Positions 1 through 64,000 of a stretch of 64,000 nucleotides of DNA are shown here, one piece after another. Position numbers and translations under genes: made by a program. Every line of letters starts with the position of its first letter. The first letter of the stretch is position 1. The notes beneath the pieces were generated by a model. It saw only the letters and a list, made by a program, of their open reading frames with translations, made no database searches and was not told where the DNA came from. This DNA comes from Verrucomicrobiota bacterium (GTDB lineage: Bacteria; Verrucomicrobiota; Verrucomicrobiia; Verrucomicrobiales; Verrucomicrobiaceae), in the NCBI GenBank assembly GCA_025360015.1, contig JANYCZ010000078.1, forward strand, positions 1-64,000, given 5' to 3'.

Positions 1-126
1 TTTTCGTCCTTTTCGTCCTTTTCGTCCTTTTCGTCCTTTTCGTCCTTTTCGTCCTTTTCGTCCTTTTCGTCCTTTTCGTCCTTTTCGTCCTTTTCGTCCT
101 TTTCGTCCTTTTCGTCCTTTTCGTCC
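1..126. repeat. 9-bp tandem repeat, 14 perfect copies
   Basis: Fourteen uninterrupted copies of TTTTCGTCC run from the window edge to base 126, so the array may extend further left. A 9-bp unit keeps frame: read on the minus strand it gives repeating Asp-Glu-Lys or Gly-Arg-Lys, and on the plus strand Phe-Ser-Ser. It could be the end of a gene lying to the left or non-coding satellite DNA; the window cannot decide. There are no spacers, so it is not a CRISPR array. Confidence 0.95.
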
Positions 127-235
127 TTCGGCGCTCTGCCACGCTTTCGTCAGCCTCTTCACGCTTCAGCCCTACCCCCCCCACCTCCCCAGATTGCTGG
201 CTGGACTTCACGCAGCCCTTTGATTATTTTCTCCC

Positions 236-607
236 ATGAGCACCCCTTCGAACGGCAGCCATGATCTGGACATCGCCAAGGTCAATCAGCGCGCCCAGGA
301 GATCGAAAGCAAGCTGCCCAAGCTGAAGCAGGTGTACAAGCAGACCAAGATCATGCTCAGCATGGTCAAAGACTACTGGGCCGGAGCCTACCGCGAGATC
401 CCCTACTGGGCCATCAGCGCCGTTTCACTGGCCCTCCTTTACATCCTCAATCCCGCCGATGTCATCCCAGACGTCCTCGTCGGCGTCGGCTACCTCGACG
501 ACGCCACCGTCGTCGCCTTCTGCTTAAAACTCGTCCAGCACGAACTCGAGCGCTACCAGGAATGGCAAACCACCCAGTCCAAAGCCCCCAAGGTCGTGGA
601 CGTGTGA
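236..607 (+). CDS. DUF1232 (YkvA-type) small membrane protein
   Basis: Short protein of 123 residues. Residues 56-95 carry the DUF1232 hallmark: a hydrophobic helix (about 57-71) running into LNPADVIPDVLVGVGYLDDA (71-90). The first 55 residues are polar and probably helical. The family is common in bacteria, is expected at the membrane, and has no settled biochemical function. The ATG at 236 is taken because the sequence before it is AT-rich and non-coding and the product has normal family length. The gene stands alone, between the left-edge satellite and a hairpin-rich gap. Confidence 0.85.
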   Translation: MSTPSNGSHDLDIAKVNQRAQEIESKLPKLKQVYKQTKIMLSMVKDYWAGAYREIPYWAISAVSLALLYILNPADVIPDVLVGVGYLDDATVVAFCLKLVQHELERYQEWQTTQSKAPKVVDV

Positions 608-738
608 TCACCTCATCCTGCGTCACACTCTGAACCGTCCTCGTCCTCGATCTTACCGCTCCGTTCCACCACAGACCCTGCAGGGTTATAGCGTTTTCCA
701 AAACGGATTTCCGGAAAGCGGCGCGTGGCGACGCTGGA

Positions 739-762
739 GGGCGCTTGAAGTATCAAGCGCCC
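739..762. repeat. perfect 10-bp-arm hairpin
   Basis: Arms GGGCGCTTGA (739-748) and TCAAGCGCCC (753-762) pair perfectly around the loop AGTA. It sits in the 608-1005 gap, which holds no credible gene. There is no T-run after either arm, so a simple intrinsic terminator is unlikely. It belongs with the other short perfect hairpins spread through the non-coding parts of this window. Confidence 0.8.
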
Positions 763-787
763 TACCTCGCGCCGGGCGCGTGCATGC

Positions 788-830
788 CCAGCGCTGGTAG
801 GGCTGGCTGTCCTCAGCCAGCCGCCGTCGA
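788..830. repeat. interspersed hairpin element, TCCT-loop type, copy 1
   Basis: The palindrome CCAGCGCTGG (788-797) is followed by TAG and a perfect hairpin with arms GGCTGGCTG (801-809) and CAGCCAGCC (814-822) around TCCT, then GCCGTCG. The same arrangement recurs at 11737-11779 with different but still complementary arms, so base pairing is preserved while sequence changes. Confidence 0.85.
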
Positions 831-943
831 AGCCCATGATCTTCGAGCAAGAAACAACCTGCTAAACGGAAATGAGTTTTGCGAACCGCTATACCACCAG
901 TTCGCAGTCCACTTCTCAGGAAGGCCCTCGCCCTTCCGTAGCC

Positions 944-980
944 AAAAAAAAACCGCCATGCAGCAGCGCTGCACGGCGGT
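944..980 (-). terminator. Rho-independent terminator of the 3757-1006 operon
   Basis: On the minus strand, 25 bases after the stop codon of the lipoprotein gene, a 13-bp stem (952-964 with 968-980, one mismatch) with an AGC loop runs into a run of nine T residues (944-952 read on that strand). This is the usual layout of an intrinsic terminator and closes the operon. Confidence 0.9.
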
Positions 981-1005
981 CATAATTCAATCGAGTCGCC
1001 CCGCC

Positions 1006-1737
1006 TTACTTCGCAGGCGTGCCAAAAACCTCAACTTCGCAGTAGTGGTTCATGTCGTTGCTCGTGTTGCCATTGCTCCACAGGCGCACGTAGCGGGCCT
1101 TGATGCCCTTGGCGTCAATGACGCGGCCATGATTGGTTTCGACATACGCTGGATCAGCGCCCTTGCCCATGCCGGAGGAGTCATCATGGTCAGAGTTCCA
1201 CAGGCTGGTCACACCCGTCTTGAACTCAGGATCATCAGACACCTGCACTTCCACGTCGATGTAGGCCTGCGCCTGCTTGTGGTAGTGCCACATCGCGATC
1301 TTGTAGATGTTCGCCTCTGCACCGAGGTCGATCTGTACCCACTGCTTGCCGGGCATCAGCTCCACAAAGGAACCGTCTGCACCGTCGGCATCGCCGTCGG
1401 TCACGAGGGTGAGATCACCAATGATCGGAGCCGCGTCAGAGCTGGTGACCTTCTTGCCCTTGGCAAGATTGGTCGTGCCTTTTGGCACCATGATGGACTT
1501 CACCACCTTGCTCGGATCTGCCTTCTCAAGGTTAGGCAGTTCAGCAGGCACCGGCGTGCCGATGAACATGGGCTTCGGGAACTCAAGCTTGATTTCTTCG
1601 AGGTCGCCAGCAGGCACAGCAGGTGCCGTGGAGGCAGCGGCAGGAGCAGCGCCGGCTTTCGATTCTTCTTTCTTGCCGCAGGAAGCAAGGGTGAGCGCGA
1701 GCGCGAGGCCCGTGAGGATGTGGAGGGTGTTTTTCAT
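1006..1737 (-). CDS. lipoprotein with F5/8 type C (discoidin-like) domain
   Basis: Predicted lipoprotein of 243 residues. The ATG at 1737 is chosen because it opens a lipoprotein signal (MKNTLHILTG and onward) ending in the lipobox LASC with Cys20; the open frame extends upstream only as overlap with the neighbouring gene. An Ala/Pro-rich linker follows, and about residues 95-243 look like a discoidin (F5/8 type C) beta-sandwich, a fold often used to bind carbohydrates. It is the last gene of a three-gene minus-strand operon, 25 bp behind a Gfo/Idh/MocA oxidoreductase and just before a strong terminator. Carbohydrate binding at the periplasmic or outer face is inference from fold and context. 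Confidence 0.8.
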   Translation of the reverse strand: MKNTLHILTGLALALTLASCGKKEESKAGAAPAAASTAPAVPAGDLEEIKLEFPKPMFIGTPVPAELPNLEKADPSKVVKSIMVPKGTTNLAKGKKVTSSDAAPIIGDLTLVTDGDADGADGSFVELMPGKQWVQIDLGAEANIYKIAMWHYHKQAQAYIDVEVQVSDDPEFKTGVTSLWNSDHDDSSGMGKGADPAYVETNHGRVIDAKGIKARYVRLWSNGNTSNDMNHYCEVEVFGTPAK

Positions 1738-1762
1738 GGGAGACTGGGTTGGTTGCAAAAGA

Positions 1763-3223
1763 TTAGGCTTGGAAGTCTTCAGGCTTGAAGATGTATTTGC
1801 CGCCGGCTTCCTTGGCCTCATAGGCCTTGAGCACGGTGACGCAGGACTTGAAGGCTGCCTCCACATTGCAGGTGAGATGCGCAGGATTCTTCGTCTGCAC
1901 CGCCTCAATAAAGTTCTGCACATGAGGTGTATGCGGCTTGACCTTGAGCTTCACCGCCAGCTCCCATTGCGCCAGCGCCTTGCTCTCGCGCACGTCAGCC
2001 ACGCTTACGGCACCGTAGGACGGCGGCTTCGGCTTCTCCCAGTCACGCGGATGCTCCCAGAATTTGTTCTTCGCCTTGTCCGCAGCCTTCATGATAGGCG
2101 GGTGGTCACCCTGGGAGAACTCTTCCCAGTCCTGGCCAGGTTCTGCGTAGAGCTGGTTGCCATTCGTATCGAGTTCAGAAATGATCGCAGTGCCTTGGAT
2201 GCCCATGTGCTTTTCATACGCACCCTGGGAGCCCGTCGTCGTGAGCACCTGGTAGTAGGCGCGCAGCGCTCCTTGTGCCGTCTTGAATTCGTAGATGCAC
2301 ATCATGTTGTCCGGCAGCTCAAATTTCGGGCGGCCGTTGGTGCCGTCGAAATAATCCACACCGCCGGAGGCGATGACGGACACTGGCGTGGACTCATACA
2401 TCCAGTTGAACATGTCGATCTGGTGCGCGCCCAGATCGGACAGCGGACCAGCTCCATACTTGGAGAAGAATCGCCAGTTACGGTACTCTTCCAGGCTGTT
2501 GTAGCCGTGTTTGGTCAGCACTTCCTGGGAAATGTCATAGCCCTTCACCGCACCCTGCGGCGCGCTGCCGGACACACCACGGTTCCACTGCGCATACGCA
2601 TGGGTGATGCGGCCCAGCATCTTGCCCGGCTTGATGATGTTGTCGCGCAGGTTGAGGTAACGAGGATTGGAATGTCGCTGATGACCGATCTGGAAAATGC
2701 CAGGATTGGCTTTTCCCGCGCGCACCATGTCGCGTGCACCTTCGATCGTGTTGCTCATCATCTTCTCGCAGTACACATGCTTGCCCTTTTCCAGGCAGAG
2801 ACGCGAATACGGCGCATGCATGAAGTCAGGTGTCGCGATGAAGACAGCTTCAATCGAGGGCTCCTTGTCCAGCATCTCGTTGATGTCTTCATAGACTTTG
2901 ATCTCACCTTCGATCTGGTGCTTGTTTTCACCCAGGAACCCACCACGCGTCTTGGCGATGGAGAATTTCCAGATGTCACACATCGCCACCCACTGGATGC
3001 CGGGTACGTCTTTGGAGGCCACGCGCAGCGCATTGCCCTGCGCACCGCAGCCAACGAGCGCGCACTTGATCGTGCGGCCTTTTTCAGTTGCTTGGGCGAT
3101 CGCGCTCTTGCTGGTCGCGAGGTAGATGCCACTGCTCGTCAGAGCACTGGTGCGGAGGAAGCCGCGGCGGTCCATGAAGCGGGACAGCGGCGCTGGGGAG
3201 GAGGATAGAGGCTGGGAATTCAT
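1763..3223 (-). CDS. Tat-exported Gfo/Idh/MocA family oxidoreductase
   Basis: NAD(P)-dependent sugar or polyol oxidoreductase family, 486 residues. A twin-arginine signal is visible (DRRGFLRT, residues 18-25, then a hydrophobic stretch to about 44), so the folded enzyme is probably exported. The Rossmann motif VGCGAQGNA lies at 57-65. Glu153-Lys154 matches the EKP motif of the family, here EKM. Asp263 and His267 (DLGAHQID) match the catalytic region. Start could also be Met17, immediately before the Tat motif. It lies 51 bp behind a DoxX-like gene and 25 bp ahead of a discoidin-like lipoprotein gene, as expected for a periplasmic carbohydrate-modifying unit. The substrate cannot be read from the sequence. 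Confidence 0.9.
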   Translation of the reverse strand: MNSQPLSSSPAPLSRFMDRRGFLRTSALTSSGIYLATSKSAIAQATEKGRTIKCALVGCGAQGNALRVASKDVPGIQWVAMCDIWKFSIAKTRGGFLGENKHQIEGEIKVYEDINEMLDKEPSIEAVFIATPDFMHAPYSRLCLEKGKHVYCEKMMSNTIEGARDMVRAGKANPGIFQIGHQRHSNPRYLNLRDNIIKPGKMLGRITHAYAQWNRGVSGSAPQGAVKGYDISQEVLTKHGYNSLEEYRNWRFFSKYGAGPLSDLGAHQIDMFNWMYESTPVSVIASGGVDYFDGTNGRPKFELPDNMMCIYEFKTAQGALRAYYQVLTTTGSQGAYEKHMGIQGTAIISELDTNGNQLYAEPGQDWEEFSQGDHPPIMKAADKAKNKFWEHPRDWEKPKPPSYGAVSVADVRESKALAQWELAVKLKVKPHTPHVQNFIEAVQTKNPAHLTCNVEAAFKSCVTVLKAYEAKEAGGKYIFKPEDFQA

Positions 3224-3274
3224 AGGTGCAGTCAGGCGCGTGGGTTCACTGCCGTGTACGACATGACGTCGCTG

Positions 3275-3757
3275 TTATGCCTTTTTGCGGGCAAGGAAGC
3301 CGTCGATCGAAAAATTCTTCGCCTTTGCGGTCACCAGCGCTGCCGCCACGATCAAAATCGAAAGACCGATGTTGCTCACCACTTCCGTGTCATCCGGCAG
3401 CGAGGCCAGGCCAAATCCCAGCGCCAGGAACACCAGCCCGGCGGCGAAAAGCCCGAGCTCGGTGAAGAGACCAATGGCGACCCAGATGCCCACCGGCACC
3501 AGGATGTAGCCGATCACAGCAGCAAAGCCGGTGGCCGCAGACTCAGGCATGAAGCTGTTGTCCGTCATCAGTTTGGCCAGCGGGCCGGTCTTCTTCGCAT
3601 AGTTGTCGATGCCAAAGCTCACCGTCGGTCCGTTACCCCAGCGAAATTTGTCGAGGCCCGCCATGAACAGGCGCATGCCAACCCAAAGACGGAGCAAAAG
3701 ATGGGCAAAAGCATAGCCGCAGCAGTTGCTGCATTTGGAGGTAGAAGAGTCGGACAT
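3275..3757 (-). CDS. DoxX-like integral membrane protein
   Basis: A 160-residue membrane protein with about four hydrophobic segments and the early stretch LLLRLWVGMRLFMAGLDKFR, typical of DoxX/DoxD-like proteins. The start at 3757 (MSDSSTSKCSNCCGY) is preferred to an upstream in-frame ATG at 3826, because the extra 23 residues are polar, atypical and overlap the promoter region. The short Cys-containing N-terminus (Cys9, Cys12, Cys13) is unusual and could bind metal or form disulfides. First gene of the operon 3757-1006. DoxX-like proteins are often linked to redox systems; a role with the exported oxidoreductase downstream is inference. Confidence 0.75.
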   Translation of the reverse strand: MSDSSTSKCSNCCGYAFAHLLLRLWVGMRLFMAGLDKFRWGNGPTVSFGIDNYAKKTGPLAKLMTDNSFMPESAATGFAAVIGYILVPVGIWVAIGLFTELGLFAAGLVFLALGFGLASLPDDTEVVSNIGLSILIVAAALVTAKAKNFSIDGFLARKKA

Positions 3758-4014
3758 GGATGGGGTCAGGTTGGCTGGTTGAAGTGAGGCGTCGATTCTG
3801 AACCGATGCCCTTGGAAATCCAGCAAAATTTAGGACGTACATACTTCACAGATATAAACGACCACAATGTGGAAAAGGCTGGACTGCTTTGGTTTCAACT
3901 GCGGAGATTTTCTCGCAGTCGGGTGCCGATTCAGGGGCTTCCCTGTTCACCGGGCTTGCCATTCCGGGCATCCCCGCTTAAAAAAGGTCGCTTAATTCAT
4001 CCTTACTCACTCTT

Positions 4015-4470
4015 ATGAGCTCCCTCTCATCTCCCAAGCTTCCCGCCCAAGGCATCCTCGAACCCCTTGGTGATGAGGACCGCGACATCCTCAGCGGCTA
4101 CGGCGAATTCCTCCCCGTCCAGCCCGGCCAGCACCTCATCGAGGAAGGCCAGCAACAAAACAGCCTCTTCTTCGTCGTCTCCGGCAAGTTCCACGCCACC
4201 GCCATGCGCGGCGGGCACAAGGTGCTCCTCGGCTCCATCCAAAAAGGCGAAACGATTGGCGAAATCAATCTCCTCGATCCCAACGTCGCCAGCGCCAGCG
4301 TCACCGCCGTCGAATTTTCCCAAGTCTGGCGCATCGATGGCGAGACCCTCGAAAGCTACATCAACGAGTACCCGCGCGCTGCCGCCTGGCTGCTCATTGG
4401 TGTCGGTCGCACCATTTCCACGCGCCTCCGCGCGGTGAATGAAAAGATCGCCGCCTTCTACAGCGCCTGA
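4015..4470 (+). CDS. cyclic nucleotide-binding domain protein
   Basis: A 151-residue stand-alone cNMP-binding domain. The beta-roll pattern is clear (LPVQPGQHLIEEGQQQNSLFFVVSGKF), followed by the phosphate-binding-cassette-like GETIGEINLL. There is no DNA-binding helix-turn-helix behind it, so it is not a complete Crp-type regulator. Such single-domain proteins may act as small ligand sensors or bind a partner, but no partner gene is evident. The first gene rightward after the 3757-1006 operon. Confidence 0.8.
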   Translation: MSSLSSPKLPAQGILEPLGDEDRDILSGYGEFLPVQPGQHLIEEGQQQNSLFFVVSGKFHATAMRGGHKVLLGSIQKGETIGEINLLDPNVASASVTAVEFSQVWRIDGETLESYINEYPRAAAWLLIGVGRTISTRLRAVNEKIAAFYSA

Positions 4471-4481
4471 TTCATGCCTCT

Positions 4482-4530
4482 AAGGCGGATTGTTTGGCGC
4501 TGGGATGATTCCTGCGTTGCAGTCCGCCTT
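4482..4530. terminator. possible terminator or palindrome after the cNMP-domain gene
   Basis: Arms AAGGCGGA (4482-4489) and TCCGCCTT (4523-4530) are perfectly complementary across 33 bases, between the stop of the cNMP-domain gene and the start of the DUF3307 gene. The loop is long and the T-run short, so termination is only a possibility. Confidence 0.35.
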
Positions 4531-4535
4531 TCACG

Positions 4536-4934
4536 ATGGAAAATTTCCGCATGTCTGGGTTGCTGCCATTTCCTCCGCACACTTTACTGGAAGCCATCCA
4601 GGTTGTTTTCCTCCTGTTTGCCGGCCATGCGCTGATGGACTACCCCATGCAGGGTGAGTTCCTCTCCACCTGCAAAAACCGCCACCTCCTCCACAAGCTG
4701 CAGGACCCCTCCCGTCCCGTGCAGATCTGGCCTTGGTGCCTGACCTCTCACTGCCTCCTCCACGCCGCTGCAGTCTGGGCCATCACCGGCTGCTTCATCC
4801 TCTGCTTCATCGAGTTCGTCCTCCACTGGCTCATCGACTTCGCCAAGTGCGAAAACAAGACCACCTTCGTTCAGGATCAGGCCCTGCACTTCATCTGCAA
4901 AATCGCCTACGTCATCGCCGCGATGCTGTACTAA
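4536..4934 (+). CDS. DUF3307 family membrane protein
   Basis: A 132-residue membrane protein. Residues 20-60 show the DUF3307 pattern: a hydrophobic helix, then GHALMDYPMQGEFLSTCKNR. Two further membrane helices follow (about 75-105 and 115-132), the second beginning around LHWLIDFAKCENK. The family function is unknown. Met6 at 4551 is an alternative start. A palindromic heptamer array separates it from the next gene, so co-transcription is uncertain. Confidence 0.75.
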   Translation: MENFRMSGLLPFPPHTLLEAIQVVFLLFAGHALMDYPMQGEFLSTCKNRHLLHKLQDPSRPVQIWPWCLTSHCLLHAAAVWAITGCFILCFIEFVLHWLIDFAKCENKTTFVQDQALHFICKIAYVIAAMLY

Positions 4935-4939
4935 AGTGC

Positions 4940-5023
4940 CAAGTTCAAGGTTCCAAGTTACCCCTGCGCGACGATTCATCCTCGGCACAACTTGAAACTT
5001 GAAACCTTAAACTTGTAACTCTC
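4940..5023. repeat. heptamer array with 20-bp inverted arms
   Basis: Two copies of AACTTGA (4989-5002) are followed by AACCTTA, AACTTGT and AACTCTC, all in register at 7 bp. The segment 4996-5015 is the reverse complement of 4940-4959 at 18 of 20 positions, so the whole can form a stem with a 36-base loop. It fills the gap between DUF3307 and the phosphodiesterase-like gene and ends five bases before that gene's ATG. Confidence 0.8.
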
Positions 5024-5027
5024 CGCC

Positions 5028-6428
5028 ATGCAGCGCACCGCCATCCTGAACGTCGTCGGCCTCACCACGCGGCTCATTGGCGAGCACACCCCGGCGATCC
5101 GTGCCTTCATTGAGCGCAATCGCTCCACGCTCATCGAGCCCGTCCTGCCCGCCGTCACCTGCACCGCCCAGGCCACCTACCTCACCGGCAGGCTCGCCCG
5201 CGACCACGGTGTCGTCGCCAATGGCTGGTATGACCGCGACTACGCTGAGCACCGCTTCTGGAAGCAGCCCGAGCAGCTCATGCACGGCGAAAAACTCTGG
5301 GAAGCCCTCCGCCGTGTCGATCCGCAGTTCACCTGCGCCAAGCTCTTCTGGTGGTTCAACATGTACTCCACTGCGGACATCTCCATCACCCCGCGCCCGC
5401 TCTATCCCGCCGATGGCCGCAAAGTCTTCGACATCCACACGCACCCGATGCCCCTGCGGGATCGCATCAAAAAAGACCTCGGCCCCTTTCCCTTCCGCCA
5501 CTTCTGGGGCCCAGGCTCAGACATCAAATCCTCCATCTGGATCGCCGAAAGCGCCAAGTGGATCGAGGAAAAACACTGGCCCGGCCTCTCCCTCGTTTAC
5601 CTCCCGCATCTCGACTACAACCTCCAGCGCGTCGGCATCGACATGGAGAAAATCCGCTTCGACCTCCGTCAGATCGACAACGTCGTCGGCGATCTCATCC
5701 GCTTCTACGAAACGCGCAACATCAAGGTCGTCCTCCTCTCCGAATACGGCATCACCAACGTCGAGCAGCCCGTCCACCTGAACCGCGTCTTCCGCGAGAA
5801 GGGCTGGCTCAACATCAAAGACGAACTCGGTCGCGAAACCCTCGACCTCGGTGGCTCGAAAGCCTTCGCCATCGCCGACCACCAGATCGCCCACATCTAT
5901 CTCAACGATCCCAGCATCCTCGCCAACGTGCGCGCGGCCCTCGAAGCCACCCCCGGCGTCGCCCAAGTCCTCGGCAAGATGGAAAAACACCTCTTTGGCC
6001 TCAATCACGAGCGCAGCGGCGACCTCATCGCCGTCGCCGACGCCAAGAGCTGGTTCACCTACTACTACTGGCAGGACGACCGCAAAGCCCCCGACTTCGC
6101 CCGCTGCGTGGACATTCACCGCAAATGCGGCTACGACCCCGCCGAGCTTTTCCTCGATCCCGCCATCAAATGGCCCAAGCTCAAGATCGGCTCCAAGCTC
6201 GCCAAAAAAGCCCTCGGCCAGCGCATGCTCATGGACGTCATACCTCTCGACGCCACCCTCGTCAAAGGCTCCCACGGCCGCATCCCCGAAGACCGCGCCG
6301 ACTGGCCCGTCCTCATCGGCGACTTCGATCAGCTCCCCCGCACCGGCATCCTCTCCGCCCACGAAGTCTGCAACCACCTCTTCCGCCTCTGCTCCAGCGG
6401 CAACGGGTATGCCGGCGTGTCGCGCTGA
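5028..6428 (+). CDS. alkaline phosphatase superfamily (nucleotide pyrophosphatase-like) protein
   Basis: A 466-residue member of the type I phosphodiesterase/nucleotide pyrophosphatase branch of the alkaline phosphatase superfamily. There is no signal peptide, so it is probably cytoplasmic. PAVTCTAQATYLTG (residues 41-54) contains the expected nucleophile, probably Thr44. Later metal-site motifs deviate from the textbook forms: LDYNLQRVG stands where DxxGHxxG is expected, and SEYGIT replaces SDHGM. KGSHGRIPED near the C-terminus supplies a late His. These changes look like a coherent subfamily rather than decay, but substrate and metal use cannot be assumed from classical NPP enzymes. Confidence 0.8.
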   Translation: MQRTAILNVVGLTTRLIGEHTPAIRAFIERNRSTLIEPVLPAVTCTAQATYLTGRLARDHGVVANGWYDRDYAEHRFWKQPEQLMHGEKLWEALRRVDPQFTCAKLFWWFNMYSTADISITPRPLYPADGRKVFDIHTHPMPLRDRIKKDLGPFPFRHFWGPGSDIKSSIWIAESAKWIEEKHWPGLSLVYLPHLDYNLQRVGIDMEKIRFDLRQIDNVVGDLIRFYETRNIKVVLLSEYGITNVEQPVHLNRVFREKGWLNIKDELGRETLDLGGSKAFAIADHQIAHIYLNDPSILANVRAALEATPGVAQVLGKMEKHLFGLNHERSGDLIAVADAKSWFTYYYWQDDRKAPDFARCVDIHRKCGYDPAELFLDPAIKWPKLKIGSKLAKKALGQRMLMDVIPLDATLVKGSHGRIPEDRADWPVLIGDFDQLPRTGILSAHEVCNHLFRLCSSGNGYAGVSR

Positions 6429-6471
6429 TTGCTTGCTTTCTGTGGGCGGACTGAATTAGTCTCATGGAACC

Positions 6472-6882
6472 ATGAGATCACGGTTCCCCTTGATTCAAGT
6501 CATCCTGCTGTTTGCAGCCAGCGTCTGCCATTCGACTGATCCTTTCATCGTTCCCGACGTTCATTACGAAGACCTGCCGGGCACATGGACTGCCAGCCTT
6601 GGAAATATCAGGAACACAATCACCTTTGATGCCAACAATACTTTCTCTGGTATCACTTCTGTGGATGGCAAAGTCACTGATCGTTACGAGGGTCAATGGG
6701 AGATCAAAACACCATACATAGGCCCCTTCGAACTGATTTGGCGCTACTCAAAATCAAACAGCGTTCCCATCGGAACTGTGGATCATGATACGATTGAGAC
6801 TTTAAACAAAAAGCTGCTTGTGATTTGGAGCAAAAACAAAGTGCGGCGCACCTACCAGCGAGTTGTTCCTGCAATAAAATGA
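6472..6882 (+). CDS. small exported protein, unknown function
   Basis: A 136-residue protein with a signal peptide (MRSRFPLIQVILLFAASVCHS). The mature part begins with DLPGTWTASLGNIRNTITFDANNTF and continues in short alternating beta-strands, reminiscent of small lipocalin-like beta-barrels that start with a G-x-W motif; this resemblance is weak and not proof of family. Base composition is more AT-rich than in the neighbours, which may indicate recent acquisition. No operon partner is evident. Confidence 0.65.
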   Translation: MRSRFPLIQVILLFAASVCHSTDPFIVPDVHYEDLPGTWTASLGNIRNTITFDANNTFSGITSVDGKVTDRYEGQWEIKTPYIGPFELIWRYSKSNSVPIGTVDHDTIETLNKKLLVIWSKNKVRRTYQRVVPAIK

Positions 6883-6988
6883 GCGCGCTCCAGGTGTCCT
6901 GTCGAGTCTTGCACTTTAGCCTGACATGCTGGCCATATTTCCACACATCGCGAGATTCATCGCCACAACCTTCATGCCTGCCGGTCTT

Positions 6989-7118
6989 GAAGGCCAACGG
7001 CCTTCCGTAATTTAGCCCAGGGGTGCCGAGCCTTTAGCGAGTGCTCCCCTGGGTATGAAGTCAAACGACCGGGAAGCAAACCCAGCACTCCTCTACACAC
7101 CACGCTCACCAGCAGCGT
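6989..7118. repeat. hairpin plus 106-bp folded element, copy 1
   Basis: A perfect hairpin (GAAGGCC and GGCCTTC around AAC, 6989-7005) precedes the element core. The core opens with arms CCCAGGGG (7016-7023) and CCCCTGGG (7046-7053), continues with CCGGGAAGCAAACCCAGC and ends with CACCAGCAGCGT (7107-7118). Three further copies occur at 23903, 25044 and 26239. It occupies most of the 6883-7193 gap, where no gene is seen. Confidence 0.8.
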
Positions 7119-7193
7119 TTGCAACAAGCTCCGCCACGCACCTGCCGCGTTCGAAAATACCCATCACCGATCACCTGACCCTCTGCCCACCGC

Positions 7194-7394
7194 TCACCCC
7201 CCCGCCGTGATCTGCACCACCTCGATCACATCCCCATCATTCACTGGCGCCGCATCAATCTCCCTCGGCAGCAGCGCGATCTGATTCTGCTCCACCACGA
7301 CCGGCTTCCCGCCGAGTCCAATCATCTCCAGCAATGAGCGCACCGTCTGCGGCCCATCCAGTTCACGTTTCTCTCCGTTCAAAGTAATCTTCAT
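7194..7394 (-). CDS. thiS: ThiS sulfur carrier protein
   Basis: A 66-residue beta-grasp protein ending in the essential Gly-Gly (VVQITAGG). It matches ThiS in length and pattern (MKITLNGEKRELDG at the start, IALLPREI in the middle). In thiamine biosynthesis its C-terminus is adenylated and converted to a thiocarboxylate that supplies sulfur for the thiazole. It lies 15 bp behind thiH, so the two are almost certainly co-transcribed. The partner genes thiG and thiF are not in this window. Confidence 0.9.
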   Translation of the reverse strand: MKITLNGEKRELDGPQTVRSLLEMIGLGGKPVVVEQNQIALLPREIDAAPVNDGDVIEVVQITAGG

Positions 7395-7409
7395 GTCAAA
7401 GTCGTCGGT

Positions 7410-8540
7410 TTACGCGGCCAGGATCGAAGCATCCCAGTCCTTCCACACCGGATCAAGCCCCTGCATCCGCAGCATCTCCGCCACACTCTGCGGCGATCTC
7501 TGATCTGCGATCCCAAACTGCCCCTCGGCACGATTCGTCTCCGCCTTCTCAGCCACTTCCACGCGCTTCCCACGCACCGTCAGATGCAGGTCATCATTTC
7601 CCGCACCCGTGTAGCCACCCGGCTCCGTATGGCTGCCCGCGCTCATCACCGTGATGCCCAGCGGTGCCAGCGCATCACGCAGCGGCGCTGACTCTCGCGT
7701 GCTCAAAATAATCCCCACCTCAGGAAACGTGACACGGAAAGCACAGATCGTCTGCACCAGCGCCCAGTCCGGGAAATCCGTCATCGGCGTAAAGCCACCC
7801 GCAGCCGGCCGCAGCCGTGGAAACGCCACCGTGAAGCTCGCCTTCCAGCAGTGCTTGTACAAATGCTCCAGGTGCGCCGCCAGCCGCAGCGCCTCCAGCC
7901 GCCAGTCACTCAGCCCAAACAACGCACCAATCCCGATCCGGCGAAACCCACCCGCATACCCACGCTCTGGGCACGCCAGCCGCCAGTCGAAATCCTTCTT
8001 CGGTCCCGCCGTGTGCATGTCCGCATACAGCCCGCGATCATACGTCTCCTGGTACACCACCAGCCCTTCAGCACCCGCCTTGACCATGCGTTCATACTCT
8101 GGGTCTTCCATCGGTCCCACCTCAATGCCAATCGTCGGCACAAACTCACGAATCGCCCGGATGCACTCTTCCAGGTAGCCATCGCTCACGAATTTCGGAT
8201 GCTCCCCCGCCACCAGCAAGATGTTCCGAAACCCCTGCGCCACCAGATGCTTCGCCTCAGTCACCACTTGGTCCACCGTCAGCGTCACCCGCAGGATCGA
8301 ATTGTTGTCCCGTGAAAATCCGCAGTAGCTGCAGTTGTTCACGCACTCATTGGAAACATACAGCGGCGCAAACAGCCGCATCGTCCGTCCAAAATTCCGC
8401 CGCGTGATCATCCGCGACTCCCTCGCCATCGCCTCGATCTGCGTCGGTCCCTTTGCCTCCAGCAACCCCGCAAACCGCTCCATCAGCGGCGTTTTGCGCG
8501 CCGGGAGGGCATCAAGCGTGGGGATGAAGGTAGTATGCAT
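7410..8540 (-). CDS. thiH: 2-iminoacetate synthase ThiH
   Basis: Radical SAM enzyme of 376 residues that cleaves tyrosine to dehydroglycine (2-iminoacetate) for thiazole formation. The cluster motif CVNNCSYC is followed by GFSRDNN, and VAGEHPKF and the later GYTGAGNDDLHL fit ThiH. The start at 8540 (MHTTFIPTLDALPARK) gives normal family length; the open frame continues 29 codons upstream but these residues are not ThiH-like. First gene of a thiH-thiS pair. The sequence before the start was read for a TPP riboswitch and none was seen. Confidence 0.9.
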   Translation of the reverse strand: MHTTFIPTLDALPARKTPLMERFAGLLEAKGPTQIEAMARESRMITRRNFGRTMRLFAPLYVSNECVNNCSYCGFSRDNNSILRVTLTVDQVVTEAKHLVAQGFRNILLVAGEHPKFVSDGYLEECIRAIREFVPTIGIEVGPMEDPEYERMVKAGAEGLVVYQETYDRGLYADMHTAGPKKDFDWRLACPERGYAGGFRRIGIGALFGLSDWRLEALRLAAHLEHLYKHCWKASFTVAFPRLRPAAGGFTPMTDFPDWALVQTICAFRVTFPEVGIILSTRESAPLRDALAPLGITVMSAGSHTEPGGYTGAGNDDLHLTVRGKRVEVAEKAETNRAEGQFGIADQRSPQSVAEMLRMQGLDPVWKDWDASILAA

Positions 8541-8626
8541 CGGGCCTTGATATAATACGCCAGACGCCGGGCGCAACGATGGGAACAAAGACGAACGTCC
8601 CAAACCCTCTCCGGGCACCTCATACA

Positions 8627-8661
8627 TTCGTCATTTCTCATTCTGGTTTCGTCATTCTTTC
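8627..8661. repeat. degenerate heptamer array
   Basis: Five 7-bp units in register: TTCGTCA, TTTCTCA, TTCTGGT, TTCGTCA, TTCTTTC. The array abuts the stop codon of the VOC gene at 8660. It is weaker than the arrays at 18991 and 20851 but keeps the same period. Confidence 0.55.
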
Positions 8662-9007
8662 ACCCCACATACTGCGTCATAAACACCTCATTCCCCTCCG
8701 CATCCCGAAACACCCCCAGCAAAATCGGTTCCCCCTCTCTCTGCTCTGGCGACTGCAAAATCTTCGCCCCCGCTCCCTCGATCTTCTCCGCCATCGCCAG
8801 CACGTCCGCATACTGAAAGCTCAGCCCCGTCGGATTCCGCGAGCCATCATGCCCGCCATGCAGCGCCACAATGGCGTCCCCAAAGCGCAGCTCCGTCCAG
8901 AAGTCGCTCACGAAAATCTCCTCCAGCCCGATCACATCGCGGTAAAAACTCACCGCCCGCTTCATGTCCGCCGCCATTAGCATGAACTTCACTTTCTCAG
9001 GTTTCAT
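8660..9007 (-). CDS. VOC (glyoxalase/bleomycin-resistance fold) protein
   Basis: A 115-residue single-module VOC protein. Visible landmarks are LMAADMKRAVSFYRDVIGL at the start, ALHGGHDGSRNPTGLSFQYADV in the middle and FRDAEGNEVFMTQY at the end. It is clearly related to the VOC protein at 52104-52454, which shares the ADMxRAVxFY, TGLSFQ and EGNE stretches. Members bind a metal and act as dioxygenases, isomerases or binding proteins; the substrate is not predictable here. Cytosolic, no obvious operon partner. Confidence 0.8.
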   Translation of the reverse strand: MKPEKVKFMLMAADMKRAVSFYRDVIGLEEIFVSDFWTELRFGDAIVALHGGHDGSRNPTGLSFQYADVLAMAEKIEGAGAKILQSPEQREGEPILLGVFRDAEGNEVFMTQYVG

Positions 9008-9087
9008 GCCGCCAAAACTGCCCCCGCTTTCTAAAACCGCAAGCAGCCTCGCTTGGCGCTGTCACGTTTCAGGCTACACTCGCGCCC

Positions 9088-10590
9088 ATGTGGAAAAACC
9101 TCGTCATCCTCCTGCTCGCCTCCGCCTTGGCGGCTTCGCTTCTCCTGCGGCGCGGTGCCGCACCCACAGCGACTGCCGCCCTTCAGCTCCCGAGTCCCCA
9201 GCCTGTTCAGGTGGCCCCTCCAGCCGTCACCCCGCCTCCGTCTCCCGTCTCTACACCTGCCATCCCGCCTCCCGCTCCACCCAATGCCGTTGCCAAGTTG
9301 CTGAAGGAGGCCCGCGCAAACCCGGTTCTCACCGGCGCCGCCATCGGCTTCTGCCTCATCGACAGCAAAGGCGTGGTCACCATGGATGACAACGCCGGCA
9401 CCGCCTTCATCCCCGCCTCCAGCTTCAAGACCCTCACCACCGCCACCGCTCTGGAAATCCTCGGGCCAGACTTCCATTTCACCACCGAACTCAAGTCCAC
9501 CGCCCCCATCCAGGAGGGTGTCATCAAAGGAGATCTCGTCATCGTCGGCGGCGGCGATCCCATGCTGAAGCTCGACGATTTGAAAGCCTGGGCCATCGAT
9601 TTGAAGCAGCGCGGCCTCGTCCGCATCACCGGCGGCATCCGTGTCGATTCCAGCTTCTTCAGCGGCAGCCTCTACGGCGACTTTTGGAATTGGGGCGACA
9701 TCGGCAATGGCTATGGCAGCGGCGTCGCAGGGCTGAATCTCAACCACAACCGCTACATCGTGATGTTTCAGGCCGGGCCCGAGGTGGGTTCTCCCGCGCA
9801 ACTGCTCGGCATCAATCTGGAAATCCCCGGCGCAATCTGGAAGAATGAAGTGACCACCGGCCCCGCCGATTCTGGCGACGGCGTCATGATTCACGGCGGT
9901 GAAAACACCACCGCCATCCACCTGCGCGGCACCGTTCCTCTGGGAGCTGTAAAATTTCAGGCCCGGGGTGCCGTGCCAGATCCCGCCCGTTTTGCCGCAC
10001 ACCATTTCCGCGCCGCCCTGCAGGCCGCTGGCATTCAGGTAGGCCGCGCAGTCAACACCACCGCCACCATAGCCTCGACTCCTCCAACTTCCGCTCCCGC
10101 CCCCTCGACACACTCCTTGCTGAAACATGACTCCCCGCCGCTGCTCGAAATCGTCAAAAGCATCCACAAAGTCTCCGACAACCACGAGACGGAATGCGTC
10201 TTCCGCGTCCTTGGGGTCAAGGCTGGCAAACCATCTGCGGAAGTGATCCGCGAACACTGGAAAACCCGCGGCCTCGAATTCGCCGGCCTCCGCATGGAAG
10301 ACGGCAGCGGCCTGTCACGCGCCGACTTCATTCGTCCGCTCGATCTCGCTCGCCTCCAGTTCGTCGCTGGCACAGGCCCACAGGGGATCGCCTACAAAGC
10401 CTCGCTGCTCTCAGAAAAGGGGCTCACCTGGAAGATCGGTGCCATGTCCGGCATCCGTGCCTTCACCGGCTACGCCAAAACCAAATCAGGCGAGGAATAC
10501 AGCTACGCCCTCATGGTCAATCATTACACCGATGGCAAAACCGTCTCCGAGCTTTGCAGCCGTGTGCTCGACGCGATGATGGGTCTTTAG
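9088..10590 (+). CDS. dacB: D-alanyl-D-alanine carboxypeptidase/endopeptidase (PBP4 family)
   Basis: Peptidoglycan peptidase of the PBP4/DacB class, 500 residues. An N-terminal membrane anchor or signal (about 1-20) is followed by a Pro-rich linker (36-66) that would span part of the periplasm. The active-site SxxK is Ser111-Lys114 (SSFK) and SDN is residues 363-365. The third motif, normally KTG, reads Lys449-Ile450-Gly451 (KIGAMSGI), an unusual substitution. The remaining C-terminus (FTGYAKTKSGEEYSYALMVN) is typical. Expected role: trimming or opening peptide cross-links. Stands alone. Confidence 0.85.
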   Translation: MWKNLVILLLASALAASLLLRRGAAPTATAALQLPSPQPVQVAPPAVTPPPSPVSTPAIPPPAPPNAVAKLLKEARANPVLTGAAIGFCLIDSKGVVTMDDNAGTAFIPASSFKTLTTATALEILGPDFHFTTELKSTAPIQEGVIKGDLVIVGGGDPMLKLDDLKAWAIDLKQRGLVRITGGIRVDSSFFSGSLYGDFWNWGDIGNGYGSGVAGLNLNHNRYIVMFQAGPEVGSPAQLLGINLEIPGAIWKNEVTTGPADSGDGVMIHGGENTTAIHLRGTVPLGAVKFQARGAVPDPARFAAHHFRAALQAAGIQVGRAVNTTATIASTPPTSAPAPSTHSLLKHDSPPLLEIVKSIHKVSDNHETECVFRVLGVKAGKPSAEVIREHWKTRGLEFAGLRMEDGSGLSRADFIRPLDLARLQFVAGTGPQGIAYKASLLSEKGLTWKIGAMSGIRAFTGYAKTKSGEEYSYALMVNHYTDGKTVSELCSRVLDAMMGL

Positions 10591-10630
10591 TTCTCCAGGG
10601 TTGGGCCATGATGCCCGCCACCGTCCAGGC

Positions 10631-10663
10631 GAAGCAAAGTAGCCTTGTTCCTGCGGAACAAGG
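10631..10663. repeat. CAAAGTRGC-flanked hairpin, copy 1
   Basis: GAAGCAAAGTAG (10631-10642) is followed by a perfect hairpin with arms CCTTGTTCC (10643-10651) and GGAACAAGG (10655-10663) around TGC. The same left flank precedes hairpins with different arms at 23556, 23721, 24951, 25231 and 26192. It lies 40 bp after dacB in the 10591-10954 gap. Confidence 0.8.
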
Positions 10664-10796
10664 AACGCGCCGCTTCATCGCAGACACTTAACAAGGTAGA
10701 ACTGGGCAGTTTAGAGAAGAGAAAAGATGCCATGTCGAAATGGCCTCACTTAAATTCAGGCTTCATGCGCTTTGGATAATGAGACACCAGGGCTCG

Positions 10797-10863
10797 CGAA
10801 AGCGTTTTGGAGTGCGGTCGCGCAGATGCACGGCGCAAGCCTGCATCGTAGCTGCCGCTTTCG
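10797..10863. repeat. 67-bp element bounded by inverted CGAAAGCG
   Basis: CGAAAGCG (10797-10804) and CGCTTTCG (10856-10863) bound a segment containing GTGCGGTCGCGCAGATGCAC and GCAAGCCTGC, with several shorter internal complementary stretches. The rest of the 10591-10954 gap shows no gene that can be supported. Confidence 0.55.
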
Positions 10864-10954
10864 CAGGGTATTGTAGGCTCTTCGTCCTTCTCATCCCTCC
10901 GCTAAGTCTGCGACAACAGCGACCCACGGCCTCGCCGATCTTGGCACCTAGCCC

Positions 10955-11587
10955 CTACTTCAACTCCTGAATCTTGAGATTCCGAAACTTATACGTCTGC
11001 CCCTTCTCACCGTGATGCTGAATGGCGATCACGCCGCTGGCATCCTTGTCATCCTCCACATCAGTGGTCAGCACACCATTCACGAAAATCTTGAGACTCT
11101 TCCCACGGCACTCAATGCGGTACGTGTTCCAGTCATTGCGCTTGAAGGCATCTCCCGCACGCGCACGGAATGCCGCTTCGCTCTCCTTGTTGCCCTTGAT
11201 CGGGCTCGCAAACCACATGCGGCGGCCTTCGTCATACAAGCCACCGCTCCACTTCCGGGTCGGATCACCGTCCACTTCCGCCTGATAGCCAAACACCTTG
11301 TTCTTCTCCGCGTGCGCCCGAAACATAAAACCGCTGTTCGCCTGTCCCGGTGGCAGCAAAATGTCCCCCTCAAAGATAAAATCACCGTAGCTCTTCTCCG
11401 TCACCACAAAGAATTTCTTCTCGCCCGTCAGATGGATTTCTCCATCCACAATGTCGATCTGCCCCCACTCATACGGGTTCTTCCAGCCCGTCAGCGTTTT
11501 GCCGTCAAACAGCGGCACAAAGTCATCAGCAAAAGCAGAAATTGAAACAGCCAGGGCAAATGCGGCAAGGAGAAGACGTGGTTTCAT
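10955..11587 (-). CDS. secreted DUF1080 (3-keto-disaccharide hydrolase family) protein
   Basis: A 210-residue exported protein with signal peptide MKPRLLLAAFALAVSISAFA. The mature part starts with FVPLFDGKTLTGWKNP, the signature opening of DUF1080, a concanavalin-like beta-sandwich; some members hydrolyse 3-keto-sugars or glycosides. Further family landmarks are QANSGFMFRAH, GYQAEVDGDPTRKWSGGLYDE and IAIQHHGEKGQTYKFRNLKIQEL. These proteins are abundant in Verrucomicrobiota and Planctomycetes, often with Gfo/Idh oxidoreductases such as the one at 1763-3223. Monocistronic, periplasmic. Confidence 0.85.
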   Translation of the reverse strand: MKPRLLLAAFALAVSISAFADDFVPLFDGKTLTGWKNPYEWGQIDIVDGEIHLTGEKKFFVVTEKSYGDFIFEGDILLPPGQANSGFMFRAHAEKNKVFGYQAEVDGDPTRKWSGGLYDEGRRMWFASPIKGNKESEAAFRARAGDAFKRNDWNTYRIECRGKSLKIFVNGVLTTDVEDDKDASGVIAIQHHGEKGQTYKFRNLKIQELK

Positions 11588-11736
11588 AGTGGGGCGTGAC
11601 CAAAGCCATCCCGTCAGTCAAAACAAGAGCCTTTGCGTTTTAATAGCATCGTCCAAAACGGACCCGTAAATCAAGCCTGAACTCATCGCGGTGCTTATGA
11701 CCAAGCGCCCCTGCGCCGCCGTGGGAGGTCGCCAGC

Positions 11737-11779
11737 CCAGCGCTGGTAGGGCGGACTGTCCTCAGTCCGCCGCCGTCGG
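11737..11779. repeat. interspersed hairpin element, TCCT-loop type, copy 2
   Basis: CCAGCGCTGG (11737-11746) is followed by TAG and a hairpin with arms GGCGGACTG (11750-11758) and CAGTCCGCC (11763-11771) around TCCT, then GCCGTCGG. Compared with the copy at 788-830, two positions of each arm differ and the changes compensate. It sits in the 11588-11872 gap, otherwise empty. Confidence 0.85.
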
Positions 11780-11872
11780 AGTCCACAGCCCCCTTGGTAG
11801 AAATCAGCGTTAGGGGCCCCCAGGTTGGAACCCGGTGCTGAAGACGAAGCGCTAGTCCTTACCAAGCATCGC

Positions 11873-13396
11873 CTAGTTCCCGCCACGGAGTTCACCGACC
11901 ACTTTAGGCACCGCCATTTTGGTCGAATTCCCCGAGCCACCAGCAGCGCGGTTATAGCCGCCACCCAGCGCCCTGTAAGCCTTCACAAACGCAGTCAACT
12001 GCTCCTGCTTCAGCTCCACCAGGTCGATCTTCGACTCCAGCGCATCACGTTGCGTGAAGAGCACCTCGGTATAGTCAGCGCGGGCATTGAAGAACAACTG
12101 GCCCGCGATGGAGATGGAATCATTGAGCGCCGCCACCTGCTGCGCCTTGAGGTCATAGCTGCGTCCGTAGTTCTTGATCTGCGCGAGCTGGTTCACCGTC
12201 TCGATATAAGCTTTCAGCACCGTCTGCTGGTAGGTGTAGATCGCACCGATCTGCCGCGCACTCGCGCCCAGAAACGCCGCCTTGATCGCGCTTCGGTTGA
12301 TCAGCGGAGCCATGATGTTGGCAGCCGCCCCATACATCACCGATGCCGGCGCATTAAACGCGGAAGCCAGGGTGAAAGACTGCAGGCCCAGCGCACCAGA
12401 AATACCCAGGGAAGGGTAGAATCGTGCCGCTGCAGCCCTCACATCCAGCCCGGTCGCCGCCAGCTCCAGTTCCGCGCGCCGCACGTCCGGCCGGTTCCGC
12501 AGCAGTTCCACCGGCAGTCCGGTGTTGATGCGGCTCAGCATCATCTGATCAAATCCTTCGGATCTGCGCTTCACGGGCTGGGGATAGCGACCAGCCAGGT
12601 AGTTCAGCCTGTTTTCCGTCACCGTGATCTGCTGCTTGATCTTGAACAGGCGGCTCTGGTTCTTGAGCACTTCCGCTTCGAAACGGCGCACGGCCAGTTC
12701 GGTCACACGCGCGTTCGCTTTCTGCAGTTTCACCGCCTCCAGCGCGTTCTGCTGAATCTCGATCGTGCGGTTAAGAATGATCAGCTGATTGTCAAACGCC
12801 ACCAGTTCATAGTAGGTCTGCGCGATCTCCGCCACGATGTTCGTGATCATGAAATTCCGCCCTTCCTGGGTGCCCAGATAGCGCAGGATCGTCGCATCGC
12901 GCTCATTGCGCAGCTTTCTCCAGATGTCCACTTCCCAGTCAAGCGTCCCTCCAAAGCCGAAGTTCGGCGTATTCGTGGGAATCGCTCTTCCCGCCGCAAT
13001 CTCGTTGGTGGTGTTGTCTTCAGCAGCTCCGGCGGCTGTGTGGCGCCCCACTTTGTCCAGGCCGGTGGTGGTACCAGCCGAGACAAATGGGAGATAGGCC
13101 CCCTTCGCTCTGATCACGTCACTCTTAGACGCCTGGATTTCTTGCAGCAGGATGTTCAGCTCCATGTTGTTCTGCAGCGCCGTGCCGATGAGTGACGTCA
13201 GGTTCGGATCTTTGAAATACTCCCTCCAGCCGATCACAGCGGAGTTCTTCGCGCCATTCGTGTCCGGGAAGTTGGCAGGCAGCGGCGGATCGCTGGATGG
13301 CAGCGGGCCACGACGAAGCACTGACGAGCAGCCCTGCACCATCACGACTAGACAGACAAAATTAAATGCTAGGAGCTTGTTCTTCACGTTTTTCAT
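11873..13396 (-). CDS. RND efflux outer-membrane factor (NodT/OprM type lipoprotein)
   Basis: TolC-like outer-membrane channel of 507 residues, third component of the efflux operon. MKNVKNKLLAFNFVCLVVMVQGCSS is a lipoprotein signal with Cys at about residue 23. The body shows the two-fold helical repeat of the family, with RAAAARFYPSLGISGALGL and long coiled-coil helices. Its start overlaps the last 35 bases of the pump gene, so translation is probably coupled. It should link the periplasmic adaptor and pump to the outside. Confidence 0.9.
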   Translation of the reverse strand: MKNVKNKLLAFNFVCLVVMVQGCSSVLRRGPLPSSDPPLPANFPDTNGAKNSAVIGWREYFKDPNLTSLIGTALQNNMELNILLQEIQASKSDVIRAKGAYLPFVSAGTTTGLDKVGRHTAAGAAEDNTTNEIAAGRAIPTNTPNFGFGGTLDWEVDIWRKLRNERDATILRYLGTQEGRNFMITNIVAEIAQTYYELVAFDNQLIILNRTIEIQQNALEAVKLQKANARVTELAVRRFEAEVLKNQSRLFKIKQQITVTENRLNYLAGRYPQPVKRRSEGFDQMMLSRINTGLPVELLRNRPDVRRAELELAATGLDVRAAAARFYPSLGISGALGLQSFTLASAFNAPASVMYGAAANIMAPLINRSAIKAAFLGASARQIGAIYTYQQTVLKAYIETVNQLAQIKNYGRSYDLKAQQVAALNDSISIAGQLFFNARADYTEVLFTQRDALESKIDLVELKQEQLTAFVKAYRALGGGYNRAAGGSGNSTKMAVPKVVGELRGGN

Positions 13397-16300
13397 GTTC
13401 TTGATGATGGCCGTGGCCGTACTCTCCGAGTTCGCTCAGCGGCATGTCATCTTCATCTGGAAGAAGTTTCCCGCGAGCTGAGATCGTGCCGAAAATATAG
13501 TAAAGTCCAGGAATAACGAGCAGGCCGATCACAGTTCCCAGGAACATCCCGCCCGCCGCCGAAGCACCGATCGTCTTGTTGGCGATGGCGCCCGCGCCAT
13601 GCGCCCGCAGCAGCGGGATCATCCCCGCGATGAACGCGAAGGACGTCATTAGAATTGGCCGGAAGCGCACTTTGGCACCTTCAATCGCCGCTTCCAGAAT
13701 GGACAGCCCCTCCCCATGCCGCTGCTGGGCAAATTCCACGATCAGAATGGCGTTCTTGCCCAGCAGGCCCACGAGCATGATCAGCCCCACCTGCGCATAA
13801 ACGTCATTGCTCAGCCCCATGGCCTTCAGCATCGCAAAGGAGCCCATCACCCCGATCGGCAAGGAAAGAATCACCGCCAGCGGCAGCGTGAAGCTTTCAT
13901 ACTGTCCCACCAGCACCAGATACACGAACAGCAGCACCACCACGAAAATCACCACAGCCTCATTGCCACGGGCAGCTTCGTCGAACGCGAGACCGGCCCA
14001 GGCGATGTCGTAGCCACGCGGCAGAGACTTCGCCACTTCCTTGATGGCATTGATGGCCTCGCCGCTGCTGAAACCATCAGCGGGCGCACCTTGGATGCCC
14101 GGCGCCGGGTAGGCGTTGTAACGCGTGATTTCGTTCAGCCCCAGCTTGGGCACCAGCGTCATGAAGGCCGAATACGGCACCATCTCGCCCTTGTCATTCG
14201 CCACATACAAATCCGCCAGATCCTTCGGCAGCTTCCGGTAGTCCGGATGCGCCTGGATATACAGCTTCCAGAACCGGTTGAACAAGATGAACCCCTGCTC
14301 GTAGGTGCTTCCCACCATGATGTCCAGGTTGTCCATGGCCTTGCCAATCGAGACGCCCTTCTGCATGGCAATCTTGTTGTCGATGACGATCTCCAGCTGC
14401 GGATAGTTCGCGCTGAAGAAGGTGAACAAGCCGCGGATTTCTTTCCGCTTCGCCAGCTTTTCCATGAATTCGTTGTTCACCACCTGCAGGCGGTCGTAGT
14501 CGCCTGAGTTGGTTTTGTCCAAAAGGCTGAGCGCAAAGCCGCCCGCTGCACCATAGCCTGGAACCGCCGGAGGCTCGAAGAACTCAATGCGCACGCCTGA
14601 GATTTCTTTGCACTTCTCCTTGAGTTCCGCGATGATCTGCGGTGCCGTATGATGTCGTTCGTCCCAGCCGGTCAGGTTGATCAGACAGGTGCCGGAGTTC
14701 GATCCGCGTCCTTCCGTCAGCACTTCATAGCCGGCCAGGGTGGAAACAGAATCAATGCCATCGATGGATTTGGCGACCTTCATCAACTCCCGCGATTTCG
14801 CGTAGGTTCGCTCCAGCGTCGTTCCGGGTGGCGTCTGCAGAATGGCGTAAATCATGCCCTGATCCTCCGTCGGGATGAATCCGGCGGGCAGCGTCAGGCT
14901 GATGAAATAGATCGCCGCCGCCGCTCCACCCAGAATCAAGAAAGTGAACGTCCGCAGATGCACGATCCGCTTGAGAATGCCGACATACACATCCGTGACC
15001 TTGTCGAACCAGTAGTTGAAGATGCCGAGAACCCACGCGATCGGCCCTCTCGGTTTGTGGTGATGATCCGGCTTTTTCAGGATCATCGCGCACAGCACCG
15101 GCGTGAGCGTCAGCGCCATGACGCCGGAGAGAACGATGGACACCGCCATCGTGATCGAGAACTGCCGGTAGAAGACCCCTACCGGGCCGGACATGAACGT
15201 CACTGGCACAAACACCGCCGTCATCACCAGCGTGATCGCGATGACCGCGCCAGCGATTTCGTGGAGCACCATCTGCGTCGCTTTGTAAGGAGTCAAGTTG
15301 GTGCCATGCATCTTGGCGTGCACGGCCTCCACCACCACGATGGGGTCATCCACCACGATGCCGATCGCCAGCACCAGGGCAAACAGCGTGATCAGATTGA
15401 TGTTCACATCCAGCATCTGCATCAGGAAGAAGGCCCCCACCAGGGACACCGGCACCGCCAGTGTCGGGATCAGCGTGCTGCGCCAGTCTCCCAGGAACAC
15501 GAACACCACCAGCGCCACCAGAATGAAGGCTTCCACCAGCGTGTGCAGCACCTGGTGAATCGAGGCATCCAGGAAGCTCGACACGTCATAGCTGATCTTG
15601 TAGTCCATCCCTGGTGGGAAGGACTTCACCTTCGCTTCATCCAGCTTGCCCTTCAGCTCTTTAATAACTTCCGCCGCATTGCTGCCGTAGCTCTGCTTGA
15701 TGATGATGGCCGCAGACGGGTCACCGTCCAGGTCAGAGTAAAGATCGTAGAACTCGCTGCCCAGCTCCACTTCGGCCACGTCCTTCAGCTTGAGCAGTTC
15801 GCCGCTTTCCGTTGAGCGCAAAATCACGTTCTCATACTGCTGGGCCGTGTTAAATCGTCCCACATAAGTCAGCACATATTCCAGCGATTGTGACGTCTTG
15901 CTGTCCGCTCGTCCTATTCGTCCCGGCGATCCGATCATGCTCTGCTCTCGCAGCGCCTTCATCACCTCCTCGGACGAAACGTTGTAGGCACGCATGCGGT
16001 CCGGCTTCAGCCACACACGCATCGCATACTGCCGCGTTCCCAGGATCTTGACGTAACCCACACCACGTGTGCGGAACAGTTCCGGGAAAAGGGTGATGTA
16101 CGCGTAGTTGAACAGGAACTTCATGTCCGCGTTCTTGTCTTTGCTGAACAGGTTGACGTACATCAACATGTTCGGCGCCAGATTCCACACGATGATGCCT
16201 TCGCGCACCACCAGTGGCGGCAGTCGGAAGGACACCGCATTCACTCGGTTCAGCACGTTCACGGTCGCCTGATTGGGGTCCGTTCCCATGTGGAAGAACA

Positions 16301-16574
16301 CCTGAATGACGGCCTCCCCGGAGCTCGCTGCGCTGGACACCATGTACTTCATGTTCTGCACCCCGTTGATGGATTGCTCCAGCGGAATGAGACAGGATTC
16401 TTCGAGCACTTTCGCGCTCGCTCCAGGGTAGTCCAGCGTCACCGTCACCAGCACGGGGGCTACGTTGGGAAACTGCGAGATGGGCAGTGTGAAGATTGAT
16501 AGGCCACCCAGAAAGAGGATGATGAGAGAAATCACGATGGCCAGTGCTGGCCTGTGCAGGATCTTGGTAAACAT
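13362..16574 (-). CDS. RND multidrug efflux pump, HAE1 (AcrB/MexB-like)
   Basis: Inner-membrane proton-driven pump of 1070 residues with the two-fold 12-helix RND architecture. It begins MFTKILHRPALAIVISLIILFLGG; TM4 has AIGIVVDDPIVVVEA with the paired Asp needed for proton transfer, and TM10 has GLLGKNAILIVEFAQQRHGEG with the conserved Lys. His-rich stretches are odd: PDHHHKPRG in the central cytosolic loop and GHGHHQEHEKREE at the C-terminus. These could bind metal, but the overall pattern fits the HAE1 hydrophobe class rather than a heavy-metal CusA pump. Second gene of the operon, 12 bp behind the adaptor. Confidence 0.95.
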   Translation of the reverse strand: MFTKILHRPALAIVISLIILFLGGLSIFTLPISQFPNVAPVLVTVTLDYPGASAKVLEESCLIPLEQSINGVQNMKYMVSSAASSGEAVIQVFFHMGTDPNQATVNVLNRVNAVSFRLPPLVVREGIIVWNLAPNMLMYVNLFSKDKNADMKFLFNYAYITLFPELFRTRGVGYVKILGTRQYAMRVWLKPDRMRAYNVSSEEVMKALREQSMIGSPGRIGRADSKTSQSLEYVLTYVGRFNTAQQYENVILRSTESGELLKLKDVAEVELGSEFYDLYSDLDGDPSAAIIIKQSYGSNAAEVIKELKGKLDEAKVKSFPPGMDYKISYDVSSFLDASIHQVLHTLVEAFILVALVVFVFLGDWRSTLIPTLAVPVSLVGAFFLMQMLDVNINLITLFALVLAIGIVVDDPIVVVEAVHAKMHGTNLTPYKATQMVLHEIAGAVIAITLVMTAVFVPVTFMSGPVGVFYRQFSITMAVSIVLSGVMALTLTPVLCAMILKKPDHHHKPRGPIAWVLGIFNYWFDKVTDVYVGILKRIVHLRTFTFLILGGAAAAIYFISLTLPAGFIPTEDQGMIYAILQTPPGTTLERTYAKSRELMKVAKSIDGIDSVSTLAGYEVLTEGRGSNSGTCLINLTGWDERHHTAPQIIAELKEKCKEISGVRIEFFEPPAVPGYGAAGGFALSLLDKTNSGDYDRLQVVNNEFMEKLAKRKEIRGLFTFFSANYPQLEIVIDNKIAMQKGVSIGKAMDNLDIMVGSTYEQGFILFNRFWKLYIQAHPDYRKLPKDLADLYVANDKGEMVPYSAFMTLVPKLGLNEITRYNAYPAPGIQGAPADGFSSGEAINAIKEVAKSLPRGYDIAWAGLAFDEAARGNEAVVIFVVVLLFVYLVLVGQYESFTLPLAVILSLPIGVMGSFAMLKAMGLSNDVYAQVGLIMLVGLLGKNAILIVEFAQQRHGEGLSILEAAIEGAKVRFRPILMTSFAFIAGMIPLLRAHGAGAIANKTIGASAAGGMFLGTVIGLLVIPGLYYIFGTISARGKLLPDEDDMPLSELGEYGHGHHQEHEKREEQAPSI

Positions 16575-16586
16575 GTGCAGTTTTTT

Positions 16587-17699
16587 TTATTCCGCCTTGA
16601 GCTTCAAATCTTTGAAGGCTTTTTCCGATTCTTCGAACTTGTAGTCCCCGGCCTTGTCGCCGTCCCGGGCCTGCCGCATTCCTTCAAAGATGATCTTGTC
16701 CTCAGTGGTCACTCCTGAACTGATGATGAAGAGATCCTCCACCTCTTCCACCACGTGGATTCGCTCCTGCTTGATGATGTTGTCCTTCCCCACCACAAAC
16801 ACATAGTGATGGTCCAGCAGCTCAAAGGTGCATTTCTGGGGCACCAGCAGCGCACCTTTGACCATCTTCGTCATGCGGATGTTGCCCGTCTCGCCATGCC
16901 TCAGCAGCCGGTCTGGATTCGGAAAATCCGCACGAAACGGGATGGTGCCCGTCTGGTTGTTAAACTCCGCCTCGATGACGTTGACTCTCCCCGCCTGATT
17001 GAAGACCTTCCCGTTCGCCATCAGCAGCTCGACTTTCTTTCGCTCTTCCGGTTGGACGACCGACATGTAGTCCAGGTACTCCGCCTCAGGCACGTTGAAA
17101 TACACCCACATTTCACTGTTGTCAGACAGCGTGGTCAGCAGATCCCCCTCGTCCACCAGACTGCCGTTCCGCAGGCGCAGGCGGTCCATCAGCCCAGGAA
17201 AGGGAGCGCTGATGTTGGTGAAGCCCAGATGCGCTTGCGCCAGGTTCACTTCCGCCACCTTCTGGTCCCATTTGGCCTTGGACATGGCCAGTTCCTTGTC
17301 AGACACCACCTTGCTGTCCGTCAGCCGTTTGGTGTTTTCGTATTCCACTTTCGTCACCTGCGCTTCGGCTTCCGCGCTTTTCAGCTCCGCCTGGTACACC
17401 AGCGGCAGGATCTTGAACATCGGATCCCCCTCCTTGACGAGCTGGCCTTCTTTGACAAAGACCTGCTCCAGATAGCCGCGCTCCAGCGCTCGCATCTCAA
17501 TATTTCGGCAGGAGCGAATTTGACACACGTACTCACGCGTGACCAACGTATCCCTCCTGAGAGGATTCGTCAGGATCAGTTGCGGTTGCTCTTCTTGGAC
17601 GTGCTCCACCTCCTTGTGGTGGCAGCTGCTTGTAATGATGCTGGCCACCAAGCCGACACACATGAGGGTTTTGCGAGAAGCGATATGCAATATTTCCAT
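16587..17699 (-). CDS. RND efflux periplasmic adaptor (AcrA/MexA-like lipoprotein)
   Basis: Membrane-fusion protein of 370 residues. A lipoprotein signal ends in SSC, with Cys26, followed by HHKEVEH. A lipoyl-like half motif (RALERGYLEQVFVKEGQLVKEGDPMFKI), a coiled-coil hairpin (about 110-165), the second lipoyl half (ISAPFPGLMDRLRLRNGSLVDEGDLL) and a beta-barrel domain follow. First gene of the pump operon, so the promoter should lie in 17700-17924. That gap shows no recognised operator. The LacI-type gene upstream is on the same strand but probably serves the divergent cupin/dehydrogenase genes. Confidence 0.9.
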   Translation of the reverse strand: MEILHIASRKTLMCVGLVASIITSSCHHKEVEHVQEEQPQLILTNPLRRDTLVTREYVCQIRSCRNIEMRALERGYLEQVFVKEGQLVKEGDPMFKILPLVYQAELKSAEAEAQVTKVEYENTKRLTDSKVVSDKELAMSKAKWDQKVAEVNLAQAHLGFTNISAPFPGLMDRLRLRNGSLVDEGDLLTTLSDNSEMWVYFNVPEAEYLDYMSVVQPEERKKVELLMANGKVFNQAGRVNVIEAEFNNQTGTIPFRADFPNPDRLLRHGETGNIRMTKMVKGALLVPQKCTFELLDHHYVFVVGKDNIIKQERIHVVEEVEDLFIISSGVTTEDKIIFEGMRQARDGDKAGDYKFEESEKAFKDLKLKAE

Positions 17700-17924
17700 T
17701 CTTGGTGATACGAAGCCACAGAGTCGGGTCTATTCATATAACCTCTTCAAGGGGTTTTTGCCCCCACCCCCGACACCAGTGACCGCAATGGCTGGAAAGG
17801 AATGCCGCCACAAGCCTATACGAAATCATACGGTCAGCATGAGCTTGAGGATTACGGATTGTGCGGAAGTGTCGTCAGTCCAATCATTTCTAAAATCTCT
17901 GTGCTACTGATAGTTCGCTGCAAA

Positions 17925-18962
17925 TCAGAGCCCTAGCTCATCCTCATGCGCTCTGTCCACTGTCGTACTCCGTGCCGCCCGCCACCGCCCCTCGGTCATC
18001 ACAATCCTCGGTGAATCGGGGATGCCACGCTCATTCTGCTGATACTGCGTCACCAGCAGATCCACCGCCGCCGCGCCCAGCACATCCGCTTGCTGATCGA
18101 TCCCCGGCACCTCCGGCATGTCCGCCCGCCAGCCCAGCGTGACATGGTGCGGCCTGCGGCTGGGCGGCAGGGCGGCCAGCCATTCCTTCACCAGGTGGCC
18201 CGCGTCGATCACCACGTCCGGCTTCGCCACGCGCATCCATTCCAGGAAATCATTGCGGCTCAGCGACTTGCGCAGCGCCAGCAGCGCCCCCGGCTGCGCC
18301 AGCGGATGGTGCGCCAGAAAGCTCGCCGACCACGCCCGAAACATCCGCTCATTGATCGTGCTGCCACAGTAAAAACCGATCCGCTTGTACCGCTGCTTCT
18401 TCAGCATCCGCAGCGTCGTCATCATCCCCAGGTAGTGGTGGTGATGCACCCGGTGGAGTTGCGGCCGCGCATACCCCAGTCCAATCACCACACTGCTGAA
18501 TTTCTCCCACGCCATCGACACATGCCCGCGGCTCCGCGAGACCAGCGGCGAAAGGATGAACCCAGGAATTCCCCGCGCCTCCAAAATGTCCGACAGTCTC
18601 CGCCCCGTCATCCCCCGCGCCGCCAGGTGAAACTCCTCCAGCTGAAAGCCCAGCTTCCCCGCCTGCCGCTGCGCCCCCAGCACCAGCTGCTGCGACCACG
18701 AAGACCGCTCGATCTCCTCCACACTCCTCTCCGCCCACACAAAAGCCAGCGTCAGCGGCGCAGCCACACTCCGCGTGCGCCGCATGTGCGTCATCAGCTT
18801 CGCGATCTCAGGATCAGGCCGGTAACCCATCGCCTCCGCCATCTGCACAATCCTCTCCCTCAATCCCACCTCCACATGCCTCTCCCCACGCAGCGCACGC
18901 GACACCGTCATTTTCGAAACCCCCACTTTCAGGGCAATGTCATTCAAAGAAGGCCGTCCCAT
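17925..18962 (-). CDS. LacI-family transcriptional regulator
   Basis: A 345-residue regulator. The start at 18962 (MGRPSLNDIALKVGVSKMTVSRALRGERHV) places a classic LacI helix-turn-helix at residues 5-25. The open frame runs much further upstream, but only through the heptamer array and antisense to the cupin gene. The rest is a periplasmic-binding-like ligand domain with variant sequence (GFILSPLVSRSRG, YKRIGFYCG). It is divergent from the cupin and alcohol dehydrogenase genes with 118 bp between starts, so it probably controls them; the effector is unknown. Confidence 0.85.
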   Translation of the reverse strand: MGRPSLNDIALKVGVSKMTVSRALRGERHVEVGLRERIVQMAEAMGYRPDPEIAKLMTHMRRTRSVAAPLTLAFVWAERSVEEIERSSWSQQLVLGAQRQAGKLGFQLEEFHLAARGMTGRRLSDILEARGIPGFILSPLVSRSRGHVSMAWEKFSSVVIGLGYARPQLHRVHHHHYLGMMTTLRMLKKQRYKRIGFYCGSTINERMFRAWSASFLAHHPLAQPGALLALRKSLSRNDFLEWMRVAKPDVVIDAGHLVKEWLAALPPSRRPHHVTLGWRADMPEVPGIDQQADVLGAAAVDLLVTQYQQNERGIPDSPRIVMTEGRWRAARSTTVDRAHEDELGL

Positions 18963-18990
18963 CCCCCACTCTACACAAAAAAGACTTCGG

Positions 18991-19046
18991 CATCCAGCAT
19001 CCAGCATCCAGCATCCAGCATCCAGCATCCAGCATCCAGCATCCAG
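18991..19046. repeat. heptamer array CATCCAG, 8 perfect copies
   Basis: Eight perfect copies of CATCCAG lie between the LacI-type gene and the divergent cupin gene, in their shared promoter region. Copy-number change here would alter spacing of promoter elements for one or both genes. The array is open on the minus strand and would add a Cys-Trp-Met-Leu-Asp-Ala-Gly repeat, but that is upstream of the credible start. Confidence 0.95.
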
Positions 19047-19080
19047 TCCCCCCTCCCAAACGTAACCCCCGCACCCTCCC

Positions 19081-19476
19081 ATGGACATCCAACGCAACGG
19101 CTCCAAACCCTCCGGCAAAGGTCCACCCGACTGGTTCACCGGCACCGTCCGCATCGATCCCCTTTTCCAAGCCGCTTCACCCGCACGCGTCGCTGGCGCC
19201 AGTGTCACCTTCGAGCCCGGTGCCCGCACCGCCTGGCACACCCACCCGCTCGGCCAGACCTTGATCGTCACCTCCGGCTCCGGTCGCGCCCAGCACCTCG
19301 GCGGCCCCATCGAAGAACTCCACCCCGGTGACGTCGTCTGGTTCCCCCCCGGTGAAAAACACTGGCACGGCGCCTCCCCCACCACCGCCATGAGCCACAT
19401 CGCCATCCAGGAAAGCCTCGACGGCAAGGTCGTGGACTGGCTCGAACACGTCACCGACGAGCAATATCAATCCTAA
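19081..19476 (+). CDS. cupin-domain protein
   Basis: A 131-residue single-domain cupin. Motif 1 is visible as [21 protein letters not shown] with metal-binding His residues, and motif 2 as [19 protein letters not shown]. The pattern fits the group of small cupins annotated as hydroxynitrile-lyase-like or quercetin-dioxygenase-like; substrate unknown. It is 12 bp ahead of an alcohol dehydrogenase gene and divergent from a LacI regulator, suggesting a small inducible pathway for an alcohol or aldehyde. Confidence 0.85.
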
Positions 19477-19488
19477 CTCACTCCCATC

Positions 19489-20547
19489 ATGCCCACCGCC
19501 AAATCCTACGCCGCCTCCAGCGCCACCTCACCCCTCGCCTCCCTCCAGATCCCACGCCGCGACCCCACTGACCGCGACGTCGAAATCGAGATCCTCTTCT
19601 GTGGCGTCTGCCACTCAGACCTCCATCAGGTCCGCAACGAATGGAGCGCCATCCCTACCACCTACCCCTGCGTCCCCGGCCATGAAATCGTCGGCCGCGT
19701 CACCCAGGTCGGCTCCTCAGTGAAAAAGCACAAGCTCGGCGACCTCGTCGGCGTCGGCTGCCTCGTGGACTCAGACCAGTCCTGCCCCCAGTGCCAGGAC
19801 AACCTCGAGCAGTTCTGCCCGCACGCCGCCTTCACCTACAATTCACCTGACAAACACGGCACCGCCCCCGTCACCTACGGCGGCTATTCCTCCAGCATCG
19901 TGGTCGATGAACATTTCGTCCTCAGCGTCCCCGGCAATTTGAGCCTCCCCGGCGTCGCCCCCTTGCTCTGCGCCGGCATCACCACCTACTCCCCCATGCG
20001 TCGCTGGGGCGATCTCAAAGGCAAAAAAGTCGGCGTCATCGGCCTCGGCGGCCTCGGTCACATGGGCGTCAAATTCTCCCACGCCTTCGGTGCCCACACC
20101 ACCGTCCTCACCACCTCGCCCAAAAAGAAGGACTCAGCCCTCGCCCTCGGCGCAGACGCAGTCATCGTCTCCAGCGACGCCAACGACATGCAGAAGCACA
20201 CTGGCAGCTTCGACTTCATCCTCGACACCGTCTCCGCCGAGCACGACATCAACGCCTACCTCAACCTCCTCAAAATCGACGGCACCCTCACCCTCGTTGG
20301 CGCCCCGGACAAACCCATGCCCGTCTCCGCCTTCGGCCTCATCTTTGGTCGCAAGCGCCTCGCCGGCTCCCTCATCGGCGGCATCGCCGAAACCCAGGAA
20401 ATGCTCGACTTCTGCGGCACCCACAACATCACCTCCGACGTCGAAATCATCAACATCCAGCAGATCAACGAAGCCTACGACCGCCTCCTCAAAAGCGACG
20501 TCAAATACCGCTTCTCCATCGACATGGCCTCCCTCAAATCCGAGTAA
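19489..20547 (+). CDS. zinc-dependent NAD(P) alcohol dehydrogenase (YahK/cinnamyl-alcohol type)
   Basis: Medium-chain dehydrogenase of 352 residues. Catalytic-zinc motifs are CGVCHSDLHQ and CVPGHEIVGRV. The structural-zinc region reads GCLVDSDQSCPQCQDNLEQFC: the first of the four usual cysteines appears to be Asp, the other three are present. The nucleotide-binding motif is VGVIGLGGLGHMGVKF. It most resembles the cinnamyl-alcohol dehydrogenase/YahK aldehyde reductases. Likely co-transcribed with the upstream cupin. Confidence 0.9.
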   Translation: MPTAKSYAASSATSPLASLQIPRRDPTDRDVEIEILFCGVCHSDLHQVRNEWSAIPTTYPCVPGHEIVGRVTQVGSSVKKHKLGDLVGVGCLVDSDQSCPQCQDNLEQFCPHAAFTYNSPDKHGTAPVTYGGYSSSIVVDEHFVLSVPGNLSLPGVAPLLCAGITTYSPMRRWGDLKGKKVGVIGLGGLGHMGVKFSHAFGAHTTVLTTSPKKKDSALALGADAVIVSSDANDMQKHTGSFDFILDTVSAEHDINAYLNLLKIDGTLTLVGAPDKPMPVSAFGLIFGRKRLAGSLIGGIAETQEMLDFCGTHNITSDVEIINIQQINEAYDRLLKSDVKYRFSIDMASLKSE

Positions 20548-20558
20548 ATCAATTCAGC

Positions 20559-20666
20559 GCCACGCCGTTCTTCGTAGGTTGGGTGTGGCGACGCCTTCAC
20601 CATGCGATCGAAGGAATCGTTGGTCAGCGCGCGCCACGCCGCCCTTCGTAGGTTGGGTGTGGCGAC
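20559..20666. repeat. two 34-bp direct repeats, each with self-complementary ends
   Basis: A 34-bp unit opening with GCCACGCC and ending TTGGGTGTGGCGAC occurs at 20559-20592 and 20633-20666 with two differences, 74 bp apart. Each can pair its ends (GCCAC with GTGGC). This occupies the first part of the gap between the dehydrogenase and the FAD oxidoreductase; the rest holds a heptamer array and no gene. Confidence 0.8.
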
Positions 20667-20850
20667 AGCCCGCCCGACCACCAGCGCATCACATCGCCCA
20701 ACGCCCCACCATCCACAAACCCCTCCTCACGCGGTGCTTCCTCCCAGAAGCACCGCGTTTTGATTTTTCGCCCCATACCCCATCTCTTCGATCCCTCTTA
20801 ATCCTTCCACATAGCCCGCCATTCCCCACACTCCACTCCCCATCCCCAAA

Positions 20851-20880
20851 ATCATAAATCATAAATCATAAATCATAAAT
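20851..20880. repeat. heptamer array ATCATAA, 4 copies
   Basis: Four perfect copies of ATCATAA plus two bases, about 80 bp upstream of the FAD oxidoreductase start. It is AT-rich in a GC-rich setting and sits where upstream promoter sequence would be expected. Confidence 0.85.
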
Positions 20881-20961
20881 TCCCCGCCTCCCTGTTACCG
20901 TAACAAACAACCCATGATTGCTTTCCCCCCCAGCCCTCGTTTAAAACGGACACCCGCAACC

Positions 20962-23325
20962 ATGAAATTCGTCCTCCTCGCCACCCTCCTCACGCTCACC
21001 GCCGCGCATGCGCAGCCGCTCTGGCTCGAAGCCGAATCCTTCTCCACCCCCGGCGGCTGGGTCCTCGACACCCAGTTCATCGATGTCATGGGCTCCCCCT
21101 ACCTCATGGCCCACGGCATGGGCAAGCCCGTCAAAGACGCCTCCACCGAAATAGACCTCCCCGCCGGCTCCTACACCCTCTGGGCCCGCACCAAAAACTG
21201 GGTCGGCCCCTGGGACGCCAAAGGCACCCCCGGCCGCTTCGAAATCAGCGTCAACGGCCAAAAGCTCGACCACGAATTCGGCACCACCGGCAAAGACTGG
21301 CAGTGGGAAAAAGCCGCCCCCATCAAAATCTCCGCCTCAGGTAAAACTACCCTCGCCCTCCACGACCTCACCGGCTTCGACGGCCGCATCGACGCCATCA
21401 TCCTCAGCAAAGACCCCGCCTTCACACCGCCCAACGACCTCGCCGCCACCAACAAGCTCCGCCGCCAGCTCCTCGGCCTCCCCGAAAAAGCCCCCGAGAC
21501 CAGCGAGTTCGATCTCGTCGTCATCGGCGGCGGCTACTCCGGCATGGGCGCCGCCATCTCCGGCGCACGCCAGGGCCTCAAAGTCGCCTTCATCCAGAAC
21601 CGCCCCGTCCTCGGTGGCAACGGCTCCAGCGAAATCCAGGTCTGGGCCATGGGCGGCACCCGTCGCGGCCTCTACCCCCACCTTGGCGAGATCGTCGAAG
21701 AATTCGCCGACCGCGCCAGCAACAGCCCCGCCGCCAATCCCCAGGAGTTCAACGACAAGCTCAAGGAAGACACCGTCGAAGCCGAAAAAACCATCTCCCT
21801 CCACCTCAACACCCATGTCTACGGCGTCGAGATGAGCGCCGACAAAAAGAACATCCGCAGCGTCATCGGCCTCGACACCAAGTCCGGCAAAGAAACCCGC
21901 TTCGTCGGCAAATTCTTCGTGGACTGCACCGGCCACGGCAGCGTCGGCGCGCTCGCCGGAGCCGAGTTCATGATGGAAGAAAAAGGCCGCATGGGCATGA
22001 GCAACATGTGGGTCATGCAAAACCTCAAAAAGCCCGTCACCTGGCCCCAGACACCCTGGGCACTCCCCCTGAAACTCGAAGACTTCCCCGAGCCCAAAGC
22101 CCTCGCACCCGTCGGCAAAAAGAACGGCGAAAACCTCAAAGGCTACGACCTCGGCTACACCCCGGTCCCAGATCCTCAGGACTACGTCCACGGCGAATGG
22201 TTCTGGGAAAGCGGCTTCGACAAGCACCCCCTCAACGACCTCGAACTCATCCGCGATCACAACTTCCGCGCCGTTTACGGAGCCGTCTCCGCATTGAAGA
22301 CCCTCAAAGCCGAAAAATACGCCGACTACGACCTCACCTGGCTCGCCTACATCGGCGGCCCCCGTGAGTCCCGCCGCATCGTCGGCGACATGATCCTCAA
22401 TGGCGAAGACATGGTCAAAGGCATCATCCATCCCGACGGCTGCGTCCCCACCACTTGGGATCAGGACCTGCACTATCCCAAAGAGCAGTACGCCAAAAAC
22501 TTCCCCGACAATCCCTTCATCAGCCGCGCCGAATTCGGCAAGCACACCGACCGCAAAAACGGCTACCCCGTCCCCTACCGCTGCTTCTACAGCAAAGACA
22601 TCGGCAATCTCTTCATGGCCGGCCGCACCATCAGTGTCGAGCGCCACGCCCTCGGCTCCACCCGCGTCATGCGCACCTGCGGCATGATGGGCGAAGTCGT
22701 CGGCAAAGCCGCCTGGATCTGCGTCCGCCACCACACCTCCCCCCGTGGCGTCTATGACCAGTACCTCGACATCCTCAAAGACCTCATGACCCAGCCCGGA
22801 GCCATGCGCCGCGACACCCTCGAAGGCAGCCTCTACCTCCCCGCCAACGCCAAAAAACTCCCTGACCTTCCCCCACCCACCGCTGCAGGTGAAGACGAAG
22901 GCAGCATCGACCCCAAGAAACTCGAAGGCCTCATCATTGACGACACCGAAGCCGAGCTCACCGGCAAATGGGCCCACGGCGAAGGCCTCAAGCCCTACAT
23001 CGGCAAATACTACAGCTACAGCAGCGACCCAACCGCCAGCGCCCGCTTCCCCTTCAGCGTCAAGCAGACCGGCAATTACGAAGTCCGCATCTACTTCCAG
23101 CCCCACGAAAACCGCGCCAACACCGCCCCCGTCACCCTCCTCACCGCCGACGGCGAAAAGACAGTGACCGTCGATCAAACCAAAGCCCCTACCGATCCCC
23201 AGGGCGCCTACACCCTCGGCACCTACAAATTCACCGCCGGCGAAGAATCCGCCGTCATCTTCCGCACCACCAACGCCGGCGGCAACGTCCACCTCGACGC
23301 CGTCCAGATCCTCCCCGCCAAATGA
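20962..23325 (+). CDS. secreted FAD-dependent oxidoreductase with golvesin-like C-terminal domain
   Basis: Exported protein of 787 residues. The start at 20962 opens the signal peptide MKFVLLATLLTLTAAHA; an earlier in-frame ATG at 20914 would add a poor leader. About residues 20-160 look like a carbohydrate-binding beta-sandwich (LWLEAESFSTPGGWVL). The FAD-binding region starts near 182 with DLVVIGGGYSGMGAA and continues FIQNRPVLGGNGSSEIQVW, typical of the FAD_oxidored family seen near polysaccharide-degradation genes. The last 130 residues resemble the golvesin/xanthan-lyase C-terminal domain. A role in sugar or glycan oxidation in the periplasm is inference. Two partial copies of its own 3' end follow. 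Confidence 0.85.
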   Translation: MKFVLLATLLTLTAAHAQPLWLEAESFSTPGGWVLDTQFIDVMGSPYLMAHGMGKPVKDASTEIDLPAGSYTLWARTKNWVGPWDAKGTPGRFEISVNGQKLDHEFGTTGKDWQWEKAAPIKISASGKTTLALHDLTGFDGRIDAIILSKDPAFTPPNDLAATNKLRRQLLGLPEKAPETSEFDLVVIGGGYSGMGAAISGARQGLKVAFIQNRPVLGGNGSSEIQVWAMGGTRRGLYPHLGEIVEEFADRASNSPAANPQEFNDKLKEDTVEAEKTISLHLNTHVYGVEMSADKKNIRSVIGLDTKSGKETRFVGKFFVDCTGHGSVGALAGAEFMMEEKGRMGMSNMWVMQNLKKPVTWPQTPWALPLKLEDFPEPKALAPVGKKNGENLKGYDLGYTPVPDPQDYVHGEWFWESGFDKHPLNDLELIRDHNFRAVYGAVSALKTLKAEKYADYDLTWLAYIGGPRESRRIVGDMILNGEDMVKGIIHPDGCVPTTWDQDLHYPKEQYAKNFPDNPFISRAEFGKHTDRKNGYPVPYRCFYSKDIGNLFMAGRTISVERHALGSTRVMRTCGMMGEVVGKAAWICVRHHTSPRGVYDQYLDILKDLMTQPGAMRRDTLEGSLYLPANAKKLPDLPPPTAAGEDEGSIDPKKLEGLIIDDTEAELTGKWAHGEGLKPYIGKYYSYSSDPTASARFPFSVKQTGNYEVRIYFQPHENRANTAPVTLLTADGEKTVTVDQTKAPTDPQGAYTLGTYKFTAGEESAVIFRTTNAGGNVHLDAVQILPAK

Positions 23326-23337
23326 CCGCGCTCTCCG

Positions 23338-23358
23338 AACTTTAAACTTTAAACTCTC
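23338..23358. repeat. heptamer array AACTTTA after the FAD gene, copy 1
   Basis: Two copies of AACTTTA plus AACTCTC in 7-bp register, 12 bp after the stop codon of the FAD oxidoreductase gene. The same string follows the first duplicated tail. Confidence 0.8.
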
Positions 23359-23362
23359 CCCG

Positions 23363-23416
23363 AACGCAGGCGGAAACGTCCACTTAGACGCCGTACAGAT
23401 ACTTCCCGCCAAATGA
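23363..23416 (+). pseudogene. duplicated 3' end of the FAD oxidoreductase gene, fragment 1
   Basis: Encodes, to the stop codon, exactly the last 17 residues of the upstream protein (from the Asn-Ala-Gly-Gly before NVHLDAVQILPAK). Every nucleotide difference from the parent is synonymous, including CTC to TTA for Leu. It has no start codon or upstream domain. The copy continues past the stop into the same CCGCGCTC spacer and heptamers. Confidence 0.85.
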
Positions 23417-23428
23417 TCCGCGCTCGGG

Positions 23429-23449
23429 AACTTTAAACTTTAAACTCCT
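23429..23449. repeat. heptamer array AACTTTA, copy 2
   Basis: Two copies of AACTTTA followed by AACTCCT, 12 bp after the stop of the first duplicated tail. Nearly identical to the array at 23338, so the duplicated unit comprises coding tail, stop, spacer and heptamers. Confidence 0.8.
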
Positions 23450-23455
23450 CCCCGG

Positions 23456-23554
23456 AAATTCACCGCCGGCGAAGAATCCGCAGTGATCTTCCGCACCGCC
23501 AACGTCGGCGGCAACGTCCATCTGGGTGCCGTCCAAATCCTCCACGCAAAGTAG
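23456..23554 (+). pseudogene. duplicated 3' end of the FAD oxidoreductase gene, fragment 2
   Basis: Encodes 32 residues starting KFTAGEESAVIFRT, matching the last 32 residues of the FAD oxidoreductase at 28 positions; the four replacements are Thr to Ala, Ala to Val, Asp to Gly and Pro to His. Eight codons differ silently. It ends AAG TAG, where the final bases coincide with the conserved flank (CAAAGTAGC) of a hairpin element at 23546-23574. No start, so a remnant rather than a gene. Confidence 0.85.
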
Positions 23555-23574
23555 CCCAGTTGCGCCGCAACTGG
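23546..23574. repeat. CAAAGTRGC-flanked hairpin, copy 2
   Basis: Flank GCAAAGTAGC (23546-23555) then arms CCAGTTGC (23556-23563) and GCAACTGG (23567-23574) around GCC. The arms match those at 26192-26210 but differ from the other copies. Confidence 0.8.
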
Positions 23575-23588
23575 CCTCCGGCTCTCCA

Positions 23589-23687
23589 AGCCCGTAGGGC
23601 TGACACAATCGTAGCCGTGGGTGCCAACCCACGGTGACGCATGCCAACGAATCCCCCCCGCGCGGAACCGCGTAGCGGTGACACATT
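23589..23687. repeat. run of three hairpins with GTA loops and GACACAWT tails
   Basis: Hairpin 1 has arms AGCCC and GGGCT around GTA (23589-23601) followed by GACACAAT. Hairpin 2 has arms CCGTGGGT and ACCCACGG (23615-23634) followed by TGACGCAT. Hairpin 3 has arms ACCGC and GCGGT around GTA (23667-23679) followed by GACACATT. Hairpins 1 and 3 share loop and right flank but not arms. Confidence 0.7.
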
Positions 23688-23709
23688 CACAGCGCATCGC
23701 GCATGCGCC

Positions 23710-23740
23710 AGCAAAGTGGCCCGCACAGTCCTCTGTGCGG
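23710..23740. repeat. CAAAGTRGC-flanked hairpin, copy 3
   Basis: AGCAAAGTGGC (23710-23720) precedes arms CCGCACAG (23721-23728) and CTGTGCGG (23733-23740) around TCCT; CGCTCCGCAATCTCC follows. The same left and right context recurs at 24940 and 25220 with changed arms. Confidence 0.85.
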
Positions 23741-23801
23741 CGCTCCGCAATCTCCTGTCCCTCCGCGTAAAGCCGCTTTCTCCTTCTCCCGATCAGGGAG
23801 C

Positions 23802-23819
23802 GCGGCATTCCAATGCCGC
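23802..23819. repeat. perfect hairpin GCGGCATT
   Basis: Arms GCGGCATT (23802-23809) and AATGCCGC (23812-23819) around CC. Part of the hairpin-dense stretch 23546-24009 after the duplicated FAD-gene tails; no gene is supported in 23555-24187. Confidence 0.75.
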
Positions 23820-23880
23820 TCCGGCCCATCAAGGCGTGGTTAAAGCGATAACCTCTCATACACCCACGCGTCTCCTTCCC

Positions 23881-24009
23881 GATCCCGGAGGGATCAAAGA
23901 AGGTAGCCAGGGGCGAAGCTCGCGCAGCGAGCGCCACCCCTGGAAACCACGCCCCAATCCGGGAAGCAAACCCACCGCCTTCTCCTCACACCGCTCTCAC
24001 CAGCAGCGT
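23881..24009. repeat. hairpin plus 106-bp folded element, copy 2
   Basis: Hairpin GATCCC and GGGATC around GGA (23881-23895) precedes the core, which starts GTAGCCAGGGG at 23903, has outer arms CCAGGGG (23907-23913) and CCCCTGG (23937-23943) and inner arms GCTCGC and GCGAGC (23918-23932), and ends CACCAGCAGCGT (23998-24009). Read on the minus strand the core is open and would encode FQGWRSLRELRPWLP. Confidence 0.85.
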
Positions 24010-24187
24010 CTCAACCGACCCGTCGCCACCATGCGAAGACGTTGACGCACCGCACAATGTCTCACCGCAGCACAAAATCCGAACAGCCCCCACGACAAGG
24101 CGGGGGAGTCTCCCGACTCCGCCCTCTCCTCCTGCAAGCGTCCCAAGCCACCAGAGTCCCGATCAAAAATGACAAAGAACGTTCCCC

Positions 24188-24799
24188 ATGCCAGACTCGC
24201 GCATGATCTCACGCCCTCGCCGCGCATCTCGTCGGCCTCTTCCGCAGCGCATGCTTGCCGGTGCCCGCGTTCACAGACTCCTCACACGCATCACTCTGCT
24301 GGCGCTCGCATGGGTCCTGCTGCTCGCGCCGCAGCACATTCTGGCAGCGCCTTATGGCGGCCTGCATCAGGTAGGCCAGGATTACCACGCCGATGACCTT
24401 TGGGGGCTGATGGACGGCTTTGTCCTCATGCCCAGCTCCAATTTAGAAGTCCAGTGGTCGGTGCCCGACCCGGGCAACAAGCCAGGCGGCCAGTTTAAAG
24501 GGACCGATTTATATTCACCGGCGGAGATCATCGCCCACTTTCGCAGCCTGCCGCCTGCACGCACCGCGCGCGGCATCTTCATCACGGGCGAACTGACCCA
24601 TCTCGCCGATCTGGAAGCATCCAAAGCGCAGATGAGCGACTACCAGATCACCAAGCTCATCACGGACCCCAAGTGGATGGCAGCACACCGAAAAAGCATC
24701 CAAGAACTCGTGCAAGCATGCGAAAAAGAAAAGATCGACCTCTGGATCAACCTGAACCTCGGCGTGAAAAACCTGCGCTTCCAGAAACTCACACACTGA
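24188..24799 (+). CDS. exported protein, unknown function
   Basis: A 203-residue protein. An Arg-rich lead is followed by a strong hydrophobic signal segment (LLTRITLLALAWVLLLAPQHILA), so it is exported or membrane-anchored. Met22 (24251) is an equally good start and gives a more usual signal peptide. The mature part contains GGLHQVGQDYHADDLWGLMDGFVLMPSSNLEVQW and a helical C-terminus (KSIQELVQACEKEKIDLWINLNLGV). No family is recognised. It is flanked on both sides by repeat-rich non-coding DNA, consistent with an accessory gene. Confidence 0.6.
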   Translation: MPDSRMISRPRRASRRPLPQRMLAGARVHRLLTRITLLALAWVLLLAPQHILAAPYGGLHQVGQDYHADDLWGLMDGFVLMPSSNLEVQWSVPDPGNKPGGQFKGTDLYSPAEIIAHFRSLPPARTARGIFITGELTHLADLEASKAQMSDYQITKLITDPKWMAAHRKSIQELVQACEKEKIDLWINLNLGVKNLRFQKLTH

Positions 24800-24856
24800 G
24801 CGCCCGCTCTCCCCGCTCGAGCCTGAATTTGAGGCCTTCTTCAAACACCGCGCCCG

Positions 24857-25310
24857 CCAGCAGCGTCTTCCCCGCCATTCCGCTGCGGCGCTACTTTGCC
24901 CAACGCCTCGACGTCGCATGGATCAATCGCGCATGCGCCAGCAAAGTGGCCCGCTCAGTCCTCTGAGCGGTACTCCGCAATCTCCCTCCCCTCCGCATCA
25001 AACCGCGTTCCTCATTCCCCGATCCCCGGAGGGGATACAGCCGGTAGCCAGGGGCGAAGCTCGCGCAGCGTGCGCCACCCCTGGAAATCCAGCGCCCAAT
25101 CCGGAAAGCAAAACCAGCTCTTTCTTTTCACGCCGCGCTCACCAGCAGCGTTCCCCCCGCCACTCCGCTGCGGCGCTGCCCAACACCTCGACGTCGCATG
25201 GATCACCCGCGCATGCGTCAGTAAAGTGGTCCGCACGCTCCGTGTGCGGTGCTCCGCAATCTCCCGCCCCTCCGCATCAAACCGCGTGCCTCATTCCCCG
25301 ATCCCGGAGA
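24857..25310. repeat. two-copy composite repeat of about 174 bp around folded element copy 3
   Basis: Unit A (24857-25030) and unit B (25142-25310) both run CCAGCAGCGT, CGCTGCGGCGCT, a CGACGTCGCATGGATCA block, a CAAAGTGGYCCGC-type hairpin, CTCCGCAATCTCC, CCTCCGCATCAAACCGCGT and finally GATCCC. Hairpin A has arms CCGCTCAG and CTGAGCGG around TCCT (24951-24970). Hairpin B has arms CCGCACGC and GTGTGCGG around TCC (25231-25249, one G-T pair). Between the units lies the 106-bp element (25044-25151) headed by the hairpin ATCCCC/GGGGAT (25022-25036). No gene is supported in 24800-25408. Confidence 0.8.
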
Positions 25311-25408
25311 GCCGTAGCGAAGCGAAGACACGCGAAGTTGCCAGACCTTCACCACAGGCCCCAGTCAATGCTCTCTCCCTGCGATGCGAGGCTCAATAAT
25401 CACCAGCC

Positions 25409-26125
25409 TTACGGCCTCCTCATTTTGGAAAGAAGGCGCATGAGCAGCGAGTTCTCATCCTCCAGCATCACGTCCAGGTGGCGCACGGCCTCCGAATCAG
25501 GCTCCAGTTGTTCCAGCAAATCACGGTAGCCTTCGGCCACCCCCGGCTCGCCCAGGAGAATTTTGGCCCGGCCACAGAGGTAGAACCAATGCCGGATTTC
25601 CGAGATGTGGAAAACCTTGCGCTCAGGATACAGTTGGGTGAGCACACGGCCCGGCCCGAAGAGCAGTTCGGCGGCCTTGTCCATGGCCCCCTCGTCCAGC
25701 CACAGGTCCGCGAGAGTGGTTCTCGCAAAGAAATAGTCCGGCATCCGGCGAAACAGTCCCTGGCACAGCTCCATCGCCTCGCGCCTGTCCGCCTTGGTTC
25801 CGGCTCGCAGGGAGTTGATCAGCCAGTTCGTCAGACATGGCACGTCCGGATAAAGAACGATCAGATCGCGCAGCTCCTGAACCGCTTTTTTTGGCTTCGC
25901 ATGAACAAGGTCAAATAACCTCTCCATTCGATCCCGGGTGGCTTCAGGCAGCGCCTCCACCGCCGCATCGGGCATGACATCCCAAGACACCTCGAAATTC
26001 ATCAAAACATATTTTTCCGGCTCCCCATCCGCACTTGTCACAGAGTGGGCGGTCCCTTCTGCAAGTCGCTTCAGCAAGCCCTTGCCGTGATCAGGATTTT
26101 GGTTCGGTTTGCGCCGTTTTGCCAT
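25409..26125 (-). CDS. unknown protein with TPR-like helices
   Basis: A 238-residue soluble protein with no signal or membrane segment. After a basic N-terminus (MAKRRKPNQNPDHGKG), residues about 65-235 are predicted helical with spacing like tetratricopeptide repeats: a pair near MERLFDLVHAKPKKAVQELRDLIVLYPDVP, another near AMELCQGLFRRMPDYFFARTTLADLWLDEGAMDKAAELL. It probably mediates protein contacts. Flanked by repeat-rich DNA on both sides; no partner gene. Confidence 0.65.
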   Translation of the reverse strand: MAKRRKPNQNPDHGKGLLKRLAEGTAHSVTSADGEPEKYVLMNFEVSWDVMPDAAVEALPEATRDRMERLFDLVHAKPKKAVQELRDLIVLYPDVPCLTNWLINSLRAGTKADRREAMELCQGLFRRMPDYFFARTTLADLWLDEGAMDKAAELLFGPGRVLTQLYPERKVFHISEIRHWFYLCGRAKILLGEPGVAEGYRDLLEQLEPDSEAVRHLDVMLEDENSLLMRLLSKMRRP

Positions 26126-26182
26126 TCCAGCAATTACTTGAGCGGGTCACCACGTCAAGCTTTGAGCGCTCTCACTCGCCCG

Positions 26183-26343
26183 CCAAGTAGCCCAGTTGCG
26201 CCGCAACTGGAGTCTCGATCCCGGAGGGATCACAGCCGGTAGCCAGGGGTAAGCTCGCGCAGCGAGCGCCACCCCTGGACAGGCATCCCCCGCTGGGAAG
26301 CAAACCCAGCGATCTTTACGCACGTCACGCCCACCAGCAGCGT
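26183..26343. repeat. CAAAGTRGC-type hairpin plus folded element, copy 4
   Basis: CCAAGTAGC (26183-26191) precedes arms CCAGTTGC (26192-26199) and GCAACTGG (26203-26210) around GCC. Then comes GATCCC/GGGATC around GGA (26217-26231), and the core from GTAGCCAGGGG (26239) to CACCAGCAGCGT (26332-26343). This copy shows the two hairpin types joined directly to the core. The rest of the 26126-26520 gap contains no recognisable feature. Confidence 0.85.
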
Positions 26344-26520
26344 CTGCATTGCGCCCCGCCGCCCACTGAGTGTGCCGCCAGCTCCAAAACTCACGATCAA
26401 CGTGCTTAACCGAGTTCTATTCAGGCCAGGCATCACATGCCCCCTCCAAAAATGGACGTCAGATGCTACCAGACTATGATACAAACCAACACGCTAGACT
26501 CCTGGGAAGGTCATGTGGTC

Positions 26521-26961
26521 TCAAGAGTTTGTCTCAGCCTCACCCGCAATCACCAAAACATCATTCTCAATATAAATTCGTTCGATCCGTTTGATCCACA
26601 AATTCACTGGCGGCACGGTAGAAGGACTCCCAAAAAGCCCCATAAAACCACGCTTAGCCCGTGGCGTTGTGACAGCCTGAACGATGTCAAGGTATGCTTG
26701 AAGTGCCACTTCTCGATAGTCACGCACATCCATTCTAACAAAGTCCTCCAAAGTCGTCGTTTCCAGTTCTACGCCAGCCTGTTCAAGCTCGTGAGCAAGC
26801 AACACGGAGCCTATTCTCATTTCGAACGGGAGTGTTTTAACCCCATGGTCCTCCGAAAGCCGAACAGCCATGGTGCGAGGGTCGATCGAAGCCCCATCTA
26901 TCAATATATGAGTTGCCGCCAGCGCAGCTTCAAAAGCAGCATTTAAATCATCTTCATTCAT
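26521..26961 (-). CDS. unknown cytosolic protein
   Basis: A 146-residue acidic protein without signal or membrane segments. The first half is helical (LNAAFEAALAATHILIDGAS, HELEQAGVELETTTLEDFVRMDVRDYREVALQAYLDIVQAV). The end has beta character (VNLWIKRIERIYIENDVLVIAGEAETNS). No family recognised. It precedes nothing on its strand within 400 bp and follows znuB by 54 bp, so it may be the last gene of the zinc operon or separate. GC content is lower than in its neighbours. Confidence 0.55.
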   Translation of the reverse strand: MNEDDLNAAFEAALAATHILIDGASIDPRTMAVRLSEDHGVKTLPFEMRIGSVLLAHELEQAGVELETTTLEDFVRMDVRDYREVALQAYLDIVQAVTTPRAKRGFMGLFGSPSTVPPVNLWIKRIERIYIENDVLVIAGEAETNS

Positions 26962-27015
26962 CGTCGTTCAGTTTGAAGACTCCGTAACCCAAGCCAGTTC
27001 CGCCGCAATACATAC

Positions 27016-27864
27016 CTACGCCACCCCTCTCCTCCGACTAAACAGCCCATACTTCGGACTGAAAACATACGCGATCACAAAGAACACCCCCAGCACCACA
27101 ATGATCGTCGCGCTCACGCTCCACCCCAGCGGATACGACAAAAAGAACGCCGCCACCGACCCCACAGCCCCAATAATCCCGCCACCCCAAAACAGCGTGC
27201 GCGCATTGTTCGTCAGCAGATAAACCGTCGCCGCCGGAGCCACCATCAAGCCCACGCTCAGAATGCACCCCACCGCCTGCAGCGATGAAATCAGCACCAG
27301 GATCGTCACCGCAAACGTCGCATAGTTTAAGAGCCGCACCGGCACCCCCAGGCTCGCCGCAATGTTCGGTTCAAACAGATAGATCAGCAGTGGCCGTTGC
27401 AACGCCGTCAGCGTGATCACCGCAATCGCGCTGATCCCAAACGCGATCCACAAATCCGAGTCCGCCATCCCCACGATGCTGCCAAACAGCCACTCATCCA
27501 GCTTCTGCCGCATGTCCAGATTCTTCAAAATCAGCACCCCACCCGCAAACGCCGTCGTGTACAGCACCCCCATCGCCGTGTCCTGATCCAGCCGCGAAGT
27601 GCGGGACAAAAAGATCGATCCCAGCCCCACAATCAGCGCCGCAAAAATCGCCCCCGCCAGCGCGCTCCACTGCGTCAGTCCACCGATCAGCACCGCCAGC
27701 GCAATCCCCGGCAGCAGCGAATGCGACAGCGTCCCAATTTTGAGCGCATCCTTCCGCAGCACCACAAACGCACTCACGAACCCATTGGCGAACCCAATCA
27801 TCAAACACGCCATCAGCGTCCGCTTGGCGATCGGTTCAGCGAGAAAGTCAGTGAAGGTGGACAT
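27016..27864 (-). CDS. znuB: zinc/manganese ABC transporter permease (ZnuB-like)
   Basis: Membrane permease of 282 residues in the metal ABC-3 family, with about eight helices. The family pattern is visible in MACLMIGFANGFVSAFVVLRKDALKIGTLSHSLLPGIALA, with the conserved S-H-S/LLPG stretch, and in VGLMVAPAATVYLLTNNA. It would form the inner-membrane channel with the ATPase encoded upstream (28373-29173). A 508-bp repeat-bearing gap separates the two genes, unusual for subunits of one transporter. Zinc rather than manganese is favoured by the His-rich binding protein at 29883. Confidence 0.85.
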   Translation of the reverse strand: MSTFTDFLAEPIAKRTLMACLMIGFANGFVSAFVVLRKDALKIGTLSHSLLPGIALAVLIGGLTQWSALAGAIFAALIVGLGSIFLSRTSRLDQDTAMGVLYTTAFAGGVLILKNLDMRQKLDEWLFGSIVGMADSDLWIAFGISAIAVITLTALQRPLLIYLFEPNIAASLGVPVRLLNYATFAVTILVLISSLQAVGCILSVGLMVAPAATVYLLTNNARTLFWGGGIIGAVGSVAAFFLSYPLGWSVSATIIVVLGVFFVIAYVFSPKYGLFSRRRGVA

Positions 27865-27940
27865 AAAAAGGGCTGATTTAAACGGGTCTGTATTTCACTT
27901 AAATTTCGCCATAGAAACGTGGCGCTCTTGATCCTCAGTC

Positions 27941-28310
27941 ATCCGTGTCAATTCGTGTGATCCGTGGTTAAAGACTCAGGAAGAATGGAACCACAGATGC
28001 CACGTGCAGCACGGATCAAAACAAATTCTCTGCTCCCTCTGCCTCTCCGCCCCTCTGCGGCAAAATCGAGCGTTCCTTCGCCTCCGCAATGTCCCATAGC
28101 CCGTTTTCCTTGTCGGAAACTGACCAGCCCTGGGCATCCGTGTAAATTCGTGTGATCCGTGGTTAAAGATTCCGGAAGAATGGAACCACGGATGCCAAGT
28201 GCAGCACGGATCAAAACAAATGCTCTGCTCCCTCTGCCTCTCCGCCCCTCTGCGGCAAAATCGAGCGTCCCTTCGCCACCGCAACGTCCCATCGCCCGGC
28301 CCGTTTTTCG
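27941..28310. repeat. tandem direct repeat, period 195 bp, inside the zinc operon
   Basis: Copies at 27941-28135 and 28136-about 28310 are roughly 90 percent identical. Each contains GTGTGATCCGTGGTTAAAG, GCAGCACGGATCAAAACAAA and CTCCCTCTGCCTCTCCGCCC. In copy 2 ATCCGTGGTT (28155-28164) and AACCACGGAT (28184-28193) form a perfect inverted repeat; copy 1 has one mismatch. They lie between znuC and znuB and contain no supportable gene; a frame on the minus strand merely crosses both copies. Confidence 0.9.
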
Positions 28311-28372
28311 GAAATCCGTTTTGAAAAAGGCTGTCAATGCTTTGGGCCAGTGCTTCATAAATCAGTCTTTGC

Positions 28373-29173
28373 TCAGGCTCGGCTCACCTCCGGTTCGCTG
28401 TTGCCGTACGCGCTCGCAATGTTCCCCGGCGTGAACACCTCCGCCACCGGCCCAAACGCCACCTGATGCCTCCGAATCAGCAGCACATCATCAAAATTGC
28501 CCGCCACCGTTTGCAGATCGTGATGGCTCGCAATCAGCAGCCGCCCCTCAGCCGTCAGCTCTTTAAACAACCGGCTCAGATTCTCCTGCGCCGGCTTGTC
28601 CAGCCCCGTAAAAGGCTCATCCAGCAGCAGCACATGCGCCTCCTGCGCCAGCGCCCGGGCAATGAACGCCCGCTGCTGCTGCCCGCCCGAAAGCGCACTG
28701 ATCTGGCGGTCCTCCAAATCACCCAGCTCCATGCTCTTCAGCGCACGCTCCACGATCTCCGCATCATGCCGCGAATACTGCCGCCACCACCCGAGATTCG
28801 GATACCGCCCCATCTCCACCAGCCCACGCACCGTGATCGGAAAATTCCAGTCAATGTCCCCCCTCTGCGGCAAGTACGCAATCTCATGGCTGCTCCGCGT
28901 CAGCGCCTTCCCACGCCACAGAATCTTCCCCCGCCCACTCGGAATCAGTCCCGCCAGCGATTTCAGCAGCGTACTTTTCCCCGCCCCATTCGGCCCGATG
29001 AGCGCCATGCTCCGCCCACACTCCGTGGCAAAGTGAATCTTCTCCAGCGCCCGCACCTCCTGATACTGCACACTCAGATCCACCACCTCCAGCCGATGCT
29101 GCTGCGCATGCGCGCAGCCCCCGCCCCAGCAGACGTGCTCTTTCGTATGGACATGGGGGGCTGCGGCACTCAT
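28373..29173 (-). CDS. znuC: zinc ABC transporter ATPase (ZnuC-like) with His/Cys-rich N-terminus
   Basis: ABC ATPase of about 266 residues. Walker A is LIGPNGAGKSTLLKS, the signature ALSGGQQQRAF, Walker B VLLLDEPFTGLD, and the H-loop ASHHD. The ATG at 29173 makes a 4-base ATGA overlap with the stop of the preceding gene; 29179 is an alternative two codons earlier. An N-terminal extension rich in His and Cys (PHVHTKEHVCWGGGCAHAQQH) precedes the usual start of the fold and looks able to bind zinc. Co-transcribed with the anchored protein at 29170-29595. Confidence 0.85.
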   Translation of the reverse strand: MSAAAPHVHTKEHVCWGGGCAHAQQHRLEVVDLSVQYQEVRALEKIHFATECGRSMALIGPNGAGKSTLLKSLAGLIPSGRGKILWRGKALTRSSHEIAYLPQRGDIDWNFPITVRGLVEMGRYPNLGWWRQYSRHDAEIVERALKSMELGDLEDRQISALSGGQQQRAFIARALAQEAHVLLLDEPFTGLDKPAQENLSRLFKELTAEGRLLIASHHDLQTVAGNFDDVLLIRRHQVAFGPVAEVFTPGNIASAYGNSEPEVSRA

Positions 29174-29595
29174 TTCCATTCAAAAGTGATGACTTCGTCC
29201 AAACTGCCCGCCGAAGACCAGCGTGTCTCACTGCGTGTCGAAAACCCATCCGGCTCAAGCTCCAGCGTGATCGAAGTGTCCGGCGTCCCGTCCGCCCAGG
29301 TGGCGCTCAAAAAAACATCCACCCCATCCTTCACCGAGGGCAGGGAAGTCGTCAGCTCAATCGGCGAACCCGCCACACCACCAATCAATTCCTTGTCAGC
29401 AATCTTCACGCTCAGCGTCACCGGCTTGTGCGCATACCGCACCCGCAGCAACGCCTTCACACTCGGCGATTCCACCACCGGCACCGCCACAGCCTTCGCA
29501 TGGCTCGTCGTCCCCGTGAGCTGCGTCAGCGGGATCGCCAGCACGACAAACGTGAGAACAAGTAGGAAGATCTGAATGGGCGGAAATCCACGCAT
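29170..29595 (-). CDS. membrane-anchored protein of unknown function in the zinc operon
   Basis: A 141-residue protein with one N-terminal membrane segment (IQIFLLVLTFVVLAIPLTQL) and a periplasmic part of alternating beta-strands (VTLSVKIADKELIGG, VDVFLSATWADGTPDTSITLELEPDG), resembling a small immunoglobulin-like or copper-resistance-type sandwich. No family is recognised with confidence. Its stop overlaps the start of the ATPase gene by ATGA, so it is translated together with the transporter. A role in delivering or sensing metal at the membrane is inference from position only. Confidence 0.7.
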   Translation of the reverse strand: MRGFPPIQIFLLVLTFVVLAIPLTQLTGTTSHAKAVAVPVVESPSVKALLRVRYAHKPVTLSVKIADKELIGGVAGSPIELTTSLPSVKDGVDVFLSATWADGTPDTSITLELEPDGFSTRSETRWSSAGSLDEVITFEWK

Positions 29596-29882
29596 GACAT
29601 CAGGAACAGTTAAAAAGGCTGTGGATAAAATGATGCAAATTCTGAACCTCTGTGTTCATCGTTTTTCCCGAATAACTTGAGCGGCTTTTCTGTGTACGTA
29701 GTTCGGGGTTCGCTGCGCGGCTTCGCAGCAGCCCGTTCCGGAAGCTCCGCATCGCCCCAGATCTGAAACCAGCCAGCGCACGTTTTGTAGTACCGGCTTT
29801 AGCCGGAATCTGGAGGTGCTGTGGGGTGAATTTCATAACTTGATTAAGATGCAGGTCTGTCTTCCGTCGCTCGTCGTCCACC
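29596..29882. other. 287-bp gap between znuA and the anchored-protein gene, with a hairpin
   Basis: Contains a perfect hairpin with arms CCGGCT (29793-29798) and AGCCGG (29801-29806) around TT, in the context TTGTAGTA before and AATCTGGAGG after. A second, weaker self-complementary stretch surrounds CTGCGCGGCTTCGCAGCAG. An open frame spans the gap on the minus strand but has no domain, signal or sensible composition and is not called. Confidence 0.6.
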
Positions 29883-30815
29883 TCATTTCACCGGTGTAGC
29901 AGCAGCAGGAGCCAGCGCGGCAACAATGGATCGAACATTGTGAGCCAGCATCGTCTCAAAAGTATGCGCCGCCTTGGCCGTGCCATCAGCAATCAGCGGC
30001 TCGCCAATCTTCACCCCCGTGCTGCGCGCGATCTCCGCCAGCACCTTCGGATTCGCCTGATCCTCCGGAAAGATCGCCTTGATGCCATGCTCCCGGATTT
30101 CCTCAATCGTCTCAGCAATGTGCTTCGATGACGAATCATCACTCCGCCCAATGCTCAGCACGGACAGCGGCTCAAACCCAAACTCCTTGCAGAAATACCC
30201 AAACGCCGCATGCGCCGTCACAAGCTGCCGGTTCTTCCGATCAATCTTCGCCACCTCCTTCTGCGCCCAGCTCTTGAGCTCCCCAAAGCGTTTGCTCGCA
30301 GCCTTGGCCCCAGCATCATACGCCGCCGCATTGGCAGGATCCACCGCCGTAAGCTCATCCGCCACAACTCGCGCCGCCCGCTTCATGTTCTCCGCGCTGT
30401 GCCACCAATGCGGATCTTCCGAACCATGGTGATGATCATCATGATCTTTGTCAGCGTGCTCCTCACCCTCGTGATGATGCTCATGCTCCACAAACGGGAT
30501 GGAAGGAATCTTCGCCCCCACTTCCACCAGCTTCACTCCCGCACCCAGACTGTCCCGCAGCTTGTCCAGAAAGCTCTCCAGTCCCTTCCCAGAAGCCAGC
30601 AGCAGCTTCGCCCCGCGCATCTCCGCCAGATCCTTCGGTGCCGGCTCAAAATGATGAACATCCGCCCCCGGCTTCAAAATCTCGACCACCTCCACATTCG
30701 CACCCCCCACCTGCTGTGCGAGATCAGCCAGGATCGGATGCAGCGTGGCAACTTTGGTGGCAGCAAACGCAGGCACGGCGGCCAGCAGGCCCAGGGTCAG
30801 AAGAAGGTGCTTCAT
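29883..30815 (-). CDS. znuA: zinc ABC transporter substrate-binding protein (ZnuA-like)
   Basis: Periplasmic cluster-9 metal-binding protein of 310 residues with signal peptide MKHLLLTLGLLAAVPAFA. The start is the ATG at 30815; a longer frame would begin with TTG. The His-rich loop between HEHHHEGEEH and DDHHHGSEDPHWWH is a hallmark of zinc-specific members. Conserved ligand regions include ADVHHFEPAPKDL, LVTAHAAFGYF and FPEDQANPKVL. First gene of the minus-strand zinc cluster, divergent from a TonB receptor gene across a palindrome-rich promoter region. Confidence 0.92.
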   Translation of the reverse strand: MKHLLLTLGLLAAVPAFAATKVATLHPILADLAQQVGGANVEVVEILKPGADVHHFEPAPKDLAEMRGAKLLLASGKGLESFLDKLRDSLGAGVKLVEVGAKIPSIPFVEHEHHHEGEEHADKDHDDHHHGSEDPHWWHSAENMKRAARVVADELTAVDPANAAAYDAGAKAASKRFGELKSWAQKEVAKIDRKNRQLVTAHAAFGYFCKEFGFEPLSVLSIGRSDDSSSKHIAETIEEIREHGIKAIFPEDQANPKVLAEIARSTGVKIGEPLIADGTAKAAHTFETMLAHNVRSIVAALAPAAATPVK

Positions 30816-30855
30816 AAACAAATGCTAGGATACAAACTCTGAAAATACAAATGAT

Positions 30856-30898
30856 TTGCAATTGCAACTGAGTTGCATATAAACCGAGTATATGCAAC
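30856..30898. promoter_or_regulatory. candidate Zur/Fur-family operator cluster
   Basis: Three overlapping palindromes lie between znuA and the TonB receptor: TTGCAATTGCAA (30856-30867); TGCAACT-G-AGTTGCA (30863-30877), a perfect 7-1-7 inverted repeat of the kind bound by Fur, Zur and PerR; and GTTGCATAT (30872-30880) with ATATGCAAC (30890-30898). The last one includes the receptor start codon. A Fur-family regulator gene is present at 58479. Zinc-responsive control of both directions is inference. Confidence 0.65.
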
Positions 30899-32979
30899 CT
30901 AATTGCAATTACATCGGCCTCGGCCTCTTCATTCTCGCCTTCACAGGTGCCTCCATTGCGGAATCCGACACATCCAATCCCCCAATTGTCCACAAAACCA
31001 CCGGCTCAGATGACGAAATTCCTATGGATGAAATGGTTATTACAGCTCCTCTAGAGCGCCCGTTATTCCAACAAGTACAGTCAGCCTCAGTCCTCAGCGG
31101 CCAGAACCTGACCCTCGCCCTCGAACCCAGCCTCGGCCAGACCCTGGTCCGCATGCCCGGCGTCAGCAGCTCCTACTTCGGCCCCGCCGCCAGCCGCCCC
31201 ATCATCCGCGGCCTCGATGGCGACCGCGTCCGCATCCTCCAAAACGGCCTCAACACCATCGACGCCTCCGCCACCAGCGTCGATCACGCCGTCAGCTTCG
31301 ACACCTCCAACCTCAAATCCGTCGAGGTGGTGCGCGGTCCTGCAACCCTGCTCTACGGTTCCAACGCCATCGGCGGTGTCGTGAACTCCATCGACGGCCG
31401 CATCGTCGATGAAAAGATCGACGGCACCATTCGCGGGGCGCTGAGCGAACGCTACAGCTCCGTGGACAACGGCTACCTCACCAGCGCCATGGTCGAAGGC
31501 GGATACAAGGGCTTGGCCTTTCATATTGAGGCCTTTACGCGTGCCGCCGAAGACTTCCGCATCCCCGGCAATGCCCGCACCACCAACGAGCAGACCCTCA
31601 ACCCGCTGCCCCCCGGCCAGCCGGAAGTCAGCAAAATCATGCCCAACAGCAACCTGCGCTCAGAAGGCGTGACCAGCGGCCTCAGCTACATCTGGGACAA
31701 AGGCTTCTTCGGCTTCGCCTGGACCGAGTTTCACACCAACTATGGCTCTCCCGCCGAGCCGCATGTGGTCATCGACATGCACCAGCAGCGCCTTGACGTG
31801 CGCGGTGCCTTCTACAAGCCGCTGTCGCGTATCAAAGAGGTCAGCTACAAGCTCGCCACCTCCAGCTACCAGCACACCGAGTACGACAGCGGCATGCCGT
31901 CCACGCTGTTCAAAAACGACGGCTATGACGCCCGTGTCGAGGTGAAGCATGAGAAGATCGCCGGGATGGAAGGCGTCGTCGGCTATCAGTCGGGCCGCAG
32001 CGAGTTCAGCACCGCAGGGAGCGAAGCCTTTCTGCCGCCCACCATCACCCAGGCAGACGCCTTGTTTCTCTACGAAGACGTCAAACGCGGCCCCGTGAGC
32101 TTCCAGTTTGGCGGCCGCTACGATCACATATCCGTGGATTCATTGGCGAGCGCCGCCTTCGGCCCGGCAGTGGCACGGACCTTCGACAATTTCAGCAATT
32201 CCGTGGGCGTGGTCTTCACCCCAAATGACGAATATGCCGTCGCCTTCACCATCAATCGTGCCGAGCGCGCACCCACCTACCAGGAACTCTTCGCCAACGG
32301 CACCCATGCCGCCACCGGCGCGTTTGAAATCGGCAATCACAATCTGCAGCAGGAGAAGTCCTTGGGCTTCGATTTGAACCTGCGCAAACGCATCGGCTGG
32401 GTCACCGGCAGTGTCAGTGGGTACTACAATCGCTACAGCAACTTCATCGGCCAGTTCCCGACCGGGATCGTGCATGTGGTCAATGGAGAAAGCTACAACG
32501 AGCTGATCTATCAGGCGACGAACGCCGAATTCATCGGCTCCGAACTGGAGGCCACCTTCCACCTGCTGCATCCCATCACCACAGATACTGCCGCGAATCA
32601 GAACAACCTGCACTTGCAACTCCGCGCCGATGTGGTGCGTGCGCGCGATACCAAAACGGGCCTGTCCCTGCCGCGCATCCCGCCCTTCCACCTTGCCAGC
32701 ACCCTGATCTTGGAGCGCGGGGCCTTCGGCGCACGTCTCGAAGGCATCTATGCCGCACCCCAAAGCCAGCTCGCGATGAATGAAATGCGGACCAACAGCT
32801 ACTTTCTGGTCAATCTGTCCCTGACCTACCGCATCAAGCAGGGACCAACGACCATCGACTTGTATGTCAAAGGCATGAATCTCACCAACGAAGACGCGCG
32901 AGAGCATACGTCAGTGCTCAAAGACCGCGTTCCTCTACCGGGGCGTGGATTGGTGGCAGGTTTAAAGCTGACTTTCTGA
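30892..32979 (+). CDS. TonB-dependent receptor, probably for zinc (ZnuD-like)
   Basis: Outer-membrane receptor of 695 residues. Signal peptide MQPNCNYIGLGLFILAFTGASIA; then a plug domain with MDEMVITAPLERP as the TonB-box region and LGQTLVRMPGVSSSYFGPAASRPIIRGLDGDRVRILQNG. The SVEVVRGPATLLYGSNAIGGVVNSIDGRI stretch is typical. The beta-barrel ends GRGLVAGLKLTF with the terminal Phe required for assembly. The start codon lies within a palindrome of the shared znuA promoter and is the only ATG available. Sharing a promoter region with znuA argues for zinc as cargo, as in ZnuD receptors, but specificity is inferred. Confidence 0.85.
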   Translation: MQPNCNYIGLGLFILAFTGASIAESDTSNPPIVHKTTGSDDEIPMDEMVITAPLERPLFQQVQSASVLSGQNLTLALEPSLGQTLVRMPGVSSSYFGPAASRPIIRGLDGDRVRILQNGLNTIDASATSVDHAVSFDTSNLKSVEVVRGPATLLYGSNAIGGVVNSIDGRIVDEKIDGTIRGALSERYSSVDNGYLTSAMVEGGYKGLAFHIEAFTRAAEDFRIPGNARTTNEQTLNPLPPGQPEVSKIMPNSNLRSEGVTSGLSYIWDKGFFGFAWTEFHTNYGSPAEPHVVIDMHQQRLDVRGAFYKPLSRIKEVSYKLATSSYQHTEYDSGMPSTLFKNDGYDARVEVKHEKIAGMEGVVGYQSGRSEFSTAGSEAFLPPTITQADALFLYEDVKRGPVSFQFGGRYDHISVDSLASAAFGPAVARTFDNFSNSVGVVFTPNDEYAVAFTINRAERAPTYQELFANGTHAATGAFEIGNHNLQQEKSLGFDLNLRKRIGWVTGSVSGYYNRYSNFIGQFPTGIVHVVNGESYNELIYQATNAEFIGSELEATFHLLHPITTDTAANQNNLHLQLRADVVRARDTKTGLSLPRIPPFHLASTLILERGAFGARLEGIYAAPQSQLAMNEMRTNSYFLVNLSLTYRIKQGPTTIDLYVKGMNLTNEDAREHTSVLKDRVPLPGRGLVAGLKLTF

Positions 32980-33058
32980 TGAAATCGCGGTGTTTCTCAT
33001 AAATGACACGCTAAAGAAAGGAATTTTCCAAATTTAAGATAAACGTCAGAATATTTTG

Positions 33059-33099
33059 TTGCGGCTAAATCTATACTGAGTATAATTAAAGTATTCAGT
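33059..33099 (+). promoter_or_regulatory. candidate sigma-70-like promoter and inverted repeat for the WbaP-like gene
   Basis: TTGCGG (33059-33064) and a perfect TATAAT (33081-33086) are 16 bp apart and lie 27 bp before the start codon. Overlapping the -10 box, CTGAGTA (33076-33082) and TATTCAG (33092-33098) form an inverted repeat with one G-T pair. Very similar arms (CTGAATC, GATTCAG) are found before the giant secreted gene. Confidence 0.5.
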
Positions 33100-33112
33100 A
33101 GATTTTAACGCC

Positions 33113-34603
33113 ATGGAAGCAGCCAACTCTAATTCCAATATTCTGGGCGCAGGCACCGTCCTGCAGGCCCTTGAAGCACGGCGCGCCTGGCGGGAAAAAG
33201 AGCAATTGTCCCCTCATTTCTGGGTTCTTGTTAGCATTTTAGGCGATCTAGTTATGGCCATTCTGGCGGCTTATACTGCCTACTGGCTGCGCTTTCACAC
33301 GATCATCCGTGAATTTGGCAACTTTGATGCCATGACCTTCCGTCAGTACAGTGGCCATACGGCGCTGGGGAGTCTCTCTCTCATCCTCGTGCTGGCCTGG
33401 CAGGACATTTATCACCAGAATGTGCTGCTGCGCACCCGCTGGGTGTCTTCGAAGATTGCCAAGGGAATCCTCGTCTGGACGGCGGGATTCCTGGCCATCA
33501 CGCTCGCATTGAAACTGCAGCCCAGCATCTCCCGCGTCTATGTGATGCTCAATGGTGCCACCGCGTTGCTCCTGGTGCTGAGCTGGCGCTCCGTTTTCAT
33601 GTCATGCCTGCGTGCCCCGGGCCGCATTGAGGCCTTGCAGCAGCGCACCTTGTTTGTTGGCTGGAATTCCGAGGCTGTGAGCCTGTGGAAGACCATGAAG
33701 CGGGATCAAACCGGTGCCTTTGACATCATGGGCTGGGTCAGAACGGGCAGCGCTGAGGACAGCCAGCCCGCCGATGGCGACGTGCCGTGCCTGGGGGATC
33801 TGCATGAAGTGGAGCATCTCGTCTCCACGCACGCGGTGGACATGGTCGTCGTGGCGGATCTGCACGGCCCGCGTGAGCAGATGATCACCCTGGCCAATCT
33901 GTGCGAGCGTGAAATGATCCAGTTTAAGGTCATCCCTTCGTATTTCAGAGTGTTCGTGTCCGGCCTCACGCTTGAAACCATCGCTGGCACGCCCGTGCTG
34001 GGGGTCACACGCCTGCCACTGGATGACACATTCAATGTGATGACCAAGCGCATTGTCGATGTCGTGGGCGCCACAATCGGACTGATGTTGAGCGCTCCCA
34101 TCATTGCGTTGTTCAGCGCCATCGTCTGGTTGGAGTCCCGGGGGGCGGTATTCTACCGCCAGCGCCGCTGGGGCTTCAATGGGGTGCCCTTCGACATCAT
34201 CAAAATCCGCTCCATGAAGATGGATGCCGAGTCTGCCAAGGGGGCGCAATGGTGCGTCAAAGACGATCCTCGCCGTCTTAAAGTCGGTGCCTTCATGCGC
34301 AAATGGAACGTGGATGAACTGCCGCAGTTCTGGAATGTGTTGAAGGGGGAGATGAGCCTCGTCGGACCGCGTCCAGAACGGCCTGAACTCATTGTCGGCT
34401 TCAAACACCAAATCCCGCATTACAATGCGCGCCACCATTCCAAGCCTGGCATGACCGGCTGGGCGCAGGTCAACGGCCTGCGTGGTGACACCGATCTCGG
34501 CGAGCGCATCCAGTGTGACCTCTGGTACCTCGAAAACTGGAGCGTGTGGCTCGATCTGCAGATCATGATCCTGACCTTCTTCAAGCGCGACAACGCGTAT
34601 TGA
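33113..34603 (+). CDS. undecaprenyl-phosphate glycosylphosphotransferase (WbaP/EpsZ type)
   Basis: Initiating enzyme of exopolysaccharide or O-antigen synthesis, 496 residues. Several membrane helices (about residues 35-170), a CoA-binding-like middle domain with DMVVVADLHGPREQM, then the C-terminal sugar-transferase domain. The latter starts TKRIVDVVGATIGLMLSAPIIAL and contains GAVFYRQRRWGFNGVPFDIIKIRSM, WNVDELPQFWNVLKGEMSLVGPRPERPE and PGMTGWAQVNGLRGDTDL. It transfers a sugar-1-phosphate onto the lipid carrier at the inner membrane. Followed after 58 bp by a glycosyltransferase; no flippase or polymerase is in the window. Confidence 0.92.
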   Translation: MEAANSNSNILGAGTVLQALEARRAWREKEQLSPHFWVLVSILGDLVMAILAAYTAYWLRFHTIIREFGNFDAMTFRQYSGHTALGSLSLILVLAWQDIYHQNVLLRTRWVSSKIAKGILVWTAGFLAITLALKLQPSISRVYVMLNGATALLLVLSWRSVFMSCLRAPGRIEALQQRTLFVGWNSEAVSLWKTMKRDQTGAFDIMGWVRTGSAEDSQPADGDVPCLGDLHEVEHLVSTHAVDMVVVADLHGPREQMITLANLCEREMIQFKVIPSYFRVFVSGLTLETIAGTPVLGVTRLPLDDTFNVMTKRIVDVVGATIGLMLSAPIIALFSAIVWLESRGAVFYRQRRWGFNGVPFDIIKIRSMKMDAESAKGAQWCVKDDPRRLKVGAFMRKWNVDELPQFWNVLKGEMSLVGPRPERPELIVGFKHQIPHYNARHHSKPGMTGWAQVNGLRGDTDLGERIQCDLWYLENWSVWLDLQIMILTFFKRDNAY

Positions 34604-34661
34604 GGAATTGAATGAAATCTTGGTGGCATCTGGTGCTGGCGCGGGCATTCGTTCGCATCCC

Positions 34662-35579
34662 ATGCCGCTGTTCACGGTTTACACGCCCACCTTCAATCGC
34701 GCCCACACGCTGCACCGCGTGTTTGACAGCTTGCAGGCGCAGACCTGCCGCGATTTTGAGTGGCTGGTGATCGACGACGGCTCCACGGACGACACCCCCG
34801 CCTTGATGGCCCGCTACCAAAGCGAGGCCGCTTTTCCCGTGCGCTACCTGCGGGAGCCGCATCGCGGTGCGCACCATGCGCACAATCTCTCCCTGCGTGA
34901 ATCCCAGGGGCAGCTCTGGCTCAAGCTCGATTCTGACGACGGCTGCCTGCCGGACGCTCTCGCACGCCTGCAGGATCACTGGGAGCAGTTCACCGCCGTG
35001 CAGCGTGGTGCGTTCTCCGGCGTCACCGGTCTGTGTCGTGATCAAAACGGCGCGCTCGTCGGCATGCGATTTCCCACCGATCCGCTCGACTGCTCAGCCG
35101 CCGAGCTCGAGTACCGCCACAAGGTGCGCGGGGAGAAGTGGGGCTTCCTGAGACTCGATGTGCTGCGCCAGTTTCCCTATCCCGAGGATGTGCCGGGGAA
35201 TTTCATCCCAGAATCCTTCATCTGGTGCCAGATTTCCCAGCATCATCAGACACGCCATATCAACGAAGACCTGCGCATCTACTGGATGGACGCGCCCTCG
35301 CTTGTCCACGGTCGCGCCAATCCGCGCACCAACGCCGTCGGCCATCGCCTCATGTTCAAAATGGTGCTTGATCTCGAAAGCGGCTGGTTCTGGGTGGCGC
35401 CGCTGCGCCTGCTGCGTGCGTCCGTGCAGTACAGCCGCTTTGCCTTTCTGAGCGGCATGGGTTTTGGGGCGCAGTGGAGTGCTTTGAAATCCCTGGGCGG
35501 GCGGCTGCTCTGGCTAACCGCGCTGCCCGTCGGGTTCGTCCTCTGGCGGCGCGACTGCGTGCGGTTTCCACAGCCCTGA
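34662..35579 (+). CDS. glycosyltransferase family 2
   Basis: A 305-residue GT-A glycosyltransferase. The start at 34662 gives MPLFTVYTPTFNRAHTLHRVFDSLQAQTCRDFEWLVIDDGSTDDTP, the standard family opening; 18 upstream in-frame codons are discarded. The DxD-like metal motif is DSDDG in WLKLDSDDGCLPDAL. The C-terminus has a hydrophobic amphipathic segment (LLWLTALPVGFVLW). It would extend the lipid-linked sugar started by the WbaP-like enzyme, with which it is probably co-transcribed. Confidence 0.85.
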   Translation: MPLFTVYTPTFNRAHTLHRVFDSLQAQTCRDFEWLVIDDGSTDDTPALMARYQSEAAFPVRYLREPHRGAHHAHNLSLRESQGQLWLKLDSDDGCLPDALARLQDHWEQFTAVQRGAFSGVTGLCRDQNGALVGMRFPTDPLDCSAAELEYRHKVRGEKWGFLRLDVLRQFPYPEDVPGNFIPESFIWCQISQHHQTRHINEDLRIYWMDAPSLVHGRANPRTNAVGHRLMFKMVLDLESGWFWVAPLRLLRASVQYSRFAFLSGMGFGAQWSALKSLGGRLLWLTALPVGFVLWRRDCVRFPQP

Positions 35580-35658
35580 GCGGCGCGAAATGGGCCGAGT
35601 GCCATTCACGCCTAACGACTTTTTTCTTTTTGAAAATTTCGGGGTGGACAGAATAGCG

Positions 35659-35698
35659 CTGAATCGGCTAAAGATTCAGGCTGATTCGGCTAAATATT
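35659..35698. promoter_or_regulatory. candidate operator before the giant secreted gene
   Basis: CTGAATC (35659-35665) and GATTCAG (35673-35679) form a perfect inverted repeat. A 17-bp word, TGAATCGGCTAAAGATT (35660-35676), recurs as TGATTCGGCTAAATATT (35682-35698), 22 bp or two helical turns away. The words CGGCTAAA also occur upstream of the WbaP-like gene (33062) and of the gene at 59262 (59076). Binding factor unknown. Confidence 0.5.
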
Positions 35699-35820
35699 AA
35701 GCACGGGCTGACTTAAGTCGTTTACCAAAGTGTTTTCCTATCTGCTTGTCACCGCGAGGTGTTCTGCCGGGCGGAGAAGAGGCATTTTGGGCCTCACTCA
35801 CTGCCGCTCAGAAAAACATC

Positions 35821-38800
35821 ATGACCATCCACATCGTGCGGGCCCTGGCCCTACTGCTTCTCGTTTCTGCCACCAGTCTCCCCGCCCAGGTGCCTCAGCT
35901 CCTGAACTATCAGGGCCGCGTCGCGGTCGGTAGCGTGAATTTTGACGGCTCCGGCCAGTTCAAGTTCGCCCTCGTCAATGCGGACGGCAGCACCACCTAC
36001 TGGAGCAATGACGGCAGCAGCACCGCCGGCAGCGAGCCCACCGCCGCAGTCGCCCTCACGGTGACGAAGGGGCTCTATTCCGTGCAGCTCGGGGACACCA
36101 CGCTCACGAACATGACGGCCGTGCCTGCCAGCGTCTTCACCCATGCGGATGTGCGCCTGCGTGTCTGGTTCAATGACGGCACCAACGGCTCCCAGCTCCT
36201 CACCCCGGATCAGCGCATCGCCGCCGTGGGCTACGCCATCGTGGCGGGCAGCGTGCCGGATGGCAGCATCACCAGCGCCAAGATCGCCAGCGGAGCGGTG
36301 GGCAGCAGCCAGCTCGCCACCGGCCTCAGCCTCAATGGCACCCTCATAGGCAATGCCTCCACAGCGACGTTGGCGACCACCGCCACCACCGCCACCACCG
36401 CAGGCAGCTTCAGCGGCAGCTTGCTGGGAGACGTCACTGGCACGCAGGGAGCCACGATCGTCTCACTCGTCGGCGGCTCCACCGCCGCCAACGTCCACAC
36501 CGCCGAGCTGCTGGCCAATGCGGCGACGAATCTGAACACCGCAGGCACGATTGTGCTGCGCGACGCCAGCGGTAGTTTCAGCGCCGGGAGCATCACCGCT
36601 GCGGGGACGCTCAACCTGCCCACCACCAGCAGTTCCAGCGTAGGCGTTATCAATCAAAACGGGGCGGGTCTTCTCCATAGCTTTGGTTCCAGCAGTCTTT
36701 TCGCCGGGGCGGGCTCCGGCAATTTCACCCAGACGGGCTATTCCAACGTGGCCTATGGCAACAACACGCTGCCGGCCCTCACCACCGGGCATAAGAACAC
36801 CGCCGTCGGCACCGGCGCGCTCGCGGCTAACGATGCTGGCATCCAGAACACGGCGGTAGGCTACGTGGTGCTGACGTCGAACACTTCCGGTGTCAAAAAC
36901 ACAGGGATCGGCACCTACACCCTAACCAGCAACACCACGGGCACCGACAACACGGCCAGCGGTTACGAGGCGCTGCAGCTCAACACAATCGGCTCCTTCA
37001 ACAGCGCCTTTGGCAGAGACGCGCTGGCCTACAACGTCACGGGCAGTCAGAACACCGCCATCGGCACCAATGTGCTCCAGAACAACACTGCCAGCAACAA
37101 CACCGCAGGCGGCTATCAGGCGCTGCTGGGCAACACCAGCGGCACTGCCAACACCTCTTTTGGCTGGCAGTCGCTTTCGAGCAATACCATCGGCGCGAAC
37201 AACATCGCCCTCGGTAGTAATGCAGGCAATCTCCTCACCACCGGCAGCAACAACATCGACATCGGCAGCCCCGGTGTGGCCGGAGAGTCCAACATCATCC
37301 GCATCGGCGATGGCACCACGCAGACCGACACCTACCTCACCGGTGTCATTCACGGCAACGGCTCGGGTTTGACGGGCCTGCCCGCTGCCGCCATTACGGG
37401 AACCATCACCAGCAGCCAGATCACCTCAGGTGCCGTCGGCAGCACGCAGTTGGCCTCCGGCCTCACGCTCGCCGGTACCACGGCCATTTCGGGAATCCTC
37501 AACCTGCCCACCACGAGCAGTTCGAGTGTGGGTGTCATCACCCAGAACGGCAACAGGCTGATCAGCTCCTATGGCACCAGCAATTTCTTTGCAGGCCCGT
37601 CTTCGGGCAATTTCACCATGACGGGCGTCCAAAACACGAGCGTCGGCACCAACTCGATGCAGCTCAATTCGACAGGGTTTAGCAACACTTCCATCGGTGC
37701 TCTTGCACTGCAATCTAGCACTACGGGGAACCTCAACACCGCTGTCGGTTCCCTTGCTCTTAGCAAAAACACGACGGCGGGATTCAACACGGCCACAGGT
37801 GCCCAGGCACTTTCCAACAACACGGTTGGTGCCAGCAATACGGCCAATGGCTCTTCGGCGCTCAATAACAACACGACGGCTGGCAGCAATGTCGCCATTG
37901 GGACGGCGGCCATTTACACACAGTCCTTCAGCAATGGCGGGACGGCATGGACTAGCAACAACACGGCGGTGGGAACCGCCACCCTGTATTCAAACCAGCC
38001 GACTTCCACCACGACCGGCGTCAACAACACCGCACTGGGTGCCAATGCGCTGGCCGCCAACACCACCGGGGCGAACAACATCGCCATCGGCAACAACGCC
38101 AGCAGCCTCCTCACCACCGGCAACAACAACATCGACATCGGACATGTGGGTATTGCAGGCGAGTCCAACATCATCCGCATCGGCGATGGCACCACGCAGA
38201 CGGACACCTACCTCACCGGTGTCATTCACGGTAACGGCTCCGGTTTGACCGGCATCACTTCCACCAGTCTGGCAGCAAATAGTGTGACGAGCACCCAGAT
38301 CGCCAGCGGAGCGGTGGGCAGCACGCAACTTGCCTCCGGCCTCACGCTCGCTGGCACCACGACCATTTCGGGCGGCATCAACCTGCCCAACACCACCAGT
38401 GCGACCGTGGGCGTCATCAACCAGGCTGGCAGTCCCTTTATCAGCGCCTATGGGACCCAAAACTTCTTTGCGGGGCAGCTTGCGGGTAATTTCACCCAGA
38501 CCGGCCTCTTCAACACGGGCGTGGGTGGCGTTTCGATGCAGCTCCTCACGACCGGCTCCTACAACACGGGCATCGGCGGCTATTCGTTGCAGCAAAACAC
38601 CACGGGTAGCTACAACACAGCCTCCGGCTACTACGCTCTTCGATTCAACACGACGGGAGGCAACAACACGGCCATCGGTGCCCAGGTCCTTGCAAACAAT
38701 ACGACGGGTAGTACCAACACGGCCACCGGTGCCCAGGCGCTTTTAAACAACACGATTGGAGGTAGCAATACGGCCAACGGCTATTTGGCGCTTACCAACA

Positions 38801-41800
38801 ACACCACGGCCAGTGCCAATGTCGCCATTGGGCAGTCTGCCCTCAACGCCCAGTCCTACAACAATGGCGGGGCGGTATGGAGCAGCTACAACACAGCAGT
38901 CGGATTCAGCACGCTATCTGCGAACCAGCCGGTTTCCTCCACCACCGGCTACAACAACGCGGCGCTGGGTGCTTTTGCGCTGGGCACCAACACCACGGGG
39001 GCAAACAACACGGCGGTGGGCAACAATGCGCTGGCCTCCATCGCCTCTGGGAACAACAACATCGCCATCGGCAACAATGCAGGCATCTCGCTCAACACCG
39101 GCAGCAACAACATCGAAATTGGGAATGTGGGTGTGTCGGCGGAGGCCAACACCATCCGCATCGGCACCAGCGGTACGCAGACGGTCACCTACCTCGTCGG
39201 CACCGTGACCTTGCAGGCTGGCACCGCCACCCTGGCCCCCTTGAAGCTGCAGACCGGCACGAATCTCACCACGCCCGTGTTCGGCTCCGTGGAGTTTGAC
39301 GGCACCAATGTGTACGTCACTAACAACAGCGGCACGCCCACGCGCAAGACCCTCGCCTTCATCGACTCCGCCCTCGCGGCAGGCACCGTGACCAGCACGC
39401 AGATCGCCAGCGGTGCCGTGGGCAGCGCGCAGATCGCCAGTGGCGCAGTGGGCAGCACGCAGTTGGCCTCCGGCCTCACCCTCGCTGGCACCACGGCCAT
39501 TTCCGGCGGCATCAGTCTGCCCTCTACCAGCAGTTCCAGCGTGGGCGTCATCACCCAGAATGGGGGCAGCCTGATCAGCTCCTATGGGGGCCAAAATTTC
39601 TTTGCGGGTCCGCTTTCGGGAAATTTCACCATGACGGGCAGCTTCAACACAAGCCTGGGGGCCAGTTCGCTGCAGGCCAACTCGTCTGGCATAAGCAACA
39701 CTTCCATTGGTGCCAATACGCTACAGTTCAACACCACGGGAAACAGCAACACAGCTGTCGGTGCCACGGCACTTAACAAAAACACGACGGCAAGTGGTGC
39801 TACTGCCATAGGTGCACAGGCACTTTACAATAACACAATTGGTTCTGGCAATACGGCTACAGGTGCTTCGGCGCTCTTTAACAACACCACAGCCAGCAAC
39901 AATGTCGCCATGGGTGACAATGCCTTGCAGGCGCAGTCCTTCAGCAATTCAAACGTCGTTTGGTACAGCAACAACACAGCCATTGGACACTACTCTCTGA
40001 CGGCCAATCAGCCGACCTCCACCGGCACCGGCAACAATAACACGGCATTGGGTGCCTTTGCGCTGAACGCCAACACCACGGGGGCGAACAACACAGCCCT
40101 TGGCAGCAATGCTGGCAACATCCTCACCACCGGCAGCAACAACATCGCCATCGGCAGCAATGCCGGCTTCTCGCTCACCACGGGCAGCAACAACATCGAT
40201 ATCGGGCATTCGGGCGTCGGGGCTGAATCGAATACCATCCGCATCGGGACCAGCGGGACGCACACGGTCACCTACCTCGTCGGCACCGTGACCTTGCAGG
40301 CAGGCACCGCCACAGTGGCACCGTTGAAGTTGCAGACCGGCACAAACCTCACCACGCCCGTATTCGGGTCCGTGGAGTTTGACGGCACCAGTCTGTACCT
40401 CACCAACAACAACGCTTCCCCCACGCGCAAGACCCTTGCGTTCATCGATTCCGCCCTCGCAGCGGGCACTGTGACCAGCACGCAGATCGCCACCGGCGCG
40501 GTGGGCAGCACGCAACTGGCCTCCGGCCTCACCCTCGCCGGCACCACGGCCCTTTCGGGAGTCCTCAACATTCCCACCACCAGCAGTTCCAGTGTGGGTG
40601 TCATCACCCAGAACAACGTCAGACTCATCAGTTCCTTTGGCACCAACAATTTCTTTGCGGGCCCGATTTCGGGTAACTTCAGCATGACAGGCAGCCAAAA
40701 CACAAGCTTAGGTGCCTCTTCGTTGCCATCAAACTCGACTGGCATAAGCAACACTTCCATCGGTGCCTTTACGTTGCTGGCTAACACCACGGGGGGCAGC
40801 AATACCGCCGTCGGTGCCCTTGCACTTCAAAGCAACACGACGGCAAGTGGCAACACGGCCGCCGGTGCCCAGGCACTGTACAACAACACCGTTGGTAATT
40901 ACAATACGGCCAACGGCTTTCTGGCGCTCGAAAACAACACCACGGCCGGCTACAATGTCGCCCTGGGGATGACCGCCCTCCTCACCCAGTCTTTCAGCAA
41001 TGGCGGGACAGCATGGAACAGCTACAACACGGCGGTGGGAGCCGGTGCCCTGTATGCAAACCAGCCGACCTCCCCCGGCAACGGAGTCAACAACACGGCG
41101 CTGGGTGCCTTCGCTCTGTTCGCCAATGTCACGGGGAACAATAACATCGCCATCGGCAACAACGCCGGGAACCTCCTCACCACCGGCAGCAACAACATTG
41201 ACATTGGTCATGTGGGCGTGGCAGGCGAAGCCAACATCATCCGCATCGGCACCAACCAGACGGACACCTACCTCACGGGGGTTATTCATGGCAACGGCTC
41301 AGGTCTGACCGGCATCACGGCCACCAGCCTGGCGGCCAACAGTGTGACCAGCACGCAGATCGCCAGCGGCGCGGTGGGCAGCGCCCAGATCGCCAGCGGC
41401 GCGGTGGGCAGCGGACAGCTTGCTTCCGGCCTCACGCTGGGCGGCACCACGGCCCTGTCTGGCGGCCTCAGTCTGCCGGCCACGAGTGCCAGCGGGAGTG
41501 TGGGTGTCATCTCTCAGAATGGCAGCAGCCTCATCCAGACCTTTGGCACCAATAACTTCTTTGCCGGCCAGAATTCCGGGAACTTCACTCTCACGGGCAG
41601 CGACAACGTGGCGGCGGGTTTCGGCACGCTCGCAGTCCTCACCACGGGTCGTAAAAACGTCGCCATCGGCAGCGGGGCACTGGCTGTGGCCACGACAGGC
41701 TTGGAGAATACGGCTGCGGGCTACAACGCGCTGGCGCTCGCCACCACCGGCAATCAGAACACGGCGAACGGAGCTTATGCACTGTCCAGTAACGACGTCG

Positions 41801-43971
41801 GCAGCAATAATATCGCAAGCGGCTATGCGGCGCTGCAATCCAACAGTTCGGGGTCCTCCAACACTGCCGTGGGCTGGCAGGCGCTTACAAACAATACGAC
41901 GGGTGGAACCAACATCGCTCTGGGCAAGAGAGCGGGGCAGAATCTCACCACCGGCAGCAACAACATCGACATCGGTCATCAAGGCGTGGCCGGGGAATCC
42001 AACACCATCCGCATTGGCGATGGCAGTACGCACACGGTCACCTACCTTGCCGGCACCGTGACCATGCAGGCCGGCACCGCAACTCTGGCACCGCTGCAGT
42101 TGCAGACTGGCACCAATCTCACCACACCCGTTTTCGGCTCCGTGGAGTTTGACGGCACCAATCTGTACGTCACCAACAACAGCGATTCACCGACGCGCAA
42201 GACCCTCGCCTTCATCGATTCCGCCCTCGCGGCGGGCAGCGTTACCAGCACCCAGATCGCAAGCGGCGCGGTGGGCAGCACGCAACTGGCCTCCGGCCTC
42301 ACCCTCGGCGGCACCACCACCGGCACCTTCAACGGCAATGTAACTGGCAATGCGTCTACCGCGACGACCGCCACAACCGCAGCATCGGCAATCACCGCAG
42401 GCAGCTTCACCGGCGCGCTCGCAGGCGACGTCACCGGCACGCAGGGGGCTACTGCTATCGCCGAGGCCACCGTCACCGGCAAGGCGCTCACTGGGTTCGT
42501 CTCCGGCGCAGGCGCCGTCTCTGCTGCGGACTCCATCCTCATTGCGATCAACAAGCTCGATGGCAACATTGCGGCCAAGGCTCCCGCGGCCTCTCCCACT
42601 TTCACCGGCACAGTCACGGCCCCGGCCTTCGTCGGCAACATCACGGGGAATGTCACGGGCAGTGCAGGCAGCTTCACCGGTGCGCTTGCAGGCGACGTCA
42701 CCGGCACGCAGGGGGCTACCGCTATCGCCGAGGCCACCGTCACCGGCAAGGCGCTCACAGGGTTCGTCTCCGGCGCAGGCGCCGTCTCTGCTGCGGACTC
42801 CATCCTCATTGCGATCAACAAGCTTGATGGCAACGTGGCGGCCAGGGCACCTACGGCCTCGCCCACCTTCACCGGCACGGTCACCGCCCCGGCCTTCGTC
42901 GGCAACATCACGGGGAATGTCACGGGCAGTGCAGGCAGCTTCACCGGCGCGCTCGCAGGCGACGTCACCGGCACGCAGGGGGCCACCGCCATCGCGGAGG
43001 CCACCGTCACCGGCAAGGCGCTTACTGGTTTTGTCTCTGGAGCAGGCGCCGTCTCTGCTGCGGACTCCATCCTCACTGCGATCAACAAGCTTGATGGCAA
43101 CCTGGCGGCCAGGGCCCCCACTGCCTCGCCCACCTTCACCGGCACCGTTACCGGCACGGCCTTCGTCGGGGACGGCTCGGGTCTGACCGGCATCACTGCG
43201 GCGAGCACCGCGCGGCGACCTTATACCATGCTGTCGGTGGCCCTGCTCAAATGGGGTCCCTCCACGATCAACAACACCTTCAGCGCAGGAACCAATCCCG
43301 GTGGCATCTGTTTCGACGGAGCCAGCATCTGGGTGGCGAATTCTGGCAGTAGCAACGTGACCAAGCTCAATGCCAGCAACGGGGCCGTCATCGGCACTTA
43401 TTCCGTGGGAACCAATCCCACTGGCATCTGTTTTGACGGGTCCAGCATCTGGGTGGCAAACCAAGGCAGTGGCAATGTGACGAAGCTCGACCCCGGCACC
43501 GGGACCGCCATTGGCACGTACGCGGTGGGAACCAATCCTAATGGCATCTGTTTCGATGGGGCCAGCATCTGGGTGGCGAATTCTGGCAGCAGCAACGTGA
43601 CCAAGCTGAACGCCAGCACCGGAGCCGTCCTCGGCACCTACTCGGTGGGAACCAATCCCACCGGCATTTGTTTTGACGGGTCCAGCATCTGGGTGGCAAA
43701 CTCTGGCAGCAGCAACGTGACGAAGGTCAACGCCAGCACGGCAGCCGTCCTCGGCACCTACTCGGTGGGGACCAATCCCGAAGGCATCTGTTTCGACGGG
43801 GCCAGCATATGGGTGGCAAACCAGGGCAGCGGCAACGTGACGAGGATCGACGCCAGCACAGGCACCGTCCTCGGCACTTATTCCGTGGGAACCAATCCCG
43901 GAGCCCTCTGTTTTGACGGAGCCAGCATCTGGGCGGCGAACAGTGGCAGTGACAACGTGACGAAACTATAA
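35821..43971 (+). CDS. giant secreted repeat protein, adhesin- or fibre-like (2716 residues)
   Basis: The start at 35821 opens the signal peptide MTIHIVRALALLLLVSATSLPAQ; an earlier frame start at 35746 would mask it. After an N-terminal domain (VPQLLNYQGRVAVGSVNFDG, to about residue 150) six modules of about 290-380 residues begin near residues 265, 561, 854, 1232, 1583 and 1884. Each opens with a LPTTSSSSVGVI-type strand, then FFAGxxSGNFTxTG, then many short repeats of the form NTAxGxxAL (YadA-head-like), and closes with NNIDIGHxGVAGESN and a link of TSTQIASGAVGSTQLASG. Residues about 2194-2460 hold three 89-residue repeats resembling phage tail-fibre sequence. The C-terminus is six 40-residue blade-like repeats. 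No sortase, PEP-CTERM or autotransporter barrel is seen. A surface or matrix role is inference. Confidence 0.85.
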   Translation: MTIHIVRALALLLLVSATSLPAQVPQLLNYQGRVAVGSVNFDGSGQFKFALVNADGSTTYWSNDGSSTAGSEPTAAVALTVTKGLYSVQLGDTTLTNMTAVPASVFTHADVRLRVWFNDGTNGSQLLTPDQRIAAVGYAIVAGSVPDGSITSAKIASGAVGSSQLATGLSLNGTLIGNASTATLATTATTATTAGSFSGSLLGDVTGTQGATIVSLVGGSTAANVHTAELLANAATNLNTAGTIVLRDASGSFSAGSITAAGTLNLPTTSSSSVGVINQNGAGLLHSFGSSSLFAGAGSGNFTQTGYSNVAYGNNTLPALTTGHKNTAVGTGALAANDAGIQNTAVGYVVLTSNTSGVKNTGIGTYTLTSNTTGTDNTASGYEALQLNTIGSFNSAFGRDALAYNVTGSQNTAIGTNVLQNNTASNNTAGGYQALLGNTSGTANTSFGWQSLSSNTIGANNIALGSNAGNLLTTGSNNIDIGSPGVAGESNIIRIGDGTTQTDTYLTGVIHGNGSGLTGLPAAAITGTITSSQITSGAVGSTQLASGLTLAGTTAISGILNLPTTSSSSVGVITQNGNRLISSYGTSNFFAGPSSGNFTMTGVQNTSVGTNSMQLNSTGFSNTSIGALALQSSTTGNLNTAVGSLALSKNTTAGFNTATGAQALSNNTVGASNTANGSSALNNNTTAGSNVAIGTAAIYTQSFSNGGTAWTSNNTAVGTATLYSNQPTSTTTGVNNTALGANALAANTTGANNIAIGNNASSLLTTGNNNIDIGHVGIAGESNIIRIGDGTTQTDTYLTGVIHGNGSGLTGITSTSLAANSVTSTQIASGAVGSTQLASGLTLAGTTTISGGINLPNTTSATVGVINQAGSPFISAYGTQNFFAGQLAGNFTQTGLFNTGVGGVSMQLLTTGSYNTGIGGYSLQQNTTGSYNTASGYYALRFNTTGGNNTAIGAQVLANNTTGSTNTATGAQALLNNTIGGSNTANGYLALTNNTTASANVAIGQSALNAQSYNNGGAVWSSYNTAVGFSTLSANQPVSSTTGYNNAALGAFALGTNTTGANNTAVGNNALASIASGNNNIAIGNNAGISLNTGSNNIEIGNVGVSAEANTIRIGTSGTQTVTYLVGTVTLQAGTATLAPLKLQTGTNLTTPVFGSVEFDGTNVYVTNNSGTPTRKTLAFIDSALAAGTVTSTQIASGAVGSAQIASGAVGSTQLASGLTLAGTTAISGGISLPSTSSSSVGVITQNGGSLISSYGGQNFFAGPLSGNFTMTGSFNTSLGASSLQANSSGISNTSIGANTLQFNTTGNSNTAVGATALNKNTTASGATAIGAQALYNNTIGSGNTATGASALFNNTTASNNVAMGDNALQAQSFSNSNVVWYSNNTAIGHYSLTANQPTSTGTGNNNTALGAFALNANTTGANNTALGSNAGNILTTGSNNIAIGSNAGFSLTTGSNNIDIGHSGVGAESNTIRIGTSGTHTVTYLVGTVTLQAGTATVAPLKLQTGTNLTTPVFGSVEFDGTSLYLTNNNASPTRKTLAFIDSALAAGTVTSTQIATGAVGSTQLASGLTLAGTTALSGVLNIPTTSSSSVGVITQNNVRLISSFGTNNFFAGPISGNFSMTGSQNTSLGASSLPSNSTGISNTSIGAFTLLANTTGGSNTAVGALALQSNTTASGNTAAGAQALYNNTVGNYNTANGFLALENNTTAGYNVALGMTALLTQSFSNGGTAWNSYNTAVGAGALYANQPTSPGNGVNNTALGAFALFANVTGNNNIAIGNNAGNLLTTGSNNIDIGHVGVAGEANIIRIGTNQTDTYLTGVIHGNGSGLTGITATSLAANSVTSTQIASGAVGSAQIASGAVGSGQLASGLTLGGTTALSGGLSLPATSASGSVGVISQNGSSLIQTFGTNNFFAGQNSGNFTLTGSDNVAAGFGTLAVLTTGRKNVAIGSGALAVATTGLENTAAGYNALALATTGNQNTANGAYALSSNDVGSNNIASGYAALQSNSSGSSNTAVGWQALTNNTTGGTNIALGKRAGQNLTTGSNNIDIGHQGVAGESNTIRIGDGSTHTVTYLAGTVTMQAGTATLAPLQLQTGTNLTTPVFGSVEFDGTNLYVTNNSDSPTRKTLAFIDSALAAGSVTSTQIASGAVGSTQLASGLTLGGTTTGTFNGNVTGNASTATTATTAASAITAGSFTGALAGDVTGTQGATAIAEATVTGKALTGFVSGAGAVSAADSILIAINKLDGNIAAKAPAASPTFTGTVTAPAFVGNITGNVTGSAGSFTGALAGDVTGTQGATAIAEATVTGKALTGFVSGAGAVSAADSILIAINKLDGNVAARAPTASPTFTGTVTAPAFVGNITGNVTGSAGSFTGALAGDVTGTQGATAIAEATVTGKALTGFVSGAGAVSAADSILTAINKLDGNLAARAPTASPTFTGTVTGTAFVGDGSGLTGITAASTARRPYTMLSVALLKWGPSTINNTFSAGTNPGGICFDGASIWVANSGSSNVTKLNASNGAVIGTYSVGTNPTGICFDGSSIWVANQGSGNVTKLDPGTGTAIGTYAVGTNPNGICFDGASIWVANSGSSNVTKLNASTGAVLGTYSVGTNPTGICFDGSSIWVANSGSSNVTKVNASTAAVLGTYSVGTNPEGICFDGASIWVANQGSGNVTRIDASTGTVLGTYSVGTNPGALCFDGASIWAANSGSDNVTKL
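42400..43200 (+). repeat. three 267-bp in-frame repeats inside the giant gene
   Basis: Copies begin at 42400, 42667 and 42934, each exactly 267 bp, coding for 89 residues that start GSFTGALAGDVTGTQGATAI and include KALTGFVSGAGAVSAADS. Copies are nearly identical at DNA level, pointing to recent duplication or gene conversion. Confidence 0.95.
43287..43971 (+). repeat. six 120-bp in-frame repeats (propeller-like blades)
   Basis: The word ACCAATCC occurs at 43291, 43411, 43531, 43651, 43771 and 43891, a strict 120-bp period. Each 40-residue unit reads GTNPxGICFDGxSIWVANxG followed by SxNVTKLNASxGxVxGTYSV. The pattern resembles YncE/NHL-type beta-propeller blades. The last unit is cut short by the stop codon. 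Confidence 0.95.
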
Positions 43972-43988
43972 GCCCCGCTGCTGCCCGC

Positions 43989-45149
43989 TCACCGTCGCAC
44001 CAGCGCGGGCTCCGGATACTCAAAGGTCTTGCCTTCGTAGTTGCGGATGACCACGCGTTGTTCGTCCCGCACGAGGACGTAGTCGGGATTGAGGGGGACT
44101 TTGCCGCCGCCGCCGGGGGCGTCGATGACGAACTGCGGGATGGCGTAGCCGGTTGTGTGGCCGCGCAGTTGTTCGATGATGTCGATGCCATCAGCCACGC
44201 TGGTGCGCAGGTGGGAGCTGCCCTGGATGAGATCGCACTGATAGAGGTAGTACGGGCGGACGCGGCACATGAGGAGCTTGTGCACGAGAGACTTCATGAC
44301 CTCGGCGTTGTCATTCACGCCGCGTAGCAGGACGCTTTGATTGCCGAGGGGGACGCCGTGATTGGCCAGCAGGGCCAGGGCATCGCGGACTTCGGTGGTG
44401 AGTTCGCGCGGGTGGTTCGTGTGAATGCTGAGCCACAGGGGGTGGTGCTTTTGCAGCATCTTGCAAAGCTCCGGCGTGATGCGCTGCGGGACGAAGATGG
44501 GCACGCGGCTGCCGATGCGGACGAATTCGATGTGCTTGATGGAGCGCAGCCGCGTGAGGAGGGCGTCGAGCTTGGCGTCGGAGAAGAGCAGGGGATCGCC
44601 GCCAGAGAGGAGCACGTCGCGCACTTCCGTGTGCTTTTCCAGGTAGCGGAAAGCGGCCTCAAATTCAGTGTGCAGCTCCTTTTCACCCACGCCGGAGACG
44701 ACGCGGCTGCGGGTGCAGTAGCGGCAGTAGCTGGCGCAGCGGTCGGTGACGAGAAACAGCACGCGGTCCGGATAGCGGTGGACCAGTCCCGGCACGGGCA
44801 TGTGGCTGTCTTCGCCACAGGGGTCGCTCATTTCATCGGGGTCTTCCCAGGTTTCCTCGATGCGTGGAATGACCTGCCGACGGATGGGGCAGTCGGGGTC
44901 TTCAGGATCAATGAGATTGAAATAGTGTGGCGTGATGGCCATCGCCAGCTTGTTGCCGGAGAGCAGCACGCCTGCGCGCTCTTCCTCGGTCAGCGTGAGA
45001 TGCTCTTCGAGCTGTTTGAGCGTCGTGATCCGGTTCTTGAGCTGCCAGGTGGAGCTGTTCCAGTCGGCGGGGGCGACGTTCTTGTGGGACCAAAAGCCTG
45101 GAGCAAAGGAGCGGAACTCCTTCTCAGGCAGCGGGGTGGTGTCTTGCAT
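43989..45149 (-). CDS. KamA-family radical SAM aminomutase (lysine 2,3-aminomutase-like)
   Basis: A 386-residue PLP- and SAM-dependent enzyme. The 4Fe-4S motif is Cys138, Cys142 and Cys145 (CASYCRYC), and the PLP lysine lies in VIDAPGGGGKVPLNPDY near residue 350. It contains the KamA landmark VLLSGGDPLLF. The reaction expected is migration of an amino group from carbon 2 to carbon 3 of lysine or a related residue. Free beta-lysine as an osmolyte, or modification of elongation factor P, are both possible; no efp or epmA gene is in the window to decide. Convergent with the giant gene, 17 bp apart. Confidence 0.9.
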   Translation of the reverse strand: MQDTTPLPEKEFRSFAPGFWSHKNVAPADWNSSTWQLKNRITTLKQLEEHLTLTEEERAGVLLSGNKLAMAITPHYFNLIDPEDPDCPIRRQVIPRIEETWEDPDEMSDPCGEDSHMPVPGLVHRYPDRVLFLVTDRCASYCRYCTRSRVVSGVGEKELHTEFEAAFRYLEKHTEVRDVLLSGGDPLLFSDAKLDALLTRLRSIKHIEFVRIGSRVPIFVPQRITPELCKMLQKHHPLWLSIHTNHPRELTTEVRDALALLANHGVPLGNQSVLLRGVNDNAEVMKSLVHKLLMCRVRPYYLYQCDLIQGSSHLRTSVADGIDIIEQLRGHTTGYAIPQFVIDAPGGGGKVPLNPDYVLVRDEQRVVIRNYEGKTFEYPEPALVRR

Positions 45150-45413
45150 GTACTGCGGGATCGGTGGGCGCGGAGGTTAGGCGCGGGTGGGTTGGAATGT
45201 CAAACGTCCCCTGCGGCAGTTTGGATACATTCCTTCCATCGGACAACGGTCTCGTGGCGGATGCCTACCCGTCTCAAAGGTCTCTGCCGAAAGTCTCGGC
45301 AAAACGGCGGTCTGCCAAAGGGCATAAGACATTCTCTGAACGCGAGGGCAACCGCGCTCACCGCAGGCAGCCGTCTTGCTGCCTTCGATTCTTATCATCA
45401 CCTGCCAACCGGC
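45150..45413. other. non-coding gap after the start of the KamA-like gene
   Basis: No credible gene was found. Short inverted stretches are present, for example GCAGC and GCTGC around 45366-45381. It should hold the promoter of the minus-strand KamA-like gene, but no clear -10/-35 pair stands out. Confidence 0.4.
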
Positions 45414-45497
45414 TTAATCGAGGTGGGAAACCACGATATAGATGCACAGGAGCAGCGCGGTGAAGAGAAAGATATGACTGGGATGCAGTTGTTTCAT
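45414..45497 (-). CDS. possible 27-residue single-helix membrane peptide
   Basis: MKQLHPSHIFLFTALLLCIYIVVSHLD is preceded by no convincing ribosome binding site but looks like a tiny one-helix membrane protein: basic start, 17 hydrophobic residues, acidic end. It is part of a longer in-frame stretch without coding character. Could be real or chance. Confidence 0.3.
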   Translation of the reverse strand: MKQLHPSHIFLFTALLLCIYIVVSHLD

Positions 45498-45605
45498 GAG
45501 AGCTTGTTTTGATGTCTTCGGATTATTGAAATTCAGAAGACCCTCTTCCATAGCAGCGGGTGTGCCAATTTTGTGGGTCAGCCGCCTGAAGCACGCCTCA
45601 GGAGG

Positions 45606-45625
45606 GCGGCAAAGGTGTTTGCCGC
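45606..45625. repeat. hairpin before the B12-type radical SAM gene
   Basis: Arms GCGGCAAA (45606-45613) and TTTGCCGC (45618-45625) around GGTG, 29 bp before the ATG at 45655. Just upstream CCTGA and TCAGG make a second stem. Possibly a leader structure of the downstream gene; it does not match the cobalamin riboswitch consensus as far as I can see. Confidence 0.5.
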
Positions 45626-45654
45626 ACGGCCACAACGCAGCCACACTCGGGGTG

Positions 45655-47184
45655 ATGCCCGACATCGTCCTCGCCACGCTCAACGCCAAATACATCCACA
45701 GCTCCTTTGGGCTGCGCTACCTGCTGGCGAACCTGGGTGCGCTGCGGGAGCGGGCCTGCATTGCGGAATTCCAGATCAATCAGGCACCGCTGGAAATCGT
45801 GGAGGCGGTGCTGGCGCATGAGCCACGCATCGTGGGCTTTGGGGTGTACATCTGGAATGTGGTGCAGACGACGGAGGTGCTGGGCATGCTGCGGCGGCTG
45901 CGGCCTGAGATCCGCATCGTGCTCGGTGGGCCGGAGGTTTCGTATGAATGGGACGGGCAGCCCATCGTGGCGCTGGCGGACCATGTGATCACTGGCGAGG
46001 CGGATCTGAAATTTGCCGAGGTCTGCGCGGTGCTGCTGGGGGAAGATGTGGCCGCGCGTGCGGCGCTGCCGAAGGTGATGCCCGCCGGGCTGCCAGCGCT
46101 GGAGCGGCTGGTCCTGCCTTACGATCTCTACACGGAGTCGGATCTTGCGCATCGCATCCTGTATGTGGAGGCCTCACGCGGCTGCCCTTTCACTTGCGAA
46201 TTCTGTTTGTCTTCGCTCGATGTGCCGGTGCGCGCCTTTGCGCTGGAGGCATTTTTGCAGGCCATGCAGGGGCTGCTGGATCGTGGAGCGCTGACGTTTA
46301 AGTTTGTGGACCGCACTTTCAACCTGCACCTGCCGACGAGCCTGGCGATCCTGCGCTTTTTCCTGGACCGTTGGCGTGACGGGATGTTCCTGCACTTTGA
46401 GATGGTACCGGACCGCCTGCCGGATCAGTTGCGCGGCATCATCCGCGAGTTTCCCGCAGGGGCGGTGCAGTTTGAGGTGGGCATTCAAACCTTTGATGAG
46501 GCCACTTCGAAGAACATCAGCCGACGGCAGAATCTGACGCGGCTGGAGGATAATCTGCTGTTTCTGCGCGACCAGACGGGCATCCATGTGCATGCGGATC
46601 TCATCGTGGGATTGCCAGGGGAGGACGTGGCGAGCTTTGGGCGTGGGTTTGACCGGCTGGTGAAGATGGGCCCGCAGGAGATTCAGGTGGGCATCCTCAA
46701 GCGGCTGCGTGGCACGCCCATTGTGAGGCATGATATGGAGTTTCAGATGAAATATTCGCCGGTGCCGCCCTACGAGATGCTGGAGAACCGCGACATTCCC
46801 TTTGTGGAGATGCAGCGCATGCGGCGCTTTGCTCGCTACTGGGATCTGGTGGCGAACAGCGGGAACTTCACCGGCGTACTGGCGCTGCTCTGGCAGGACA
46901 AGTCGCCCTTTGCCGCGTTCATGGCCTTTGCCGACAGCCTGTATGTGAAGCTGCGCCGCACGCATCAGATCGCGCTGCCGGTGCTGGCGCAGGCGCTGTT
47001 TGACCACCTGACAGGTGCCTGTGCTGTGCCGCTCGATCTCGCAGCGGCCACCATGATGCAGGACTGGAATCGTCTGCCGGGGCGTGAGTCTCTGCGCCTG
47101 AGCGGGACCAAAGCGGCGGAGACTGAAGCACCCAAGCGCAGCACTGCCGGGAGCAGGCAGGCGCGTCATCTGACCCAGGCATGA
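45655..47184 (+). CDS. B12-binding-type radical SAM protein (DUF4080-like)
   Basis: A 509-residue protein with an N-terminal cobalamin-binding-like Rossmann domain (MPDIVLATLNAKYIHSSFGLRYL, IVGFGVYIWNV, IVLGGPEVSYEW) and a radical SAM core with CPFTCEFC (residues about 178-185). The C-terminal region contains a DUF4080-like helical part. The start at 45655 follows GGGGTG, a good ribosome binding site, and matches the family start; 53 upstream codons are rejected. Reaction unknown. Its stop overlaps the start of the DUF1826 gene by ATGA. Confidence 0.85.
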   Translation: MPDIVLATLNAKYIHSSFGLRYLLANLGALRERACIAEFQINQAPLEIVEAVLAHEPRIVGFGVYIWNVVQTTEVLGMLRRLRPEIRIVLGGPEVSYEWDGQPIVALADHVITGEADLKFAEVCAVLLGEDVAARAALPKVMPAGLPALERLVLPYDLYTESDLAHRILYVEASRGCPFTCEFCLSSLDVPVRAFALEAFLQAMQGLLDRGALTFKFVDRTFNLHLPTSLAILRFFLDRWRDGMFLHFEMVPDRLPDQLRGIIREFPAGAVQFEVGIQTFDEATSKNISRRQNLTRLEDNLLFLRDQTGIHVHADLIVGLPGEDVASFGRGFDRLVKMGPQEIQVGILKRLRGTPIVRHDMEFQMKYSPVPPYEMLENRDIPFVEMQRMRRFARYWDLVANSGNFTGVLALLWQDKSPFAAFMAFADSLYVKLRRTHQIALPVLAQALFDHLTGACAVPLDLAAATMMQDWNRLPGRESLRLSGTKAAETEAPKRSTAGSRQARHLTQA

Positions 47185-47858
47185 TCAAGCAGGTGGGCAG
47201 TTTTGACGAACTGGTGATGACGCCGCTGCGGGATGGCATCAATGCTCTGTGCTGGGCGCGCACGCTGGCGGGTGATTTCGGTGAGATCGTGGAGAAACTG
47301 GGCGTGGGGAAGGGGATCACGAGCCTCGATGAAGCGCGGCTGCTGGCGCTGGATCTGAGCGACGCGGGCAAAGCGGCGCGCGAGGTGCTGCTGCAAGACT
47401 TGGAATCGCTGCGAGCGCGTGAATTGCAGCCCAGCCTCGACTGCGTGAATGGCTACGAAAACGAGATCGAGAGTGATTTGCTGCGCACAGATGTGCAGTC
47501 CTGGCATGTGGACAGCGCCACGGTCGAGGCGGACACCTATCTGTGTACCTATTTCGGGGCCTCTTCCGAAGGGCTGCGCCATGAAGAAGCGAGGCGGCGG
47601 GTGGATGTGCCGGAGTTTCGCGCGGAACTGCTGGAACTGTACGGCGGGGAAGATGACGAGGGCTTTCGCGACTACTTGAACGAGAATTACCTGGATCTGC
47701 ACTACACGCCGCTGCCAGAGGCGCGGTCTTTTTCTTTTGGCCTCGGGCATCTCTGGCGCATCGCCACGGAATATCCGGGCAGCCCGGTGCCCCCGTGTAT
47801 CCACCGGGCTCCGGCGACGCTGGCCGGGCAGCCGCCGCGTCTGCTGCTCATCAGTTGA
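47181..47858 (+). CDS. DUF1826 family protein
   Basis: A 225-residue protein. The C-terminal part has LGHLWRIATEYPGSPVPPCIHRAP, the conserved end of DUF1826, and LCTYFGASSEGLRHEEARR in the middle. Function unknown. Translation is coupled to the radical SAM gene through a 4-base overlap (ATGA), so the two products probably work together or are needed in similar amounts. Confidence 0.75.
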   Translation: MIKQVGSFDELVMTPLRDGINALCWARTLAGDFGEIVEKLGVGKGITSLDEARLLALDLSDAGKAAREVLLQDLESLRARELQPSLDCVNGYENEIESDLLRTDVQSWHVDSATVEADTYLCTYFGASSEGLRHEEARRRVDVPEFRAELLELYGGEDDEGFRDYLNENYLDLHYTPLPEARSFSFGLGHLWRIATEYPGSPVPPCIHRAPATLAGQPPRLLLIS

Positions 47859-47915
47859 GGGAGGTGGAGCATTGCGCCGGGCGGGCGGCGGCGCTAGTCT
47901 ATAGGCAATCACCCC

Positions 47916-48569
47916 ATGCTGAACCTGCTCCGAGAAATGCTGCACTCGCCGGTGCTGGACATCGTCCAGCGCCTGAAGCATTCCACGGGCATGACGGTGA
48001 CGGAGCTGTGCATAGCGATGAAGATGAGCTACATGGGGGTGAAGCAGCACTGCGTGGAGCTGGAAAAGACGGGGTTTCTGGACACCTGGCGCCGACCGAA
48101 GGCGGCGGGGAGGCCTGAAAAGCTGTATCGTCTCACGGCGAAGGCGGATGCGCTTTTCATGAACTCCGGGCCGGCCCTGACGCTGGATTTGCTGAGCACG
48201 GCGGAGCGGGTCTATGGCGAAAGCGCCCCGCCGAAGCTGCTGTACACCTATTTTCAATCCAAGGGCGAGGCATGGGGTGCCAAGCTGGCCAAAGCCACGA
48301 CTCTGGAGGAGCGGGCCCGGCTGCTGGCCCGGCTGCGCAGCGCGGATGGCTGCCTGTGTGCCTGCGAGACGGATGCGCAGGGCCGCCTCATTCTGGTGGA
48401 GCATCACCGGCCCCTGCGGGAGCTGGCGGCGCGCTACGGCATTGTGGATGAACTTGAGTGCGAAATGATCGAGCGTCTGATGGGCTGCGAGGTGCGTCGT
48501 TCGGTGGAAGAAGTGTCGGGTCTGGTGCGTGTTACTTTTCAAATCAAGACAACAGCGCATTCAGCATGA
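47916..48569 (+). CDS. winged-helix transcriptional regulator (SufR/DeoR-like)
   Basis: A 217-residue regulator. Residues 10-75 form a winged helix-turn-helix (LDIVQRLKHSTGMTVTELCIAMKMSYMGVKQHCVELEKTGFLDTWRRPK). The body contains GCLCACE, with closely spaced cysteines (Cys146 and Cys148), and further Cys later (CEMIERLMGCEV), which recalls the iron-sulfur-binding SufR group. Its stop overlaps by ATGA the start of the lipoprotein gene downstream. Confidence 0.75.
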   Translation: MLNLLREMLHSPVLDIVQRLKHSTGMTVTELCIAMKMSYMGVKQHCVELEKTGFLDTWRRPKAAGRPEKLYRLTAKADALFMNSGPALTLDLLSTAERVYGESAPPKLLYTYFQSKGEAWGAKLAKATTLEERARLLARLRSADGCLCACETDAQGRLILVEHHRPLRELAARYGIVDELECEMIERLMGCEVRRSVEEVSGLVRVTFQIKTTAHSA

Positions 48570-49306
48570 CTTCAGGGAACGCAGGCAGGACAATGGCATG
48601 GATCAAAGCAGTGGCGGCGGCAGGCATCGGACTGCTGGCATCGTGTGGCAACAACATTGCCCCGCTGCGGCCCGCCTGGCAGCAGGACCCGAATCTCTTT
48701 CAACAGGGCTTTCCGGCCTACCAGGCGCAAACGACAACGACGCCCCACATGGTGGCGCGCGTAGTGTATGCCGCGCCAGAGCGCATCGAGGGTATGATGG
48801 AGCGTCAGGGCGATGTGCCGGATGCGCAGCGCGGACCGGCGCGCATGGGAGATGGCACGCTGGATCTCGGCGTGCAGGACGTGGCGTCGGGAAAGTGGAT
48901 CCAGTCCTACCTCTGCGGCGGCGTTTTGTTTGTGGCCGCGCTGCCCAATCAGGCCTATCGCATCGTGTTGAAAAATCGTACGCCGATGCCGCTGGAACTC
49001 AGCATGGGCGTGGATGGCAGAGATGCGCAGACGGGAAGGACAGCCTCTTTGGGACGTGGCAGCCTGCGGGTGGAAAAAAAGGGCACGCTGGTGCTGGATC
49101 ATGCCGCCCAGGGCCCGCTGCTGTTCAAGACGGTGAACAGTGATGCCGCGTTGTTTGACACCAGCCCGCAGGGACGCGCGGGATTGATCCAAGTGGCGGT
49201 GTTTCTTGCCTCCGATGCGCCGAGCATCGGGCCGGAAAAGCTGCGCGCCAGCCAGATCGCGCCCTTGGGATTTTTCCCCATTGGCAGGCCGGAGCAATAC
49301 CGCTGA
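48566..49306 (+). CDS. lipoprotein, unknown function
   Basis: About 246 residues. The start at 48566 overlaps the regulator stop (ATGA); Met10 at 48593 is the alternative. AWIKAVAAAGIGLLASCGNN is a lipoprotein signal with lipobox LASC. The mature protein is beta-rich (GVLFVAALPNQAYRIVLKNRTPMPLELSMGVDGRDAQTGR), and no family is recognised. It may be inner- or outer-membrane bound. Coupled to the regulator and 74 bp before the AsmA-like gene. Confidence 0.7.
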   Translation: MTSGNAGRTMAWIKAVAAAGIGLLASCGNNIAPLRPAWQQDPNLFQQGFPAYQAQTTTTPHMVARVVYAAPERIEGMMERQGDVPDAQRGPARMGDGTLDLGVQDVASGKWIQSYLCGGVLFVAALPNQAYRIVLKNRTPMPLELSMGVDGRDAQTGRTASLGRGSLRVEKKGTLVLDHAAQGPLLFKTVNSDAALFDTSPQGRAGLIQVAVFLASDAPSIGPEKLRASQIAPLGFFPIGRPEQYR

Positions 49307-49380
49307 GGGCTGCGTGGGGGGGGACGGTTGTTTATCCGGAGCTTGTGAGTTTGGGGGGCGTGGGTAGATTTGATGTGCCC

Positions 49381-52068
49381 ATGCTTCGTTTTTTGCGCCG
49401 AGCTCTGCTGTTTTTGACCGCCAGTTTTTTTCTGGCGGGGAGCATGTATTTGAACACGACGGCCTTTCATGAGCGCTGGCACGGGTTTGTCACGGGGGAA
49501 CTGGCGCAGCATGGGGTGCATCTGAAGTTTGACCACCTGACGGTGAATCCGTTTGGCGGGCTGGTGGCGGAGGGTGTGAAGGTGTATAACGATGCGACCA
49601 AAGCGCACATTGTGGCGTCGGTGGACCGGCTGAATCTGGATGTGGATTTCGGTAGTCTGGTCGAGGGCCGGATCAAGATTGACGGGCTGGAGCTGCTGCA
49701 TGCGAGCATGGCGCTGCCGGTGGACCCTGAGCGCCCCGAACTGACGGTGATCGAACTGAAGGATCTCAGCGCACGTGCCATGCTGGAGGGGCGGCAACTG
49801 GAGATCCGGCATGCGGAAGGCCTTTTGTCCGACGGGCTGCGCATCATGATCAGCGGTGTGCTGGAACTGCCGCAGCCGAAGCCGGACGAGCAGAGCATGA
49901 GCGCGGAGGAGAGGCTGAGGATCATGCGTGAGCATCGGACGCAGATTCAGCATGGGCTGGACTGGCTGGCGCGGTTTCGGGCACCCCATGTACCCACGCT
50001 GAGTGTGAAGGTGTCCGGCGCGCTGGACCGGCCGGAGGAGCTGAAGGCGGAGCTGCTGTTCCAGGCGGATGGGCTGGAGTTTGAGGATTATGTGTGGAGG
50101 GAACTCGTGGCTGAAGCGGAGTACGACGGCGGGTTTGTTGATTTGAAGCGGCTGCATCTGCGGGATCACCTCGGCACCCTGGATGCCACCGCCACGTGGC
50201 GCATCGGTGCGGAGCACCTGCGCTTTCGGCTGACATCGAGCGCGGACCTGCCGGGCCTGGCGCGGGCATTCTTCAGCAGCGAGCAATTGCGGGAGGTGGT
50301 GTTTTATGAAGCACCGCAGCTGGCGCTGGAAGGCAGCATCTTTCTGGGAAAGCCCAAGGAGGAGGATTTTTTGCCGGCCGAGGTGACAGGCAGGCTGGAC
50401 TGCGGGCGGTTTGGCAGCCGCGGAGAAGTCTTCAACTCACTCAGCCTGACGCTAGGCGCGACACGTGAAGGCCTCTTTGTGCGCGACGCACTGCTGAAGC
50501 ACAAAACCGGAACGCTGGGGCTGGATGTGATGAAACACCGCACCCTGGGCTTTAGATACAATCTGGTGCTGCGCATGGATCCGAATTTGTTTCTGCCTTT
50601 CATTCCCATGCCGAAGACGCGCGAGATCATCCAGCGTTTTGGCTTTGATGAATCCTCGCACATCGACGTGCATCTGGCCTGTGCGGGACCGACGACCAAT
50701 CTGCGCGAATGCCCCAGCTCTGGCCATGGGGTGCTGCGCCATTTCAGCTACAAAGATGTGCACTTTGACTCCGCCGAACTGGATCTGGCGCTGCTCGGAG
50801 ACATTCAAAATTATGCCAATGTGCGGGTGCAGCGTCCGGACGGTCCGGCGGAGGCGGAGCTGGTGTTCGTCAATGATGATGATGACGAGAAGTGGCTCCG
50901 GCTGGTGAACGTGCATGCGGTGGCGGACGCGGCGGGCATCGTACGCGCGTTTGCCCCGAAGGTGGCGGACCAGATCGCGCTCTACCGCTTTTCTGCCGGT
51001 ACGGACGTGATGGCCAACGGCACGATCGGCTACAAGAACAACCCGCAGCGCAACAACTACAAGGTCACCTTCAAAAATCCGGTGGGAGGCGCACACTACA
51101 CGCTGTGGAAAGAGGACTATCCGATCAATGCGCCAAACGGCGATGTACGCATCATCGGCAGCATGTTGAACTTCGACTTCAACGGCCGCCTGTTTGGCGA
51201 CACCCTGCATGCGAAAGGCGCGGTCAATCTGACACCCGGGGTGAAGGGCTATGACGTGGAGGTGAGGGCCGGCCGCTTCCCTTACGTCGTGTTTGGTCGC
51301 AGGCTGCCGTTTGAGGAGGTGCGTGCGGATGTGCATAACAGGGAGGGGATTGCACGGATCGACATCGCGGCGGACGTGCTCGGCGGAGGCATGACTTTGA
51401 AGGGCGCTCTGAACGACAATCGTGAGCCGAGCTCCTATGACGGCGAGCTGCGCATGAACGCGCTCAGCTTCCAGCGCTTTGCGCAGGTGTACTCGCCAGG
51501 GAATGAAAGCGTGGGCGACATCAGCGGTCATTTCAAATTCACCGGACGCATGAACGACTGGAAGGCGCTGAAAGGCGGCGGCGCGCTGATCATCGTCAAT
51601 GGCAACCTCCTCGCCCTGCCAGTGCTCGGGCCGCTGACACCCATCATCGGGGCGTTTCTCCCTTCGCCGATCAAGGGCTACAATGTAGCCAAGAGAGCCG
51701 ACTGCACGTTTGAGGTCTCGGACGGCTTCATCGTCACTGAAAACATTGAGGCGGTGTCCAGCGCCTTTCGCATCTTCAGCCGCGGCAACGTGGACTTCGT
51801 CCGTGATGACATCGACTTCAACGCGGAGGTGCGCTTGCGCGGCCTGGGCATCCTGCTGTTTCCGGTGACGCAACTGATGGCCTACAAAGGCTCAGGCACA
51901 CTCAAAAACACCCGCTGGTCTCCCCGCATTTTTGGGGGTGGCAACAAGGATGAACGCAAGCCTCCCACGGAGAAGGAACTGCTCGAAGCGCAGCGGATTG
52001 GAGGCAGCCCGTCCAAACCGAGGGCCAGCACCGCCCCGCCGAAACAGCGGCCGCTGTTTGGAAATTGA
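49381..52068 (+). CDS. AsmA/TamB-like large periplasmic protein
   Basis: An 895-residue protein anchored by one N-terminal helix (MLRFLRRALLFLTASFFLAGSMYLN). The remainder is a long beta-rich, repetitive structure typical of AsmA-like proteins that bridge the envelope for lipid transport: FDHLTVNPFGGLVAEGVKVYN at the start, AsmA-like C-terminal stretches such as GNLLALPVLGPLTPIIGAFLP and LRGLGILLFPVTQLMAYKGSGTL at the end. The start at 49381 is preferred because it immediately opens the anchor. Its stop lies 36 bp before the VOC gene start. Confidence 0.8.
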   Translation: MLRFLRRALLFLTASFFLAGSMYLNTTAFHERWHGFVTGELAQHGVHLKFDHLTVNPFGGLVAEGVKVYNDATKAHIVASVDRLNLDVDFGSLVEGRIKIDGLELLHASMALPVDPERPELTVIELKDLSARAMLEGRQLEIRHAEGLLSDGLRIMISGVLELPQPKPDEQSMSAEERLRIMREHRTQIQHGLDWLARFRAPHVPTLSVKVSGALDRPEELKAELLFQADGLEFEDYVWRELVAEAEYDGGFVDLKRLHLRDHLGTLDATATWRIGAEHLRFRLTSSADLPGLARAFFSSEQLREVVFYEAPQLALEGSIFLGKPKEEDFLPAEVTGRLDCGRFGSRGEVFNSLSLTLGATREGLFVRDALLKHKTGTLGLDVMKHRTLGFRYNLVLRMDPNLFLPFIPMPKTREIIQRFGFDESSHIDVHLACAGPTTNLRECPSSGHGVLRHFSYKDVHFDSAELDLALLGDIQNYANVRVQRPDGPAEAELVFVNDDDDEKWLRLVNVHAVADAAGIVRAFAPKVADQIALYRFSAGTDVMANGTIGYKNNPQRNNYKVTFKNPVGGAHYTLWKEDYPINAPNGDVRIIGSMLNFDFNGRLFGDTLHAKGAVNLTPGVKGYDVEVRAGRFPYVVFGRRLPFEEVRADVHNREGIARIDIAADVLGGGMTLKGALNDNREPSSYDGELRMNALSFQRFAQVYSPGNESVGDISGHFKFTGRMNDWKALKGGGALIIVNGNLLALPVLGPLTPIIGAFLPSPIKGYNVAKRADCTFEVSDGFIVTENIEAVSSAFRIFSRGNVDFVRDDIDFNAEVRLRGLGILLFPVTQLMAYKGSGTLKNTRWSPRIFGGGNKDERKPPTEKELLEAQRIGGSPSKPRASTAPPKQRPLFGN

Positions 52069-52103
52069 ATGCGGTTGTCGTGGGACTGTGGCACGGAGGC
52101 TGC

Positions 52104-52454
52104 ATGAAAGTAGAACGACTCAAATACGTCATCTGGGCGGCGGACATGAACCGCGCGGTGAATTTCTATGCCGCCGTCTTCGGCGGCACGATCCTCAAGC
52201 AGAACGACATCATCAGCGAGGTGTCCATCTGTGATGGCATCATCGGCATCCATGGCGGTGGTGAAGGAACCCGCACCTGGACGGGACTCAGCTTCCAAGT
52301 GCCGGATGTGATCGAAGGCGCCCATGAAATCGTGGCCGCAGGCGGTCAGCTCACGCGGGAGCCCCAGCCCGAGAACGGCGAGCCGCCGCATCTCGCCATG
52401 TGCGTGGATACGGAGGGGAATGAGATCATGCTTACGCGCAAGCGCGCGCATTGA
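52104..52454 (+). CDS. VOC family protein, related to 8660-9007
   Basis: A 116-residue single VOC module. The start at 52104 is preceded by GGAGG, a strong ribosome binding site; the ATG at 52065 lacks one. It shares ADMNRAVNFY, GIHGGGEGTRTWTGLSFQV and TEGNEIMLTRK with the VOC protein at 8660-9007. The last 23 bases overlap the 3' end of convergent pyrD. Function not predictable. Confidence 0.8.
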   Translation: MKVERLKYVIWAADMNRAVNFYAAVFGGTILKQNDIISEVSICDGIIGIHGGGEGTRTWTGLSFQVPDVIEGAHEIVAAGGQLTREPQPENGEPPHLAMCVDTEGNEIMLTRKRAH

Positions 52455-53556
52455 GATCGACGCCAACGGCTTCGCTTACATTTCGAAAGCCATCCTTGGC
52501 CAGCAGGCTGCACAGGCCGTGGTTGATGCGTGAAATGACGCCGGGGCCTTCATAGATGAGGGCAGTGTAGATTTGCACCAGCGAGGCTCCTAGGCGGAGC
52601 TTGCGGTAGGCATCGGCGGCGGTGAAGACGCCGCCCGTGCCGATGATGACATGGCGCTGGCGGTTCATCCGCGCAGCCAGGCCGGCGATGCAACGGTTGA
52701 TCAAGTCCTCGACTGGTTTGCCAGACACGGCTCCGGGTAGATTTTCCCACTCGCTGCGCGGTGTGGTGAGGCGCAGGGCGGCGGGTTTGCCAGGCGGGAG
52801 ATTGAAGGAAAATCCACGCACGAAGTCGAAGGCGTCTGCTTCTTCCAGCAGGCGCTCGTGCTCTGCGGGATCATCGCGCGGTGCAACCTTTAGAAACACC
52901 GGGCAGGTGATGTCGAGTGGCTGCAGCAACTGCAGCAGGCGGGTGATGTTGCCGGGCTGGGCATAGAAGTCCTTCCCCCCGGCGGCGTTGGGACAGCTCA
53001 GGTTCAGCATGAGATAACCCGCATGGCGATGCACCAGCGAGACGCTGCGTTCGTAGTCGGCGAGGATGGCATCGTCACTGCATGCAGGTGCACCGGGGCC
53101 GAAGTTGGTTTTGACGATGTTTACGCCGAGCGGCACCCGCATGCGAGACGCGGCCAGCCGGGGCGCGATGACCTCTGCTCCCTCATTGGGCAGGCCGTAG
53201 TTGACGATGATTGCCTGATCCTGCGGCAGCCGAAACAGACGCGGCTTTGGATTTCCCTGCGATGGCTGCGCGGAGATGGAGCCGATCTCGGCAAAGGCAA
53301 AACCCAGATGATCCAGCATGCGCAAAGCACGCCCGCTTTTGTCCCAGCCAGCGGCAAGACCGATGGGGTGGTCCAACCGCATCCCCGCGACCTCGCATTG
53401 CAGCTCCGGTGCTTTGAACTCCAGGCAGGAGCGGGTGATCTGTGGAACCAGCGGTAATGCCCCTGCGATGCGGCAGGCCTCGATCGTGCCGTGGTGCGCC
53501 GTCTCAGCGTCGAGCTGGAAGAGCAGGGGGCGGATCAGGGTGGAGTAGAGGGACAT
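52432..53556 (-). CDS. pyrD: dihydroorotate dehydrogenase, quinone type
   Basis: Class 2 PyrD of 374 residues, oxidising dihydroorotate to orotate in pyrimidine synthesis and passing electrons to quinone at the membrane. The N-terminal membrane-docking helices (MSLYSTLIRPLLFQLDAETAHHGTIEACRIAG) are typical. GLAAGWDKSGRALRMLDHLGFAFAEIGSISAQPSQGNPKPRLFRLP is the FMN-binding core, LMLNLSCPNAAGG carries the catalytic Ser, and IIGTGGVFTAADAYRKLRLGASLVQIYTALIYEGPG closes the barrel. Start at 53556 gives normal family length. Confidence 0.95.
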   Translation of the reverse strand: MSLYSTLIRPLLFQLDAETAHHGTIEACRIAGALPLVPQITRSCLEFKAPELQCEVAGMRLDHPIGLAAGWDKSGRALRMLDHLGFAFAEIGSISAQPSQGNPKPRLFRLPQDQAIIVNYGLPNEGAEVIAPRLAASRMRVPLGVNIVKTNFGPGAPACSDDAILADYERSVSLVHRHAGYLMLNLSCPNAAGGKDFYAQPGNITRLLQLLQPLDITCPVFLKVAPRDDPAEHERLLEEADAFDFVRGFSFNLPPGKPAALRLTTPRSEWENLPGAVSGKPVEDLINRCIAGLAARMNRQRHVIIGTGGVFTAADAYRKLRLGASLVQIYTALIYEGPGVISRINHGLCSLLAKDGFRNVSEAVGVDLNARACA

Positions 53557-53652
53557 GAGAGGTGAAAAGGAGCAATCTTTCTGGATGACGGAAGCTGCTG
53601 ACAAGGCGGTTAGTCGGTGAATAATAACGTCCATTCTCCAAATACGAAACCC

Positions 53653-54225
53653 ATGTCTAACATTGAGATTGCACCTGAAGTCACGGTGACGACGGATTTT
53701 CTTTCGGGACCGGCGGCATCCGAACTGTTTGATGCCTTGTGTGAACAGATACCCTGGGACATGCGCATGAAGGCACGCAAAACCGCCTGCTTTGGACAGA
53801 CTTACGATGACTCAGGGGTTGATGATGAGGTCGTGCCGATGCACCCGCTGCTCGTGCCGCTCTGCGCAGCCGTGGAGCAGCATCTGGGGTTTCGTCCCAC
53901 CAATTGTCTCCTGAACTATTATGAAACAGGACGGTCAACGATGGGGTTTCATTCCGATGTGACCTACAACCTCGCAGGCGGAACGGATGTTGCCATTGTG
54001 TCTCTGGGGGCGGAGCGGACCCTGACGTTTCGCAACAAGGCCAGCATTGATTTGAAGGTTGGTTTTACTTTGCCTCATGGCTCATTGCTTTACATGACAC
54101 AGCTCACGCAGGATTACTGGACGCACGCTGTTAAGAAGAGCGACACCGATGATGCTCGTATCAGTCTCACGTTCCGGCATATTCTCTCGCCAGAGCAAAT
54201 AGCGGCCGGACTCAGCGGAGCATAG
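53653..54225 (+). CDS. AlkB-like 2-oxoglutarate/Fe(II) dioxygenase
   Basis: A 190-residue dioxygenase. Iron ligands His100, Asp102 (GFHSDVT) and His158 are in place, and Arg169 with Arg175 (RISLTFRHI) should bind 2-oxoglutarate. N-terminal MSNIEIAPEVTVTTDFLSGP and NCLLNYYETGRSTMGFH match AlkB-type enzymes that remove alkyl groups from DNA or RNA bases. Start at 53653 is preferred to 53617 because of the family start. Divergent from pyrD; a DNA-repair role is likely but the substrate is not certain. Confidence 0.8.
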   Translation: MSNIEIAPEVTVTTDFLSGPAASELFDALCEQIPWDMRMKARKTACFGQTYDDSGVDDEVVPMHPLLVPLCAAVEQHLGFRPTNCLLNYYETGRSTMGFHSDVTYNLAGGTDVAIVSLGAERTLTFRNKASIDLKVGFTLPHGSLLYMTQLTQDYWTHAVKKSDTDDARISLTFRHILSPEQIAAGLSGA

Positions 54226-54229
54226 GCTT

Positions 54230-55507
54230 TCATTCTGCCGGCACAAAGAACTCCCGCCGCAGTTTGCTGAAGACGACTTCCGAGGTTCCGAATTTCGGAG
54301 TGAGTTTGCGGCGGCCGGTGGTGTAGGTGACGTAGACTTCGTCACGGTAGAGGTGCATGAAGGGGGTGTTCACAGCGTTGTAATCGACGATGGAGAAGGC
54401 CTTGGTGTAGCTCTGATAGCGGGCGTCGATCTGGACGACGTCGCATTTGTTGCGGCTGACGGTGGCGCCACCCATCTGCACGGTGGGCGCGGTGAAGAGA
54501 GCGACGAGGCCGATGGGTTTGCCGAAGTCGCACAGCGTGGGACGGCCGATGCCGTAAGTCCATTTGGTGACGGGAGCGTCGAAGTGGTGGAGGTCGGTCT
54601 TCGCGGCTTTGCTGAGCATGTAGCCGGTGGAGATGACGTTGGAGCGCAGGTGCAGATAGACGTGGGTTTTGTCCTGAGTGATGGCGGGCTCGGCGAGGAT
54701 TTTGACTTGGTTGGTCAGCAGGCGCGGATCGGGCGCGCCAAGGAGTTCCCAGGTCGCGCCTTGGTCGGGGCTGCGCATGAGGATGTTGGTCAGGAGGCGG
54801 GTCTGGCCGTCCTGCGAGTTCTTGATCTGGATGGCACTGTAGAGCTGGCCGTCGAACTCGACGAAGTCGCAGGCGGTGCTGATGCCTTTGGAAAAGGAGG
54901 CGCCGGTGCCAGCACCAAAGAGGAAGTCGAGATGGCTCTGCACGGCCGGTTGGGTGAGGTCGAGCGCCTGATCCGGCTGCTTGGCGATGGTGCAGCGCAG
55001 GGGATGCAGCTCGGATAGCGTGCCGGTGGCGATGTGGTAGTCGCGGTAAAAGGCGCGATAGGCAGGCGCGGGGTCGCTCCCCAGGCGTCCAGTGAAGAAG
55101 ATGCGCAGGGTTTCTTCCCCCAGCGCGTGGATCATGGGCCCGGAAACAGAGGTGCCGCCGAGCGTGATGCCATCGGAAGAGTCACCCGCTTTGGCGATGT
55201 CGATCCATTTGGCCGTGGCGGTGGGATTGAGGAGGTTGAAGACGGCCATGCGGGCGATCTGCCCGGCCTTGTTCTCCGCCGTGGTGGATTCATTGCACTG
55301 ATACACCGCGTAGCCGATGCCCTGCACGATGCGCAACCCGGACTGATGGGCGTAGAGCTCCTTCTGGTAATTGCTGACGATTTGGGCCTGATCGACGAAA
55401 GACCGGGATGAAACACTGCCGTCTGGCCGGTGCGCGGGTTCGGCGGCGAAGCTGGTGCAAATCAACGCACCCAGGAGGGTCAAATGGAGAAAAACGGCGG
55501 GCCGCAT
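54230..55507 (-). CDS. secreted BNR/sialidase-fold-like protein
   Basis: Exported protein of 425 residues; signal peptide MRPAVFLHLTLLGALICTSFA. Asp-box-like elements (RSPDQGATWELLG) and repeated beta-blade patterns suggest a six-bladed propeller similar to BNR or exo-alpha-sialidase proteins, but catalytic Arg/Tyr/Glu residues of sialidases are not obvious, so it may bind rather than cleave. Start at 55507 is chosen for the signal peptide. Convergent with the AlkB-like gene, 4 bp apart. Confidence 0.65.
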   Translation of the reverse strand: MRPAVFLHLTLLGALICTSFAAEPAHRPDGSVSSRSFVDQAQIVSNYQKELYAHQSGLRIVQGIGYAVYQCNESTTAENKAGQIARMAVFNLLNPTATAKWIDIAKAGDSSDGITLGGTSVSGPMIHALGEETLRIFFTGRLGSDPAPAYRAFYRDYHIATGTLSELHPLRCTIAKQPDQALDLTQPAVQSHLDFLFGAGTGASFSKGISTACDFVEFDGQLYSAIQIKNSQDGQTRLLTNILMRSPDQGATWELLGAPDPRLLTNQVKILAEPAITQDKTHVYLHLRSNVISTGYMLSKAAKTDLHHFDAPVTKWTYGIGRPTLCDFGKPIGLVALFTAPTVQMGGATVSRNKCDVVQIDARYQSYTKAFSIVDYNAVNTPFMHLYRDEVYVTYTTGRRKLTPKFGTSEVVFSKLRREFFVPAE

Positions 55508-55587
55508 GATCCCGACTCTATCGCGCTGCGTATGGATGTCCAAACGCGTTGCAATCGCCCCCATTTGGGCCATTCATCCCCCCGCCC

Positions 55588-56490
55588 ATGACCCCCAAGA
55601 TCGACCCCGCCCTGCATCGCGACAAAAAACCGGACTGGATCCGCGTGACGCTGCCGCGTGACCCGAAGTTTTGGAGCACGAAGGGGCTGATCACCGATTT
55701 GAAGCTGCACACCGTGTGTGAAGAGGCGCAGTGCCCGAACCGCTGGGAGTGCTGGAGCCAGGGCACGGCGACATTCATGATCGCCGGAGACCGCTGCACG
55801 CGTGCCTGTGGCTTTTGCGCGGTTAAAACGGCCAAGCCATTTGCTCTGGAAGTGGATGAACCGCAGCGGGTGGCCGAGGCAACGAAGCGCATGGGGCTGA
55901 ACCACGTGGTCATCACTGCCGTGGCACGTGATGACATGAAGGACGGCGGCGCTGAACATTTTGCCCGCACGATTGAAGCCGTGCGTGCAGCCGTGCCGAC
56001 GATCACCATCGAGATTCTGGTGCCCGATTTTAACGGTAAGGACGATGCCCTGGAAGTCGTGATGAAGGCGAGGCCGCACATTTTCAACCACAACCTCGAA
56101 ACGGTGGAGCGCCTGACGCCGCTGGTGCGCAGCCGGGCGCAGTATCACCGCAGCCTGCATGTGCTAAAGCGGGCGAAGGCGATGGCGGAAGAGCTTGGCA
56201 CTAAATGCGCCACCAAGAGCGGTCTGATGCTCGGCTTGGGCGAGACGGAGACGGAGCTGTTTCAGGCGATGGACGACCTGCGTGAGCATGACGTCACCGT
56301 GCTGACCCTGGGCCAGTATCTGCGTCCTTCAGCCCAGCATCTGCCGGTGATCGAGTACGTCCACCCGGACACGTTTGAGAACTACAAGCAGATCGCGCTG
56401 AAAAAGGGCTTCCGTCATGTGGCCAGCGCGCCGCTGGTGCGCAGCTCTTATCATGCCTCGGACTTCAAGCCGGAGCTGGATTTGGAGTGA
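55588..56490 (+). CDS. lipA: lipoyl synthase
   Basis: Radical SAM enzyme of 300 residues that inserts two sulfurs into octanoyl groups to make lipoyl cofactors. The auxiliary cluster motif is Cys44, Cys49 and Cys55 (CEEAQCPNRWEC), the SAM cluster Cys70, Cys74, Cys77 (CTRACGFC), and the late RSSY sequence that ligates the auxiliary cluster is present (VRSSYHASDF). Start at 55588 (MTPKIDPALHRDKKPDWIRV) is the family start. lipB is not in the window. Confidence 0.95.
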   Translation: MTPKIDPALHRDKKPDWIRVTLPRDPKFWSTKGLITDLKLHTVCEEAQCPNRWECWSQGTATFMIAGDRCTRACGFCAVKTAKPFALEVDEPQRVAEATKRMGLNHVVITAVARDDMKDGGAEHFARTIEAVRAAVPTITIEILVPDFNGKDDALEVVMKARPHIFNHNLETVERLTPLVRSRAQYHRSLHVLKRAKAMAEELGTKCATKSGLMLGLGETETELFQAMDDLREHDVTVLTLGQYLRPSAQHLPVIEYVHPDTFENYKQIALKKGFRHVASAPLVRSSYHASDFKPELDLE

Positions 56491-56584
56491 GTTGCATTAG
56501 GCGTCGACTAACGCGCAGGGGATGAGGTGAAAGCGGGTTGCGTGCGCGGCAATCTGGCGTCTCTTCGTAAACCCCAATACCGCC

Positions 56585-58471
56585 ATGTCCATTCGTCCTC
56601 CTGCCGAAGCCTACGAGAAAGTTCCGACCGTTATTTTCCCTGATTCCGCGAAAGCAGCCAAGACGCTGGCGCAGGAAGTGAAGCAAATCATTGAGACAAA
56701 GAACAAGGCTGGCAAGCCCGCAGTGCTGGGCATGGCCACGGGTTCGACGCCGGTGCCGTTCTACCGGGAGCTGATCCGCCTGCACAAGGAGGAAGGGCTG
56801 AGCTTTAAAAACGTCATCACTTTCAATCTGGATGAGTACTACGGCCTCGGTTCCGACCATCCTGAGAGCTACTCCATGTTCATGGCGGAGCAGTTGTTCG
56901 ACCACATCGATATCCCGAAGGCCAACATCAATCTCCCCAGCGGCACGGTGCCGGGAGATCAGGTCTTCAACCACTGCCGCCAGTATGAAGAAAAGATCGA
57001 AGCCGCCGGTGGCATTGATCTGCAGATTCTAGGCATTGGCCGGACGGGCCACATCGGCTTCAATGAACCTGGTTCCAGCCGCGACTCGTTGACCCGCCGC
57101 ATCACGCTGGACCGCGTGACGCGCCAGGATGCCGCGAGCGACTTCCGCGGGGAGCAAAACGTGCCGCACTTCGCCATCACTATGGGTGTCGGATCCATCC
57201 TGCGGGCGAAAAAGCTGGTGCTGATGGCCTGGGGCGAAAACAAAGCCGGCATGGTGGCCAAAGCCGTTGAAGGGCCGATGACCGAGGTGATTTCAGCCTC
57301 CTTCCTGCAAGATCACCCCGATGCGCGGTTCTTCATCGACCATGGGGCCTCCCGCGAACTCACGCGCATCAAGCTGCCCTGGCTCGTTGGCCCGGCATCC
57401 TGGACGCCGCGTGAGACCCGGCGTGCAATGGTGTGGCAGGCCTTCAAGATCAAGCGCCCGATTTTGAAGCTGGTGGATGAGCACTACAACGAGAACGGCC
57501 TTTCCGACCTGCTTTCCGAGCAAGGTCCGGCCTACCAGCTCAACATTCGCATCTTCAACCAGCTTCAGCACACCATCACCGGCTGGCCAGGAGGCAAGCC
57601 CGATGAAGACGACACCTACCGCCCCGAGCGTGCGCGGCCGTATCCGAAGCGCTGCCTGGTCTTCAGCCCGGAGCCGCAGGATGCCATCACCGGCATGGGC
57701 GGGACGATGGACCGTCTTATAGAGCAAGGGCATGACGTACGCCTGATCGCGCTGACTTCCGGCAGCCTGCGGGTGCCGGACAGCGAGGCGGATAAATTTG
57801 CCGAGACCCTGCTCGAACTGGCCTCCAATGCGGCTAACCCTGCCACGTGGGGTGCCCAGGTGGCCTATGCACGGGAAGCACTGAGCCTGCTGGAGGCCAA
57901 GGGTGAGTTCGGGGAAGACCCGCCGCTGCTGCGGCAGCTCAAGGGGCTGATTCTGCGCGGTGAACTGCGCGATGCGGCCCACACGGTGGGGCTGGCCAAT
58001 GACCGGGTGACCTTTGTGGACCTGCCCTTTTATGAGCAGGGCCGTTACCGCCGGTTCAAGAGCACCGAGGAAGACCACAAGGCGCTGGTACGCCTGCTGC
58101 AGGAGCACAAACCTCATCAGATCTACATCACCGGAGACGCGGCGGACCCATCGAGCGTGTCGGGCATCTGCTTCCGTCTGCTGGTGGCCGCTTTGCAGTC
58201 TTGTGCTGGCGATGAGTTTGCAGGTTCATGCAGCGTGTGGCTGTACCGTGGCAAAGAGCGGCCGCTGGAGCCGCATGAGATCGACATGGCCATCCCGATG
58301 AGCCCCCTGCAGATCGAACGCAAGGCCAACGCCCTGTCACGCTACGGTGCCCTGTCCTCTCTTGAAAAAGAAGCACCTGAGACCAACCGCGAAAATGCAC
58401 GCCTCTACGATGCGCTCGGTCTGGCCGAGTACGAGGCGATTGAGACTTTCCAGCGCTGGCGCCGGGGGTGA
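56585..58471 (+). CDS. nagB: glucosamine-6-phosphate deaminase fused to a PIG-L domain
   Basis: A 628-residue fusion. Residues 1-290 are a NagB deaminase (MATGSTPVPFYREL, NLDEYYGL, GIGRTGHIGFNEPGSS), which converts glucosamine-6-phosphate to fructose-6-phosphate and ammonia. Residues about 355-625 are a PIG-L (LmbE) domain. The usual zinc motif HPDD reads Glu363-Pro-Gln-Asp366 (FSPEPQDAITGMGGT), and the DPHGTH-type second motif reads DPSSVS (521-526), so the metal ligands of the deacetylase appear lost. Similar fusions with intact motifs are known in Bacteroidetes. The C-terminal domain is probably structural or regulatory here. Confidence 0.9.
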   Translation: MSIRPPAEAYEKVPTVIFPDSAKAAKTLAQEVKQIIETKNKAGKPAVLGMATGSTPVPFYRELIRLHKEEGLSFKNVITFNLDEYYGLGSDHPESYSMFMAEQLFDHIDIPKANINLPSGTVPGDQVFNHCRQYEEKIEAAGGIDLQILGIGRTGHIGFNEPGSSRDSLTRRITLDRVTRQDAASDFRGEQNVPHFAITMGVGSILRAKKLVLMAWGENKAGMVAKAVEGPMTEVISASFLQDHPDARFFIDHGASRELTRIKLPWLVGPASWTPRETRRAMVWQAFKIKRPILKLVDEHYNENGLSDLLSEQGPAYQLNIRIFNQLQHTITGWPGGKPDEDDTYRPERARPYPKRCLVFSPEPQDAITGMGGTMDRLIEQGHDVRLIALTSGSLRVPDSEADKFAETLLELASNAANPATWGAQVAYAREALSLLEAKGEFGEDPPLLRQLKGLILRGELRDAAHTVGLANDRVTFVDLPFYEQGRYRRFKSTEEDHKALVRLLQEHKPHQIYITGDAADPSSVSGICFRLLVAALQSCAGDEFAGSCSVWLYRGKERPLEPHEIDMAIPMSPLQIERKANALSRYGALSSLEKEAPETNRENARLYDALGLAEYEAIETFQRWRRG

Positions 58472-58478
58472 TTTCTTT

Positions 58479-58958
58479 TTAACCTGCTACCGCGAGCTTG
58501 GAGTCACGGTAGGTGCATTTCCCCAGTCTCTGAAGCTCGTCGCAGTGCGCTTCGATGCGCATGCTCTTCAAGCTGGGCTGAAATCCGAGCCGCCGGGTGA
58601 TGCAGTCATGCAGCAGGGCGGTATGGTCATCTTCAAACTCCACCACACGATCGCAGTCGAGGCAGATCAGGTGGTTGTGCTGGGGTTTGTCGAGGAAATT
58701 GGGATCGTAGTGGGTCTGGTCACGTCCGAGATCCACCTCGCGCAGCAGGCCGCACTCCACCAGCAAGGTCAGGGTACGGTAAACGGTGGCGCGTGAAACG
58801 GTGCTGTCGAGCTTGCGCGCCTTTTCCAGCAACTCCTCGGCTTTGAAGTGATCGTCGGTGGCAAAGGCGGCCTCGACAATGACATCCCGCTGCTTGGTGC
58901 GGCGCAGTCCCTGGCTGGCCAGATGTTTTTCCAAGCGTTGAGTGATACGTTCGTCCAT
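58479..58958 (-). CDS. Fur-family metalloregulator
   Basis: A 159-residue regulator with the Fur winged helix (LRRTKQRDVIVEAAFATDDHFKAEELLEKARKLDSTVSRATVYRTLTLLVECGLL) and metal-site residues: HNHLICLDC with Cys99 and Cys102, His94 and His96, then HCDELQRLGKC with His138, Cys139 and Cys148. Fur, Zur and PerR cannot be separated by eye; Zur is plausible given the zinc operon and its 7-1-7 box. Start at 58958 (MDERITQRL) is used; an ATG three codons earlier exists. Convergent with nagB, 7 bp apart. Confidence 0.85.
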   Translation of the reverse strand: MDERITQRLEKHLASQGLRRTKQRDVIVEAAFATDDHFKAEELLEKARKLDSTVSRATVYRTLTLLVECGLLREVDLGRDQTHYDPNFLDKPQHNHLICLDCDRVVEFEDDHTALLHDCITRRLGFQPSLKSMRIEAHCDELQRLGKCTYRDSKLAVAG

Positions 58959-59089
58959 GTGACGCAAAGGTTAGCCACGGCGAGGGATCGCGCAAGGCAG
59001 GGCTTTTTTTGAAGAAGCAGACGGCGAAGAGCCCATTTTAGGTTTGAGGCGTGAAAAAATGCCGCATTAACCCGGCGGCTAAATCATTG

Positions 59090-59118
59090 CTTAGTTGGTT
59101 ATAATGCAACGAACTAAG
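59090..59118. promoter_or_regulatory. 29-bp palindrome upstream of the Fur-family gene
   Basis: CTTAGTT (59090-59096) pairs with AACTAAG (59112-59118), with a further GTT/AAC pair inside; the core contains TATAAT (59100-59105). Read on the minus strand, GTTGCATTATAACC matches GTTGCATATAAACC of the znuA region at 12 of 14 positions. It lies between two divergent genes, about 145 bp from each, so it could control either or both. The rest of the 58959-59261 gap holds no gene. Confidence 0.45.
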
Positions 59119-59261
59119 GATCGGCGATGCCTGAGGTGAGGGGGCCCTAGGAGGAGGGGAAATTTCCAAGATATTTAGAGTGGGCGTTCAAATTAATTTA
59201 AAATAATTATGGCTTTTATTGTTAATATTGATAAAATTACTCGCACTGCCTGATTCCTCGC

Positions 59262-59861
59262 ATGCCTTTACCATTTTCATTCTCCACTCAACGTCAAAGC
59301 TCTGAGGCCGAAAGTCCCGAGGAGCCCATGGCCATGGCTGTTTCTGAGAAAGTGATGAGCCATGCTCCCGGGCATGTCATCACTGAGCCGCTGCCAGGAA
59401 CTCTGGGAAGTGCTTTTTCGCCGCCCGCACTGGATGCGATGCCACGGGCAGTCGCCGCTTTCCCACGCCGGGCCACGGTGCACTCACCCAATCAGCCTTT
59501 CGCCCAAGAGCCGGAAGCCTCCCTGCCAGCAGACCTGCAATTGACGGCCGCAGTGCCACCGCCCACGGCAACGCAGTCATCTTCGCAGGGGACAGCTTCG
59601 GGGCATGACTGGCCGGCGCAGATCGACCAGCTGCGCAACGACATCTTTGGCATCGCTATGAATGTGAGCGCCATGAATGACCGGATTGACCGGATTGACC
59701 AACGGCCTCCTCAAGCCGGACCCTCGGTGCAGGCGGACATCGCCACTTTGCGTGGTGAGATCGAAACGTGGCTTGAAAACCACCTCAATGCGGCCGTCGA
59801 GCACTGCATGCGTCAGATCATCAGCCGCAAGAATTCCTCTGCCAACTGTCCCGTCAACTGA
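59262..59861 (+). CDS. unknown protein preceding the hybrid kinase
   Basis: A 199-residue protein, Pro/Ser/Ala-rich and probably disordered up to about 115, then a helical, coiled-coil-like part (PAQIDQLRNDIFGIAMNVSAMNDRIDRIDQR) and an amphipathic end (ADIATLRGEIETWLENHLNAAVEHCMRQIISRKN). No family recognised. It has no signal peptide. It lies 32 bp ahead of a hybrid histidine kinase on the same strand and the two are likely co-transcribed, so it may be a scaffold or input partner. Confidence 0.6.
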   Translation: MPLPFSFSTQRQSSEAESPEEPMAMAVSEKVMSHAPGHVITEPLPGTLGSAFSPPALDAMPRAVAAFPRRATVHSPNQPFAQEPEASLPADLQLTAAVPPPTATQSSSQGTASGHDWPAQIDQLRNDIFGIAMNVSAMNDRIDRIDQRPPQAGPSVQADIATLRGEIETWLENHLNAAVEHCMRQIISRKNSSANCPVN

Positions 59862-59893
59862 CCGCCGTATCTGAACTATTCGATTCATCTTCT

Positions 59894-61909
59894 ATGAACT
59901 CCCTGAGACTTCGCATCTTATTTCCCCTCTGGCTGTTCGGCTTTTTGCCGGCCATGGGAGCCACCCGCATGATGGGCCAGCCGCTCGAATGGTTTTTCGG
60001 CATCACCGGCGTCCTCCTTGGCGGTGGTGTCTTCCTGGCCGCCTACCTGATTTCCGGCTGGCTGCTCAAACCAACGACGGCTGTCATGAAAGGCACCACG
60101 GCGGTGCTGCGTGGTGTGCCTCCGGACGCCCATTCCGCTGAATGGCTGCCAGCCGATTTCTGGAAGCTGCGCTGCGACATCAACATGATCTTTGCCAAGC
60201 AGCGCCAGGCGCTCAATGCCGCCGAGCAGCATGCCTGCCAGACCGCGCAGCGCCTGCTCAATGCCGAACGCCTGCTGCGTGAAGCCTTCACCGCTTTGCA
60301 GGGCCTGTTTGCCGCCAGTGATGAGGGCGTGCTCGTGGTGGATGCCCAGGGCTCCATCATCGCCTCAAACGCCAAGCTGGATGATTTCCTCGGCAAGCCG
60401 GTGGAAGAAGTCGCCGGACGTGATTCCTCCCGAGTTCTCAATGCACTGATCGAACGCTTCCAAGAGAAAGCCGTGATCACCGCGTGGATCGAAAAAACCG
60501 CCACCACTCTTGAAGGCCAGGATGAAACACCGCCGCTCGTCTCCAATGACAACCGGGTATTCTCCCTGCGCTCCAGCCCGATGCGTACGGATGCTGGTGA
60601 GGTGATCGGACGCATCTGGATCGTCAAGGACCGCTCGGAAATGCGGGTGCTGGAGAACCAGCTCCGTGAATCGCAGAAGATGGGCACCATCGGCCAGCTC
60701 GCGGGCGGCATCGCCCATGACTTTAACAACCTTCTCACCGCCATTCGTGGCAATCTCACGCTGGCGGAACTCACGCCAGCCTCCAATCCGGCCGGGGTGC
60801 GTGACAAGCTGCAAAACGCCAACCACGCCACCACGCGTGCGGCGGAACTCGTCAAATCACTGCTCGGCTACTCACGCCGCAGCACTGGCATCGCCGTGCG
60901 CAAGGCCACCAATCTCAAGCGCCTCCTGGCCGATGTGCAGAACCTCCTCAAGCACAGCGTCGATCCGCGCGTCACCATTCAAATGCGTGGCGGCATGGAT
61001 GCCTCCTACGCAACCGGGGATGCCACGCAGATCGAGCAGGTCATGCTCAATCTCTGCCTCAATGCCCGCGATGCACTGCCTGCGGACAAAGGCGTGATCG
61101 AGATCGCCGTCGAGAACGTCACGCATCGCATGCCGACGAAAGCCGCCGCCAGCAATGACGCCTCAGACTTCGTCATGCTCGTCGTGCGGGACAACGGCCA
61201 CGGCATTTCCGAAGAGCACCGCCAGCGCATCTTTGAGCCCTTCTTCACGACGAAGGCCGGCAGCAAGGGCACCGGCCTGGGCCTCTCCACCGCGCAGGAC
61301 ATCGTCCGTGAGCACGGCGGCTGGGTCGAGTTCGACAGCGAAGTGGGACGCGGCAGCGAGTTCCGGGTGTTCCTTCCGCGTTTGCACAGCCCTGAAGAGC
61401 TCGAAGAGGAGACGCCGATCGACAACGGCCCGGCCATCAATGCCCCTGCGGGTGGTCAGACCACCATTCTCGTCGTGGATGACGAGGCACCGGTGCGTTC
61501 CATCGCCATGAACATGCTCGGTTTCCTCGGCTATCGCGTCCTCGAAGCGTGCGACGGCCAGCAGGCCCTGGACATCCTCCTGCGCAGCAATGAGAAGGTG
61601 GACGCCGTCCTGCTGGACATCTACATGCCCAAGCTTTCCGGTCGTGACACCTTCAAGGAACTGCGCGCCGTCGGCAATGAAGTGCCGGTCGTGGTTTGCA
61701 GCGGCTTTGTGATAGATCCTGATGAGTTTACCATTCTCAGCCAGGGGCGCACCCCGCCGGTGGACATCATGCTCAAGCCCTACTCGCTGGACGGTCTGAG
61801 CAAGGCGCTCGCCAAAGCCGTGGAGAAGTCACAGGGGGAGGCGCCTGCGCGCGCTTTTGAGCTCACCGCAAGCCGCGCTCCGCAGCAGGCCGCGATGCTT
61901 GTTTCCTGA
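59894..61909 (+). CDS. PAS-domain hybrid sensor histidine kinase/response regulator
   Basis: A 671-residue membrane kinase. Two helices (about 7-25 and 34-58) with almost no periplasmic loop, then a linker helix, a PAS domain (about 135-250, [25 protein letters not shown]), a HisKA domain with His275 ([10 protein letters not shown]), and a HATPase domain with [24 protein letters not shown] and GTGLGLS. It ends in a receiver domain (VVDDEAP, Asp575 in [15 protein letters not shown]). There is no Hpt domain, so output needs a separate phosphotransfer protein, or the receiver has an inhibitory role. Stimulus unknown. Confidence 0.92.
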
Positions 61910-61998
61910 GAGCAAGCGAAATGGCAGGGAGAAAACCGACTCCAGGCGACCATCTTTCCACTTTTAGATTGCTGCAAAGGGGCTACCATCCGCGCCCC

Positions 61999-63357
61999 AT
62001 GATCAAAGTCGGCCTCGTCTCCCTCGGTTGCGCGAAAAACCTCATCGACTCGGAAATCATGATCGGCCACCTCCAGCAGGCGGGCATGGTCATGACACCC
62101 GAGCCCGAACTCGCGGACGTGCTTATCGTGAACACCTGCTCGTTCATCGACATGGCAAAGAAGGAGAGCGTGGGAGCGGTGCATGACGCCGTGGACCAGC
62201 GGGCGGGCTCGAAGACGCGGGCGCGGCAGAAGATCATCGTGGCGGGCTGTCTTTCGCAGCGCTTTTCACAGGAGCTCCCCGGCCTCATGCCAGAGGTGGA
62301 TGCTTTCATCGGCCTCGATCAGATCACGCAGGTGGCCCCCATCATTCAGAAGCTCATGGGCACCCCGGACCACGAGCAGGAAAACCACGTCACCCGCCAG
62401 CCGCAGTACATCCCGGATTACGACACGCCGCGCTTCCGCCTGACGCCGAAGCACATGGCCTACATCAAGATTGCCGAAGGCTGCAATCATCCCTGCTCCT
62501 TCTGCATCATCCCACGCATCCGCGGCCGCCATCGCAGCCGCACGCAGGAGAGCATCGTCAAAGAGGCGCAGCAGCTCATTGCCAGCGGAGTGAAGGAGAT
62601 CAATCTCATCTCCCAGGACACCACCTATTTCGGCATGGACAAGTGGACGGAAGAGCGGCCGAAACCGCGCAGCGGGGTGGACTCCACCAAGGGCGAATCC
62701 CTTTCCTCCCTCCTCCGTGAGCTGAACAAGATCGAAGGCGACTTTTGGATCCGCCTGCTTTACACGCATCCCGCGCATTGGAGTGACGATCTCATCCTGG
62801 CCATCGCCGAGAGCCCCAAAGTCGTGCGTTACATTGACATGCCGCTGCAGCACATCAGCGACCGCATGCTGGGCCTTATGAAGCGCGAAACGGATGGTGC
62901 TTACATCCGCGATCTCATCAAGCGCATCCGCACCGGCATCCCCGGCATCGCCATCCGCACCACCTTCATCGTGGGATTCCCCGGTGAAACCGAGGCCGAT
63001 TTCAATGAGCTGCTGCAGTTCATCCAGGACACGAAGTTTGAACGTGCCGGCGTCTTCAACTACTCCCGCGAGGAAGACACCCGCGCCGCTAAGATGGAGG
63101 ACCAGATCCACCACATGACCCGCAAGGCCCGCTGGAACGAGGCCATGCGCGCCATCCAGCGCAGCATTGAGGGCTTCAACACCACGCAGGTCGGCCGCAA
63201 GATGCGCGTCCTTGTGGAAGAACCCGGCGTTGCCCGCAGTGAAATGGACGCGCCGGACATCGACACCACGGTTTTCGTGAACAAGAAGCTGCCGGTGGGG
63301 AGCTTTGCGGACATCACCGTCAAGGAGTGGCGTGGGTACGATCTTGTCGCGTCTTGA
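61999..63357 (+). CDS. rimO: ribosomal protein S12 methylthiotransferase
   Basis: Radical SAM methylthiotransferase of 452 residues that modifies the conserved Asp of ribosomal protein S12. N-terminal UPF0004 domain with Cys11 (VSLGCAKNLIDSE), Cys47 (NTCSFID) and a third Cys in VAGCLSQ; the SAM cluster is CNHPCSFC followed by IIPRIRGRHRSR, diagnostic for RimO; a TRAM domain closes the protein. The start at 61999 (MIKVGLVSLGC) is the family start; 26 upstream codons are not. Confidence 0.95.
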   Translation: MIKVGLVSLGCAKNLIDSEIMIGHLQQAGMVMTPEPELADVLIVNTCSFIDMAKKESVGAVHDAVDQRAGSKTRARQKIIVAGCLSQRFSQELPGLMPEVDAFIGLDQITQVAPIIQKLMGTPDHEQENHVTRQPQYIPDYDTPRFRLTPKHMAYIKIAEGCNHPCSFCIIPRIRGRHRSRTQESIVKEAQQLIASGVKEINLISQDTTYFGMDKWTEERPKPRSGVDSTKGESLSSLLRELNKIEGDFWIRLLYTHPAHWSDDLILAIAESPKVVRYIDMPLQHISDRMLGLMKRETDGAYIRDLIKRIRTGIPGIAIRTTFIVGFPGETEADFNELLQFIQDTKFERAGVFNYSREEDTRAAKMEDQIHHMTRKARWNEAMRAIQRSIEGFNTTQVGRKMRVLVEEPGVARSEMDAPDIDTTVFVNKKLPVGSFADITVKEWRGYDLVAS

Positions 63358-63408
63358 ACTGGTCACGGGATGGTCAAGAGGTCAAGGCACCCCTCTTGAC
63401 CGTTAATC

Positions 63409-64000
63409 TCAATCGGCTGCCTTGGGGCTGAATCGCTCCGCCACACGCTCCACACCGCCGCGTGGCCCATTCACGGGCTTGAAGGCACCAGATTCCCAGC
63501 CTGTTTTTTCTGGGTAGGGATAGAGCGGCATGTCGAGTTCGGTTTTGCCATCGACCAAACGCTGGGCGTTGAGGGTGTGCGGGACCTCGCCTTTTTCGCG
63601 CCAGTTCATGACCAGGCCGAGCATGTCGGGCAGTTTGTTGATGCCGGGGCCGGGGCCATGGCTCATGCCGGGAACGATGTAGAATTTGCAAAACGATGCT
63701 GCTTTTTCCAGAGAGCCGAAGTGAGCGATGACGCGCTCGTAGTAGTCGAGTGTGGCGTGGTAGGGCACGCAGGAGTCGGCCGAGCCGGAGATCATGATGA
63801 GTTTGCCGCCGCGCTTTTCAAAGGGGGTGAGATCAGGGTTTTCTGCGTTGAGATAAGGACCCAGCGCGGCGGTGTAGGTGTCGATGTCCTTGCCGAAATC
63901 GAGGCTCTGCATGTCCTTGTCTTTGCCGAAGACCCACTGAAAAAGATAGAGGTGGCCGTGGGCGATCTTGAAGGAACTGCCGAAGGGGATGCCGTCAAAG
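63409..64000 (-). CDS. tannase/feruloyl esterase family protein, C-terminal part
   Basis: Truncated by the right window edge; the frame is open to base 64000 and beyond. Visible residues begin FDGIPFGSSFKIAHGHLYLFQWVFGKD, then GGKLIMISGSADSCVPY, which should contain the catalytic Asp, and VPGMSHGPGP with the catalytic His of this alpha/beta-hydrolase family. The nucleophilic Ser lies outside the window. Such enzymes are usually exported and cleave aromatic esters of plant material. Convergent with rimO. Confidence 0.75.
   Translation of the reverse strand, partial: FDGIPFGSSFKIAHGHLYLFQWVFGKDKDMQSLDFGKDIDTYTAALGPYLNAENPDLTPFEKRGGKLIMISGSADSCVPYHATLDYYERVIAHFGSLEKAASFCKFYIVPGMSHGPGPGINKLPDMLGLVMNWREKGEVPHTLNAQRLVDGKTELDMPLYPYPEKTGWESGAFKPVNGPRGGVERVAERFSPKAAD

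Follow-up and report, generated by a model that had tools for sequence, protein, structure and literature searches.

The question raised by this locus is why an intact gene is followed by two further copies of its own 3' end, and why these copies depart from the functional end mainly by silent changes. The window, i.e., the whole stretch of 64,000 nucleotides that was analysed, belongs to a genome of 6.6 Mb in 79 contigs (hereafter G000; the other genomes are likewise given by number). The gene, here called FADox, codes for a protein with the domains FAD_oxidored and Golvesin_C; its open reading frame opens at 20914 (803 residues), and the start at 20962 is the one conserved among orthologues. 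The region is composed as follows:

20962..23325, + strand: intact FADox, an FAD-dependent oxidoreductase with a C-terminal golvesin domain
23227..23325, + strand: functional 3' end of FADox, 32 codons plus TGA, which recurs downstream
23326..23362, + strand: spacer 1, which contains CTTTAAACTTTAAACTC and stops at the join with tail 2
23363..23416, + strand: displaced tail 2, 17 codons plus TGA, with only silent differences
23417..23455, + strand: spacer 2, the opening of which resembles the spacers of G012
23456..23554, + strand: displaced tail 3, 32 codons plus TAG
23555..23634, + strand: sequence resembling that directly after the intact FADox of G031; it starts with CCCAGTTGCGCCGCAACTGG, part of a dispersed repeat

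A repeat search at the end of FADox returned three copies of 59 nt (100, 85, and 80%) and two of 95 nt (100 and 88%), and a protein search of the same genome recovered tail 3 independently (E 5.3e-9). The repeat search and the codon comparison thus bear out the initial annotation, which had described two displaced copies of the FADox 3' end downstream of its stop, together with a repeated spacer and motif; indeed, 23326–23362 recurs as 23417–23455, both with CTTTAAACTTTAAACTC. The sequence CTTTAAACTTTAAACT has three matches in the window at up to two mismatches, two of them exact and both in spacers 1 and 2 (0.00 expected).

Silent and replacement changes in the displaced ends

The codon comparison also reproduced the counts given by the annotation for the two tails. 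Tail 2 differs from the functional end at seven nucleotides, all synonymous (12 codons the same, six silent, no replacement), and tail 3 at 14, with 21 codons the same, four replacements, and eight silent changes, including TGA to TAG. In 2000 simulations of random mutation of the intact FADox end, about 25% of the altered codons were silent; the observed silent shares, 100% for tail 2 and 67% for tail 3, were reached in 0/2000 and 1/2000 simulations, respectively. The same holds for other tails of this gene, since all eight changed codons of the G030 tail are silent, as are 12/16 and 16/20 in the two tails of G012.

The extra FADox tail of G013 has two silent and three replacement changes and shows no departure from decay (P 0.39). 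The same sequence follows both the parent FADox end and the extra tail in that genome, so that this tail looks like a plain in-place tandem duplication. Being duplication-like, with decay-like changes, it represents an internal contrast, at the same gene, to the silent-rich tails.

Could all the tails have arisen in that way, by in-place tandem duplication of tail and spacer, with the copies left as frozen relics while the functional gene drifted silently? Besides the G013 tail, the two units of G012, which have identical spacers, speak for such a process, and it may well be the source of the extra units. As an account of the tails themselves we regard it as unlikely, because a useless copy should gain replacements faster than the gene gains silent changes, and this does not fit with six silent changes and no replacement in tail 2, or eight and none in G030, against the random silent share of about one quarter. 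Moreover, it leaves unexplained why high silent divergence is restricted to the 3' end of FADox, as described below.

Source of the silent variants and recombination at FADox

According to the initial annotation, the tails came from functional paralogues, and this part of it was rejected. Protein searches of G000 did not retrieve, the displaced tail aside, any match of more than 39% identity; the best by E-value reached 32% over 320 residues, and most of the remaining matches lie in the golvesin domain or in part of the FAD domain. The absence of matches above 39% in this genome implies that the sources are orthologues of sister species. The silent variants do occur in related genomes, as the annotation had expected: 5/6 of those of tail 2 and 7/8 of those of tail 3 are present in the intact orthologues of eight other close genomes, and the same comparison matched 8/8 for the G030 tail and 10/12 and 16/16 for the G012 tails. 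Random silent changes would give about 3, 3, 3, 5, and 7 matches for these five tails, respectively (P 0.08 for tail 2 and at most 0.005 for the other four). The variants are thus allelic. Their presence in relatives is, by itself, also compatible with a frozen old copy, and it is only the absence of replacements that argues otherwise.

The 32-residue gene end was matched in 45 of the 48 genomes of the genus, and extra FADox tails were found in four of them (two each in G000 and G012, one each in G030 and G013), all falling in a cluster of nine close species. G028, G031, G023, and others harbor a single FADox end, and G024 holds a second full-length copy, 73% identical to the window protein, on another contig. 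This last copy lends some weight to the idea that the tails are former tandem paralogues, of which everything except the 3' ends has since been deleted; such paralogues would also account for silent divergence acquired before the loss. We nevertheless consider this very improbable, given that none of 20 stretches from 19 genomes of the genus shows two full copies at the FADox locus, that G000 has no close paralogue and the silent variants are those of orthologues, and that the last tail runs into sequence which, in a sister species, follows the intact gene.

Is there evidence of exchange at the gene itself? Among ten close genomes, silent divergence in the last 40 codons of FADox amounts to 0.32 of the comparable codons, about three times that of the nine preceding 40-codon windows (0.05–0.19). 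At codons 787–802, eight of the 12 informative sites place G012, G031, and G023 in a group of their own. Furthermore, a PHI-like test on 212 sites gave a nearby-site incompatibility of 0.50 versus 0.59 after permutation, a difference reached in none of 2000 permutations; the test rejects the absence of recombination, and FADox is recombinant.

Two other explanations of this divergence were discarded. Hyperdivergence of 3' ends as a general trait was not observed, as there was no rise in carB, mutL, RND, MFP, cupin, adh, znuB, or znuC (six to ten genomes per gene). Codon bias alone is the second one: FADox has 71% C at third positions, which places it fourth among 450 genes of 150 residues or more, and such a bias would lower the silent divergence of the body; yet several ends break the bias inside the same gene, that of G012 having 39% C at third positions versus 73% in its body.

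On these data, we consider it likely that both tails are scars left when the gene recombined with its orthologues from sister species.

Displaced ends at other genes

Coding-filtered surveys, used in place of a noisy first survey with unfiltered ORFs, were carried out at two levels. The protein-level survey covered 855 kb and 513 genes of G000, with 400 kb and 225 genes of G042, a member of another family, as control. At a score of at least 60, it gave six tails downstream and four heads upstream (reverse-strand controls 0 and 1, respectively), so heads and tails are about equally common in G000; the control gave no hit at this score in its 400 kb. Lowering the score to at least 55 gave 15 hits, four of which were read as scars (FADox, carB, mutL, and the head of a ceramidase-like gene), the other 11 being tandem relatives, short, or ambiguous. 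The DNA-level survey of G000 returned 17 hits, all on the same strand, and none in 400 kb of G042. Six lie inside another called gene; the remaining 11 comprise five scars (FADox twice, carB, mutL, and the ceramidase-like head), two hits due to an uncalled tandem paralogue (C19:174235), one to a doubtful ORF in a dispersed repeat (C19:32006), and three without assignment (C17:170925, C19:53593, and C22:30540).

Outside G000, 400 kb each of G030 and G012 (383 genes together) yielded seven hits, all from G012 and none from the 400 kb of G030: three in called genes, three scars (FADox twice and a BatD/SH3-like gene), and one other. In the surroundings of FADox relatives, 80 loci totalling 756 kb and 306 genes gave nine hits, namely four FADox tails from genomes already known to have them, four from a pair of tandem paralogues (L251), and a weak one (L223). 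The effect therefore appears concentrated in the cluster of close species, although the 80-locus set had been chosen for FADox.

What lies between the intact genes and their displaced ends differs from gene to gene. In G000, carB has a displaced tail of 247 nt 706 nt downstream, mutL one of 71 nt 921 nt downstream, and the ceramidase-domain gene a displaced head of 234 nt about 1.3 kb upstream. The carB insert embeds two ORFs without a family match, the first of which may be PIN-like; the mutL insert codes for a UPF0175 protein and a protein of the PADLOC candidate family PDC-S70, and the ceramidase-like one for an HTH protein, the antitoxin-type matches being all below the cut-offs. The carB insert is common to G001 and G000 (92% identical), the displaced tail of G001 being more decayed, with stops within the match. 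Ten of 12 genomes lack both the insert and the second copy within at most 1.4 kb downstream of carB (471 nt in G012). In G012, two small ORFs precede the displaced mutL tail (258 nt), and the first of them has no Pfam match; the displaced tail of the BatD/SH3-like gene (303 nt) lies 2.1 kb away, behind an autotransporter gene (547 aa). Besides its FADox tail, G030 has a displaced and frameshifted tail of an ABC-3 permease gene (here called znuB). Direct repeats of host sequence thus flank the inserts, of 99 nt at FADox, 247 at carB, 71 and 258 at mutL, 303 at the SH3-like gene, and 234 at the ceramidase-like one; at FADox the insert is a spacer of 37–53 nt with no gene.

An intact gene with a new end and its old end displaced is also what site-specific integration at the 3' end would leave, as by integrative elements that restore the end of the gene they enter, and the carB, mutL, and SH3-like inserts carry genes of their own. 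However, none of the nine insert ORFs searched against Pfam, a set that covers part of the small ORFs, matched an integrase; the FADox insert is a mere spacer, the displaced ends range from 54 to 303 nt, and the five joins compared differ, with no common core sequence visible across them. Neither of the traits of such an element, a recombinase in the insert and a fixed core site, was thus found, and we give this explanation hardly any credence.

Do these ends carry the silent signature seen at FADox? Over all genes, 13 intact/displaced pairs were compared, with 126 silent and 53 replacement changes in total. The silent share is above random in 11 of them (P up to 0.0125), the exceptions being FADox of G013 and mutL of G000 (one silent change, one replacement); the 13 pairs are not independent, because the FADox tails of G000, G030, and G012 have a join in common, as the two carB tails have an insert. 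The SH3-like tail (11 silent, nine replacement) and the ceramidase-like head (nine and seven) show a weak excess.

Using ten genomes, the direction of change could be established at three of the 13 pairs (carB of G000 and G001, and mutL of G012). Replacement changes fell 12 times in the displaced copy and never in the intact gene, with one unpolarised. Silent changes were derived in the intact gene in 12 cases and in the displaced copy in four; of the remaining silent changes, 19 have both states among the relatives and two neither. For carB of G001 alone the counts are two and two, and polarity is undecided there. As a copy free of selection is expected to change faster than the gene, many of the silent differences in the intact end probably predate its arrival. 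Together with the excess over simulation, this polarity supports the view of the initial annotation that silent-only divergence is not in-place decay.

Private silent variants were also counted along the genes. In carB of G000, ten lie in the last three 30-codon windows, against about 1.4 per window before; this pile-up is only suggestive, because carB of G031, which is scar-free, has eight in the same windows. In mutL of G012, there is a slight excess at the 3' end.

Joins, probable course of events, and known systems

The start of the tails of G000 (tail 3), G012 (both), and G030 falls at AAA TTC, give or take one codon, and the spacer before them ends in CTCCCC(G/A)G. The same junction, spacer CTCCCCGG followed by the codons AAA-TTC, is thus present in three species, and twice in a row in G012. 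Among the matches listed from the 48 genomes, those covering gene end and spacer in full come only from this locus in G000, G012, and G030; the others cover part of the query, the repeat included. From these sequences, we infer that a single founder join spread between species. The join of tail 2 of G000 follows TCCCCG and enters the gene at a later codon; the simplest account is a tail of 32 codons that was probably shortened by deletion.

An array of alternative ends might also suggest silent cassettes for switching the C-terminus or an artefact of assembly or strain mixture, and the close cluster is represented, among named records, by metagenome assemblies (L189–L196). Yet a switch to tail 2 would leave the protein as it is, since the residues encoded are identical, and one join recurs in three separate assemblies; both possibilities, taken together, appear exceedingly improbable.

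Returning to recombination with orthologous genes, the sequences around the tails give some indication of which end is the older one. Past tail 3, the sequence resembles that behind the intact FADox of G031 (216 of 280 aligned positions, tail included), and the last tail of G012 is followed, less clearly, by sequence similar to that downstream of the gene in G001 (190/239) and G023 (166/255). The last tail therefore looks native, and tail 3 is probably the resident FADox end, with the caution that part of the downstream sequence used is dispersed repeat. Spacer 2 of G000 (TCCGCGCTCGGG) matches the start of the G012 spacers, but spacer 1 differs, so a separate arrival is probable for the intact end and spacer 1 of G000. 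These post-tail sequences, the divergence of the FADox end, and the recombination signal support the proposal of the annotation that upstream parts were replaced and old ends left behind.

The annotation had also placed the recombination, as probable, at the heptamers. Crossover there is not supported: they stop 8 and 10 nt to the left of the joins and belong to a dispersed repeat (31 of the 48 genomes of the genus match the query of gene end and spacer, the matches listed lying mostly in this part), and TTTAAAC is absent, on both strands, from four other inserts (those at carB and mutL of G000 and at mutL and the SH3-like gene of G012). The FADox joins are abrupt, with no microhomology with the resident sequence, and none of the matches listed from the 48 genomes is a donor in which this end and spacer stand alone.

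In principle, we can depict the following course of events, the order of which is inferred. First, an incoming homologous gene end with its downstream spacer would have paired with the resident gene, the far side being joined illegitimately inside the resident 3' end, so that the last 32 codons of the resident were displaced by the new end; the founder join would have been made by a process like homology-facilitated illegitimate recombination (HFIR). Second, the presence of this join in three species, and twice in G012, indicates that it spread further through ordinary homologous recombination and that unequal exchange between tails lengthened the array. Third, as the tests show statistically, the functional end is exchanged further between species, so that each genome contains a patchwork whose intact and displaced ends are set apart mostly by silent changes. 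As for function, the displaced tails are most likely idle, offering at most extra homology for the next exchange. The comEC and dprA families are present in all four genomes tested. Both are also widespread among 14 control genomes (10 and 11 of them), E. coli included; their presence is compatible with DNA uptake and no proof of it.

A broader reading is possible, though we lean slightly against it: in this Prosthecobacter-type cluster, conserved gene ends might serve as landing pads for small modules lacking a recombinase, each arriving joined to the donor's allele of the adjacent gene end, restoring the gene with it, and leaving the native end behind. The modules would be the UPF0175/PDC-S70 pair, the HTH antitoxin-like genes, the autotransporter gene, and the spacer alone. 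If so, silent-only divergence of gene ends would be a general and searchable fingerprint of this route, and 'long target duplications' would be recast as allele replacement. Displaced gene ends would keep a record of how recombinase-free toxin-antitoxin-like, defence-like, and other small modules settle beside core genes. What makes the scars interesting is that the signature is silent-only, that it recurs at several genes, and that it can separate donor allele from target copy, since the coding end and its relic are comparable codon by codon. The direction of exchange can thus be inferred from sequence alone, and the scan is applicable to any genome.

How do these scars compare with systems already described? 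In the open-licence PMC literature we found no paper on silent-only displaced gene ends, which is not proof of absence. In HFIR, as outlined in PMC3240628, homology joins one side of the incoming DNA and an illegitimate join the other, usually with a microhomology of 3–10 bp; the process has been invoked for genome microdiversity (PMC2884548). As in HFIR, foreign DNA would end up next to a conserved gene. Compared with that description, the illegitimate join would here fall inside the 3' end of the resident gene, so that the tail is duplicated, and microhomology of 3–10 bp is not visible at FADox.

According to Kirchberger et al. 2017 (PMC5361080), who together with the two preceding sources cover HFIR and its application to displaced 3' ends, T6SS effector genes are displaced sequentially and Rhs genes leave orphan 3' regions. 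There, too, a module anchored by upstream homology shifts the old 3' part downstream, arrays of old ends are formed, and later spread occurs by homologous recombination. In that system, however, the displaced 3' parts have different functions and selection perhaps maintains old immunity genes, whereas the FADox ends code for almost identical residues and serve no evident purpose.

Finally, insertion with long target duplication (Nobusato et al. 2000, as cited in PMC1643837) resembles the situation at carB and mutL, where small gene modules lie between long direct host repeats. Two of its traits were found, the insert between direct repeats of the target and relatives without the insert or the second copy. 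A repeat identical to the target at insertion was not, in view of the silent excess in 11 of the 13 pairs and the polarity at carB and mutL; the repeats differ by silent, partly polarised changes, which points to the allele of a donor rather than to a copy of the target. The proposed event, recombination anchored in the gene and drawing on DNA of orthologues, belongs to a known kind, and it is the silent-site signature that is unusually clean here.

Codon usage and copies of the FAD oxidoreductase gene

The adh gene at window positions 19489-20547 carries C at 75% of its third codon positions and ranks first out of 450 genes; the FAD oxidoreductase gene (20962-23325) ranks fourth out of the same number, with 71%, the median being 45%. 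An antisense ORF of 691 codons (21337-23412, minus strand) crosses the latter gene. Among the genus genomes listed, only G024 harbors two full-length FAD oxidoreductase copies, which lie on separate contigs (C164 and C481) of a draft assembly whose contamination is given as 5%.

Repeats in the window

The following repeats were observed:

23340-23355, 23431-23446, and 4998-5013, CTTTAAAC-type heptamer repeats
23545-23574 and 26181-26210, dispersed repeat around CAAAGTAGCCCAGTTGCGCCGCAACTGG
23696-23766 and 24926-24996, AGCAAAGTGG..CCGC.CAGTCCTCTG repeat

The heptamer repeats are common across other genomes of the genus, too, and a further seven-base run, ATAAATC, was noticed by eye near position 20855. 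The dispersed repeat occurs in 13 more places among the matches listed, and the AGCAAAGTGG..CCGC.CAGTCCTCTG repeat looks related to it.

Displaced gene ends at other loci

Extra copies of a gene's end or start, set apart from the intact gene, were retrieved from the window's own genome (G000) and from the close sister genomes G012 and G030 (C, contig; L, stretch read):

G000:C19 244930-249316 (L108), carB displaced end, 706 bp insert between
G000:C22 102854-105769 (L115), mutL with displaced tail
G012:C109 82441-83831 (L158, L167), mutL with displaced tail
G012:C76 136008-141000 (L325-L326), BatD/SH3-like gene (866 aa), displaced tail of 303 nt
G030 L059 15515-15732, ABC-3 permease (znuB-like) displaced tail, about 0.8 kb past the intact gene
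G000:C19 46451-50344 (L098), ceramidase-domain gene, displaced head (234 nt, 92%)

The sister genome G001 (L143, L150) has the same carB insert as G000, 92% identical, and the mutL inserts of G000 and G012 differ from each other. The BatD/SH3-like insert (2.1 kb) embeds an autotransporter gene of 547 aa on the opposite strand (Pfam E 1e-36), and the tail of the neighboring permease is frameshifted and silently diverged.

As for the contents of the G000 inserts, we observed two ORFs without a known family at carB, a UPF0175/PDC-S70 pair at mutL, and HTH antitoxin-like genes between the ceramidase-domain gene and its displaced head. This displaced head mirrors the tail scars.
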